This document shows positions 1-47,004 of a stretch of DNA of 47,004 nucleotides, piece after piece. Below the pieces are notes generated by a model, which worked only from the letters and a program-made list of their open reading frames with translations, did not search any database and was not told the origin of the DNA. Origin of the DNA: Microcoleus sp. GA_180221_E-2-1-MAG-45_12 (GTDB taxonomy: Bacteria; Cyanobacteriota; Cyanobacteriia; Cyanobacteriales; JAAUUE01); the NCBI GenBank assembly GCA_020692245.1, contig JAIMKT010000012.1, forward strand, positions 27,487 through 74,490. Direction: 5' to 3'. How positions within the stretch are numbered: the first letter of the stretch is position 1; each line of letters opens with the position of its first letter. The position numbers and the translations under genes were made by a program.

Positions 1-215
1 TTCAACGCCAAGAAAGGACGTACAGCTTCAAATTTGCCAAAGGATTGAATAAAATCACCATCGCTTACCTGTTGAGGGTCTAAACCAATCAGGGGCAGGA
101 GTCGATCGTTACGAAATCTCAAAATATGTTGAGGAAACTCCGCCGCCGTGACCACATCATAGTAATCAGTCCCCATGGCTTCCATGGCTGGTTCGTATTC
201 TAGATTAATAAACAT
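1..215 (-). CDS. selO: Protein adenylyltransferase SelO (YdiU/UPF0061), N-terminal part
   Basis: Reading the minus strand from an ATG at 215 gives 71 codons that run off the window edge, so the gene is partial. The N-terminus contains [16 protein letters not shown] and [19 protein letters not shown], which match the start of the SelO/YdiU pseudokinase family. Family knowledge: SelO proteins have a kinase-like fold with inverted nucleotide binding and transfer AMP to protein side chains, with roles in redox stress. The catalytic residues lie further downstream and cannot be seen here. The gene follows cofG by 29 bases on the same strand and may be cotranscribed with it. The family call rests on recognised N-terminal sequence only. 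Confidence 0.85.
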
Positions 216-244
216 AATTAATAGATTTAGTTGGGTTAGTTAGA

Positions 245-1288
245 TTAATTTGTAGTTACGACTTTAGTCGCTAGAAACTTTCTAGGATTAGCAAAATTAG
301 TGTTAATAGCTGGTTGGTCAGAATTGAGATTTTGGAAGTAATCAAGCCAAGATAATGCTAAGTCTTGTAATTTAGAATCTAGCCATGAAATGTATTGAGG
401 ATAGACAGGTAATCGAGGGATTAATTGATAGTTATTTTTTGATAACTGAGCTTGGAGTTGTTGATGGTGGGGATGGGGATAATCGGGGTTGACTTCATCA
501 AAGGGACTGATGCCACCTAAATCTGTTGCTCCTGCCTCTAAACAAGCCATTAACCACTGGGGATCAGGGACAAGATTGGGGGGGATTTGGATGGCGATCG
601 AGGTGGGGAGAATCTGTCGAGCAAGGCTGATTACTTGGGGTAGCTTTTGGGGATCAAAACTAGTTAGTTGATGATTTTGGGGATGAGTTTCTTGACTACC
701 GGGGCTGTAGGGTTGAAGAATTACTTCTTGAATATGCCCGTACTTATTTTGAATCTCAGTGATCGCCTCTAAGCTATCAACCCAATCTGTTTCTATTTCC
801 CCAATTCCTAATAGTAAGCCCGTGGTATAGGGAATCTTTAATTGTCCGGCAAATTCTAACTGCTCTAATCTTAAGGCAGGAATTTTACTCGGAGCATGAC
901 GATGAACATTTTCCAAAAGTTTTGGGGTAATTTGCTCCACCATCAGCCCCATAGAAACATTAACTTTTTTTAGCTCCGCCATTTCTGCCAAACTTAAAAT
1001 TCCACAATTGGTATGGGGCAGAAATCCATAGTCGATCGCCAATTGACAGAGATTGATCAAGTGTTCTAGCCAGCTCGATCGCCGAGAAGAAGAGGGATGA
1101 ACCTCGCCACTAAGGATCAAAATCTCACAAACTCCCTGACCCTGTAACTGCTCTAATCGCTGTCGAGCTTCACTCAGGGGCATCCAAAGATCCGCCCCCG
1201 GATCAACCCGAAAATTACAGTAACTACAACGATTAAAACACTCGTAGGTAGGTACGATCGTATAGGCGGGGCTGTAGGTAACTTTCAT
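245..1288 (-). CDS. cofG: CofG, 7,8-didemethyl-8-hydroxy-5-deazariboflavin synthase radical-SAM subunit
   Basis: A 347-residue radical SAM protein. The N-terminus carries the [4Fe-4S]-binding motif CFNRCSYC (Cys17, Cys21, Cys24), followed by the CofG-type stretches LILSGEVHP and SMGLMVEQ. Family knowledge: CofG works with CofH to make 8-HDF (FO), the deazaflavin antenna of many cyanobacterial photolyases and the precursor of F420. No cofH is visible in this window, as is common since the two genes are often apart. The leader is unusual: the transcript just before the ATG is a pyrimidine-rich CCTCC run with no Shine-Dalgarno, preceded by a complementary purine-rich run next to accB. Reduced or regulated translation through that structure is inference. 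Confidence 0.93.
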   Translation of the reverse strand: MKVTYSPAYTIVPTYECFNRCSYCNFRVDPGADLWMPLSEARQRLEQLQGQGVCEILILSGEVHPSSSRRSSWLEHLINLCQLAIDYGFLPHTNCGILSLAEMAELKKVNVSMGLMVEQITPKLLENVHRHAPSKIPALRLEQLEFAGQLKIPYTTGLLLGIGEIETDWVDSLEAITEIQNKYGHIQEVILQPYSPGSQETHPQNHQLTSFDPQKLPQVISLARQILPTSIAIQIPPNLVPDPQWLMACLEAGATDLGGISPFDEVNPDYPHPHHQQLQAQLSKNNYQLIPRLPVYPQYISWLDSKLQDLALSWLDYFQNLNSDQPAINTNFANPRKFLATKVVTTN

Positions 1289-1290
1289 AA

Positions 1291-1335
1291 AAGAAGGAGG
1301 TACAGGGAGGTAAGGGGAGGTACAGGGAGGTAGAG
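1291..1335. repeat. GGAGGTA purine-rich repeat, copy 1 (cofG leader)
   Basis: The plus strand is an almost uninterrupted purine run built from GGAGGTA units joined by CAG, AGG or GAG. It ends three bases before the cofG start, so in the cofG transcript it reads as a CCTCC-rich pyrimidine tract. Its first 29 or so bases match a stretch at about 39222-39250, inside a sulfotransferase gene, with one visible difference. The complementary orientation recurs at 1413-1465. Confidence 0.8.
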
Positions 1336-1412
1336 AATATGAATTTTGGATTGATAGATTTAGACGAGTTTTGAAAATTCACCAGAAAATTTAGAAGCAT
1401 AGCAAACATTAT

Positions 1413-1465
1413 CCCTTTACTTTACTTCTTTACCTCCTTTACCTCCTCTACCTTCTTTACCTCCT
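1413..1465. repeat. GGAGGTA repeat, inverted copy (overlaps the accB stop codon)
   Basis: The plus strand reads TTTACCTCC, TACCTTC and similar units, the reverse complement of the repeat at 1291-1335. On the transcribed minus strand it is purine-rich, beginning with the accB stop codon itself followed by GGAGGTA units. Together with the copy at 1291-1335 it forms an imperfect inverted repeat with a loop of about 77 bases between accB and cofG. Confidence 0.75.
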
Positions 1466-1946
1466 AAACTTTTACCCTCATCAACACCTGTCCATACTCC
1501 ACTGGCTCGCCATTACCCACCAGAATTTCCATCACCTGCCCAGAAATTTCTGATTCGATTTCGTTCATCAATTTCATGGCTTCGATGATACACAATACCT
1601 GTCCATTGCGGATGCGATCGCCCACTTCCACGTAGGGAGGCTCATCGGGGGCGGGAGTGCGGTAAAAAGTTCCCACCATGGGCGATCGAACTTCTTCTAG
1701 TTTCGCTTCACCCTTGAGATCGTTAGGCGGTGGCGGAATTGGCTCTTCAGCAAGGGGAATGGGTTCGGGAATGGTGAGGGGTGGAAGAGAAGGCGCAACA
1801 GAGGCTGCTGTGATCACTGGAGAAACTACCGTAGTTCCCCGGCGGACAGTGAGTTCAAAGTCGGTATTTTTCAGAGTCAGTTCGGAAATATCAGTATTTG
1901 CGATCGCCGTTAATAGTTCCCGGATTTCATTAAAGTCTATTGCCAC
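1464..1946 (-). CDS. accB: Acetyl-CoA carboxylase biotin carboxyl carrier protein
   Basis: A 160-residue protein with the usual BCCP layout: an N-terminal domain (about 1-50), a proline-rich mobile linker (about 60-75, rich in PPPP and IPEP) and a C-terminal biotinyl domain (about 85-160). The motif EAMKLMNE contains the biotin-accepting Lys125. In the acetyl-CoA carboxylase complex it carries carboxybiotin from AccC to the carboxyltransferase, giving malonyl-CoA for fatty acid synthesis. It lies downstream of efp on the same strand, an order widely conserved in cyanobacteria. The length is normal for the family. Confidence 0.97.
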   Translation of the reverse strand: MAIDFNEIRELLTAIANTDISELTLKNTDFELTVRRGTTVVSPVITAASVAPSLPPLTIPEPIPLAEEPIPPPPNDLKGEAKLEEVRSPMVGTFYRTPAPDEPPYVEVGDRIRNGQVLCIIEAMKLMNEIESEISGQVMEILVGNGEPVEYGQVLMRVKV

Positions 1947-2294
1947 AAGTTATTATGTCCAGTTTTTAACTATAGGTTTATTAAAGTTTTAAATTGTTGA
2001 TGTTGAGTTGATGTTGAGATATTTTTGGAAGTGATTTTAAGAATTTTGTGAGGGTAGAGTTTTTGTTAATACAATACTTTTTCGTTAATACTTTTTGTTG
2101 ATATTTAAGGTGGGCATTGCCCACCCTACCCCTAGAGTCTATGTTAATAAACTAAAATTAGCGATCGAGAATTGATGGTTATTCTTAATCAATAATCTTT
2201 ACCTATAATTTCAATAAATAGCTGTAATTAAGTAGTTTTAAGTAATAATCCTGATCACAGATAATAATAGGTAATAACAAGTATTAATTGCTAA
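1947..2294. other. efp-accB intergenic region
   Basis: A 348-base AT-rich spacer on the minus-strand path from efp to accB. No open frame of interest or RNA gene is apparent. It contains the short dispersed-type hairpin at 2109-2125 and presumably the accB promoter, for which no convincing -35/-10 pair was picked out. Confidence 0.5.
2109..2125. repeat. GGTGGGC-ATT-GCCCACC hairpin, dispersed cyanobacterial repeat type
   Basis: A perfect 7-bp inverted repeat with a 3-base loop, followed by CTACCCC. GTGGGCAATGCCCAC-type hairpins are common dispersed intergenic elements in cyanobacterial genomes. It has no T-tract on either strand, so a simple intrinsic terminator is unlikely. Confidence 0.7.
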
Positions 2295-2855
2295 TTATTG
2301 CTCCCGACCAAGATAGGTATCATTGCGAGTATCAATCTTGATTCTTTCCCCAATAGTGACAAATAGAGGAACCATAACTTGAGCACCAGTGGAGACGATC
2401 GCGGGCTTTGTGCCTCCAGTTGCCGTATCTCCCCGAACGCCGGGATCAGTTTCGGTAATTTCCAAAATTACAAAATTTGGTAGTTCTACTTCCAGCACTC
2501 GTCCATTCCAAGTGAGGACACTAACTTCCATTCCCTCGGTCAGGTATTTGACTCGATCGCCAATTTGGGCAGCGGTCAGCCGGGCTTCTTCGTAGGTTTC
2601 CATGTCCATAAATACAAAGTCGTCACCTTCCTTGTAGGTATGTTGCATGGTGTCTTTTTCTAAGTTTGCTTGGGGAACCATTTCTCCAGCTCGAAAGGTA
2701 CGCTCTAGGGCAGCGCCAGTTTGGGCATTTTTCAACTTGGTGCGGACAAAGGCAGAACCCTTACCCGGTTTGACGTGGAGGAATTCGATTACCCGCCATA
2801 CCGAACCATCTAACTCAATGGAAACACCGGAACGAAAGTCATTACTAGAAATCAT
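2295..2855 (-). CDS. efp: Translation elongation factor P
   Basis: A 186-residue EF-P, the normal family length. It has the KOW-like N-terminal domain with the conserved loop PGKGSAF (tip Lys32) and two OB-type domains ending [15 protein letters not shown], the standard EF-P signature. EF-P enters the ribosomal E-site region and relieves stalling at polyproline. I start the protein at the ATG at 2855 ([10 protein letters not shown]), which matches the family N-terminus. An in-frame TTG eight codons upstream is not supported by family length. It lies directly upstream of accB, as in many cyanobacteria. Confidence 0.96.
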
Positions 2856-2974
2856 GAGAAACTTTTGATTAATGAGCAATTAATTATATCAAATTCCTAG
2901 TAACTAGCGATCGCCTGCCTAGCTCCAAAGCTAACTCAAGACTAATTTCAAGCTAATTTCAGGTTAATTTTAAG

Positions 2975-4717
2975 CTACTGTACAAAACTACTCAGGGTCT
3001 GGCGGAGTTGGGCGATCGATTGGAGTTGGTAATCTCCGGTTTCTTGGATTTGGTTCAAGCCATTAGCGATCGCCTCTAGATGTTGCCGGATGCCATTGAG
3101 TTGATCTTGAACTGGTTGCAGCATTTCTTGATAAAGATTAACCACACCCCATAATTCGGCCGATCGAACTCGCTTTTCTTGCCATTCCTGCTCTAGCTGC
3201 TGGAACTCCCTTTGTTTCTGCTCCAAATCCCCTACTTGCAAGTTAAAAGTCTGTTGGACTTGCTGGACACTGCCCTGCATTTGCGAAACCTGTTCTTCCC
3301 AGCGCTGGAGTTCATCTTCCTGCTGTTGGCGAAAAGTCTCTAGTTGAGTCAGCACTGGCCCAAGGTCAATTCTTTGGTCGCCATCTTCATCAGTAATCCC
3401 TTCCCGACGCTTAAGAACTTTTTGGTGCTGGTTGAGAATTTCTTCCCGTTCCCGGAGGGTGCGCCGCTGCCCCACGAGGGTTTTATCCAACATTTGGTAG
3501 TGATCCTGCTCTTCGGCTAGTTCTGTTTCGAGGCTAATGCGATCGAATTCATTGGCTTGAGCAATCTTCTGCTCCACGGACTCGATCTGCTCTTGCTGGT
3601 AGCCCAGTTCCTCTTCTTGATCATTGACAAACCGGGTAAACTTTTCCATTTCCTGTTGAAGTTCATTCACCTTCTGCTCTAATTCCCCTAAGGGCATTGC
3701 TTCTAGAGCCTTCATATCTACCGTTTGGCTAATTTTCACCCCAGTAGAACTAACTGCTAAACGAGCCAACTGCTGGTGAGTTTCATCCTGTTGCTGCTTC
3801 TGCATAAGGATCACTTGGAGGGCTTCCTGTTTTGCCTCTAGTACCCTTTGTTGGGCTTGGAGTTGGAGCTTGATCTCATCGACTGAAACCTGCACCTGTT
3901 GCATTTCGATTTTTTTCTGGGGAACCTCTTGGGTCTGGCGATCGACCGTTTCCTTTAGTTGTTCTGCCTCTTGACGCTTTTGATCTAACTGTGACCAGTG
4001 ATAGTTGAGAGATTCCTGCTGCTGGTTGAGAATTTCCCAAGCCTGATTCAGTTCTTCCCGTACCGTATCCGTGGGAGCCACTGCCCCAGCCAGTTGACTC
4101 AGGAGTTCTTGAATTTCCGAAGCCTGTTGTTGGTCGAGGACTGCCGTCTGACTGGCTTGAGATAACTGTTCTTGGATGCGTCCCTGTTCCGATCGTAGCT
4201 GCGACCACGCACTCTCCAACTCCTGACGATTTCGATCGACCTCTTCTTGGAGTCTAGCAGCCTGCTCCTGAGTGCTACTAATCTCTTGGCGCTGTTGATC
4301 CAGCCGCTCAAACTCCTCCTCCATTTGCTGCATCTGCTCTAGCCGCGCTTCCATCTCCATTTCCCGGCGGTTCAGCTCCTGCATCTGATAAGTCAGGGAG
4401 GCTTTCCATTGCTCAATCTCATCTTCACCCTGTTTGGACTTTTCCAACAGCCGGGAGAAATTTTTCAACATCCCCACCAGTTGCCGGGCGGCGGGTTCAA
4501 TCTCTCCTTGTACCTGACGATTTCCCCCCAAGTTCACCATCACGATCGCCCCAGCATTCAGAGCGTTGGCATCATCTCCGGGGGCAGGAATAATTTCTTC
4601 GCCAGTGATTTCAGACCAGCTTTGGTCAGCCCGTTGACAAGCCAGGAGCTTGAGGTCGGTCTTGGCATTACCCATGAAGCCAGCTTTCTGTTTTTGTACT
4701 TCTGCTAAATACAGCAC
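2975..4717 (-). CDS. hmpF: HmpF-like pilus motility/phototaxis coiled-coil protein
   Basis: A 580-residue protein with a globular N-terminus (MLYLAEVQKQKAGFMGNAKTDLK, then a conserved region to about residue 90). The remainder to about residue 570 is a long, nearly unbroken coiled coil rich in Q, E and L. This layout and the N-terminal sequence match cyanobacterial HmpF, a protein needed for type IV pilus-driven gliding of filaments and hormogonia and localised near cell poles. It is divergent from a PatA-like regulator gene across a 501-base spacer, which fits a shared motility role. Recognition is from the N-terminus; the coiled coil alone would not identify it. Confidence 0.85.
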   Translation of the reverse strand: MLYLAEVQKQKAGFMGNAKTDLKLLACQRADQSWSEITGEEIIPAPGDDANALNAGAIVMVNLGGNRQVQGEIEPAARQLVGMLKNFSRLLEKSKQGEDEIEQWKASLTYQMQELNRREMEMEARLEQMQQMEEEFERLDQQRQEISSTQEQAARLQEEVDRNRQELESAWSQLRSEQGRIQEQLSQASQTAVLDQQQASEIQELLSQLAGAVAPTDTVREELNQAWEILNQQQESLNYHWSQLDQKRQEAEQLKETVDRQTQEVPQKKIEMQQVQVSVDEIKLQLQAQQRVLEAKQEALQVILMQKQQQDETHQQLARLAVSSTGVKISQTVDMKALEAMPLGELEQKVNELQQEMEKFTRFVNDQEEELGYQQEQIESVEQKIAQANEFDRISLETELAEEQDHYQMLDKTLVGQRRTLREREEILNQHQKVLKRREGITDEDGDQRIDLGPVLTQLETFRQQQEDELQRWEEQVSQMQGSVQQVQQTFNLQVGDLEQKQREFQQLEQEWQEKRVRSAELWGVVNLYQEMLQPVQDQLNGIRQHLEAIANGLNQIQETGDYQLQSIAQLRQTLSSFVQ

Positions 4718-5218
4718 ACTGATGATCCTCTTTATGTGTCTTGCTGTTAAAATAGAGGGAAGTTACGTATTTGTGACGCAATTCCCAACTTAAATGACAT
4801 AACCCAACCTAAATTATAGGGTTTAACTCAGGGTACAGCTAAAAACTCTTATTCTCAACATCTCCGAAAAGATAGTGTAGTTGAGAAAAGCTGCCTCTAG
4901 AAAAATTACTGTTGGGGAATTAGGTTTAATTTTACCGTGATTTTAACTCAGGGATAGAGCTACTGGCAAGGAAATTTTCTTCGATCTATTTTTTAATCTA
5001 CTCTAATCAACACCCAGTTAATCCGCATCAAGTTAATATTTAGTTAGTTAAAATTTCGTCAATCTAGGCTAGTATGCAAGTTAAGCCCTAGAGATTACCT
5101 AACCTTAGGGATAAAAGCTAAGATGCAAAGCAAAATTATGCACAATCAAGGGTGGTGCAGGGGCATTGGGTAGATTAGACAAAGGCAGTTGTTTCACCAA
5201 GGCAGGGAACACCAAGTA
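4718..5218. promoter_or_regulatory. Divergent control region between hmpF and the PatA-like gene
   Basis: No gene is apparent in this 501-base divergent spacer. It holds an imperfect hairpin at 4852-4887 (arms TTCTCAAC/GTTGAGAA with an inner ATCT/AGAT pairing). It also holds a direct repeat with core TTTAACTCAGGG at 4822-4841 and 4942-4962, both copies continuing toward AGCTA. These could be regulator sites serving both genes; that is inference. No confident -10/-35 pair was assigned. Confidence 0.45.
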
Positions 5219-6463
5219 ATGCAGGGAACATTAAGCGAGATTGATATCCGGAGTATTCTCCAGCTCATCGCCCTCGGGCAGCGGACTGGGGAATTATTGA
5301 TTGAAGCCTATCGACAACCGATCGTGAATTCCAATATTAACGCTAGTATTGGCACCACCATTGGCTCCACCTCGGAAATATATAGGGCAGCGGCGGTTCC
5401 GGTGCGGGAGTTGTGGGGCGGGGCGGGTTCCTTTTGGTTTATGTTTTTCCGGGATGGGCAGATTGTCTACGCCGCCGATAGCAGTAGTAGCTTACGCCGC
5501 CTGGGGGATTATCTCCAACGCTACAAACTCCAGTTGCCTAGGGAAAGTTTCCCTGATAGTCAAGGCACAACTACGGCTCCAGAGTATAGTTATCTTTGGG
5601 AATTGCTAGAAAAGCGGCTTTTGACCCCTGCCCAAGGACGGAGCATCATTAGTGGAATGGTCAAGGAAACGTTGTTTGATCTGCTGACTCTGCATCAGGG
5701 TTATTTTATTTTTGATATTGGAGCGGGGTTGACTCCCCAATTGACGACCTTGGAAACTGAGCCGATCGTGACGGAGGTTATGAAGCAGGTGCAGGAATGG
5801 AAGCAACTTCATCCCCATATTCAATCACCGGAACAGTGTCCCATCGTGATCGATCGAGAGCGCTTGCAAGCCTTTTTACCAGAAAATGCCTTTAAGACCT
5901 TGGATACTTGGGCAGATGGGAAAACTTCCCTCAGACAACTCGCCCGCTACTTAAACCGAGAAATCCTGCCCGTGGCGAAGGCTATTTATCCTTGTATTCA
6001 GCAGGGTTGGGTACAAATGCCTGCTTCGGTTCCCCTTGATCCCCACCAGCAACGCCTAGAAAGTAGTATGGCGACGGGAGTTCGTCCCCAAGTAGTGTGC
6101 ATTGACGATGATGGGGCGATCGGCAAAATGATCGAATATACTCTCCAAGCCCACGGTTATCGAGTCACAATTATCCAAGACCCCCTCGAAAGTATTTCCC
6201 AAATTTTCCAACTCCAGCCAGATTTGATCCTCTGCGATCTGGTGATGCCCAAGCTCGATGGCTATGATCTCTGTGGGATGCTCCGCCAATCTACACCCTT
6301 CCGGCAAACTCCGATCCTGATGTTGACTGGAAAAGACGGGTTTATCGATCGAGTCCGAGCCAAAATGGTCGGCGCCACAGATTATCTCACTAAGCCCTTC
6401 CAAGAACAGGAATTATTAATGCTCCTCGAAAAATACATCGGTCTAGGAGAACCTAATATTTAA
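5219..6463 (+). CDS. PatA/HmpA-like response regulator (DUF4388 plus receiver)
   Basis: A 414-residue protein. The N-terminal 200 residues form a PatA-type domain (DUF4388; LSEIDIRSILQLIALGQRTG at the start). A linker follows, then a C-terminal CheY-like receiver (about 290-414) with the acidic pair in VCIDDDG, phospho-acceptor Asp340 in LCDLVMPKLDGYD, a threonine in LMLTGKDG and the Lys of TKPF. All key receiver residues are present. Family knowledge: PatA-like regulators control type IV pilus phototaxis and heterocyst patterning. The start at ATG 5219 is preferred to an upstream TTG because it begins at the domain boundary and follows GGCAGGGAA. The last 129 bases recur at 7099-7227. It is divergent from hmpF. 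Confidence 0.88.
   Translation: MQGTLSEIDIRSILQLIALGQRTGELLIEAYRQPIVNSNINASIGTTIGSTSEIYRAAAVPVRELWGGAGSFWFMFFRDGQIVYAADSSSSLRRLGDYLQRYKLQLPRESFPDSQGTTTAPEYSYLWELLEKRLLTPAQGRSIISGMVKETLFDLLTLHQGYFIFDIGAGLTPQLTTLETEPIVTEVMKQVQEWKQLHPHIQSPEQCPIVIDRERLQAFLPENAFKTLDTWADGKTSLRQLARYLNREILPVAKAIYPCIQQGWVQMPASVPLDPHQQRLESSMATGVRPQVVCIDDDGAIGKMIEYTLQAHGYRVTIIQDPLESISQIFQLQPDLILCDLVMPKLDGYDLCGMLRQSTPFRQTPILMLTGKDGFIDRVRAKMVGATDYLTKPFQEQELLMLLEKYIGLGEPNI
6335..6463 (+). repeat. Direct repeat copy A: 3' end of the PatA-like receiver gene
   Basis: These 129 bases (from GACGGG to the TAA stop) match 7099-7227 without gaps at 115 of 129 positions by my count. Eleven of the 14 differences are synonymous. The pair brackets the gene at 6472-7086. 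Confidence 0.9.
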
Positions 6464-6471
6464 TAAAGCCA

Positions 6472-7086
6472 ATGCTTAGAAACCCAATTCTCCAACCCAA
6501 CCAGCCTTACAATTTCTCCGACTACTTCAAACTCAACTTTGCTCCCCAAGACATCCTTGCCTACTTTGGTGTAACTCTCCAACGCCGATCCTGCCAATTG
6601 CCTCACTACACCGGAGAACTCGATCGACTCACTGACCTCAAAGCTCGCATCGAAGAAAGCCTACCCCGCCTCAGTCTGACCAGTGAAATGGCTCGGCGAG
6701 AATTTTTGATTGCCCCTGTATTGACCGATTTACTCCACTACACCCAAGCTACCCTCAATGTTGAATACCCTGTATCAGTTAGCAACCAACTCAAAGGTTC
6801 CCTCGACTATCTACTGCAAAATCACCAGACATTTCTAGTAGTTGAAGCCAAAAATGAAGACCTAGAACGGGGCTTTGTCCAGTTAGCGATCGAACTCATC
6901 GCCCTCGATCAATGGATAAAATCCGATCAAAGCATCCTGTATGGGGCAATTTCCACGGGGAATATTTGGCAATTTGGTCAGTTCGATCGACAATCTCGGT
7001 GTGTAACTCAAGACCTTAATCTCTACCGTGTTCCTACCGACCTAGAAGACCTTTTGAGAGTTTTAGTCAAAATCATGAATAGTTGA
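6472..7086 (+). CDS. PD-(D/E)XK nuclease-like protein (HsdR_N-type fold)
   Basis: A 204-residue protein resembling the stand-alone N-terminal domain of type I restriction R subunits, common in cyanobacteria. The likely nuclease core is Asp112 in GSLDYLL followed by Glu125-x-Lys127 in VVEAKNED, the PD-(D/E)XK spacing, with a downstream QL-IELIALDQW helix. No helicase or methylase partner is adjacent, so it is unlikely to be a restriction system by itself. The gene begins eight bases after the stop of the PatA-like gene and is followed within 13 bases by a second copy of that gene's 3' end. This placement suggests insertion or recombination. The function is unknown. Confidence 0.7.
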   Translation: MLRNPILQPNQPYNFSDYFKLNFAPQDILAYFGVTLQRRSCQLPHYTGELDRLTDLKARIEESLPRLSLTSEMARREFLIAPVLTDLLHYTQATLNVEYPVSVSNQLKGSLDYLLQNHQTFLVVEAKNEDLERGFVQLAIELIALDQWIKSDQSILYGAISTGNIWQFGQFDRQSRCVTQDLNLYRVPTDLEDLLRVLVKIMNS

Positions 7087-7098
7087 CGATGGATAGGG

Positions 7099-7227
7099 GA
7101 CGGATTTATCGATCAAGTCCGAGCCAAAATGGTGGGAGCCACGGATTATCTCACTAAGCCCTTCCAAGACCAGGAATTATTGATGCTTCTCGAAAAATAC
7201 ATTGATCTAGGCGAACCAAACATCTAA
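7099..7227 (+). pseudogene. Orphan receiver-domain C-terminus (copy B of the PatA-like 3' end)
   Basis: This segment encodes the last 42 receiver residues and a stop, including TDYLTKPF, with three amino-acid differences from 5219-6463 (Arg to Gln, Glu to Asp, Gly to Asp). It has no start codon, no phospho-acceptor region and no upstream reading frame, so it cannot make a working regulator. The mostly third-position differences show that it diverged while still part of a selected gene and was truncated later. Confidence 0.85.
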
Positions 7228-7313
7228 GCATTAGAGTTATGGGGCTAATATTGATTTATAAACGTAAATGTACTGCATCTGCGATAAAATTATAAGCTAG
7301 GCTAAAGAATACA

Positions 7314-8015
7314 ATGCGCCTCATATCATGGAATTGTAAATCAGCCTTTCATCGTAAGCACCTCCTTGTTTGCGAATTGAAACCTGATATCCTGATTGTT
7401 CCTGAATGCGAAAAGTTGGAAGTTTCTTCACTTAATTTTGGAGTATTATCTAATCGGTCATTTGAGTGGATTGGAAATAATCCCAAAAAAGGAATCGCAG
7501 TATATTCATTCGGCAATTATCAATTCGAGGTCTTGCCGATTTTTAATCCTAAGCATCGTTGGGTTATTCCTCTGAAAGTTACGGGAGCGAAATCATTTAT
7601 TCTACTGGCAGTTTGGGCTATGCCAAATAGCGAAACACGCTCTTACGTCCAGCCTCTCTTCGATGCATTAGAAGAATACGGAGAGAAGATTTATTCAGAT
7701 GGAATCTATATCATGGGAGATTTTAATGCTAATTTTATTTTTGATCGACCGAATAAAATTTATAAATTCCAAAATCTGGTTGGTAATTTACACGAAAGAG
7801 GAATAAGGAGCTTATTTCATGAACAACATGGAGCTGAGCATGGAAAGGAAGACCAAAAGACATTTTATATGTATCATCATGAAGACAAGGGCTACCATAT
7901 AGATTATATTTTTGGCGGCAGAAATGTTAGCAAAGGTTCATTTAATGTGACGCTTGGATCATTTAGCGATTGGCACAAATATAGTGACCATGTTCCTTTA
8001 ATTTATACCGAATGA
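7314..8015 (+). CDS. Endonuclease/exonuclease/phosphatase (EEP) family protein
   Basis: A 233-residue protein with the DNase I-like/EEP fold signatures: Asn7 in RLISWNCKS, Glu31 in IVPECE, the GDFNAN motif in mid-protein, HIDYIF, and the terminal SDHVPL containing the catalytic Asp-His pair. EEP enzymes cleave phosphodiester or phosphate ester bonds in nucleic acids, lipids or nucleotides with a divalent metal. The substrate here cannot be read from sequence. There is no signal peptide, so it is probably cytoplasmic. The gene is visibly more AT-rich than gyrA and hmpF and sits beside the duplicated-receiver segment, consistent with acquisition. Confidence 0.82.
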   Translation: MRLISWNCKSAFHRKHLLVCELKPDILIVPECEKLEVSSLNFGVLSNRSFEWIGNNPKKGIAVYSFGNYQFEVLPIFNPKHRWVIPLKVTGAKSFILLAVWAMPNSETRSYVQPLFDALEEYGEKIYSDGIYIMGDFNANFIFDRPNKIYKFQNLVGNLHERGIRSLFHEQHGAEHGKEDQKTFYMYHHEDKGYHIDYIFGGRNVSKGSFNVTLGSFSDWHKYSDHVPLIYTE

Positions 8016-8280
8016 ATAAAATCACTAAACCTAACAAAACGCTAGAGCGAGTCTTGAAATTCTATAAATTGCCTATTTTTAGCCAAGTTTAAGTAAGTAA
8101 AGCTGGTTAGTTTCATTCTTAGTGTGCGATCGATCGCCGCTCTTGAACTCGGAGAAAATTGAACCCTGCAACCAAAAAAGGGACAGGAAAGGGATGGGCA
8201 GAATGTGTTAGAATCAAGACCAGCAAAAGGATTTTGATTAATTTTGTTGTTAGCATTTCCTATTTCCCGGAGTTTCCCCT

Positions 8281-10968
8281 ATGCCTACTTCCCCAGAACG
8301 GATTGTCCCGACTAATCTGCGTAATGAAATGACCCGTTCCTATCTGGAATACGCCATGAGCGTGATTGTGGGGCGAGCCTTACCAGATGCGAGGGATGGG
8401 TTGAAGCCAGTCCATCGGCGGATTCTCTACGCCATGCACGAACTGGGTTTGAGTCCCGATCGCCCCTTCCGTAAATGCGCCAGAGTTGTGGGGGAAGTGT
8501 TAGGTAAATATCATCCCCACGGAGACACGGCGGTCTATGATGCCTTGGTACGGATGGCTCAGGATTTTTCCATGCGGGCGCCCCTCATCAATGGGCATGG
8601 GAACTTCGGCTCCGTCGATAATGATCCCCCGGCAGCCATGCGTTACACCGAGTGTCGGCTGCAAACCCTGACCACCGATTCCCTCCTCCGGGATATCGAA
8701 GCAGAAACCGTAGATTTTGGCGATAACTTTGATGGTTCTCAGCAGGAACCTCTAGTATTGCCCTCCCGGATTCCCCAACTCCTCTTGAATGGCTCCTCTG
8801 GGATCGCTGTGGGTATGGCGACCAATATTCCCCCCCACAACCTCGGCGAACTTATTGATGGGCTGGTGGCTCTGATCCATAATCCCGAAATTACCGATCG
8901 AGAATTGATGCAATACATTCCCGGCCCAGATTTTCCTACGGGGGGACAGATTTTGGGGACATCGGGGATCAAAGAAGCCTACACCACCGGACGGGGTTCC
9001 ATCACCATGCGGGGAGTGGCAGAGATTGAGCTGATCGAACAACCGGGCAGGCAGGATCGAGAAGCGATTATCATCACTGAACTGCCCTACCAAACCAACA
9101 AGGCAGCCCTGATCGAGAAAATTGCCGAAATGGTGAACGAGAAGCGTCTAGAGGGCATTTCTGATATCCGGGATGAGAGCGATCGAGACGGCATGAGAAT
9201 CGTTATTGAACTGAAGCGGGATGCCTACGCCAAGGTCGTACTGAATAACCTCTACAAACAAACCCCCATCCAGACTAACTTTGGGGCAAACATGCTGGCA
9301 CTGGTCCACCAAGAACCCCAGCTCTTGACTATTAAACAATTCCTAGCGGTATTTCTAGAATTTCGGATTGAAACTATTATTCGGCGGACGCAGTACGAAC
9401 TCCGCAAAGCTGAAGAACGAGATCATTTATTATTGGGCTTATTGATTGCCCTAGGTAGATTAGACGGAATTATTCGCCTGATCAGAGAAAGTGCTGATAC
9501 CGCTTCTGCTAAGCAACAATTAACCGAACAGTATGGATTGTCAGAAGTTCAAGCTGATGCTATTCTCCAAATGCAACTCCGTCGCCTCACCGCCTTGGAA
9601 GCCCAGAAAATTCAAGCAGAACATGAAGAGCTAACTCAAAAAATTACCGAACTCCGCCATATTCTTGCCAATCGGGAACGGATTCTGGAAATTGTGGAAA
9701 CCGAAGCCGTAGCGATTAAAACAAGTCATGGAACGCCTCGCTTAACAACCATCGATCCCGGCGAAGGGGAAATCTTTGATATAGATTTAATTGCCAACGA
9801 AAAATCCTTAATTCTTCTCACAGAACAGGGCTACATTAAACGGATGCCCGTGGATACCTTCGAGGCGCAAAACCGAGCCACTAGGGGCAAAGCAGCAACA
9901 AAAATGAAGGATGATGACGGCATCAAGCACTTCTTTACCTGTTGTGACCATGATAGTATTCTCTTCTTTACGGATCAGGGGGTCGTCTACAGTCTCCGGG
10001 CTTACCAAATTCCCTTGGCTTCCCGCACGGCAAAAGGCTCTCCAATTATTCAAATGCTGCCCATCCCCAGAGAAGAGCAAGTTACCTCGATCGTCCCTGT
10101 AAGTGAATTTAGCGATGAGGAATACTTGGTGATGCTTACAGTGCAAGGGTTTGTGAAAAAGACCGCCCTTTCTGCCTTTAGTAATATCCGCTCCAATGGT
10201 TTAATTGCCATTTCCCTCGAAGCCGATGACCAACTCCGCTGGGTACGTCTAGCCAAAGCCGAGGATAGTGTCATTGTTGGCTCTCGCAAAGGCATGGCGA
10301 TCCATTTCCGCACTGACCATACCCAACTCCGACCCATGGGAAGAACAGCCCGGGGGGTAAGAGCCATGAAGCTCACCAAGGGAGATAACTTGATTAGTAT
10401 GGATGTGCTGCCCAGCAGTGTGGTGGCGACGATCGCCAGTGATGTGGAGGCAGAAAATTCTGATTTTGACCGTACGGCACTTGACCAAGAGCTACTGGAA
10501 AGTACCGAAGCTCTAGAGTTGGCAGAAGTTGCAGACATTGCCGAAATCTCCGAGGAAGAAGCTGCTAGTCTCGATTTTGCCGATACGGTAGATGCAGGGG
10601 AAGATGTCGAGCTAACTGCTGAGGGTCCTTGGATATTAATTATCACTAGCAATGGCTACGGTAAACGGGTTCCGGTAGGCATGTTCCGGCTCCAGCGCCG
10701 CTTTGGAAAGGGGATCATTGCCACCAAGTTTAAGTCAAAAACCAGTGGGGATCAGCTAGTGGCTCTGCGGGTTGTGAATCCGGGGGATGAATTGATGATC
10801 GTCACTAACCGGGGGATCATTATCCGTCAGTCTGTGGATGCCATTTCTACCCAATCTCGATCGGCCACGGGAGTCCGAGTCCAACGCCTAGACGAAGATG
10901 ATGCGATCGCGGCAGTGGCTCTGATTCCCCCCTCCAGCGAGGAAGATGAAGAACTAGAAGAAGTCTAG
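8281..10968 (+). CDS. gyrA: DNA gyrase subunit A
   Basis: An 895-residue type IIA topoisomerase A subunit. The breakage-reunion domain carries the catalytic Tyr122 in AAMRYTECR and the quinolone-determining stretch [10 protein letters not shown], with Thr83 where E. coli has Ser83 and Asp87 conserved. The C-terminal beta-pinwheel (from about 510) has a degenerate GyrA box (QNRATRGKA instead of QRRGGKG). It also has an acidic insertion at about residues 720-780, rich in E, D, A and S, before the final blade. With GyrB it introduces negative supercoils. The cyanobacterial GyrA N-terminus is intact. A LysR gene follows with no real gap. Confidence 0.95.
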
Positions 10969-10981
10969 AGGAGAAATTTTC

Positions 10982-11902
10982 TTGGAACAAGCAACACTGC
11001 ACCAACTGAGAGTCTTTGAGGCTGTAGCCCGCCATAACAGTTTCACGAGGGCAGCAGAAGAATTATTTCTCACTCAGCCGACGGTATCCATGCAGGTCAA
11101 GCAATTGACGAAGGCAGTGGGACTTCCCCTGTTTGATCAAGTGGGCAAACGTCTCTACCTAACGGAGGCTGGACAACGCTTACTGGCAGCAAGTCGGGAA
11201 ATCTTTGATAAGTTAGACCAGTTAGAGATGACGGTAGCCGACCTCAAGGGTTTACGGCAGGGAAAGCTGCGCTTGGCAGTGATTACCACAGCAAAATATT
11301 TTGTGCCGCGATTGTTGGGGCCATTTTGTCAGAAATATCCGGGCATTGATATCTCTTTGCAGGTGACAAATCATTTGGGGATCACAGAACGTCTCAATGA
11401 CAATCTTGATGACCTCTACATCGTCAGCCAAATACCAGAGGGCTTACTACTTAGTTCCCATCCGGTGCTGAAAAATCCCCTTGTGGTCATCGCCTCGGCT
11501 AAACATCCCCTCGCTGGACAGAAAAATATTCCCATCACTGCTCTGATGCATGAACCCTTTATTATGCGGGAACCGGGATCGGGAACCCGTCGATCGGTGC
11601 AGGAGGTGTTCGATCGCCATGGTATTAGTGTGAAAGTCCGCCTAGAATTGGGAAGTAATGAAGCGATTAAACAGGCAATTCGGGGGGAACTGGGGATTTC
11701 GGTGCTATCTCGGCATACTCTGGGGTTACAAGGAGCTATGGAGGAATTAACAATTTTAGATGTGCAGGAGTTTCCCATCGAAAATCAATGGTATGTGATC
11801 TATCCCCAGGGCAAGCAACTGTCGATCGTCGCCCAGACTTTCTTTGAATACCTCCTCCAAGAGGCTACAATAATTGCCGAGCAGATCAATGCGCCCCTGT
11901 AA
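10982..11902 (+). CDS. LysR-type regulator, CmpR/NdhR (CcmR)-like
   Basis: A 306-residue LysR-type transcriptional regulator. It has an N-terminal winged helix (LHQLRVFEAVARHNSFTRAA and LTQPTVSMQVKQL, residues 6-65), a linker helix and a periplasmic-binding-like effector domain (about 95-300) with PFIMREPGSGTRR. These match the cyanobacterial CmpR/NdhR/CbbR branch, which senses carbon metabolites and controls inorganic-carbon uptake. The start is TTG at 10982, supported by AGGAG at 10969-10973 with an eight-base spacer and lying just past the gyrA stop. Which of CmpR or NdhR it equals cannot be decided here, since no cmp or ndh target genes are adjacent. Confidence 0.88.
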   Translation: MEQATLHQLRVFEAVARHNSFTRAAEELFLTQPTVSMQVKQLTKAVGLPLFDQVGKRLYLTEAGQRLLAASREIFDKLDQLEMTVADLKGLRQGKLRLAVITTAKYFVPRLLGPFCQKYPGIDISLQVTNHLGITERLNDNLDDLYIVSQIPEGLLLSSHPVLKNPLVVIASAKHPLAGQKNIPITALMHEPFIMREPGSGTRRSVQEVFDRHGISVKVRLELGSNEAIKQAIRGELGISVLSRHTLGLQGAMEELTILDVQEFPIENQWYVIYPQGKQLSIVAQTFFEYLLQEATIIAEQINAPL

Positions 11903-11945
11903 TCAAATATTTGGTAATTAAACCTTTGAGAATTTTGAATAATTT

Positions 11946-13637
11946 ATGACTACTGGGGAAATACCCTGTCTAAGTTTAGCGATCGCCCGTCTGACCAAAG
12001 CTGGGGCAGAAAATTTTGCGGTGTGGGTACTTAAGTCTCCCTATCCGGGGGGTTATGTGCATCATGATTCTCTCTGGACTCCAGAATTAAGCCAAAGCTG
12101 GCTGGGATGGCAGGAGGTTTTTTCAGTCAATGGCTCTCCCCTATCTCCCGTGAACCATCCAGAGTTAAAGCCAGAGTTAAAAGCAAAAGACACTAACCCA
12201 AGGCAGGAAAATGCTGGGGACGGGGAGCTACCGCAGGAACCAGAGCATAATCTAGCCAATAATCTAGTTAATAATCCAGAGGGCAACTTTAGCAAAAATA
12301 CCGGGACAGGCAGCACGACTAATCGATTAATGCAGGATTTGGGAGTGCAGTTGTGGCAATGGTTATTTGCGGGGACAATCCAGAATAGTTTTGCCCAGAG
12401 TCAAGGGATCGCCATGGGACAAAATAAGCCCCTACGCCTGCGGCTAGAGATTCGGGATCCTAACTTTATTTCCCTACCTTGGGAGATTATGCAGCCCCAA
12501 TCTGGACAACAGGCGATTTCCCTGAAGGAACAGATTCTCTTTAGCCGGACGACTAGCGATGTAGATCCGCTCTTGCCGCAAAGGTTGGGGCTAACCCTGA
12601 AAATTTTAGTAGTCTTGGGTGCAGCCGGGGGTGAGGCTTTGGATTTAGAGGCTGAAGCGGTGACTTTGAGTCGGGTTTGGCAACAACCTAGACAAGCCCA
12701 AGCGATCGCCAATCGATTGATTCCTGCCGTTCCTGCCCAAGTAGACACCCTCACCCAACCTACTCCCCAGGAGCTAATCCGGGCGATCGACAATGGTGGT
12801 TACAATATTTTTTTCTACGCAGGACATGGAGTTCCGGCCGCGGATGGGGGACTGTTGTTTTTGCGGGAAGATGCCGCCCTGAATGGCACAGAATTAGCTC
12901 AGCTATTAGTCCGTAATCAAGTTACTTTAGCGGTGTTTAATGCCTGTTGGTTGGCGTTTCCAGCCCAGATTGGCAATCAAGCCATGCCCCGGAGTAGTCT
13001 GGCCGAGGTGTTAATTCATCATGGTGTGCCAGCAGTTTTGGGAATGCGGGATGCGATCGCTGACCATGAAGCCCTTAGTTTTATCCAAAATTTTGCCCAA
13101 GCCCTAGCGGTACGGATGCCCATTGATCAAGCTGTCACTGTAGCTCGCCAGCACCTCCTCACCCTCTACAAGTTCAATCAACCCGCTTGGACATTGCCAA
13201 TTCTCTACATGCACCCAGAGTTTAATGGGGAACTAATCCGCTCGATCGAGGAGGGGATCACCGAGTTGCCGGGGTATACGAGTCTGCCGGAGGGTTCACC
13301 TTCTAAGGCTTATCTCCGGGATCTGGGGGGGACAAATCAAGTTTGGTATCTCCAGGGAGGGGTGATGCGGGTAGGACGCAGACCAGAAAATGATCTAATT
13401 ATCCAAGAGCGCTGGGTAAGTCAACAACACGCCGAAATTCTCTGTCGAGAAGACCTATCCCGCTACCCGACCTATCTTCTCCGGGATTTTTCCCGTTACG
13501 GTACGCTCATCTACTCTGCCCAAGGTTGGCAAAAAGTCCACCACCAGGAAATAGAACTAAAATCTGGCATGAAAATCAAGTTCGGCAGCAGTCACGGGCA
13601 ATCTCTAGAGTTTGTCATCGATGAAGTATATAAGTAA
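11946..13637 (+). CDS. CHAT (caspase-like) protease domain fused to a C-terminal FHA domain
   Basis: A 563-residue protein. The N-terminal part includes a low-complexity stretch rich in N, E, P and G (about 75-125). A CHAT/caspase-HetF-type domain follows (about 160-420) with His294 in FYAGHG and Cys334 in VFNACW, the expected catalytic dyad. The C-terminal FHA domain (about 470-560) has VGRRPENDLII and SQQHAEI, the phosphothreonine-binding Arg/Ser/His pattern. Family knowledge: CHAT peptidases act in stress or programmed-death pathways and FHA domains bind phosphothreonine. Coupling of the two would direct protease action to phosphorylated partners; that is inference. There is no TM segment. 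It lies 43 bases after the LysR gene. Confidence 0.88.
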   Translation: MTTGEIPCLSLAIARLTKAGAENFAVWVLKSPYPGGYVHHDSLWTPELSQSWLGWQEVFSVNGSPLSPVNHPELKPELKAKDTNPRQENAGDGELPQEPEHNLANNLVNNPEGNFSKNTGTGSTTNRLMQDLGVQLWQWLFAGTIQNSFAQSQGIAMGQNKPLRLRLEIRDPNFISLPWEIMQPQSGQQAISLKEQILFSRTTSDVDPLLPQRLGLTLKILVVLGAAGGEALDLEAEAVTLSRVWQQPRQAQAIANRLIPAVPAQVDTLTQPTPQELIRAIDNGGYNIFFYAGHGVPAADGGLLFLREDAALNGTELAQLLVRNQVTLAVFNACWLAFPAQIGNQAMPRSSLAEVLIHHGVPAVLGMRDAIADHEALSFIQNFAQALAVRMPIDQAVTVARQHLLTLYKFNQPAWTLPILYMHPEFNGELIRSIEEGITELPGYTSLPEGSPSKAYLRDLGGTNQVWYLQGGVMRVGRRPENDLIIQERWVSQQHAEILCREDLSRYPTYLLRDFSRYGTLIYSAQGWQKVHHQEIELKSGMKIKFGSSHGQSLEFVIDEVYK

Positions 13638-13720
13638 GTTGATTAGGCTAGGTTGGGTTAACAGAATTTTGAATCTAAGGCATAATAAACTACTTACATT
13701 GCCTCGATCGAATTGCCACC

Positions 13721-14893
13721 ATGTCTCTACTCAAAGATTTTTCCATCTCCGCCGTGATTGCTGGTTTTGTGACGGTTCTGGTGGGTTTTACTAGTTCCGC
13801 CGTGATTGTTTTCCAAGCTGCCCAAGCTCTGGGAGCCTCCCCAGAAGAAATTGGTTCGTGGATGCTGGCGTTGGGTCTGGGCATGGGCTTGACCTGCATT
13901 CTCCTCTCCCTGCGTTACCGAGTCCCCATCGTGACAGCGTGGTCTACTCCCGGAGCTGCCATGCTGATTACTGGTGTGGCTGGGGTATCGATGCCTGAGG
14001 CGGTGGGAGCGTTTTTGGTTTCTGGAGGATTGATTACTTTGTGTGGGTTTAGTGGCTGGTTTGAGCGAGTTTTGAACCGTCTGCCCCTGTCGATCGCTGC
14101 CGGGATGTTGGCAGGAGTACTGCTCCGGTTTGGGCTGGATGTTTTTGGAGCCATGCAAACCCAGTTATTGATGGTGCTGGTCATGTTTTGTACCTACCTG
14201 ATTTTGCGGAGTCGATCGCCCCGCTATGCAGTAGTCACAGCGTTGGTTGTAGGTGTTGCCATCGCTGGAGTCCAAGGATTGTTACAATTAGATACGGTCA
14301 GCCTCCAGTTAGCCAAGCCTGTATTTATCCTGCCGCAATTTTCCTTCCAAGCCCTAATTAGCGTCGCCCTGCCCCTCTTTGTGGTAACTATGGCTTCTCA
14401 AAATATTCCCGGAGTCGCTACCATCAGAGCCTCTGGCTATAACGTCCCCATTTCCTCTCTCATTGGCTGGACTGGAGTTGCTACCCTAGTTTTGGCTCCC
14501 TTTGGTGGTTATGCCCTAAATCTGGCTGCCATTACTGCGGCGATTTGTATGGGCAGGGAGGCGCACGAAAACCCCGATCGACGCTACATTGCGGCTATGG
14601 CGGCGGGGGGCTTCTATCTAATCGTGGGGTTATTTGGTTCCACTGTGGGGGCGGTGTTTGCGGCTTTGCCCAAGGAACTGGTCTTAGCGATCGCTGGCTT
14701 GGCTCTTTTCGGCACGATCGGCCATGGTTTAGCTGGAGCTTTGAGCAAGGAAGAAGAACGAGAACCCGCCCTGATTACTTTTTTAATGACGGCTTCTGGT
14801 GTGAGCTTACTAGGCATTGGGTCTGCCTTTTGGGGACTAGTGGCGGGGGTGTTCGCCCTCCTAGTATTACGTAGCAACCGCTCAATTAGCTAA
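13721..14893 (+). CDS. BenE-like benzoate/aromatic-acid:H+ symporter
   Basis: A 390-residue, highly hydrophobic protein with roughly 11-12 membrane segments. N-terminal AVIAGFVTVLVGFTSSAVIV, then VTAWSTPGAAML and, later, GGYALNLAAITAAICMG are typical of the BenE family (nucleobase/ascorbate transporter superfamily). Characterised members import benzoate with protons; substrates of cyanobacterial homologues are not established. It lies ten bases upstream of a cytochrome P450 gene in the same direction, so the pair may be cotranscribed and could handle the same compound. That link is inference. Confidence 0.88.
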   Translation: MSLLKDFSISAVIAGFVTVLVGFTSSAVIVFQAAQALGASPEEIGSWMLALGLGMGLTCILLSLRYRVPIVTAWSTPGAAMLITGVAGVSMPEAVGAFLVSGGLITLCGFSGWFERVLNRLPLSIAAGMLAGVLLRFGLDVFGAMQTQLLMVLVMFCTYLILRSRSPRYAVVTALVVGVAIAGVQGLLQLDTVSLQLAKPVFILPQFSFQALISVALPLFVVTMASQNIPGVATIRASGYNVPISSLIGWTGVATLVLAPFGGYALNLAAITAAICMGREAHENPDRRYIAAMAAGGFYLIVGLFGSTVGAVFAALPKELVLAIAGLALFGTIGHGLAGALSKEEEREPALITFLMTASGVSLLGIGSAFWGLVAGVFALLVLRSNRSIS

Positions 14894-14903
14894 GAGGATA
14901 TTC

Positions 14904-16274
14904 ATGAAAAACAACACAAATTCTCAAGGTAATGCACTCCTAAAAACCCTACGATTAATTGCTGATCCGATTAAATTTCTAGATAGTTATAATCAAATTA
15001 ATCAAGATAGTTTTGTTGTTCCAGTATTAGGGATCAATTCTCCTCCAGTGGTGTTTTTTAACTCTCCAGAGGCTATTGGGGAAATTTTCACAATTCCCAG
15101 CGAGAAATTTGATTTTAGTCGGGCTACCCATGTGTTTCGTCCTTTGATGGGAGATAGCTCGATCGTGCTGCAAGAAGGTCGATCGCATCAACGCCTCCGG
15201 CAATTACTTGTACCGCCGTTTCATGGGGAGAGAATGCGCTACTACGGGGCAACTATTTGTGAGATTACCCAACAAGTCACTCAAAAATGGCGATCGCACT
15301 CAGTAATTTCTCTGCCCCAATATCTACCCCAAATCACCCTAGATATTATTCTGCAAATTGTCTTTGGTTTCAATACTGGAGAACGCTATGAACGGATGCA
15401 ATATCTGTTAACTAATCTCCTTGAAGATGTCACCAAACCATTATTTTCTAGCTTGTTTTTCTTCCCCCCCTTGCAACAAGATTGGGGTGATTGGAGTCCC
15501 TGGGGAAATTTCCTAAAACGACGGGCGGAGATCGATCGCCTGATTTATGCCGAAATTACCCAACGTCGGACAGAGTTTGATCCTGAGCGCACAGATATTC
15601 TCACCCTGCTGCTTTCCGCTCGGGACGAAACGGGGGCAGCCATGACCGATCAGGAATTACGGGATCAGTTGGTTTCTCTATTGTTACTGGGTTATGAAAC
15701 TACGGCGGGTTCCCTTGCTTGGGCTTTTTATCTTCTCCATCGTCACCCAGCAGTTTTAGCTCAAGTTCGTTTAGAAATTGCCAGCATTACGCCCCCCAGT
15801 ACAAACCTAGACCCAGAGGCGATCGCCAAACTGCCCTACCTCAACGCCGTCACCCAAGAAACTATGCGCCTCCATCCCATTGCCCTGATTGGCACACCGA
15901 GAATGGCAAAGGTAAACTTGCAAATTCAGGATCAAGCTCTCACTCCGGGGTCGATCGTGGTTCCTTGCATCTATCTTGCCCACCAACGAGCCGCCACTTA
16001 TCCCCAGCCCCAACAATTTCAACCAGAAAGATTTCTCACTAAAAAATATACCCCCACGGAATATCTACCCTTCGGCGGCGGAGCTAGAGGTTGCATTGGT
16101 TCTGCCTTTGCTATGTATGAAATGAAGTTAATTATCGCCCAAATCCTGACCCAGTTTGAGCTAAAACTCATCGACCCCAAACCCGTTAAACCAGTCCGCC
16201 GGGGGATTACGATCGTCCCTTCTGGCAAATTAGAAGTGGCTGTAACTCCTCTACCAACAACTATTGCTAAATAA
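14904..16274 (+). CDS. Cytochrome P450, CYP110-like
   Basis: A 456-residue P450. The I-helix oxygen-binding motif is GYETTAGS, the K-helix ExxR is in QETMRLHP, and the heme loop FGGGARGCIG places the thiolate Cys397. It has no N-terminal anchor, as usual for soluble bacterial enzymes. The sequence resembles the CYP110 group, found in most filamentous cyanobacteria and able to hydroxylate fatty acids, alkanes or terpenes. A redox partner is not encoded nearby. The ATG follows AGAGGA at good spacing, ten bases after the BenE-like gene. The gene is convergent with the histidine kinase at 16290. Confidence 0.93.
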   Translation: MKNNTNSQGNALLKTLRLIADPIKFLDSYNQINQDSFVVPVLGINSPPVVFFNSPEAIGEIFTIPSEKFDFSRATHVFRPLMGDSSIVLQEGRSHQRLRQLLVPPFHGERMRYYGATICEITQQVTQKWRSHSVISLPQYLPQITLDIILQIVFGFNTGERYERMQYLLTNLLEDVTKPLFSSLFFFPPLQQDWGDWSPWGNFLKRRAEIDRLIYAEITQRRTEFDPERTDILTLLLSARDETGAAMTDQELRDQLVSLLLLGYETTAGSLAWAFYLLHRHPAVLAQVRLEIASITPPSTNLDPEAIAKLPYLNAVTQETMRLHPIALIGTPRMAKVNLQIQDQALTPGSIVVPCIYLAHQRAATYPQPQQFQPERFLTKKYTPTEYLPFGGGARGCIGSAFAMYEMKLIIAQILTQFELKLIDPKPVKPVRRGITIVPSGKLEVAVTPLPTTIAK

Positions 16275-16289
16275 TGATTGCCAAAAACT

Positions 16290-18341
16290 TTAATTAGTAG
16301 GAAGAGTAATTGTAAATGTAGTACCTTCACCCAAAGTAGAATCTACTTCGATCGAGCCTCCGTGTTTCTCTACGATAATTTGCTGGACGATCGCCAGCCC
16401 CAGTCCCGTACCTTTGCCGACTATTTTTGTAGTAAATAGGTGATCAAAAATCTGTTCCTTGACCTCATCAGAAATTCCTGTGCCATTATCGCTAATTTTA
16501 ATTTGTACCTGTTCATCTACCAACTTAGTTGCAATCATAATCCGGTTAGGATGGGCTTGAATTTCCATAAAACTCCGCCCTTGATTAGCCTCATCCAAGG
16601 CATCGATCGCATTGGCAATAATATTCATAAATACCTGATTTAACTGCCCCGGAAAACAATAAATTGAGGGGATTTGTCCATAGTTAGTCTCAACGATAAT
16701 TTCTGGATGTTGATCACTTGCCTTCAAACGATGCCGGAGAATTAAAATCGTGCTATCAATCCCTTCATGGAGTTTAAATTTCTGTTTTTGGTCACTATCT
16801 GCACGGGAAAAAGTTCGTAAACTATGGCTAATTGCCTTGATGCGATCGCCCCCATCTTTCATGGCTCGAATCAACTTCGGTAAATCTTCCCGGACATAAT
16901 CTAGATCAACTCGGTCTAGCTCTTCAATTATTTTGCTACTAGGCTGGGGAAACTCCTGATGATAAAGATCAATGATTCCTAATAGATCATCAATATAATC
17001 TTGAGTTACTCCCACATTGCCGACAATACAACCCACCGGATTATTAATTTCATGGGCAACTCCCGCCACCAAATTACCAAGCGCCGACATTTTTTCATTT
17101 TGAATTAATTGCAGTTGAGTTGCTTGGAGATGTTTCAGAGTTTCTTCCAATTGAGTTCCCTGTTCATAGGTTTCTATTAATAGCTCCGTTTGTTGGAGAG
17201 CAATACCTAATTGGGCAGCTACTTGGTGGATAAACTCCGTTTCTTGTTGTAGCCAGATCCGGGGTCGATCGCACTGATGCACACAGAGTAAACCCCAAAG
17301 CTCCCTATCTTGCATAATTGGCACAATCAAAGCCGCCCTGACATCAAATCTTTCTAAAATCTGACGGTGACATTCAGGAATTGCAGCAGACCTCACATCG
17401 GCGATCGAGCAGAAACGTCCATTTTTGTAGAGATTTGCATAGTTTTCCCCAAAACAATGATCCTGAACTTTGGCAGCTAGACCAGAGGGGTATTCTGGGA
17501 GAACGTCCTCCGCCACAAATTCTCCGTATTGGTAATTTTCTTCGATCTGGAATTGATAAACCCCCACCCGTGATACTTGCAGAATCTGGCGCATATTCTG
17601 GGTGACAGCCTGAAAAATTACATCCAAATCTAGGGAATCTCGAATCTGGGTTACTACCTCAAAGAGAGTTTGTTGTTGCTGAAGAGACTTTTCGAGGAGT
17701 TGGGCTTTTCCCTGAGCTTCTTGGTAGAGCAGGGCATTGGCGAGGGCGATCGCTCCTTGGGTGATCAGGAGTTGGAGGCTTTGACATCGATCGACAGTAA
17801 AGATCCCACTCAGGAGTTTATTTTCTAAGTATAAAATCCCCAATAACTTTCCCTGATTAATCATTGGAGTACACAACATACTCTGGGGTTGATGATCGAG
17901 AATATCACAAAAAATATCTTCGGCAATTAAGTTAGGTAAGCTAGAAACCCCTGTATTTTCCTGATTTATTTTCCCCTGATCGATAACGATCGATTGTTGG
18001 GTATTTTTGACATGCTCGATGATTTGGAGAGGAATTTCTGGGTAAGTATCTAGGGCTTGGCGATCGAGAATAGTTTGCACCGAAGTTGCCGATTTTTTGG
18101 GGTCGCTAATATTATCAATATCTTCCACAAAAGCCACAGTTCTAACTGCAAAATCTTCCTGCTCTGCTAATATCAAAACTGCCTTTCTCGCCTCAGAAAT
18201 CTCCAGAACTGCCCGTGTGAAGTTAACCAAGAGTTGATCCAATTCGATACTCGCAGAAATAACTTGAACCGCCTTGAACAAGTCAGTAAAATCTAAACCA
18301 CACTTAGTATTCAGTTTACTAACCTCATCAAGTAATTTCAT
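16290..18341 (-). CDS. Hybrid-free sensor histidine kinase with two GAF domains
   Basis: About 683 residues. A first GAF-like region (about 20-210) and a second phytochrome-like GAF (about 235-400; EFVAEDVLPEYPSG, LWGLLCVHQC) are followed by a short coiled coil. Next come the HisKA dimerisation helix with His430 in GVAHEINNP and an HATPase domain with N-box (IANAIDALDEAN), G1 (ISDNGTGI) and G2 (GKGTGLGLAI). The second GAF lacks an obvious bilin-binding cysteine next to its histidine, so light sensing is unproven. There is no receiver domain and no TM segment, so it is probably cytoplasmic. ATG 18341 is preferred to 18359 because GAGGAAAG precedes it. Partner regulator unknown. Confidence 0.88.
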   Translation of the reverse strand: MKLLDEVSKLNTKCGLDFTDLFKAVQVISASIELDQLLVNFTRAVLEISEARKAVLILAEQEDFAVRTVAFVEDIDNISDPKKSATSVQTILDRQALDTYPEIPLQIIEHVKNTQQSIVIDQGKINQENTGVSSLPNLIAEDIFCDILDHQPQSMLCTPMINQGKLLGILYLENKLLSGIFTVDRCQSLQLLITQGAIALANALLYQEAQGKAQLLEKSLQQQQTLFEVVTQIRDSLDLDVIFQAVTQNMRQILQVSRVGVYQFQIEENYQYGEFVAEDVLPEYPSGLAAKVQDHCFGENYANLYKNGRFCSIADVRSAAIPECHRQILERFDVRAALIVPIMQDRELWGLLCVHQCDRPRIWLQQETEFIHQVAAQLGIALQQTELLIETYEQGTQLEETLKHLQATQLQLIQNEKMSALGNLVAGVAHEINNPVGCIVGNVGVTQDYIDDLLGIIDLYHQEFPQPSSKIIEELDRVDLDYVREDLPKLIRAMKDGGDRIKAISHSLRTFSRADSDQKQKFKLHEGIDSTILILRHRLKASDQHPEIIVETNYGQIPSIYCFPGQLNQVFMNIIANAIDALDEANQGRSFMEIQAHPNRIMIATKLVDEQVQIKISDNGTGISDEVKEQIFDHLFTTKIVGKGTGLGLAIVQQIIVEKHGGSIEVDSTLGEGTTFTITLPTN

Positions 18342-18381
18342 TATTTCTTTCCTCGCCATAGACTATATAAACAGTATAAAA

Positions 18382-19875
18382 CTATTTTTCTAAGGTAGCT
18401 TCACCTCGGCGGTACAATTCCCTAGCGTAGTCTGTCCAAGTACCCTGTCCCCAATAGCGGAAGCAACTAGTTTGCACTAAAAGATTATAAAGAAGGGCTT
18501 CTTGGTAATCTGTCCCTTGGGTGACTGCGGGATTTTCTTGACAGGAGCCATCGTACTTTTTGTGAAAATTGGCACTGAGCTGATTCATCGGTTCCAAAAC
18601 ATTTTCATAACCAGCCACCCAACTGAGATTATTTGTCCAAGAAGCTCCATCCATGGAAAATTGGTGATCCGTTGCCTTGAGTTCGGCGATCGCCTCTTCC
18701 ACCGCTTCGGGAGTTGCTTGGTCTGGATCCACCCTCTGCCAAATTTTGTGTTGATGCACCCCTTGACACACCGGATAATCTTCAGGGTTTACCCCCGCCG
18801 CCTCAATTAATTCTAAATACTCGGTGCCATGCAAACCCACAACCCCTGCCACACTCCGCCCATGCTCCCGCAACTCCTGCCACAGGGGCTGAAAACCTCT
18901 AGGAAATTCATTCATCATCACCCCGCCATTTTCCCCGTCGGCAATTTGCGTTACCAAAGCAGGAATAGACACATTTCCCACCTGCTGCCGTCCCCGACCC
19001 TTGGCTTCATGGTAGGGCTGCATCTGGGCAACTAGCTTCGTATCCGAGCCTTGGGTTTTAATCAAAGCGGTAATACTAATAGTTTCCCCGTGGGAGTTGC
19101 GGGCAACTAAGCGATTGGGAATATATTTATCATCCTGACGCAAACTAGAACCATCAGGACGTTCTACACTATGTTCCTGCACCATCAGCCATCGATAGCC
19201 GCATTCCTTCAGTGCCTTGATGTATTCGTACAAAGTATCAGGATGGTTAGGCAGGTGCATTTCTGGGGGCGAAAACCCCTTGACCCGCTTCAGGGCTTCC
19301 ACCCCAAAGATCGAGGCAAAGTGATGCTGCCAAGCTTGGATTTGCAGTTTGATATCAGGAATCGGCGTGGAAGGGACAACGGCATGGCTCCACATAGTTC
19401 CTAGCCATTCTACGTAGGGCTGGTATTGGGGATTGCAGGTAATATTTTTGAGCTTGTCAATAATATCTTCTCGTCCCATCTGTACTAAACCCCAGAGCAG
19501 ATTTCCCGAATAATCCAACATGATCCGGGGGTTGTCTCCTTGGGCAACTAGGTCGGGGATAAATTCTCCCATGCGGGCATAGCACCAAGCAAAAACTCCA
19601 GCGTTATGGTTGTCGCCTTCCCCTTGGTGTTCAAACATATATTGGAGATGGTTAATTAATTCCCCGTTGGCTCCGGCAGGAATGGTGGGCTGATGCATGT
19701 GGAGGGCGCAGGCAAAGCCAGAGGTGATCTGATCGAGACGCAGATTAGTTGTTGGCAGAAATAATAGATCATGGTGGTTGACGATCGAGCTAATTTCCGT
19801 TTCCCAACCACTAATAATTGGCAGGATCGATCGAAGTTCTCCAAGGGATTTAGGAGAGAAAATAGCAGAATTCAT
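18382..19875 (-). CDS. Glycoside hydrolase family 57-like protein
   Basis: About 497 residues. HMHQPTIPAG at about 59-68 is the first conserved GH57 motif, and the rest follows a GH57 (beta/alpha)7-barrel pattern with GFSPPEMHLP, GYRWLMVQEHS and MMNEFPRGFQ. GH57 enzymes include amylases, 4-alpha-glucanotransferases and branching enzymes acting on alpha-glucans with a retaining Glu/Asp pair; the substrate here is unknown. Catalytic Glu candidates lie in PPEMHLP and the later acidic motifs but were not assigned. The start at ATG 19875 follows AGGAAG at eight bases; an upstream GTG at 19884 has no room for a ribosome site. It is 40 bases upstream of the histidine kinase. Confidence 0.82.
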   Translation of the reverse strand: MNSAIFSPKSLGELRSILPIISGWETEISSIVNHHDLLFLPTTNLRLDQITSGFACALHMHQPTIPAGANGELINHLQYMFEHQGEGDNHNAGVFAWCYARMGEFIPDLVAQGDNPRIMLDYSGNLLWGLVQMGREDIIDKLKNITCNPQYQPYVEWLGTMWSHAVVPSTPIPDIKLQIQAWQHHFASIFGVEALKRVKGFSPPEMHLPNHPDTLYEYIKALKECGYRWLMVQEHSVERPDGSSLRQDDKYIPNRLVARNSHGETISITALIKTQGSDTKLVAQMQPYHEAKGRGRQQVGNVSIPALVTQIADGENGGVMMNEFPRGFQPLWQELREHGRSVAGVVGLHGTEYLELIEAAGVNPEDYPVCQGVHQHKIWQRVDPDQATPEAVEEAIAELKATDHQFSMDGASWTNNLSWVAGYENVLEPMNQLSANFHKKYDGSCQENPAVTQGTDYQEALLYNLLVQTSCFRYWGQGTWTDYARELYRRGEATLEK

Positions 19876-20418
19876 AAAAATCACTTCCTGAGAAATTAAT
19901 TAGATAATTTAAGTTAGGTAAAAGCTAAATTTAATAGAAATTAGAAACACATCTTCAGTTTTTCTACAATCTAAAATATGCAGTTTAAATTTATTTATAA
20001 TCAAGCTTTGAGTTTAACCATAATCATAGAGTATTGATTCCCTATTTCTCAAACAAGCTTTATTAAGTAACATCAAGGTTTGCTCAATCTAATCAAGAAT
20101 TTCTAACTAATTACAAGTCAAAACCTATGCAAAATCATTGTGAAACATATCTTCAAATATATCTTTTAGGACTTTTCTAGAATCAGAGCTGATTTGGCTA
20201 TTCTCCAGATAGACATCTACAATAAATGCTAATAAAAATAGATATGTAGAAGACCATTTAAACTATTTTTTTAGACTACAATTATATTTATGTAGGGTTC
20301 CGAAAGTCGATCGAAGAAACCAGTGTTAACTTCTAGACAAAGGTTAAAATCCTGATCAAAATCATACTCAACTCAACTCAACTCAGCAATCAAACTCAAA
20401 ATCTGCCAAGGAGAATCT
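19876..20418. other. Divergent AT-rich spacer upstream of the GG-leader gene
   Basis: A strongly AT-rich 543-base region between divergent genes with no convincing open frame or RNA gene. Near the right end it holds four tandem ACTCA units (20366-20385) and the strong Shine-Dalgarno AAGGAG (20408-20413) of the gene at 20419. Its length leaves room for regulation of that gene, but no operator was identified. Confidence 0.5.
20366..20385. repeat. ACTCA pentamer tandem repeat
   Basis: Four perfect tandem ACTCA units in the 5' leader region of the GG-leader gene, ending about 33 bases before its ATG. Whether it is a binding site or a slippage product is unknown. Confidence 0.7.
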
Positions 20419-20772
20419 ATGACAACTAATCTTCAGCCTAATGCTCTTTTCACCGACCTTGATGAAACAGCAATGGAAACCACCACTGGCGGTAGAGTCA
20501 CCAATAGGTTTCTGAACCGTTGGGCCGCTAGAGTCATCGCTGGAACCCCTAATTTAGGAAGAATTTCTCAGCGTTTTGTCAACGAATTTTATCTAGGAAA
20601 CCTCAGAGCTGTCAGAGTCACCAACTGGTCGGCAACTACCACTGATGCCAATAAAGCTGCTTGGAAAACTGCTGCCCCCCTAGTCAGTAGCTATCTTGAT
20701 TCTGGTGCGCCGATCACTGGACTGACCTCTGCCGCTACCACCTCTGTCCGTTCTTTCCTAACCTTGTTCTAA
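20419..20772 (+). CDS. Double-glycine-leader secreted peptide/protein (possible RiPP precursor)
   Basis: A 117-residue protein. Residues 9-25 read ALFTDLDETAMETTTGG, the acidic leader with a Gly-Gly end seen in precursors cleaved and exported by C39-peptidase ABC transporters in cyanobacteria. Cleavage after Gly25 would leave a 92-residue core with many Thr, Ser, Ala, Asn and Arg and no cysteine. That excludes lanthionine, sactipeptide and disulfide chemistry. No transporter or modification enzyme is adjacent. The gene has a perfect AAGGAG at five bases, a long private upstream region and a strong terminator at 20802, so it is a monocistronic, probably well expressed unit. I do not recognise the core. 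A plain secreted protein is as likely as a modified peptide. Confidence 0.75.
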   Translation: MTTNLQPNALFTDLDETAMETTTGGRVTNRFLNRWAARVIAGTPNLGRISQRFVNEFYLGNLRAVRVTNWSATTTDANKAAWKTAAPLVSSYLDSGAPITGLTSAATTSVRSFLTLF

Positions 20773-20801
20773 TCTCTCTGTTGAGAAAATTTTTTCAGGC
20801 T

Positions 20802-20824
20802 CCCCGTCAAGAGGCGGGGTTTTT
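20802..20824 (+). terminator. Intrinsic terminator of the GG-leader gene
   Basis: A 7-bp stem CCCCGTC/GGCGGGG (one G-T wobble) with loop AAGA is followed at once by TTTTT. It lies 30 bases after the stop codon at 20772. This is a textbook rho-independent terminator on the plus strand. Confidence 0.92.
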
Positions 20825-20874
20825 AGTGGCTTTTGATTAATAGCGATCGCTTTTGAGGAGAGTTCTCTCAAGGG

Positions 20875-20914
20875 AAAATCCCTAGACCAACTTTAATTTG
20901 GCTGGACTAGGGAT
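20875..20914 (-). terminator. Probable terminator of the DUF11 operon
   Basis: The perfect inverted repeat ATCCCTAG/CTAGGGAT (20878-20885 and 20907-20914) with partial inner pairing (CCAA/TTGG) is followed on the minus strand by TTTT. It lies 53 bases past the end of the gene at 20968. The T-run is short, so efficiency is uncertain. Confidence 0.65.
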
Positions 20915-20967
20915 CATATCTTTGTTTCTATTTTTTGAGAACTTGCGAGAATTGAGAGTAACCAGAA

Positions 20968-23900
20968 CTACTGGATTAGTACCCGGAAGCGGACAAAGCC
21001 GACATTGTTGGGCGATCGATTACTAACCCTTGGAATCTGCATATACACAGCCCCGTTGGGGTTATTCGGGCTAGGGCAGGGACTAGGAGCAGGAGTGAGT
21101 GGCGGGATAAATCGACCCGCATCAGCATCTGTGGCATTAGTTTGGGGAGTTTCTACCCCATCCAATCGGAGCAGAGAACCCAAGCCTGTACCGTAGGTGT
21201 CACCCAAGAAAGTTGCCCCCGCCGGAGTCGGATCGCAGAATAGGAAATTATCCGCCGTTCCCGTGCCATCAGAGAGAAAATACACCGTATACTCCAACTG
21301 ATCGCCGCTCTGTAACAAGCCTGTTTCCCCAATCCGCACCAAACCAAAGGGTGATAGATTTGCCCAACCGGGAGCATCATCATTGACATCATTAGCATCG
21401 TTGATCAAGGTATTAAAGTTAATCCCCGGCACCACTACCCCATTTCTAAAGGCATTAGTCATTCTTTTCACAAGGCGAATATTCGGTAAACCCGTGAATT
21501 GAATTGGGGTGGGAGTAATGTCGTCGCTGGTCGTGCCGTTACCATTAGCATCTGCGATCGTGCCATCGGTGGAAATATCACTCACCACGACTCCATTGGG
21601 ATCCGTTCCCCGAACAGTAACGCTGGCAAAGTAGGGACCCGTATTAAAGCCCGGAGTCACCTGTACCCTAAAGGTAATCCTGCCCGTAGCTCCGGGATTA
21701 AGAATATTCCCTGCCCCCAAGAGGTTTTGCAGATCAGTACCGTTGAAGGCTGGATTAATTATAAAGTCGGAGCTATCTACCGACAACACCACAAAGCCCT
21801 GGACTCCGCTAAAGGTTCTTACTAGGTCAATAATGGCTTGCAAGTCACTCAAGGGTTGGGTGCTTGTATTAGTGATGGTGACGGTAAACTGAACTGTCTC
21901 TGTGCCATTCCGGTTATTTGTTGGCGGGTTATTGACCTGTAGGGTAGTACCAATGACGGACGGAATCAAAGGCGAAGGAGTGGGAGTTGGTGTCGGAATA
22001 ATGGGAATAATCGGCAATCCAGTATTCGGATCCGTTGGCGGATTTGGGTCTGGTTCGCCGGTGGCTACGGTAGTTGTGGCAGCAGCAGAGTTGTTCCCGG
22101 TGTTGGGTTCGGCACTGGTGGTGCTAATACGGGCAATCCCAGTTAGGCTAATGGGGGTGTCTGGAGCTTGGAAGACAAAGTTATAGCTAGTAGTTGCTCC
22201 CCTGCCAAAGGACGGAATCGGCGCACAGACGATCGTGGATGCACTGGCATTATAAACACAACCATCTGGGACACTAACCACGGTGACTCCGGCTGGCACA
22301 TCGTAGCTAACCGTTACATTCTCCGCATTGGCTGTTCCCACATTCCTTGCTGTTAGGGTCACATTAAAGGTACTTCCGGGCGGCACGGAGGGAGGAGCAG
22401 TTACTCCAATGGCAACATCAACTACCGGGGGGACGATCGGTGGACCTGGCGGTGGGGTTGGCGTAGGATTAGAAACAAAGGTCGATCGATTATTTCGTAA
22501 CAATAAGCCATTCGGATCGCTAACTAGGTTAACTTCATTATCAGCAGCAACCACTGCTGTATTACTCAGACTTCCCCCCACACCAGCAGCTAGTTGAAAG
22601 GTAGTGGAGATATTCCGAACCTCACCGGGAGCTAGATTTCCCAAATTACAGGGAAAAGCAGTGACACAAGCCCCTGTGTTAGAAACAAAAGTTCCCCCAG
22701 TTGGAGCGGGGTCATTAACTACAACATTGTTTCCTACAGCATTACCAACGTTACGAATCCGTAAATTGTAAGTAATTGTGCCTCCGGGTGTGTAGATGGC
22801 TGGTCCAGTCTTGAGAATATCTAAGTCTGGGATGCCATTCATTGGGTTAATTACTTGGGTATTCACTGTTGATTTCAGAAACCGATCTAAAATTACCACT
22901 GCTGTATTTTCTAGATTTGTCCCATCGGCAGTACCCGGAGCAACTGTCCCATTTACAGTAATGATTAATCTTGAGCCAGCATTGATGTTAACGATCGAGT
23001 CAATATTCCCATTCCCACTTCCCGGAGTCATCTGCCCCACCCCCGGCAAAGTCTCATCAGAACTCAGAGCAAATCGATGGTTCCAATTTACACCTGTAAG
23101 TTCAGGAGGCAGGATATCTTGCACCTTAACTCCCCTTGCATCGCAAGTCCCCCGATTAGTAACCCGGATCGTATAAGTAAGAGGTCCCCCTGCTACAACT
23201 GCTGCTGGATTAGCAGTTTTCTGCACATCTATCACAATATTCGGACTCTGGGTTGGTAGGGTTCCAAAGTCAGTTAGAATGCCAACCGGAGTATTTATAA
23301 CTACGCCAGGGGAAACAGAGCCATTACTAGTGTTGATCCTAACAAGACGACTAGGTGCCAAGTTAGTAACAACAGGATTTGCGGTAACATCAACTAATTG
23401 ATCGTTTTGGTTGGAGTATAGTTGACCATCAGGACCAAAAGCTAGAGAGTTTGAATTTGTAACTATAGGAGGTATGCCAGTTGTGACTAGAGTCGATATA
23501 CCAGTAGCGACATTGACTGAATATAACCTAAGTTGACTGCCATTAGGATTAACAATATTATCAGGAGGAGGGGCAGGATTAGTGAGGATAGGAGGCTGAA
23601 GAATTGTCACAAATAAAATATCAGGATTTGTTGGAGAAAAAGCGATATCTCCACTACCAGTAGGTAAGGCAGGGGTAATAGTTACTTCAGATGTTGCTCC
23701 GGTATTTTTATTGACAACAAAAAGTCTGTTGTTAGCAGTGGATGCATAGATATCACCATTAGCTCTTTGAGCCATTTTGATAAAAACATCACTTCCAGCT
23801 GGCTCTGGCGGGGTTAATATGGGAGGATTAACATTAGTATTGCCAACAAATTGATCAGCGCCTGTAATCGGATCAAAGTATCTTACCTCTGATGCACCAC

Positions 23901-24234
23901 CTCCTTGGTTACCTCGAATATAAAAAATTCTCCCTGTCTGTGCATCTCTAGAAATCGCCGCAGTGTTAAATCCTAGAGTACCTACCCTGAGAGATTCTCC
24001 TGTACCAATATCTACAGCAAATAAGCCTGCTGCTAAAGGGTTATTGTCAGAAGCGTAGAAGACGTTGGGGACACACTCGTTTGCGGCTAGTAGGGCTTTG
24101 GCGGGGGGGGCAATGCCAAATAAGGTGACGGTGCTAATAACAAAGGTGCAGGTAAATAGCCCTAGGAGAAAGAATCTGGAGAGGGTTTGCCAAGGGGTTG
24201 AGGTTTTGATCCACTTGTTGAGGGTTTTGAGCAT
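20968..24234 (-). CDS. Secreted DUF11-repeat protein with N-terminal propeller-like domain
   Basis: 1088 residues. An N-terminal hydrophobic signal segment (about 18-48, ending near PPAKALLA) is followed by a beta-propeller-like region (about 55-330; FYASDNNPLAAGLFAVD, GRIFYIRG). Then come several DUF11/CARDB-type Ig repeats, for example VDVQKTANPAAVVAGGPLTY (about 335), LDILKTGPAIYTPGGTITYN and RLVKRMTNAF near the C-terminus. Pro-rich linkers (PTPTPTPSP) separate repeats. DUF11 domains build stalk- or wall-like extracellular proteins; no sorting motif or anchor is visible, so release or attachment to the barrel protein is possible. It is the last gene of a three-gene unit, 65 bases after the barrel gene. 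Exact function unknown. Confidence 0.83.
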   Translation of the reverse strand: MLKTLNKWIKTSTPWQTLSRFFLLGLFTCTFVISTVTLFGIAPPAKALLAANECVPNVFYASDNNPLAAGLFAVDIGTGESLRVGTLGFNTAAISRDAQTGRIFYIRGNQGGGASEVRYFDPITGADQFVGNTNVNPPILTPPEPAGSDVFIKMAQRANGDIYASTANNRLFVVNKNTGATSEVTITPALPTGSGDIAFSPTNPDILFVTILQPPILTNPAPPPDNIVNPNGSQLRLYSVNVATGISTLVTTGIPPIVTNSNSLAFGPDGQLYSNQNDQLVDVTANPVVTNLAPSRLVRINTSNGSVSPGVVINTPVGILTDFGTLPTQSPNIVIDVQKTANPAAVVAGGPLTYTIRVTNRGTCDARGVKVQDILPPELTGVNWNHRFALSSDETLPGVGQMTPGSGNGNIDSIVNINAGSRLIITVNGTVAPGTADGTNLENTAVVILDRFLKSTVNTQVINPMNGIPDLDILKTGPAIYTPGGTITYNLRIRNVGNAVGNNVVVNDPAPTGGTFVSNTGACVTAFPCNLGNLAPGEVRNISTTFQLAAGVGGSLSNTAVVAADNEVNLVSDPNGLLLRNNRSTFVSNPTPTPPPGPPIVPPVVDVAIGVTAPPSVPPGSTFNVTLTARNVGTANAENVTVSYDVPAGVTVVSVPDGCVYNASASTIVCAPIPSFGRGATTSYNFVFQAPDTPISLTGIARISTTSAEPNTGNNSAAATTTVATGEPDPNPPTDPNTGLPIIPIIPTPTPTPSPLIPSVIGTTLQVNNPPTNNRNGTETVQFTVTITNTSTQPLSDLQAIIDLVRTFSGVQGFVVLSVDSSDFIINPAFNGTDLQNLLGAGNILNPGATGRITFRVQVTPGFNTGPYFASVTVRGTDPNGVVVSDISTDGTIADANGNGTTSDDITPTPIQFTGLPNIRLVKRMTNAFRNGVVVPGINFNTLINDANDVNDDAPGWANLSPFGLVRIGETGLLQSGDQLEYTVYFLSDGTGTADNFLFCDPTPAGATFLGDTYGTGLGSLLRLDGVETPQTNATDADAGRFIPPLTPAPSPCPSPNNPNGAVYMQIPRVSNRSPNNVGFVRFRVLIQ

Positions 24235-24299
24235 AACGAGTATCGGGGGTCTGGTTTAGGTATCTGTTTAGGTATCGAAGGATTATCTAAGTAGATTTT

Positions 24300-27200
24300 T
24301 TATCTAGAAGAAATGGGAGTACCTGCATCATTGGCAGGAACTGTTGTGGTATCAAGGGTTTCTGGGGGAGTTTCCGCCACGGTGGTTCTGGGTTGGGGCG
24401 CTTGTCTGCCGAAGCCATCCCAGAGTTCATTGACCTTGAGAGTGACTCCAAAATAAATGCCGCCACGGGAACGGAACCCAGAAAAATCGTTATCGCTGAC
24501 ACTGCCGAAACTGTAGCCCACGTAGGTGCGTAAATCTGGGGAGATATAATAACCTGCTTCCAGCGCCAAGCCCAATTCTCCGAAATTAACGGAGGGTTGC
24601 CCAATCCACCGGGCTTCCGCAGCGAGGTCGGCTCGGTAGTCGTAACGGTAGGTAGCTCGAATCTGCCCCAAGAGGACAGTGCTGTCGGTGCTGATATTGT
24701 TGGCAAGGAAACTTGTACTTTGGCGGAGGGCGTAACGTCCATAAAATTCCCACTGCCAATCCGGGGCGTAGATGCCTTCGATCGACAACAGATGATCCCG
24801 TGAGCCAGCCCCAGAACCATTGAGGAGGTCATCGGGAATTGTATTGGGGTTACTGCGGTATTGATAGCTCAACAGGGCATTAAACCTGTCATCATTGGGA
24901 TCTCGCCATGCTAAACCCAAGCGGAAACTGGCAGTATCACCGATCCGCAGAAGTTGGTTAGAAGAGCCTGCTTGCTGATAACGAACGAGAGCCGTGAGAG
25001 CTTCCGATACTTTTCCGGCGGCTGCCGCAGTAATTACCGTATTATTACCAGCACTGCTAGTCCGGCGTTCAACTCTGGCACTGGCTTGAAACTCTGGGTT
25101 GGGATTATATTCCACACCGACACTGTAGGATTGTCCGCCGAAGTTACCGAGACTAGAGGAAGTTTGTCCTGTGGCAAAGGGTTGGGCGAACTGGGTTCCG
25201 GCTCCGGTGTTGGCAAAGAGGTTGTTAAAAATATATTCGTAGGTAGCATTAATCCGTAGTCCCGGACTCACGACCCAAGAGTGGTTCAGCCCGATCGCTC
25301 CCTGACCAATTACGCCATTTACCCCAGAGTAGACCGAGTACCGACTTGTAACAGCCGTGTTTTCCCCCAGACGACTTTCAGCGATCGTATCTAAGCTAGT
25401 CAGGCTATCCCTGCCAAAAATCCGAGCATCAAGGAACTGGTGAGCCAACCGGACATTCACGCCTTGCATCACCCGCCAATCCAAGCCGAGGGTCGATCGA
25501 TTGGGATAAAGAGTATCACCATCACCCAGATTTAATTCATTTTGCGCCCGGAAGCTGAGATTTTCCGTAATTGGGACATTGGCTCGGGAGACAATCTGGG
25601 TAGAGTTGCCATTGCCAAGGAGGTTGGTGCGATCGACCCGATTGCGGTTAACTAAATCAATCCCCAACTGGGTACTGCCAAAGTATTGCTGAATCCCAGC
25701 CCGGAAAGTAGTTAAGGTATTATCAATTCTTGCTCCCGGTGGAGTTTCGGGGACGGGGTTAAATAAATCAAAAAGCCGTGTCCGCACAGGGGGAGCGATG
25801 CCGTAGTTGGCTTCATAATCAATCCCTGCCGTCAAAGTAGTGGTGCTGCCTAGACGGGCGGAGACATTACCACCGTAGCGAGTTTGTCCGGGGCTGAAGC
25901 TGGTGGTGGCGTTGTTGGCAAAGTTTTCTGTGACCGATCGATAGTAGGCTCTGGCGGCTATTCCCGGAGTAATCGTCGTATCTGCTTCTAGACGGTAAGC
26001 GTTGCCAAATAAATCTCCCAAAGCAATGGTATTGTTTCGAGACCGGGCAAATTCCCCAATAATTCTGCCATTCCCCAGAGGGATTTGAAAATCTCCACCG
26101 TATAGCTCAAACAACTGCATTCCCATGTTTTCCCGCAGGTAGGTAGTCCCCACAAAAGCCTGTTGAGTTTGGTCTAAGCCCTGCAAAAAGTTGTACTGCA
26201 AACGCCCAGCATAGAGGTTCGCATCCCCGGCATTCAGGGATTCATGCTGGTAAGTCACCACAATTCGCCGTACTAGGGTATTGCCAAAGGGATCAAAATC
26301 GAGAGCAAGGATGGGACGACGGAAAATCAGCGTGCCTCGATCGTAGTCAATTTCGTAATCCTGACCCCGGTTGAGTTGCCTACGTTCTACCACTGTGCCG
26401 GGGCGGTTCTGCTCCTCTGTTTCCACAAAGACATCTTCACTGCCACCAATTACTAAACGGCGAGAAAGGAAGTAAAAGCCACTAGTACCATCGGGGACGA
26501 TCGCATCCCGTTGAAAACCCTGAATATTGTAGCTATAGAGAGCTGTCACTTGCAGATCCCCAAAACTAAAATTCCCCTTGAAACCGTGCAACTGGCGAGT
26601 AATGGAGGTAAACAACTGAGAGCTTCTTGCCAATTCCCTAGTGCTGTAGTCTCCCCACATCAGGTAATCAGTCTCGGCTCCGGGAGTGGGGGAAGTCCGC
26701 TCAAACCGGAGGAAAATACTATCCCTAGAAGGGGTGAGATAATCCACACGGGAACTATCCCCATAGACGGGGTATTGCTGTTCACAAAATTGTTGATCTT
26801 GGTACAGCCTTGTCGTCCCATCACAGCGTTCGTTGAGGTTCCGCCGGGTATTAATCGCCCCCAAGAATAACCATTCCCCAATGCTGCCCGTGGCAAATAC
26901 CTGCGCTCCAGCATTGACTTCGTAGCGGTTATCGTTGATTAGATCAGGACGGAGAAAATCTCGCCGACTGCCCCAGTAGTTCAAACCCCGTGGGCCCACG
27001 CGCAGGTCAATTACCCCGGTTGCGATCGAGGGACGCAGATTCGTAATAAATTCTACTTGGGTGAAAGTCTCAATTTCTCGGTTAATCAGCCGATTATTTA
27101 GGGCAAGATTAGGATTACTTAAGGGGTTAGTAGGATCACTAGAACTCCCTAGAGTGGTTACAGAGCCTTGCCGAAATTCGGTGGGATCAAAATTTTCTTG

Positions 27201-28079
27201 GACGATCGCTGCCGCCCGGATCCGCACCCGTTGCGCCTCAATCCCCGACTGTAACTGCACCGTAAACAACCCATTTTCAGCGATGACCTGAAAACCCAAC
27301 AAATCTAAATCCGCATCTGTGCCGACAAATCTACCCGCACTAGTGGTCAGGGTGACAATCTGCTCCGTGGGTTCCGTAACTAGATTCCCTTCTCGGTCAA
27401 CGATTCTGCCCGTAAATGTGAGGAGCGATCGACCATCGGCAACTACCCGCCCGTCTCCGGTGACACTAAGCTCAATTTTGGTACTGGGAGTGTTGGCATC
27501 CAGAAGTTCTTCTGGAGATAATGAGGCTGGAGATAAGGTGGGACTAGGTGTGGGACTGGGTGTGGGGCTGGGGGCTGGGTTCGGACTCAGGGGAGTAGGT
27601 TCAGGACTAGATGGCTCGATCGGGGTCAGGGGTGGAGCCAAGGGGGGAGCTTGGGAAATATTACCGGAATTACTGGAATTATTAGCAGTATTAAAATCAC
27701 CAGAATTATTACTCAAAGCATTATCTAAAGTATTACCTCGATGATCACCCGAATTATCATTCCTCAAAATATTTTGGAAATTATCCCCTTCCTGTCCTGA
27801 TCTTGGCAAAACCTCTGGTATGGATGACAAAGAAAGATTGCTAGTAGAGTGGTAACTTACTTGAGCTTGATTTAATTGGTTATGGGTTACAGGGAGCGAC
27901 CCTAAACCATTGTTGGGAATAGTTTGGGGATTTGAGGCGGGCGAATCTTCGGCTCTGATTCCTTCTGCCCCTACTCCTTCAATAACGCCTATAGAGGCGA
28001 GGAAAACCAAAATTAAAAAACTAGAATGGAGGGGAGTGGAGCGACGTTTACGCATAGGTTTACGCAGATTATGTTTCAT
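24300..28079 (-). CDS. Outer-membrane beta-barrel protein with periplasmic Ig-like domain
   Basis: 1259 residues. A basic N-terminus and hydrophobic signal (about 15-38) are followed by a long N/S/P-rich spacer with a PSPTPSPTPSPTLSP tract (about 40-190). An invasin/Ig-like domain follows (about 195-290; LSVTGDGRVVADGRSLLTFTG). The remaining 900 residues alternate short amphipathic strands and turns with many Y, F, R and N (for example GRLQYNFLQG, TYEYIFNN, GRYALRQS), ending in RGGIYFGVTLKV, as in large outer-membrane beta-barrels. No TonB box or plug signature was recognised. It is cotranscribed with two DUF11 proteins (gaps of 5 and 65 bases) and may export, assemble or anchor them. That role is inference; an enzyme-free porin or receptor remains possible. 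Confidence 0.78.
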   Translation of the reverse strand: MKHNLRKPMRKRRSTPLHSSFLILVFLASIGVIEGVGAEGIRAEDSPASNPQTIPNNGLGSLPVTHNQLNQAQVSYHSTSNLSLSSIPEVLPRSGQEGDNFQNILRNDNSGDHRGNTLDNALSNNSGDFNTANNSSNSGNISQAPPLAPPLTPIEPSSPEPTPLSPNPAPSPTPSPTPSPTLSPASLSPEELLDANTPSTKIELSVTGDGRVVADGRSLLTFTGRIVDREGNLVTEPTEQIVTLTTSAGRFVGTDADLDLLGFQVIAENGLFTVQLQSGIEAQRVRIRAAAIVQENFDPTEFRQGSVTTLGSSSDPTNPLSNPNLALNNRLINREIETFTQVEFITNLRPSIATGVIDLRVGPRGLNYWGSRRDFLRPDLINDNRYEVNAGAQVFATGSIGEWLFLGAINTRRNLNERCDGTTRLYQDQQFCEQQYPVYGDSSRVDYLTPSRDSIFLRFERTSPTPGAETDYLMWGDYSTRELARSSQLFTSITRQLHGFKGNFSFGDLQVTALYSYNIQGFQRDAIVPDGTSGFYFLSRRLVIGGSEDVFVETEEQNRPGTVVERRQLNRGQDYEIDYDRGTLIFRRPILALDFDPFGNTLVRRIVVTYQHESLNAGDANLYAGRLQYNFLQGLDQTQQAFVGTTYLRENMGMQLFELYGGDFQIPLGNGRIIGEFARSRNNTIALGDLFGNAYRLEADTTITPGIAARAYYRSVTENFANNATTSFSPGQTRYGGNVSARLGSTTTLTAGIDYEANYGIAPPVRTRLFDLFNPVPETPPGARIDNTLTTFRAGIQQYFGSTQLGIDLVNRNRVDRTNLLGNGNSTQIVSRANVPITENLSFRAQNELNLGDGDTLYPNRSTLGLDWRVMQGVNVRLAHQFLDARIFGRDSLTSLDTIAESRLGENTAVTSRYSVYSGVNGVIGQGAIGLNHSWVVSPGLRINATYEYIFNNLFANTGAGTQFAQPFATGQTSSSLGNFGGQSYSVGVEYNPNPEFQASARVERRTSSAGNNTVITAAAAGKVSEALTALVRYQQAGSSNQLLRIGDTASFRLGLAWRDPNDDRFNALLSYQYRSNPNTIPDDLLNGSGAGSRDHLLSIEGIYAPDWQWEFYGRYALRQSTSFLANNISTDSTVLLGQIRATYRYDYRADLAAEARWIGQPSVNFGELGLALEAGYYISPDLRTYVGYSFGSVSDNDFSGFRSRGGIYFGVTLKVNELWDGFGRQAPQPRTTVAETPPETLDTTTVPANDAGTPISSR

Positions 28080-28084
28080 GATAT

Positions 28085-29113
28085 CTACTCCCTTGGTAAA
28101 CCCGATGGGCTAGATGATGGATTAGGTGAGTTGGGCGAATCGGTTGTATCGGTTGAATTAGGTTGAGCCGACGCATCCGGGGAACTAGAGGGGGATGGTG
28201 GGGTGTCTTCAGGCAGAGGAGTTATGGCAAAATTCATCCGCACCAAACCGCCCGGAGCCACCCGAACCAGACGAGACTGGCTGTTGCGCTCAATAAATCG
28301 GGTATTCTCCGCAATTTCATAGCCGGGAACACTGGTAAGATCAAGAACCCCAGTACGATCGCCAGAAATCACGCCACCTAGGGAGAATAAACCCTTTTCA
28401 TCGGTGGTGATCCGGTTGCCATCGTCCATGAAAATCACCGCATTGGGCATCCCTTCTTCCTCCGGCTGCTGTTCCCCGTCTCCGTTTTTATCGATAAAGA
28501 CCCGCCCGATGATCGTCCCACAATCGGAGAGAATTCCCGGACGGATGCGGACTAGATGGGTTGCTGTGTTACTGCGAGATTCCTGGGCAAGGTTTCTGCC
28601 ACTCCCCCGGACAGCATCAGGGGTAATTACTGCCCCATAGACCACATTCAGGGCTTCGCCGGGAGCTAGGGATGGAAAGTTAAAAGAGACGTTCTGCCCC
28701 GATCGCACTGCCCCAGTCAAGCTAGTTGGAATAGTCGAAGTCCCCGTAGTCACAGAAGCTTGAGTGAGAGTACTGACATAGTTAATCCCCAGAGGCAGGA
28801 TATCCGTGATTAAAATATTATTAGCAGTGATTTCTCCGGTGTTTTTGAGGGTTAGGCGGTAAATAATTGTATCCCCCGGTTCGGCGGCGGCTCGATCGCC
28901 ACTTTTCACGAGTTCTAAACGGGGACGTACCACATTGGCAACGGTTTGATTGGAATTGACTGGAACTTCAAGGTTGTTGGCAGTCCCAGAGGCGGTGTTG
29001 ATAATATCTGTGGCTGTCACCAAAGAAGCCATGCTGAAGGCAAATCCGACCGCTAAAGGCGATACAACCCATTTGGTATTGCACCCCAGCCGTCGAAGAA
29101 AAAACAGGAGCAT
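28085..29113 (-). CDS. Secreted DUF11/SdrD-B-like protein
   Basis: 342 residues. A hydrophobic signal (about 16-36) precedes one DUF11 domain (about 66-165; RLELVKSGDRAAAEPGDTI). An SdrD-B/carboxypeptidase-regulatory-like domain follows (about 195-300) with GRVFIDKNGDGEQQPEEEG, an EF-hand-like loop that may bind calcium. The C-terminal 40 residues are a P/S/N-rich disordered tail. It is the first gene of the DUF11/barrel unit, ending five bases before the barrel gene starts. Such proteins are extracellular building blocks; partner and target are unknown. Confidence 0.82.
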   Translation of the reverse strand: MLLFFLRRLGCNTKWVVSPLAVGFAFSMASLVTATDIINTASGTANNLEVPVNSNQTVANVVRPRLELVKSGDRAAAEPGDTIIYRLTLKNTGEITANNILITDILPLGINYVSTLTQASVTTGTSTIPTSLTGAVRSGQNVSFNFPSLAPGEALNVVYGAVITPDAVRGSGRNLAQESRSNTATHLVRIRPGILSDCGTIIGRVFIDKNGDGEQQPEEEGMPNAVIFMDDGNRITTDEKGLFSLGGVISGDRTGVLDLTSVPGYEIAENTRFIERNSQSRLVRVAPGGLVRMNFAITPLPEDTPPSPSSSPDASAQPNSTDTTDSPNSPNPSSSPSGLPRE

Positions 29114-29428
29114 TATGATTATTTAATTCCTTATTAGTTAGAGTGGCACTTATAGTAGAAGCCCTGACGGGAAATGCTGAATTTGAGAATATGAATTATT
29201 GAGTTAATGACTACCCAGGGAGATGAGGTACAGGTGCATTCACCAGCCCATCTATAAAAATAATTACTTTTGGTAGTTTGTCATCCGCAATAATACGCAA
29301 ATATTTTATCTCTAGGTTTCGATCGAATAAACCTTTTGCAGAGAATACTATCAGTATTTTTGATAATGTGTCACTTTTTTGGGGAATTTAGTTTGCTTTT
29401 CTTTAAGTTACTTAAATTTTCGTTGATT
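29114..29428. other. Spacer upstream of the DUF11 operon
   Basis: A 315-base AT-rich spacer on the minus-strand path between the WGR gene and the DUF11 operon. It should hold the operon promoter. No open frame, RNA gene or clear repeat was recognised. Confidence 0.45.
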
Positions 29429-30841
29429 TTACAGGGCTAATTTTTTGATCTCGCCGAACGCCCGATAGAAATCACCATGGTTAGCGGGTTGAATTTCTTC
29501 CACCATGTACTTCGCCCCCAACTCCCTTAACTGGCGGGGAAACTGGACTTTCCATTCTGGATTAAAACCCGGTGAAATCACCCGTACCCGGAGCTTACTG
29601 CCCACTGCAAAACATTCCACCATCACCCCAGTGTTCGTATCCGTCGTGGTTTCTAGGGTAGTAGCAGGGCTGAAGACAACTCCTCTGGTGGGAGCCTTGA
29701 GATCCACAGCCTTGGGTACAACTCCCTCCTGGGCGGCGGCTATCGCTTGGGAGCTGACATCAATACAGGCTAGATAACCATTGCTGGTGACAATATAAAT
29801 CCGATCCTGCCAAAATTGCATTGAGAGGGCAGTACCACAGCCAGTGCCTAGCTTCCAGAGGCGATCGCCCTGTTGGTTGAAACAATAGATAGAAGAATAG
29901 CTATCTCCAGCAAAAACATACTCCCCTCCGGCGGCACAGGAAAATACCGCAGCATCACATTTGTATACGGCTCCCACGGTTCCAGTTTTCGTGAAAGCAT
30001 GGATTTTCTGCCCCCCAGACCCTGCATAAACTGTATCAGCTTCTTGCCAACCAAAGAGTACGCCTCCCTTTGTCGGTTGCTGCCACACTACCCTGCCGCT
30101 CGGATCATACATGGTGACACCGTTGCGATGCCCGTGATAGAAACCTTGGCGATCGCTCCGCACCATCCAGCCCGCCTCCCCCGGACTAAGCCTTGTCCAT
30201 TGGGTTTCTCCTTCTGGATCAATCACGGTCAAGCCACCCTTATCATCGGAAACTGCCAGCGTGCCATCATAAATATCCAACCAATAAATATCTACGGATT
30301 CTTCGATTTCGTAAGCTATATGAGGTATTTTGGCATTGAGGTTATAGACATTGCCATCATCACAACCTGCGTAGAGCCAGCGATCGTCACTAACAATACA
30401 CTTCACTCCTTCCGGTAGTTGGTACTGGGTAATCACCGCCCCTTGAGGGTTTAGGGCAAACACTTTTCCCTGTTGATTGCCGACCCAACAGCGCTGATCA
30501 TCAATAAAAATCCCAAAGGCAGAGTCTCCAGAGGCAAATTTCCACAGTAGGGGGGAAGGTTTGGCAGTAGAAGGGGAACTAGTAATGGCTCGGCGGGTAA
30601 TGGGGCGCTTCGATCGACCTCCCATGACTGCTGCTTCATAACCTTTACGTTGCTTTTCTTTGATTTTCTTTTGGGCTTCGGCGGCGGCTTTTTCTGGGGT
30701 CGGGTAGGTGGTGGTTTTGCTCTGCCCCGGATCGCCAATTCTGCCGTAGCGAATGGTTAACTCACAGTCAGCAAGGGTGACTTCATAAAATTTGTGGGCA
30801 TCCGCATCTGATAATTCTAGATAGGTTTTCTCGATCGTCAT
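29429..30841 (-). CDS. WGR domain plus PQQ-like beta-propeller protein
   Basis: 470 residues. The N-terminal WGR domain (about 1-75) has the core RYGRIGDPGQSKTTTY. A basic linker leads to a seven- or eight-bladed PQQ/WD-like propeller (about 100-450) with blade motifs such as WVGNQQGKVFALNPQG, YAGCDDGNVYNLN and YIVTSNGYLACID. WGR domains occur in PARPs and in bacterial proteins tied to nucleic-acid processes; the propeller is probably a protein-interaction platform. No signal peptide, so it is cytoplasmic, unlike PQQ enzymes. No usual partner (MoxR, vWA or SWIM) is adjacent. The molecular role is unknown. Confidence 0.83.
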   Translation of the reverse strand: MTIEKTYLELSDADAHKFYEVTLADCELTIRYGRIGDPGQSKTTTYPTPEKAAAEAQKKIKEKQRKGYEAAVMGGRSKRPITRRAITSSPSTAKPSPLLWKFASGDSAFGIFIDDQRCWVGNQQGKVFALNPQGAVITQYQLPEGVKCIVSDDRWLYAGCDDGNVYNLNAKIPHIAYEIEESVDIYWLDIYDGTLAVSDDKGGLTVIDPEGETQWTRLSPGEAGWMVRSDRQGFYHGHRNGVTMYDPSGRVVWQQPTKGGVLFGWQEADTVYAGSGGQKIHAFTKTGTVGAVYKCDAAVFSCAAGGEYVFAGDSYSSIYCFNQQGDRLWKLGTGCGTALSMQFWQDRIYIVTSNGYLACIDVSSQAIAAAQEGVVPKAVDLKAPTRGVVFSPATTLETTTDTNTGVMVECFAVGSKLRVRVISPGFNPEWKVQFPRQLRELGAKYMVEEIQPANHGDFYRAFGEIKKLAL

Positions 30842-31038
30842 ACTTCTCTATCTCCTTGATCTGCTCCTGCTATTAATATTCCCATATTTGAAAGGTATTG
30901 GTAGAAGAACCAGAGAAACTCCATATTATTAGGAAATTAGATCACTGGTTGAGAGAATACATCTCAAGTAACCTATGATGTTTTATGGATACCATGAGAA
31001 ATAGTTAAGTTTATTGATCACTAGAGGATTAGTTACCA

Positions 31039-31383
31039 ATGAATGATAATTCTGATGATTACGGCAAGGAGTATAAAGAATCATCCTTTTGGGAGAAGAT
31101 CAAAACCTACGCTATTGATGCTGGGAAAGATGTCATTGCAAAAGCTCTCACTCTCTATTACTGCCTCCTTGATGCTGATACTCCTGTTTGGGCAAAAACT
31201 GTGATCGTTGGTGCGCTCGGTTATTTCATTGTCCCATTCGATGCCATTCCCGACATCACTCCTGTTGTTGGTTACAGCGATGATCTCGGAGCATTAGTCT
31301 CGGCTCTGGCAATTGTTGCTGCTCACATCAAACCAGAACATAAGACAAAAGCTCAAGAAAAATTAAAAGTTTGGTTTGGCTAA
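31039..31383 (+). CDS. YkvA-family (DUF1232) membrane protein
   Basis: A 114-residue protein with the DUF1232 core GYFIVPFDAIPDITPVVGYSDD, preceded by a hydrophobic helix and followed by another (ALVSALAIVAAHI). The family is small membrane-associated proteins of unknown function, widespread in bacteria and often near stress genes. It ends 22 bases before the GTPase gene on the same strand, so the two are probably cotranscribed. Its codon use is more AT-rich than that of nearby housekeeping genes. Confidence 0.85.
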   Translation: MNDNSDDYGKEYKESSFWEKIKTYAIDAGKDVIAKALTLYYCLLDADTPVWAKTVIVGALGYFIVPFDAIPDITPVVGYSDDLGALVSALAIVAAHIKPEHKTKAQEKLKVWFG

Positions 31384-31405
31384 TTAACTATTTAGAGGTA
31401 GGGTA

Positions 31406-32512
31406 ATGACGGTGCCAGAAGATTTCAATTTTGAAGATGTAGTGAAAAAGTCTCTTAATGAGGCTCTAAGAGAACGTGGTCACGTCAATATTTTAATTGC
31501 TGGGCGGACTGGTGTTGGCAAGAGTACACTGATTAATGCTGTCTTTCAAGGAAATTTTGCTACAACTGGGCAAGGTCGTCCTGTTAGCAAAGAGACGAGG
31601 GAATATAAAAAAGAAGGAATACCTCTTTCTATTTTTGATACTCGTGGACTCGAAATGGCAGACTTTTCTGAAACTCTAGGAGAACTAGAAAAAATTGTTA
31701 GTGAACGAGCAAGAACTAACGACTCAAATCAACACATCCATGTTGCATGGGTTTGTATAAGCGAAGGCTCTCGGCGTGTTGAGCGAGCAGAAGAAGAACT
31801 TGTAAAAATGTTAGAAGACCGTAATATCCCTGTTATTGCAGTTATTACAAAAGCAAACGCTGACAAAGGGTTTCGGACTGAAGTTATTAAACTACTTCCA
31901 ACTGTAAGAAATGCTGTTCGAGTTAGAGCAATTGAAGAAGAACTAGATGGAGGGATTGTTCTTCCTTCAATGGGACTGCGTGATCTTATAGACTTAACAA
32001 TGCAAGTTGTTCCAGAAGGGTTGAAAAGAGCTTTTACAGCCGTACAAAAGATAGATATCGAACTAAAAAAAACACAATCTCGTTTAATAGTAACAGGAGC
32101 AGCAGCTAGCGCGGCAGGAATGGCAGCAGTCCCAATTCCATTTTCTGATGCTGTTGCGATCGTACCAATTCAAGTTGGAATGCTTGCTGGCATTTCAGCG
32201 ACTTTTGGCTTATCGGTTGATAAAAGTTTTCTTACCACAGTGGTAGGGAGTATTATTGCTGGAGCAGGAGGAACTCTTGCTGGACGGGCAATTGCCTCTG
32301 GACTTCTCAAGCTGATTCCCGGTGCTGGTTCTGTAGCTGGTGGCGCTATTGCCGCAGGTACTGCGATAGCCCTTACTACAACGCTGGGGGAAATATATAT
32401 TAAAGTGATAGAAATGTTGTTTACCCAGAATAATGGTGAACAACCTACACAAACGGAAGTTGCCGATGCTTTCAAGAAAGAGTGTTCACAGCTTGCTATT
32501 AGAAAAAATTAG
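31406..32512 (+). CDS. Era/dynamin-like GTPase with DUF697-type membrane domain
   Basis: 368 residues. The G1 loop is GRTGVGKST (residues 33-41), G3 is DTRGLE and G4 is TKAN, giving a complete GTP-binding core (about 25-205) of the Era/YcjX-like class. The C-terminal part (about 225-350) is rich in Gly and Ala helices (VTGAAASAAGMAAVPIP, IIAGAGGTLAG), matching DUF697/YcjF-like membrane-interaction regions. It probably acts at the inner membrane with the YkvA-like protein encoded 22 bases upstream. The gene is AT-rich. Physiological role unknown; membrane maintenance under stress is inference. Confidence 0.85.
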   Translation: MTVPEDFNFEDVVKKSLNEALRERGHVNILIAGRTGVGKSTLINAVFQGNFATTGQGRPVSKETREYKKEGIPLSIFDTRGLEMADFSETLGELEKIVSERARTNDSNQHIHVAWVCISEGSRRVERAEEELVKMLEDRNIPVIAVITKANADKGFRTEVIKLLPTVRNAVRVRAIEEELDGGIVLPSMGLRDLIDLTMQVVPEGLKRAFTAVQKIDIELKKTQSRLIVTGAAASAAGMAAVPIPFSDAVAIVPIQVGMLAGISATFGLSVDKSFLTTVVGSIIAGAGGTLAGRAIASGLLKLIPGAGSVAGGAIAAGTAIALTTTLGEIYIKVIEMLFTQNNGEQPTQTEVADAFKKECSQLAIRKN

Positions 32513-32537
32513 TGACACATGACTATAATCTTTGCCT

Positions 32538-32855
32538 ATGATGCCTGTACAGACAAAAAATCAAGTAGTAGCTCTCCTCCAAGAATATCAACAGGAACTA
32601 CACCATTTTGGAGTTAGTCGATGCGGCATTTTTGGCTCCTTTGTTCGTGATCAAGATATTCACGATCGCAGTGATGTTGCTATTTTAGTTACCTTTAAGC
32701 CAGACCAGAAAACCTTTGATAACTTTATCCATTTATCTTTTTTTCTAGAAGACCTATTTGGCAGAGCCGTTGATATTGTCACCGTTGAATCCCTAAGTCC
32801 TTACCTTGGTTTGCATATTTTGGATGAGGTAGAATACGTCTCGATCGGCTCGTGA
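32538..32855 (+). CDS. Nucleotidyltransferase-fold protein, probably inactive (MNT-like)
   Basis: About 105 residues with the minimal nucleotidyltransferase fold. The motif CGIFGSFVRDQDIHDRSDVAIL contains Gly33-Ser34 and Asp46. Active members have GSx(10)DxD, but here the second Asp is Ala48, so metal-dependent catalysis is doubtful. In toxin-antitoxin pairs this fold is MntA, usually beside a HEPN toxin. No HEPN gene is adjacent, as the next gene is rfbD on the other strand. It lies 25 bases after the GTPase. I start at ATG 32538, since the upstream TTG has no clear ribosome site. Confidence 0.72.
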   Translation: MMPVQTKNQVVALLQEYQQELHHFGVSRCGIFGSFVRDQDIHDRSDVAILVTFKPDQKTFDNFIHLSFFLEDLFGRAVDIVTVESLSPYLGLHILDEVEYVSIGS

Positions 32856-32933
32856 GTAGTAACAATCGAGGAATTATAAAATTACTCTAATTCTTTCCCG
32901 AAACGATCGACAGAAACTTCCTGCCATTCTACC

Positions 32934-33812
32934 CTATAGATTTTGCAACTCTTTTAACATCTTCACTAAGCTCGATCGCCAGTGGGGAGGATAACTATCT
33001 AGGTACGATCGAATTTTGGCAGTAGCTAAAACTGAGTAGGGGGGTCGGTGGGCGGGGGTCGGATATTCTGGGGTAGTAATGGGGATGACTTCTTGAATTT
33101 GTAAGGGAAAATTTAATTGTCTAGCTTCAGCAAAGATTGCCACAGCAAAATCGTACCAGCTACAAACTCCAATATTTGTATAGTGATAAATTCCTGTCAT
33201 TTCTGGAGTTAATTGAGGCAAAATTTGTTTAATCACCCTAGCTAAATCCGCCGCCCAAGTGGGACTCCCGACTTGATCATAAACTACCTTGACTACCTCT
33301 CGATCTTTCCCTAGTCTGAGCATGGTTTTGACAAAATTAGCCTTACCATAGCTGCCATAAACCCAAGCAGTACGAATAATCACAGAGCGACTGCAATGGG
33401 CTTGAATGGCGAGTTCTCCTGCCAATTTTGTGCTGCCGTAGGTACTCAGAGGATTAGTCGGCTGATCTTCTTGGTAAGGTTGGTTACTCGTGCCATCAAA
33501 AACATAATCCGTAGAAATATGAATCAAGTAAGCTCCCAATTGTTCACAGGCTTGGGCAAGGTACTGGGGAGCAGTTTCATTCCCTAACCTTGCTAATTCT
33601 GGCTCCTTTTCTGCCAAATCTACCGCCGTATAAGCCGCCGCATTTATCACAATTTCTGGTTGAATTTCCAGCACCAAATCCCGGAGTTTTTCTGGCTCAT
33701 AGAGGTCTATTTGGGGACGACTAACTGTTACTAAATTAGGATAATTTATCAGAGATTTTTGAATTTCTGTACCGAGTTGTCCACTACCACCAATTAAGAG
33801 AATTTTTTGCAT
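32934..33812 (-). CDS. rfbD: dTDP-4-dehydrorhamnose reductase
   Basis: 292 residues. A Rossmann NAD(P)-binding loop GGSGQLGTE (8-16) opens the protein, and the extended SDR catalytic pair is in STYGSTKLAGE (Tyr and Lys). HISTDYVFDG and EVIPITTPEYPTPAHRPP are RfbD/RmlD signatures. It reduces dTDP-4-dehydro-L-rhamnose to dTDP-L-rhamnose, the last step of the pathway. rfbC lies in the same cluster, while rfbA and rfbB are not in the window. It ends the minus-strand glycan cluster. Confidence 0.95.
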   Translation of the reverse strand: MQKILLIGGSGQLGTEIQKSLINYPNLVTVSRPQIDLYEPEKLRDLVLEIQPEIVINAAAYTAVDLAEKEPELARLGNETAPQYLAQACEQLGAYLIHISTDYVFDGTSNQPYQEDQPTNPLSTYGSTKLAGELAIQAHCSRSVIIRTAWVYGSYGKANFVKTMLRLGKDREVVKVVYDQVGSPTWAADLARVIKQILPQLTPEMTGIYHYTNIGVCSWYDFAVAIFAEARQLNFPLQIQEVIPITTPEYPTPAHRPPYSVLATAKIRSYLDSYPPHWRSSLVKMLKELQNL

Positions 33813-33847
33813 AGTTTATTTATTTAGTATTAGATTTAGGATTAGAT

Positions 33848-34609
33848 TCATGGATGAGATTGCTGATCAAATAAGGTTTTAGCATATTCATAAAGCTCTA
33901 AATCCCAAGGATTACATTTAGCCACAAAATCAATTTCTGACTGGACTAACCTCACTTTATCTTTGCCAATATTTTCGGGAATATAATCAACTCTCTGCCA
34001 TTGCAATACTTTTCTACACAAAGCCAGACTACCATCAAAATCTTCTTGAATCCCCACAACACTAAAATACTGGCGCAGATTTTCCTTGGCTTGGTTGAAT
34101 AGCGATCGATCGCATTCCCCGTAACTAACCCCGGCTTGTCCTAGTTGTTGCTGGAGCCAATCCCCAGACAGATAGCGGGTTTGATGATTATCGGTTGGGA
34201 TGGGTTGCAGATTTGTGATGAGTTCCCGGAGGCTGAGATATTGGGATTCTTGGTGATATTTGGCATCTTTGACCCGTTGCTGATGATAGTACCAAGAAAT
34301 GACTCGATCGACGGGATGACGCAGAAAGGTCATATATTTTAATTCCCTGCCCAAAATTTCATGCAACCCAAAACCCACATGCCCCAAGATTAATTTTACT
34401 TCGGGTTTTAGTGGTGAATCTAGTTGATTTGATTCTTGATTTAATCTCAGTTTTAGTCGATCGATATGTGCCGATAATGTTGCTGCCCCCACCCCAATAT
34501 ATGCAGAAAAAATATGCTCTTCCCCATACTGTTGCTGGATGATCTGCCGGAGTGTCGTCCCCGCCGTTTTGGGAATATGCATGAAGAAGATTAGCTCATT
34601 ACTACCCAT
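33848..34609 (-). CDS. Sulfotransferase family 2-type protein (Stf-1)
   Basis: 253 residues. HIPKTAGTT (11-19) is the PAPS 5'-phosphosulfate loop typical of carbohydrate and heparan-type sulfotransferases, and FLRHPVDRVISWYYH forms the 3'-phosphate site. It would transfer sulfate from PAPS to a glycan hydroxyl or amine. No signal peptide, so it acts in the cytoplasm before export. It lies between rfbD and an Rpn-family nuclease gene in the glycan cluster and is one of four sulfotransferase-fold genes here. The acceptor sugar cannot be read from sequence. Confidence 0.88.
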   Translation of the reverse strand: MGSNELIFFMHIPKTAGTTLRQIIQQQYGEEHIFSAYIGVGAATLSAHIDRLKLRLNQESNQLDSPLKPEVKLILGHVGFGLHEILGRELKYMTFLRHPVDRVISWYYHQQRVKDAKYHQESQYLSLRELITNLQPIPTDNHQTRYLSGDWLQQQLGQAGVSYGECDRSLFNQAKENLRQYFSVVGIQEDFDGSLALCRKVLQWQRVDYIPENIGKDKVRLVQSEIDFVAKCNPWDLELYEYAKTLFDQQSHP

Positions 34610-34702
34610 ATAATCCCTAGAGTTTAGCTATCAAGACAAATTAGATGTATAAATGATTGGAAGGCTTGGCTTAATTAACAAAATCCCCAGAATAAAAAAT
34701 GT

Positions 34703-35539
34703 CTATTGGTTTAAGGACAATTGTTGAATTTGCTCCAGAGAAAGTCCAGTAAGTTGATGAATCAAATCTATAGAAATGCCGGAACGAAGCATATTAATAG
34801 CAATTTGATTAGTAGCCTCAACTTGACCTCTAGCTAACCCCTCAGCTAACCCCTCAGCCAATCCCTCAGCTAACCCCTCAGCTTTACCTTCAGCCTTGCC
34901 TTCAGCCTTGCCTTCCAACAAAATCTCTTGATAAGTAACTGATTCTTTCATGATTTCTCTCCTCAGTAATCTTTGTAATATTTCCTTTCCTAATGCTAAC
35001 CCAGAAATAACATAGGTAGCTGCTGCAAGATTTGCTTGAATTTCTTTATTGGTAATTGCTTCAATTTGCTTAACGACTTGCTTTAGTTCTTCCTCTGGAT
35101 TGTTGGTTTGACCTAGAGCTACAAAAGGCAATAGTCCTTGATATTGTTGGAGGATTTGGGGTGATTGTTCCCAGAGCCTGATGACTTGGAATTGGTGGTT
35201 GGTTAGCTCTGAGGCATAACTGGTTTGGGATGCCAGAGGAGAATTAGTTGGTCTAAGGTAAATTACAGTTTGATAAATTTGCTTGGTGGGAAATTTGCGC
35301 CGGATCCTGACCCAATAATCAAGCATCCGCAAGGCCATATTTTCATCGGTGGTAGTTTGAAATTCTAGATGGAGGATAATTTCTGCCGATTCTAAAAAGA
35401 TTAAGGAGTCAGCCCGGATCGGTTCTGTAGAAAGTTCCGATGGCTTCAGTTCCGTGAGAGGAATGGGTGTCCCTAAAATCCAACTAGCAAAGTCGGCAGA
35501 AAAGTTTTCAGCCAAGAACTTACAGGTGTTGTCAAACAT
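34703..35539 (-). CDS. Rpn/PD-(D/E)XK family nuclease (DUF4351-like repeat tail)
   Basis: 278 residues. The N-terminus (about 1-130) matches the Rpn/PDDEXK_2 family common in cyanobacteria, with RADSLIFLE and LHLEFQTTTDE carrying the likely Asp/Glu-x-Gln active-site variant. The C-terminal region has a tandem EGxA run (seven EG(K/L)A units at about residues 210-237) and ends with a short helical tail. Rpn proteins promote recA-independent recombination and form mobile-like, rapidly copied families. The gene splits rfbC from rfbD and the last sulfotransferase. The 12-bp DNA repeat at 34829-34912 encodes the EGxA units. Confidence 0.85.
   Translation of the reverse strand: MFDNTCKFLAENFSADFASWILGTPIPLTELKPSELSTEPIRADSLIFLESAEIILHLEFQTTTDENMALRMLDYWVRIRRKFPTKQIYQTVIYLRPTNSPLASQTSYASELTNHQFQVIRLWEQSPQILQQYQGLLPFVALGQTNNPEEELKQVVKQIEAITNKEIQANLAAATYVISGLALGKEILQRLLRREIMKESVTYQEILLEGKAEGKAEGKAEGLAEGLAEGLAEGLARGQVEATNQIAINMLRSGISIDLIHQLTGLSLEQIQQLSLNQ
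34829..34912. repeat. 12-bp tandem repeat inside the Rpn gene
   Basis: Seven tandem 12-base units of the type CTCAGCTAACCC, with variants CTCAGCCAATCC and TTCAGCCTTGCC. On the minus strand they encode successive Glu-Gly-(Lys/Leu)-Ala. In-frame unit length allows copy-number change without frameshift. Confidence 0.9.
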
Positions 35540-35570
35540 TAAGGGATTTATTTGGGGATTTTATTATGCT

Positions 35571-35615
35571 GTTGAAACTGTTAAAACTGTTAAAACTATT
35601 AAAACTATTAAAACT
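35571..35615. repeat. 9-bp tandem repeat between rfbC and the Rpn gene
   Basis: Five tandem 9-base units GTTGAAACT, GTTAAAACT, GTTAAAACT, ATTAAAACT, ATTAAAACT, directly after the rfbC stop. It is AT-rich and non-coding on the strand used here. Confidence 0.85.
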
Positions 35616-35616
35616 A

Positions 35617-36162
35617 TTAATCGAATAGTTCTGCATCTTGCAACTTGGGAGCCTTTTCATCCTTTGCCGATAGAATTGGTTCCCCTTGGAGTTGCCAATC
35701 TATGGCTAGCTGAGGGTCATTCCAGAGAATGGCTCGATCGAACTCTGGGGCATAATAATTAGTCGCTTTATACATCACTTCTGCTACTTCTGAAAACACT
35801 ACAAAACCATGGCCAAAACCGGGGGGAATCCACAATTGGCGTTTATTAGTGGCGCTGAGAATACACCCTACAGACTGACCAAAAGTCGGGGAACTCCGGC
35901 GTAGATCCACTGCTACATCAAGAATCTCGCCTACCAAAGCCCGGACTAATTTTCCTTGGACAGCTTGGACTTGGTAATGAATCCCTCTAAGAACATTGCG
36001 GATCGATCGAGAGTGATTATCCTGAACAAATTCCACATCTAAACCAGTTTTTTCTTGGAAGCGGCGATGATTATAACTTTCCATAAAAAAGCCTCGATCG
36101 TCCCCAAAAACCTGTGGCTCAATAATTAAAACATCGGGAATTGGTGTAGATATAACTTGCAT
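35617..36162 (-). CDS. rfbC: dTDP-4-dehydrorhamnose 3,5-epimerase
   Basis: 181 residues, the normal RmlC length. FGDDRGFFMESYNHRRF, LRGIHYQ (catalytic His) and YKATNYYAPEFDRAILWNDP are RmlC signatures of a cupin-fold epimerase. It converts dTDP-4-dehydro-6-deoxyglucose to the L-lyxo form used by RfbD. It begins nine bases after the GT2 gene and is separated from rfbD by an Rpn gene and a sulfotransferase gene. Confidence 0.95.
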   Translation of the reverse strand: MQVISTPIPDVLIIEPQVFGDDRGFFMESYNHRRFQEKTGLDVEFVQDNHSRSIRNVLRGIHYQVQAVQGKLVRALVGEILDVAVDLRRSSPTFGQSVGCILSATNKRQLWIPPGFGHGFVVFSEVAEVMYKATNYYAPEFDRAILWNDPQLAIDWQLQGEPILSAKDEKAPKLQDAELFD

Positions 36163-36171
36163 AAAACCACC

Positions 36172-38469
36172 CTAGGATTTTGAGGAATGTTGATAGATAC
36201 GTCGGGGAACTTCTACCATCACTGGCATCGGTTTGAGGAAATCCCAATGGGTAGAAACTGTGGATAAATTAGGATTGTAATAGGGATCGCCCCCTTTAAT
36301 CATGCTTAACCAACGGTCTAAAAATAGGCGGGAATCTTCGGGGTGAGGATCAAAACCAGTGGTTTTACCGCGAGAGTAGGATTCGTGATGAATTAAAGTT
36401 GCTTGGGAACAAAAGACCACTCGATAGCCTGCTGCCCTCGATCGCAGACACAGATCCACATCCCCAAAACCAACGGCTAACTTTTCATCAAAGCCCTGTA
36501 CTTCCTCAAAAGTATTCCGCCGCATTAATAAACAAGCCGCCGTCACTGCCGACATTTCCTTATTGACGTACAAAGCTCCCATATAACCATCAGTAAATTC
36601 TTCGTCCATAAGCTGATTCGCCATGAATTTACCGTAATGTTCGGCAATCCCATTTAAGCCGACACCGACTCCGGCGTGTTGAATTACCCGGCGATCGGGA
36701 TAGAGTAACTTTGCTCCCACTGCGCCAATATCTGGGTGTTGAGCCAATTCCACCATCCGCTCTAGCCAGCCGGGTTCGATCGCTTCAATATCGTTATTAC
36801 AGAATAAGTAATGGCTATATTTTTTAGGATTAAGTTGTTTAACCGCCCAGTTATTAATTGCCGAGAAATTAAAGGAACCTTCGTAACGCATGACTCGATG
36901 GCGACCTTCTAGGGATTTAAAATAATAAATACTTCTTAAATCATCGGAAGCATGGTCGACAATAATAATTTCGTAGGGAATATCTTTAACAGTTGCTTCG
37001 ATACTATCAATACACTGACGAACTAGTTCCCCGTGATTTTTGGTAGGAATAATAATGGCAACTTTTTGGTTGGGTTGCAGAGCATAACGGACTTGAAAAT
37101 AATTAAAACTTACTCCATCTTCTACCTTGCTGGGAAGTTGGCAACGATCTAAATGGCGTTGGAGAATTTGCTTAGAAGCATTCATAACTTCCGTTTGTTT
37201 TTGGTGTCCAGCACTAGTTTGGTGAATCCGCCATAGATAGAGGACTTGGGGAATGTGGACGATGGTTTTAGCTTGCTCTACAATCCGCAGAATTAAATCA
37301 TAATCTTGGGAAATCTTTAAACTACTATCAAAGCCGCCTACTTGTTTGAGCAAGGCAGTTTTGAAGCCGACAAAATGGACAATATAGGGGTGCGATCGCA
37401 AATATTCTAGAGAGAACATGGGGCGAAAGGCAAAGGTAATCATTCGACCTTCAGGAGTGGTCATGCCTTCATCGGAATAGATCATATCCGGGGCATCTTC
37501 AATAATTGATTCAGCAACTCGAAATAGGGCTTCTTCCGTAATCAAATCATCATGATCCATCAACATCACAAAATCCCCAGTAACCAACTGGAGCGCTGCA
37601 TTAGAAGCTGCCGCCGTCCCGCCATTAGTGGTACAGAAATGAAGTTTAATTCTAGGATCCTTAGCTGCTAATTTTTGTAATAGAGGTTTAACATAAGGCT
37701 CTGGGGAAGCATCATCGGCAATGCATAATTCCCAGTTCGGATAAATTTGTTTTTGGACAGATTCGATCGCTGCTTGGAGCCATGCCTTGGGAGGATTATA
37801 GGTAGGAATAATAATCGAAATTTTGGGCTGGGCTGGTAATTTCTGAATCTTTTCCCTGATGATTGGCGCAACATAGTGATGGAAATTGTAGCGATTGTCT
37901 GTCCATAAATAATCATTCAGAGAACGACTAGCAATATATTCCCGCACTTTGATATTAACGGCACTAAGCCCGCCCTGCCGCCAGATTTTATAGACTTTTT
38001 TCGCAGCCCTTGGTGCAAAGAGAGCAAACTTAGAGGTTTTTGCTACCACCTTGGAGCCAGCACTTTGCAGCTTAGTCAGGAGTTGACTGACGGGATTTAG
38101 GGGTTTGACTTCTACGGTGCGATCGAAAACACAAACTTGAGAATTATCGTGGTAGGTGATCCAAATCTTTAAGTTGACTGTCCCCACAAAACTTGGCTTG
38201 AGAGGATATCGGTAGGCAAAACCACTGGTGCTGGCGTTGGGAATATTGGGGTAAGCTGCGCCCACATCATGACGAAACAGGGGATAGGGCAGTTCTTCTG
38301 CCTTGCCATCATCAATGCTAAAGGTCAAGCGCCAGATCGGCATTGTGCTACTAAACACCCAACCAGAAATCAACAGTATGTCGTCAGTTGTGTCATGGTC
38401 GGATGCTGGTAAATCTAGGGAACCCTTTAAATTTTCAGCTAAATAATTTTCACTATTTGTTTGGGTCAT
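36172..38469 (-). CDS. Family 2 glycosyltransferase with two GT-A domains
   Basis: 765 residues. A beta-rich N-terminal region (about 1-150) of unrecognised type precedes two tandem GT-A modules. The first is at about 213-440 (KISIIIPTYNPP, metal-binding MLMDHDDL). The second is at about 465-720 (VAIIIPTKNHG, FCNNDIEAI, GFGDVDLCLR). Such bifunctional GT2 enzymes, for example those that build rhamnan and other polysaccharide backbones, add alternating sugars on the cytoplasmic side. Given rfbC/rfbD in the cluster, dTDP-L-rhamnose is a plausible donor; that is inference. It begins the run to rfbC, with a nine-base gap. Confidence 0.9.
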   Translation of the reverse strand: MTQTNSENYLAENLKGSLDLPASDHDTTDDILLISGWVFSSTMPIWRLTFSIDDGKAEELPYPLFRHDVGAAYPNIPNASTSGFAYRYPLKPSFVGTVNLKIWITYHDNSQVCVFDRTVEVKPLNPVSQLLTKLQSAGSKVVAKTSKFALFAPRAAKKVYKIWRQGGLSAVNIKVREYIASRSLNDYLWTDNRYNFHHYVAPIIREKIQKLPAQPKISIIIPTYNPPKAWLQAAIESVQKQIYPNWELCIADDASPEPYVKPLLQKLAAKDPRIKLHFCTTNGGTAAASNAALQLVTGDFVMLMDHDDLITEEALFRVAESIIEDAPDMIYSDEGMTTPEGRMITFAFRPMFSLEYLRSHPYIVHFVGFKTALLKQVGGFDSSLKISQDYDLILRIVEQAKTIVHIPQVLYLWRIHQTSAGHQKQTEVMNASKQILQRHLDRCQLPSKVEDGVSFNYFQVRYALQPNQKVAIIIPTKNHGELVRQCIDSIEATVKDIPYEIIIVDHASDDLRSIYYFKSLEGRHRVMRYEGSFNFSAINNWAVKQLNPKKYSHYLFCNNDIEAIEPGWLERMVELAQHPDIGAVGAKLLYPDRRVIQHAGVGVGLNGIAEHYGKFMANQLMDEEFTDGYMGALYVNKEMSAVTAACLLMRRNTFEEVQGFDEKLAVGFGDVDLCLRSRAAGYRVVFCSQATLIHHESYSRGKTTGFDPHPEDSRLFLDRWLSMIKGGDPYYNPNLSTVSTHWDFLKPMPVMVEVPRRIYQHSSKS

Positions 38470-38703
38470 TGCTCAGGAAGGGTTTAGGGGGCAGAATGCT
38501 CGATCGAAAATATCACCAGATAAAACACTACAAACAGTGCCTTATGACAAGGGATTGTAAACGGTATGTATATTAACACAGCCGTGACCCCTTAATTTTC
38601 TGATCACTGATTCAAGTTCTCATCAACTTCTCATCAAGTTTCTGGATAGGGTAAACTTCCTAACCCATTAGCGGAGAGCCTTGTCTATTTTTAAGAATTG
38701 CTT

Positions 38704-40152
38704 TTAAGCCCTACCCAAAAGTTTTTTCAGTTTCATCCAAGCCCGCCGTAGCATCCAAAATTTACTACTTTCCATCCCCCGGATTGTTGCTTGGAGACTA
38801 GTTATTTCTCCCTGAGTCTGCTGGAGTTCGGTTTGTGTCAGAGTCAGATGTCCTTGGGCTTGTTGGGCGATGAGGCGGACTTGTTCTAGTTCCGTGTGGG
38901 TGTGGCGGAGTTGCTCTTCTAGGGGAGAAATTTGAGCAGCTAAAGATTGAATGTGGGTCTGCATATCTTGCATTGCTGTATGAGCTTCGTGCAGTTGGGC
39001 GTTACAACGATGAATTTCTGCATGGGAGTGTTGAATTTCTGCATGGGTCTGGGCAAGCTCTGTGTGCGATCGCCCCACCTCTTCTTGGAGCCGAGCAATC
39101 TCTTCATCATGTAATCGCCGGATTTCTCCATGGAGTTGTTGGACATGGGTTTCGAGATTTTTCTTGTCTTTGGCAAGGGCGCAGTAATCAACCCAGTCTT
39201 TGGCGATCCAAGGTTTGTAGGAAGAAGGAGGTAGAGGGAGGTAAGGGGAGGAAGTAGAAGAAGGTACAGGAAGGTACAGGGAGGTAGAGGAGGTAAGGAG
39301 AGTTGAGGGTAATGAGGATGGGGTTTCTGGGGAATTTTGAGGATTTTGAGAATCTTGGGAGTTGGGGAGTTCTGGGGATGGTTGGAATTCTGGATGATGG
39401 GGAATTGGGGCAGAATTATTCGGGGTGAGGGAATGCTGGAGGAGTTGGGTATAGAGGTCGATCGATTCGGGAAAGTGGGTTTGGATCAGGAGGGCGTGGT
39501 GAGAGGTAGTGTGCTGGAGGAGAGATTGGTCGTAGCGATCGATCTCAGGAATTTGCAAAGAAATATTTAATTTGTCGGCAACTATTTGGGTCAGGAATTG
39601 GGGATTTTGAGTGATGGTGTCGAGGCTGAGGAGCAGGGAGCGATCGGGAAATTCTTGATAAAACTCCAGAATTAATTGGTTATAGTGATGCCAGACTTCG
39701 AGGGCAAAGTTAGGATTTTTGATAAAAGTTGGATTACCCCGGCGAAAGAGAGAATCCATCACTTCCCAAGGTTGCCGATGCACAAACAAAAACTTAGCAT
39801 CAGGAATAGTTTGCCGCCAAAAATCTAGAAATAGCACAGTTCTTGGATCTTTCCAGCCCCACAGGGGTTTGCCTGCATTTTGAGCCAAGAGGGATTCTAC
39901 TCTGGGTTTCAGGAGTTCCGAAATCGGGATCGATCGCTCCAGAGTCCAGCCCGCCGGATTTAATCCCTGAGCATCCAACACATCCTCATGGAAATTCACA
40001 AAATCTAAATCTTCATAATGTCCCTTGGGATTGCTCTCATTTTCCATCAACAATCTCTGCCCCACATCTAACCCCGCACTTTGGAGTAGGGAAGCAGTTA
40101 AGGAGGTGCCAGAGCGGTGCATTCCAGTAATGATTAAAGTTTGGCTTGACAT
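38704..40152 (-). CDS. Sulfotransferase with C-terminal coiled coil
   Basis: 482 residues. GMHRSGTSLTASLL (10-23) is the PAPS 5' loop, and FVHRQPWEVMDSLF supplies the 3'-phosphate site. A P/S/T-rich stretch at about 285-312 (LYLPVPSSTSSPYLP) is encoded by the purine-rich GGAGGTA repeat at 39219-39300. It separates the catalytic part from a long C-terminal coiled coil (about 330-455) full of HAEI, HTEL and LQE units. The coil may tether the enzyme to a membrane or glycosyltransferase complex; that is inference. It is the longest of the four sulfotransferase-fold proteins in the cluster. Confidence 0.85.
   Translation of the reverse strand: MSSQTLIITGMHRSGTSLTASLLQSAGLDVGQRLLMENESNPKGHYEDLDFVNFHEDVLDAQGLNPAGWTLERSIPISELLKPRVESLLAQNAGKPLWGWKDPRTVLFLDFWRQTIPDAKFLFVHRQPWEVMDSLFRRGNPTFIKNPNFALEVWHHYNQLILEFYQEFPDRSLLLSLDTITQNPQFLTQIVADKLNISLQIPEIDRYDQSLLQHTTSHHALLIQTHFPESIDLYTQLLQHSLTPNNSAPIPHHPEFQPSPELPNSQDSQNPQNSPETPSSLPSTLLTSSTSLYLPVPSSTSSPYLPLPPSSYKPWIAKDWVDYCALAKDKKNLETHVQQLHGEIRRLHDEEIARLQEEVGRSHTELAQTHAEIQHSHAEIHRCNAQLHEAHTAMQDMQTHIQSLAAQISPLEEQLRHTHTELEQVRLIAQQAQGHLTLTQTELQQTQGEITSLQATIRGMESSKFWMLRRAWMKLKKLLGRA
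39219..39300. repeat. GGAGGTA purine-rich repeat inside a sulfotransferase gene
   Basis: The plus strand is a purine run of GGAGGTA, AGAGG and AAGGTACAGG units. It closely matches the copy at 1291-1335 (about 29 shared bases with one visible difference). Here it is in frame and encodes a Pro/Ser/Thr/Tyr/Leu-rich linker on the minus strand. Confidence 0.85.
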
Positions 40153-40184
40153 AGCTAAATAGTTTAATAGTTTTAATAATTATT

Positions 40185-40256
40185 GACTGATTACTTGCGT
40201 TATTCTTTGCTAAATAGTTGCTGATAGTTACTGATTGATTACTTGAGTTATTTTTT
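40185..40256. repeat. Imperfect 24-bp direct repeat upstream of a sulfotransferase gene
   Basis: Copies at 40185-40208 and 40233-40256 share 21 of 24 bases (core TGATTACTTGNGTTATT). They lie in the AT-rich spacer between two sulfotransferase genes. Origin and role are unknown. Confidence 0.6.
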
Positions 40257-40299
40257 AGAATAGTTATTGTTTGAACTTGGTTTGAGGAAAGAATTTAGT

Positions 40300-41085
40300 T
40301 TAATGAAAGTCATCCCAGTCCAGAATTTTTGCTAGTTGTAAATTTGCTTTTCTAAATCTGTATTGAAGATAATATTTAGTCCAAGAATTAACCAGAGAAT
40401 ACATAACAGAATCATTTTTAATTGGTTGCTCTTGATAAAAAACTAGCTCTTGGGGGGGAATGATTGTCTGGTCAACTATACCCAAAAAATCATAAATTTT
40501 CCGGAGGGTTTCTTGGTGGTGTTGCCAGAGGTCGCTAGTCTTGAGGAATAGCATTTGTTGCTGTGGAAAATAGTGCTGCATCTGGAGAATTTGCCGGGCA
40601 TAGAAACCCCGATCAATATAGGAGTGACAACGCCGGGAAGATTTTTCTTGAAGATTATGCCGATCGTACCACAGACGCAAGGGTTCTAGAGCGAGGGCGG
40701 TGGGTAATGGCAACCACTCCAAACCTCGTCCCCGTTCCATCTGGTATTGAGATATGGCTCGATCGACTGGATCTCGAAGCAAAAAAATTAATTTCATCTG
40801 GGGATTATAACGATAAATCCGCTCGGCAATAAAAGGGAAATACATATAAATAGGTGTAGCTTCGCCGATGAGGTGCTGTCCTTGCCAGTTGGGGAAGGAG
40901 TGTTGATATTGTTGATTAATCAGGGATGGCTCGGCGGTTGGATCGTAGGCAACACTATCAAAGAAATGCACCTCTTTACTAGGGGCAAAACAAATTTCTG
41001 GGTGTTGAGCAAGGAATTTTCCGAGAGCCGTAGTGCCACCTTTTTGAGTACCCACGATCAGAAAATTAACCAAAAAATCAGCCAT
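40300..41085 (-). CDS. Sulfotransferase domain protein
   Basis: 261 residues, the size of a single sulfotransferase domain. GTQKGGTTALGKFL (12-25) is the PAPS 5' loop and FLLRDPVDRAISQYQ the 3'-phosphate site, the pattern of heparan/glycan sulfotransferases. EVHFFDS and ATPIYMYFP follow family positions. It starts four bases before the neighbouring sulfotransferase gene ends and is surely in the same transcript. The acceptor is unknown. Confidence 0.9.
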   Translation of the reverse strand: MADFLVNFLIVGTQKGGTTALGKFLAQHPEICFAPSKEVHFFDSVAYDPTAEPSLINQQYQHSFPNWQGQHLIGEATPIYMYFPFIAERIYRYNPQMKLIFLLRDPVDRAISQYQMERGRGLEWLPLPTALALEPLRLWYDRHNLQEKSSRRCHSYIDRGFYARQILQMQHYFPQQQMLFLKTSDLWQHHQETLRKIYDFLGIVDQTIIPPQELVFYQEQPIKNDSVMYSLVNSWTKYYLQYRFRKANLQLAKILDWDDFH

Positions 41086-41089
41086 GGAA

Positions 41090-42040
41090 TTAGATCATCT
41101 CGGCTAGTAACTGCTCGACGCTGGCTCGATCGTAGAAATGCCAGTAAGCTCCATCACTTTTCAGGAGGGCTGTTCCTAATAACTGGAATAAGGCTCGATC
41201 GTAGGCGGGGTTTTTATTTTTACTCATCAAGGGTTCCGTGAGGTTTTGGGCGGCGGGAGTTATCACCTCGATCGCTCTGCCTTGGGAAGCAATAATATTT
41301 TCGTAGCGAATAATTGAAGTATCTGGCAAAACTTGGAGAAATTTATCAAAAAACCAAGAGAGGAGATAGATTTGTCGATCGGTATTGTCACTAATTGTTT
41401 CTAATTTATTAGCCAAATTTTTATCCAAGCGTTCTGCTGCCGGAGCGTGTCCCGTGCGGTGCGCCATGGAAATACTATTCCAAGAACCCAAAATTGAGAG
41501 GGGATTGCGGACGATCGCATAACAGGGGAACCGATCCACCAAGCCTTCGATGACGGCACTAAAAGCTCCCGGATGCTTAATCACCAGATCAAAATTTTCA
41601 TCTAGCTTTTTCTCAATGGGAATTTCCCCGTGGGTAGCGAGGGGCGGTCGCAAACCCGTGTCTGTGGATTTAGCAGAGACAGGGTTATCAGGAATCTGCC
41701 CGTTAATATGCTTGGAAATTACCGTGCCTTTGGTTAAAGCTAGGTGGCGGACTTGGTTCATGAAAGTATCAATCTGGTCGCAAATTGCGCTGTGATTCGG
41801 TAGCTCTGCAAATAATCTCACCGTCATAGGTTCGTGGAGAGCGACGGTGTTGGGAACTTTGTTGAGGAGATGACAAGTTAAGGTAGTTCCCGATCGAGGC
41901 ACACCCGTCAGCAAAATATTATGGGAATTATTGTAGTGAGGGGAATTTTGTCGATCGTCTTCTTGAACCCTAGGCTCAATCTTCGGCTCAAGATTTACAT
42001 CAACTAAATCAATATTTTCGATATCTAACGTTCCTGCCAT
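41090..42040 (-). CDS. Sulfotransferase family protein
   Basis: 316 residues. After a 40-residue acidic N-terminal extension, GVPRSGTTLTCHLL (46-59) forms the PAPS 5' loop, and AIVRNPLSILGSWNS matches the 3'-phosphate region. It overlaps the end of the upstream GT4 gene by 16 bases, so translation is probably coupled. No signal peptide; a cytoplasmic glycan-modifying role in the cluster is inference. Confidence 0.87.
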   Translation of the reverse strand: MAGTLDIENIDLVDVNLEPKIEPRVQEDDRQNSPHYNNSHNILLTGVPRSGTTLTCHLLNKVPNTVALHEPMTVRLFAELPNHSAICDQIDTFMNQVRHLALTKGTVISKHINGQIPDNPVSAKSTDTGLRPPLATHGEIPIEKKLDENFDLVIKHPGAFSAVIEGLVDRFPCYAIVRNPLSILGSWNSISMAHRTGHAPAAERLDKNLANKLETISDNTDRQIYLLSWFFDKFLQVLPDTSIIRYENIIASQGRAIEVITPAAQNLTEPLMSKNKNPAYDRALFQLLGTALLKSDGAYWHFYDRASVEQLLAEMI

Positions 42041-43092
42041 AATTGTTCTACCTTCGCCAAAATTTTGAGAAAAGCCCTGCGCTCTGCTATTAAATCATGT
42101 TTAGCCACTGTTAGTTGAGCATGATCCCGAATTTCCTGCCTTTGATTGGGGCTGGCAGCCAAGACCTGCTCTACTGCTTGGAAGATTTTTGGCAGTTTAT
42201 ATTCTGGTCGCCAACAGTTCCAGCCATCTAAACAAAACGATCGATTCCCCACGCAATCAGGACAAACTACCAAAGTTCCCGCCGCCATGCCTTCCAGAGC
42301 CGGAAGATAAAATCCTTCAGTTTCCAAGGGAAAAAATACCGTGATCTGACTAGCCTTGAGCCGTTGGATAAATTCCTGACGGGGCAGAAAATAATCAAGT
42401 ACGTGGATCTGGAGTTGGGGATATGTTAATTGTAATTGTTCCTTGAGCTGCCTGCCTAGCTGAGGTTGTTTGGGGGCGACGATCGTGACTTGGTGGAGTC
42501 GATCGGGTCGATCGAGGCAATCGAGGGATGAGAGCGACAATTGAGCAAGAGATCCAGTCTCTTGGGTTAGTATCTGGGAGCTTAATGGAGATTGAAAATT
42601 TACCTGAGAATTTAATGAAGATTGAGTGAACTTTTCTAGATCGATGCCGTTGGGAATGACAAAAATTTCTCCTTGGGGTTGCCCCGTTGCCTCGATCGCC
42701 TCCTTGATTTCTTGACTCACACAAATCCGAATCGCTGGATACTTCAAAAATCCATAACAGGGATGGTGGGGATCTGCATGACGAAACCCTTGGATCAGAT
42801 TCACGATCGGCACCGGAGAATTAGCCCGTTCAGCTTCGGGAACTCGGAACCAATCTAAACCAGCTAAAAACAAAATATCCTTAGAAAAATTGCTGACATC
42901 TTCGACAACGTGCTGGGGAAATGATTGCCAAGGATTTGTATGATCCCAGACTGAGTTGGATGTAAAATTAATAAAGGGCTTATAATTTTCACTAGCCAAG
43001 GTATGGTTAAAATAATTCCACACTTTCAGATGCCCACCTGTAAAGCCATGAAAATTTCTATAGAATAAAACTCTGCCCAGGTCAGATCGCAT
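42025..43092 (-). CDS. Family 4 (GT-B) glycosyltransferase
   Basis: 355 residues. The C-terminal Rossmann half has FFPLETEGFYLPALEGMAAGTLVVCP, containing the EX7E motif that binds the nucleotide-sugar donor. FVIPNGIDLEKF is another GT4 hallmark. It retains configuration on transfer and acts on the cytoplasmic side of chain assembly. It begins three bases after the Wzt gene and overlaps the next sulfotransferase by 16 bases, tying export, synthesis and sulfation genes into one operon. Confidence 0.9.
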   Translation of the reverse strand: MRSDLGRVLFYRNFHGFTGGHLKVWNYFNHTLASENYKPFINFTSNSVWDHTNPWQSFPQHVVEDVSNFSKDILFLAGLDWFRVPEAERANSPVPIVNLIQGFRHADPHHPCYGFLKYPAIRICVSQEIKEAIEATGQPQGEIFVIPNGIDLEKFTQSSLNSQVNFQSPLSSQILTQETGSLAQLSLSSLDCLDRPDRLHQVTIVAPKQPQLGRQLKEQLQLTYPQLQIHVLDYFLPRQEFIQRLKASQITVFFPLETEGFYLPALEGMAAGTLVVCPDCVGNRSFCLDGWNCWRPEYKLPKIFQAVEQVLAASPNQRQEIRDHAQLTVAKHDLIAERRAFLKILAKVEQLWQER

Positions 43093-43095
43093 TAT

Positions 43096-44331
43096 TTATA
43101 AAGTTAAATTACCTTCAATTTCTAGATCAACCATCCCCAAAAACTTCTTATCTGTAGTCCGCATCACTTCAAAAGAAAGAGTCCCTGCTTGTTTATCAAT
43201 CAAAAATGAAGTCTTATCTGATTGACGATTTTCTAATCTTAAAGTAATAAAATAATTACCTTCAGCAAGTTTGCAAGGAAAAGAAAAAATCACATTTTTG
43301 GTAGTAATTTTCTCTTCTGGATTGTCAGCACTGAGACGGATATATTTGCCGCCGATGGGAATGCTTTTACGGTCTTGCACCATAATGCAAAGAGTTGGAT
43401 ATTTGAGATTACTGAGAAACTCTACTTCCACTGCAATTTTAATTTCATCGCCAAGGGTAAATACCGAAGTATCACCACTGGTGTTGACAAAAGTTGCCTT
43501 GAGAATCTGTCCCTCATCAGTCCCAAAGGCAGTTCTTTGATTTTGATTGAGGGCAGGTTTAGCCTTGACAGTGGCTTTATCAGTGAGGATTTTCCGTTGT
43601 TCATCTCGCAGATCCATAAAGTATAGTTCTGCCACTTCATCCGCAGCTCCGGAAGCAACTTCTAAGCCTTTGGAGAGATAAATTACATGATCACAAAAGG
43701 TCTTGACGGTTTTGATATCGTGGGAAACTAAGAGAATTGTCACCCCAGAAGCAGTGAGTTTTTCTAATCTTTCAAAACACTTAAACTGAAAAGCCGCATC
43801 CCCCACGGAAAGAGCTTCATCCACAATTAAAATATCTGGCTCTAGGTTCACAGAAACAGCGAAGGCGAGACGCATCATCATCCCACTGGAGTAGGTTTTG
43901 ACTGGGAGTTCTAGAAAGTCCCCAATGTCGGCAAAGCTGGCGATCGCCCCAAATCTTTGAGTCATTTCTTCTCGACTAATCCCCAAAATTGCCCCATTCA
44001 AAAAGACATTTTCTCGCCCCGTGAAATCTGGATTAAAACCGCTACCCAGTTCTAATAAAGCTCCGATTCTGCCGTGGACACCAACTGTCCCTGTAGTCGG
44101 CGTAACCGTCCCCGCAATAATTTGCAACAGAGTGCTTTTCCCGGAACCATTTCTGCCAATAATGCCGACGGTTTTGCCCCTAGGAATTTCTAAGTTAATA
44201 TTCTTTAAAGCCCAAAATTCCTGAGCATAGCTGCGCTGGGGCAAGAGCAGTTCCTTGAGGCGATCGCTAGGATGGACATAACGCCGATAACATTTAGAAA
44301 TATTAGTTAAGGCAACAGCAGTATCAGTCAT
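43096..44331 (-). CDS. Wzt-type polysaccharide ABC transporter ATPase
   Basis: 411 residues. The ABC ATPase part (about 1-240) has Walker A GRNGSGKS (59-66), signature YSSGMMMRLAFA and Walker B ILIVDEALSVGD. The C-terminal extension (about 265-411; FVNTSGDTSVFTLGDEIKIAVEVEF) is the Wzt carbohydrate-binding domain that recognises the finished glycan end. This extended form marks O-antigen/lipid-linked glycan exporters rather than generic transporters. The permease gene lies 130 bases upstream on the same strand, with a hairpin repeat in between. Confidence 0.92.
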   Translation of the reverse strand: MTDTAVALTNISKCYRRYVHPSDRLKELLLPQRSYAQEFWALKNINLEIPRGKTVGIIGRNGSGKSTLLQIIAGTVTPTTGTVGVHGRIGALLELGSGFNPDFTGRENVFLNGAILGISREEMTQRFGAIASFADIGDFLELPVKTYSSGMMMRLAFAVSVNLEPDILIVDEALSVGDAAFQFKCFERLEKLTASGVTILLVSHDIKTVKTFCDHVIYLSKGLEVASGAADEVAELYFMDLRDEQRKILTDKATVKAKPALNQNQRTAFGTDEGQILKATFVNTSGDTSVFTLGDEIKIAVEVEFLSNLKYPTLCIMVQDRKSIPIGGKYIRLSADNPEEKITTKNVIFSFPCKLAEGNYFITLRLENRQSDKTSFLIDKQAGTLSFEVMRTTDKKFLGMVDLEIEGNLTL

Positions 44332-44411
44332 GCTTGGTTTGGGATAAATGAGTTGACGAAATCTAGGGATAATAGTTCTTAATTCCAGTGAGGTACAGTC
44401 AATTGTAGTAG

Positions 44412-44431
44412 GGGTGCAAGGCTTTGCGCCC
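44412..44431. repeat. GGGTGCAA-GGCT-TTGCGCCC dispersed hairpin in the wzm-wzt gap
   Basis: An 8-bp stem (one G-T pair) with a GGCT loop. GGGCGCAAGGCCTTGCGCCC-type hairpins are common dispersed elements in cyanobacterial spacers. It lies between the permease and ATPase genes and could attenuate or protect the transcript; it has no T-run. Confidence 0.7.
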
Positions 44432-44461
44432 TCAAGGTGTCACTATAATTCCAATGATATT

Positions 44462-45313
44462 TTAAAGCACATCAGCAAAGGCAGGACGGGCGCGGCGATA
44501 AACCCATAAACCAAAGATAAAAATAATTACAGAAATGCAAGTGGTAAATCCTAATTCTTGCCAGTGGGTGATTTCGCCATCGAGGATTGCTTCTCGATAA
44601 AACGTGGCAATGGCGGCTAAGGGATTGAGCCAAAATATCCAGTTGCGCCATGCTTCGGGAATGACTTCGGCAGGGTACACGATCGGGGTGACATAAAACC
44701 ACAGGTTAACCAAAACGCCTAGGGTTTGAGGAATATCTCGAATAAAAACCGTTAACCCCGCCACCAGATACCCCAAGCCAGCCGTGATCAGTAATTGAGG
44801 AATCCAAACTAGGGGCAGGAGGATAATCGTCCATTGTAAATGCCCTGTTAGTAATAGCATAAACCCCAGCAAGGTAATTAAGCCGAAGGTACTTTCAATA
44901 AAGGCAGTAAGAATCGGGATTAAGGGCAGCAAACCAAGGGGGAATACGACTTTCTTGACAAGGTTCGGCTGATTAACTACGGAAGTTGCTGCTTGCAAAA
45001 AGCCATTACTAAAGGCACTCCACGATAGTAGCCCTGCAAATAACCACAACCCAAAGGCGAGATTATCATTCCCATCTAAGGCTCGTGTACTCAGGCGCAC
45101 CTTGAGGATAATTGAAAAAACGTAGGTAAAAATTAATAGTTGAGCAAGTTGATTGAGGATCGCCCAAAAATTCCCTAAAAAAGAACCCCGATATTTTCCC
45201 TCTAGATCTCGCTGCACCAAAGCCTTCAGGAGATCGAGTTTTTGCCACATGGCTTGATCTATGGGCAGATATTCAGCAATTCTATGTCCCGCCTTTTGCA
45301 AAAATAATGACAA
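44462..45313 (-). CDS. Wzm-type polysaccharide ABC transporter permease
   Basis: About 283 residues with six membrane segments, for example LLIFTYVFSIILKV, ITLLGFMLLLTG and VSVIIFIFGLWVYRR. The N-terminal LKALVQRDLEGKYRGSFLG is the classic Wzm/ABC-2 motif, and FWLNPLAAIATFYREAIL the C-terminal one. With Wzt it moves a complete lipid-linked glycan across the inner membrane. I start at TTG 45313, since AGGAGG lies nine bases upstream. The other in-frame starts (TTG 45334, ATG 45250) lack a ribosome site. It is the first gene of the glycan cluster. Confidence 0.9.
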   Translation of the reverse strand: MSLFLQKAGHRIAEYLPIDQAMWQKLDLLKALVQRDLEGKYRGSFLGNFWAILNQLAQLLIFTYVFSIILKVRLSTRALDGNDNLAFGLWLFAGLLSWSAFSNGFLQAATSVVNQPNLVKKVVFPLGLLPLIPILTAFIESTFGLITLLGFMLLLTGHLQWTIILLPLVWIPQLLITAGLGYLVAGLTVFIRDIPQTLGVLVNLWFYVTPIVYPAEVIPEAWRNWIFWLNPLAAIATFYREAILDGEITHWQELGFTTCISVIIFIFGLWVYRRARPAFADVL

Positions 45314-45550
45314 AACTCCACACCTCCTGCACAAATCTACTACCCAAACTAACTAGGTCAGGGATCTTACCACAAATTAAAGATAGTAAAAGGGAGCCGA
45401 AAAGTTGCTGATTTTTTAGAATTGCCGTAAATATTTCTCTCAATATTGCCATCAATAAGGTTGTAACTATTGCAACTCCGTAAAATTCATCTATTGCCGC
45501 TAGGATTGTTGTATCCGTGTATGGCTAGATGCAAATCCTTTATATATTTT

Positions 45551-46000
45551 ATGTCTAACCTTGATATCCTCCTCCAAAAAGCGATCGACCTAGCTCACCA
45601 AGCCCACGCCCAACAAGTCGACAAAGGCGGTCAACCCTATATTCATCATCCCCTCAGAGTCATGGCAAGCATGGAGACTCCCCAAGAAAAAATTGTGGCA
45701 GTATTGCATGATTCGATCGAAGACTCGGCTCTTACTCTAGAAGATTTGCTGGCTCAGGGGTTTCCTGTTGATATTGTGGACTCGATCGCCGCCTTAACGA
45801 AAATTTCTGGGGAAGATTATGAAGCCTATCTCCAAAGAGTCATGGGGAATACGATCGCACTCCGGGTCAAGATCGCCGACATGACAGACAACCTCGACAT
45901 CAGCCGTATCCCTCACCCCACTACCAAGGACTGGCAGCGCCTTGCTAAATATCAGCAAATTTTACCCAGACTCATCAAGGAGTACGATATTTTGCTATGA
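45551..46000 (+). CDS. HD-domain phosphohydrolase (SpoT/Mesh1-like)
   Basis: About 149 residues, essentially only an HD domain. The metal-binding pattern is His33 in IHHPLRV, His53-Asp54 in VLHDSIEDS and a later Asp in IADMTDNLD. This matches the hydrolase half of Rel/SpoT or the small Mesh1-type alarmone hydrolases, so (p)ppGpp or NADPH-like nucleotide hydrolysis is plausible. No synthetase domain is present. I start at ATG 45551, which matches the family length; in-frame starts further upstream have no clear ribosome site. Substrate untested. Confidence 0.8.
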   Translation: MSNLDILLQKAIDLAHQAHAQQVDKGGQPYIHHPLRVMASMETPQEKIVAVLHDSIEDSALTLEDLLAQGFPVDIVDSIAALTKISGEDYEAYLQRVMGNTIALRVKIADMTDNLDISRIPHPTTKDWQRLAKYQQILPRLIKEYDILL

Positions 46001-46062
46001 TTTTGGGGTGAGATTTATGAAAATTTTGATAACTAACAAATAACAATTAGGAAAATACAATC

Positions 46063-46152
46063 ATGGATATTTTAACTTTGGGTTGGGTTGCAGTATTGGG
46101 TCTGTTTAGCTGGTCGATCGCCATGGTCGTGTGGGGCAGAAACGGGCTGTAG
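46063..46152 (+). CDS. petN: Cytochrome b6f complex subunit PetN
   Basis: A 29-residue single-span protein, MDILTLGW at the start and MVVWGRNGL at the end, the conserved PetN sequence. It is an essential small subunit of the b6f complex in thylakoids, helping electron flow between photosystem II and photosystem I. Too short for ordinary gene calling. The start coordinate is uncertain by one base because my count of the line break near 46080 gives 89 rather than 90 bases. The conserved protein implies an intact frame. Confidence 0.85.
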
Positions 46153-46175
46153 ATTTTGTTTAACAGGAAATAATT

Positions 46176-46313
46176 GTGGAAGATACTGTTTTAAGAGTCT
46201 TAGTTTTAGTTGCCATTGTCCTCTTAGTGACTTTGACCGGGGGTGTTGCATACCTCACAGCCATTGACTGGAGCGATCGCCGCCGCAGAGAAAATGATAA
46301 ACGGGTTAAATAG
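46176..46313 (+). CDS. Small single-span membrane protein
   Basis: A 45-residue protein starting at GTG 46176, with AGGAAA five bases upstream. One hydrophobic helix (about 5-28, LRVLVLVAIVLLVTLTGGVAYL) precedes a basic tail (DWSDRRRRENDKRVK), so the C-terminus should face the cytoplasm or stroma. It lies 23 bases after petN on the same strand. I do not recognise it with certainty; the layout resembles small conserved cyanobacterial thylakoid proteins. Confidence 0.72.
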   Translation: MEDTVLRVLVLVAIVLLVTLTGGVAYLTAIDWSDRRRRENDKRVK

Positions 46314-46331
46314 TTAATCTAACTCAACCAA

Positions 46332-46982
46332 TCAACTCGATAAAGCCACTGCAACTGCCTTGAGAACTTGCGGGTCTTTAATTATCCAACCATGAAAAGC
46401 CACTGGGATAATCACCTCTGATCCTAGGGGCATTTTTGAGCTTTGGGCGGGGACAATCATTAGATCCAGAGGACTCCAGATGGAAGTAAATTTTGTTTGA
46501 CTAAGGATTTCTGCCCCGTCTCGATTCAGATCAGCCAGAAATTCGCTATCAGGGCGCATCTGAGTACAACCCAAGAGACTGGAGAGATAAGCAGTCTGGG
46601 TTCCTTGGTTAGGGGCAGCGATACTCACAAAGCGATCGACCCGATGCACCCCGCCTAGCCGTTGTAGATAGTAGCGACTGATCACCCCACCCATACTAAA
46701 ACCAAGGAGATCAATATTTTGTTCTGGGGTAAAATTAGTCTGGATATAGCTTTCTACTTGTTTGGCTAAATCAGTTAAGCAACCACTACCATTATTGGGA
46801 GTCATATTAAAACTATGGACATCCCAGCCCTGCGATCGCAGCCACGGCTCCAAGGTTTGGAATACCTTCGTAGTATCATTGATTCCATGTACCAGCACTA
46901 CAGGATTGCGCTCGATCGAACCCTTAGCAAACTCTTGAGAACTAGGAGAATTTCGAGAACCCGGAAAAAGCTTAGAAATCAT
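46332..46982 (-). CDS. Alpha/beta-hydrolase, lipase-like
   Basis: 216 residues. The oxyanion-side motif VVLVHGIND (about 28-36) and the nucleophile elbow GFSMGG with Ser96 mark a lipase/esterase of the alpha/beta-hydrolase fold, resembling triacylglycerol lipases. A catalytic Asp and His should lie near DLMIVPAQS and PVAFHGW. The N-terminus has no clear signal peptide. Substrate unknown. It is convergent with petN and its small neighbour. Confidence 0.85.
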   Translation of the reverse strand: MISKLFPGSRNSPSSQEFAKGSIERNPVVLVHGINDTTKVFQTLEPWLRSQGWDVHSFNMTPNNGSGCLTDLAKQVESYIQTNFTPEQNIDLLGFSMGGVISRYYLQRLGGVHRVDRFVSIAAPNQGTQTAYLSSLLGCTQMRPDSEFLADLNRDGAEILSQTKFTSIWSPLDLMIVPAQSSKMPLGSEVIIPVAFHGWIIKDPQVLKAVAVALSS

Positions 46983-47004
46983 ACAGCACTTTTCTAGTAA
47001 GTAG

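Follow-up and report, generated by a model that had tools for sequence, protein, structure and literature searches.

In the window, by which we mean the whole 47-kb stretch of DNA analysed here (47,004 nt), the last 129 nt of a PatA/PilG-like regulator gene recur beyond a small gene for a putative PD-(D/E)XK nuclease. The two copies differ from each other in the manner of coding sequence, a close relative carries the regulator uninterrupted, and the same anatomy is found at two other genes. We favour, with more confidence than doubt, the reading that incoming DNA carrying a diverged tail and the nuclease gene recombined at the tail of the resident regulator, and that the old tail was displaced downstream. 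This looks like a recurrent route of gene addition that is for the most part already known, and not like a single event or a new transposon; it would leave a readable scar of gene gain without integrases or transposons, namely the host gene's own tail recurring past a small cargo gene.

Two diverged gene tails bracket a nuclease gene

The two tail copies (Table 1) form a direct repeat that aligns without gaps, with 115/129 identical positions (89%) and a start-to-start spacing of 764 nt, and it is the sole direct repeat of at least 60 nt within the 47-kb window. Compared with each other by BLASTN, the two flanks of the nuclease ORF match with E = 8e-46. Only the nuclease ORF, and no methylase gene, lies between the copies, and in the frame of the orphan copy (R2) no start codon occurs in the stretch from the nuclease stop to R2 itself. 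Other than R2, we found no remnant of a second regulator near the locus.

Table 1. Features of the repeat locus and its surroundings, in window positions
Feature	Positions	Strand	Description and basis
PatA/PilG-like regulator	5219..6463	+	DUF4388 + receiver domain; intact; host gene of the proposed event; Pfam
Near tail copy (R_a)	6335..6463	+	last 129 nt of the regulator, stop included; direct repeat, 115/129
Inserted segment	6464..7098	+	635 bp; the ORF with 8 nt ahead of it and 12 nt past it; delimited by the repeat boundaries
PD-(D/E)XK nuclease-family ORF	6472..7086	+	204 aa, stand-alone; conserved residues, AlphaFold2 model
Orphan copy of the regulator 3' end (R2)	7099..7227	+	frame and stop kept
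Species-specific cargo between R2 and gyrA	7228..8138	.	unlike the corresponding segment of the relative G001
Endonuclease/exonuclease/phosphatase-like ORF	7314..8015	+	PF03372 E=0.003, below cut-off
gyrA	8281..10968	+	right-hand neighbour conserved in both species; window gene and G001 comparison

The 14 differences between the copies fall at codon position 3 in 12 cases and at position 2 in the other 2, and they leave 11 of the changed codons synonymous and three non-synonymous. As a null model we mutated the near copy at random in 20,000 simulations, which gave an expectation of 9 to 10 non-synonymous codons and produced three or fewer at a frequency of at most 5e-5. The dN/dS between the copies, a value that the initial annotation of this DNA had called for, is 0.031/0.58, and this dS is about that of the regulator between species (0.50). 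Since the differences are mostly synonymous, both tail copies diverged inside working genes; a fresh target duplication would decay mainly non-synonymously, the opposite of what is seen in the window, and thus the two tails come from different lineages. This excludes the simple decay of a perfect duplicate. The initial annotation had described the repeat and its 11 synonymous changes from the letters alone and had read them as divergence within a working gene; its figures are correct on recomputation, and our recount agrees with its reading (P ~5e-5 or less). Because the longest exact run common to both copies is just 26 nt, an assembly slip is an unlikely source of the repeat.

The regulator and the nuclease are separate in a close relative

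The regulator of the window is matched by the Pfam families DUF4388 (2e-31) and Response_reg (4e-24). The only genome of the same genus among the relatives searched is a fragmented MAG, Coleofasciculaceae MAG SM2_1_6 (G001), whose regulator ortholog is 98% identical, with a dN/dS of 0.014/0.50 against the window genome (G000). In that genome a full-length regulator runs on into a gatB segment, and its tail is not repeated after it (contigs C42 and C284, 97% identical where they overlap). A relative with an uninterrupted regulator, which the initial annotation had proposed to look for, thus exists; its regulator flank differs from that of the window, and the nuclease unit lies elsewhere. The G001 nuclease, 98% identical to that of the window, is found on a different contig in the interval from rnc to gyrA, with a tail-only fragment of ~120 nt on each side (R1 and R2).

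Both G001 fragments have decayed with non-synonymous changes, and R2 has acquired a nonsense change. Three non-synonymous changes are common to R1 and R2, and position 42 of the tail is species-specific across all copies, which together we take as a sign of gene conversion between the tail copies. The 3' variants CCA and ATC (CCA..ATC) are common to the R2 copies of the window and of G001, which suggests that the downstream copy was probably ancestral to the genus, and the junction between tail and nuclease ('TAA TAAAGCC(A/G) ATG') is likewise common to both.

The surroundings are less constant. The regulator is followed by a CheY-like gene in most relatives, by gatB in G001 and by nuclease-gyrA in the window, and the neighbours of rnc and gyrA are unlike between the window genome and G001. 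In the window, the downstream flank of R2 matches neither the downstream flank of the G001 regulator nor a conserved operon neighbour, and none of the searched genomes showed an empty site that continues into the same right flank as here. The near copy is 97% identical to the G001 regulator tail, against 90% for the gene body; other stretches of the gene are equally similar, and a sharp jump in similarity that would mark a crossover in the regulator was not seen against G001. We also considered a reciprocal recombination junction in G001, pieced together from the intergenic segments beside R1 and beside the regulator, and rejected it on finding that these pieces are dispersed repeats. They belong to a small dispersed intergenic repeat of the genus with two halves of ~50-90 nt (L095 4985-5145, L064 5662-5750, L065 551-596), and in G001 its halves stand beside the regulator end and beside R1. 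In both species (window 5219-6463; L181, L182) the regulator stands apart from its usual CheY-like neighbour, which is found elsewhere in a shared context.

To the right of R2, the segment up to gyrA gave nothing significant against the corresponding G001 segment in blastn and tblastx, and homology to G001 picks up again at window position 8139. In G001 the endonuclease/exonuclease/phosphatase-like ORF is replaced by RusA, an AHJR-type endonuclease gene and a small ORF. Its complete replacement from one congeneric species to the other marks this segment (in G001, L064 6617-7962) as a small variable site beside gyrA, occupied by nuclease-type genes.

The same anatomy at a ubiH-like gene and at hsdM

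The initial annotation had suggested looking for the same nuclease behind other gene ends with a repeated 3' fragment, and we found such cases at a ubiH-like gene and at hsdM. In five genomes of one genus (G042, G080-G083) the nuclease stands antisense behind the ubiH-like gene, and the last 40 nt of that gene (TTGAGGGGAAATATTCCTCAAGTTGCTCAACAATAGAGCA) recur past a 661-bp insert. The near copy runs into insert sequence (GTGGCTC...). The far copy in G082 continues as TCGGTTAAGTGATTA and the uninterrupted gene end in G080 as TCAGCTAAGTGATTA, two flanks that are 91% identical over 55 nt, from which it looks as if the far copy holds the original downstream flank. Gene order surrounding the locus is conserved (G042, G082).

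G080 itself was considered as an empty ubiH site and rejected, as it proved to have received two insertions and to keep a gene end of the uninterrupted type. Its complete ubiH-like gene is separated by a further insert of ~9 kb from a 223-nt tail copy; the nuclease comes next, and then the 40-nt copy. Thus one ubiH tail took two serial entries, one of them without this nuclease, and since the latter also left a tail copy the process is not specific to the nuclease. The arrangement in G001 (regulator-gatB; rnc-R1-nuclease-R2-gyrA) has the topology of that in G080, in which the complete gene is followed by foreign DNA and then by the nuclease between two tail copies. The ~9-kb insert (L288 3239-12292) holds a DpdF-like helicase gene split by an ISL3-family transposase and a group II intron reverse transcriptase, and the 223-nt tail copy is itself split by a 101-bp insert.

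The third case is an array at an hsdM-like gene in G093 (L274) with the order hsdM-tail-nuclease-tail-vapBC-tail-hsdS. Its second tail copy, 3' of the nuclease, extends over 114 nt at 93% identity and has the VapBC-like pair next to it; the third is 69% identical over 114 nt and then passes into an hsdS-like start, with a local alignment score of 55 against at most 17 in 500 shuffles. The array therefore flanks nuclease and VapBC with hsdM tails of 100/93/69% identity, and by inspection the differences of the third copy are largely synonymous. Relatives whose hsdM is 65-92% identical have a single tail, with hsdS close behind it in several.

A mobile family of putative nucleases

In 46 members of the nuclease family, E72, R75, E77, E125 and K127 never vary, D112 and Q137 hardly ever do, and the active-site pattern of the complete 204-aa ORF, D112..E125-x-K127, is strongly conserved. 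The AlphaFold2 model (pLDDT 93) has an alpha-beta-beta-beta-alpha-beta core, which is the restriction-endonuclease order. Structure matches in the PDB were weak, none below E 0.001, with Cas4, DrdV, McrBC and Holliday-junction resolvase nucleases among the best. By its predicted fold and its D..(D/E)xK residues, the protein fits the PD-(D/E)XK nuclease superfamily. The PADLOC PD_DExK profile matches it at 4e-29, and Pfam HSDR_N_2 matches at sub-threshold level only. With the HsdR N-terminal (HSDR_N) and PADLOC PD_DExK nucleases it shares the restriction-endonuclease fold core and the D..ExK motif; it differs in being a stand-alone protein that is below the Pfam cut-off and has no HsdR helicase or M/S partners adjacent.

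Members of the family were matched in 41/60 relatives, with up to 21 copies per genome and more than 15 in several. Over 190 genome pairs the identity of the nuclease hardly tracks that of GyrA (Spearman rho 0.21), and it is the higher of the two in 140; between a Nostoc and a Leptolyngbyaceae genome, for example, the nuclease is 93% identical and GyrA 78.5%, whereas between the same Nostoc and a Dolichospermum the values are 85% and 89%. The family therefore moves horizontally; its probable nature is that of a defence gene, or a selfish one, passed between lineages. We found no relative of it in viral contigs or phages, and just more distant copies (<60% identity) on plasmids. Between the window genome and G001 the nuclease shows strong purifying selection (dN 0.011, dS 0.25). 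A recent exchange between these two species was considered and not adopted: the dS of 0.25 is the lowest of the real genes, barely under that of efp and of a permease (0.29), and is not decisive.

Frequency of tail brackets

Direct repeats across the gene were scored in those family copies for which both flanks were available, 209 distinct ones that fall into 155 clusters at 85% nucleotide identity. Brackets made of a gene tail occur in 3 independent lineages of the family, and most of the 209 copies are without one. As a comparison we used 633 other ORFs in the same loci, three of which reach an equal score, none being recognised as the tail of a neighbouring gene: one is a piece of an antitoxin's 5' part that follows a PIN toxin, one is low-complexity and one is probably a dispersed repeat. 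The resulting excess around the nuclease family is suggestive only (Fisher P ~0.01, with an estimated denominator of 190 lineages where clustering gave 155). The first of the three control cases lies near trmFO in Symploca SIO2C1 (L110 16026-16830), where an antitoxin-like/PIN-toxin pair is followed by a 35-nt copy of the antitoxin 5' part.

The ends of the unit showed no conservation across family copies. The further proposal of the initial annotation, that this may be an unrecognised small mobile unit, is thus unproven, given the many copies without a bracket, these variable ends and the other cargo that bears the same scar.

Proposed mechanism and alternatives

In the reading that we favour, foreign DNA would have brought in a diverged regulator 3' end with the nuclease gene behind it, and would have undergone homologous recombination with the resident regulator at its 3' end. 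This would give an intact regulator with a new tail and, after 8 nt, the nuclease gene, and the tail that the resident had before would end up beyond the cargo. On the gene side the join would be homologous and on the far side illegitimate (homology-facilitated illegitimate recombination, HFIR), or one crossover with a small circle would have taken place; the anatomy and the donor-like divergence fit HFIR, and the breakpoints are equally compatible with the single crossover. Such an entry would be tolerated since the host gene is undamaged. Which copy is new, the route of DNA uptake and the exact type of recombination are parts of this reading that we infer. The initial annotation had likewise read the locus as an insertion. 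This view gains from the uninterrupted G001 regulator, the synonymous pattern and the ubiH and hsdM brackets; an empty site at the window locus was not found in the genomes searched. Also counting against it at this locus are the unseen crossover jump and the mixing of the copies by gene conversion, and, across the family, the lack of such a scar around most copies.

The nuclease might itself have driven the insertion, making widely spaced nicks or a break in a gene tail into which its own gene was then pasted, so that the repeat would be a true target duplication of 40-130 nt made by a minimal one-gene element. That the inserts are almost only ORF (635 and 661 bp), that the family is multi-copy and horizontally mobile, and that three unrelated gene tails were used would all suit such an element. 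A perfect duplication should, however, decay mostly non-synonymously, as the window copies have not (11/14 codon changes synonymous), and the VapBC pair and the 9-kb helicase segment carry the same scar without this nuclease. With the unconserved ends and the unbracketed majority of copies also against it, we give self-driven insertion only a small share of the probability.

Cutting by the putative nuclease could possibly play a part in entry within the favoured recombination reading too. In its fullest form, the nuclease would cut uninterrupted tails, and repair with incoming DNA carrying tail and nuclease would install the gene behind the tail; we hold this to be rather improbable. If true, it would describe a transposase-free one-gene mobile unit at gene ends, harmless to them, with a chain of orphan tails as its record.

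R2 could alternatively be the relic of a tandem or dispersed duplication of the regulator, with the second copy deleted save for its last 129 nt and the nuclease entering between the two by chance. Duplicated and diverged genes would indeed give the coding-type divergence of the orphan copy. Yet nothing further of a second regulator is found nearby, tail-only fragments stand on both sides of the nuclease in G001 also, and the tail-only pattern recurs at ubiH and hsdM, and a relic of this kind is unlikely at the window locus.

Somewhat less probable again is a duplication of the tail by a rearrangement (inversion or translocation) with its breakpoint at the end of the regulator, the nuclease being there by chance. 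The regulator end is a synteny breakpoint, as its three different downstream neighbours show, and the differing neighbours of rnc and gyrA in the two species are of a piece with this. A breakpoint duplication leaves unexplained why family members lie between tail copies at two unrelated genes with conserved order (G042, G082).

Prophage e14 at icd restores its host gene and leaves a diverged orphan 3' end beyond the insert. A decayed integrase or transposon island of this type would by analogy share the logic of a restored gene end with an orphan end on the far side, but we regard it as very improbable, since the insert is just 635 bp and between the copies there is no integrase, transposase, attachment-site arms or long decayed cargo; the cases here differ from e14 also in having several unrelated target genes.

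Relation to known systems

Insertion with long target duplication is known for restriction-modification genes (Nobusato et al. 2000, described in PMC1643837 and PMC3031569). The likeness lies in a defence-type nuclease gene, long direct repeats of host sequence (here 129 nt in the window, 40 nt at ubiH and 114 nt at hsdM), horizontal mobility and the lack of a transposase. Our cases differ in that a solitary PD-(D/E)XK ORF without a methylase is involved, in cyanobacteria; in that the repeat is always a gene 3' end with the gene left intact, in all three cases; and in that the window copies point to a diverged donor tail, not to copies identical at insertion.

A further parallel is found in HFIR, which was proposed for serially displaced Vibrio T6SS immunity genes (PMC5361080), and in single crossovers, which have given duplications of a lacZ end of 109-950 bp (PMC3240628). 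As in the immunity arrays, a conserved gene end would anchor the incoming DNA, with new cargo beside the anchor and older material displaced downstream, and serial accretion is seen here at ubiH (G080) and hsdM (G093). In contrast to those arrays, the displaced piece is a short non-functional tail and not an immunity gene, and the cargo is a nuclease or toxin-antitoxin pair unrelated to the host gene.

A scar of this kind would indicate the new side of the insertion, can be dated by synonymous change and is searchable genome-wide. For a large cyanobacterial nuclease family it would offer a first concrete mode of spread, and with it a direct test of whether the nuclease aids its own transfer. 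It also carries a warning for annotation: short orphan gene tails behind defence-like genes may be records of insertion and not pseudogenes or frameshifts.

Other repeats around family copies

Several flanking repeats were considered as gene tails and rejected. Those in Dolichospermum and Alkalinema are dispersed repeats, and those at L281, L282 and L301 are low-complexity runs. At L275 (G096) a 110-nt direct repeat of 95% identity (1400-1509 / 2094-2203) surrounds a family copy and includes the first 18 nt of that copy; it is a truncated second copy or a dispersed repeat, and has the look of a tandem copy cut short inside a dispersed repeat. At L130 and L144 a family copy immediately 5' of polA has a weak leader-like repeat to its left and right, which we set aside as a weak promoter-like match. 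The repeats in G023 (L020, L201, L211) belong to head-to-tail tandem arrays of nuclease-family genes with repeated spacers of 60-154 nt.
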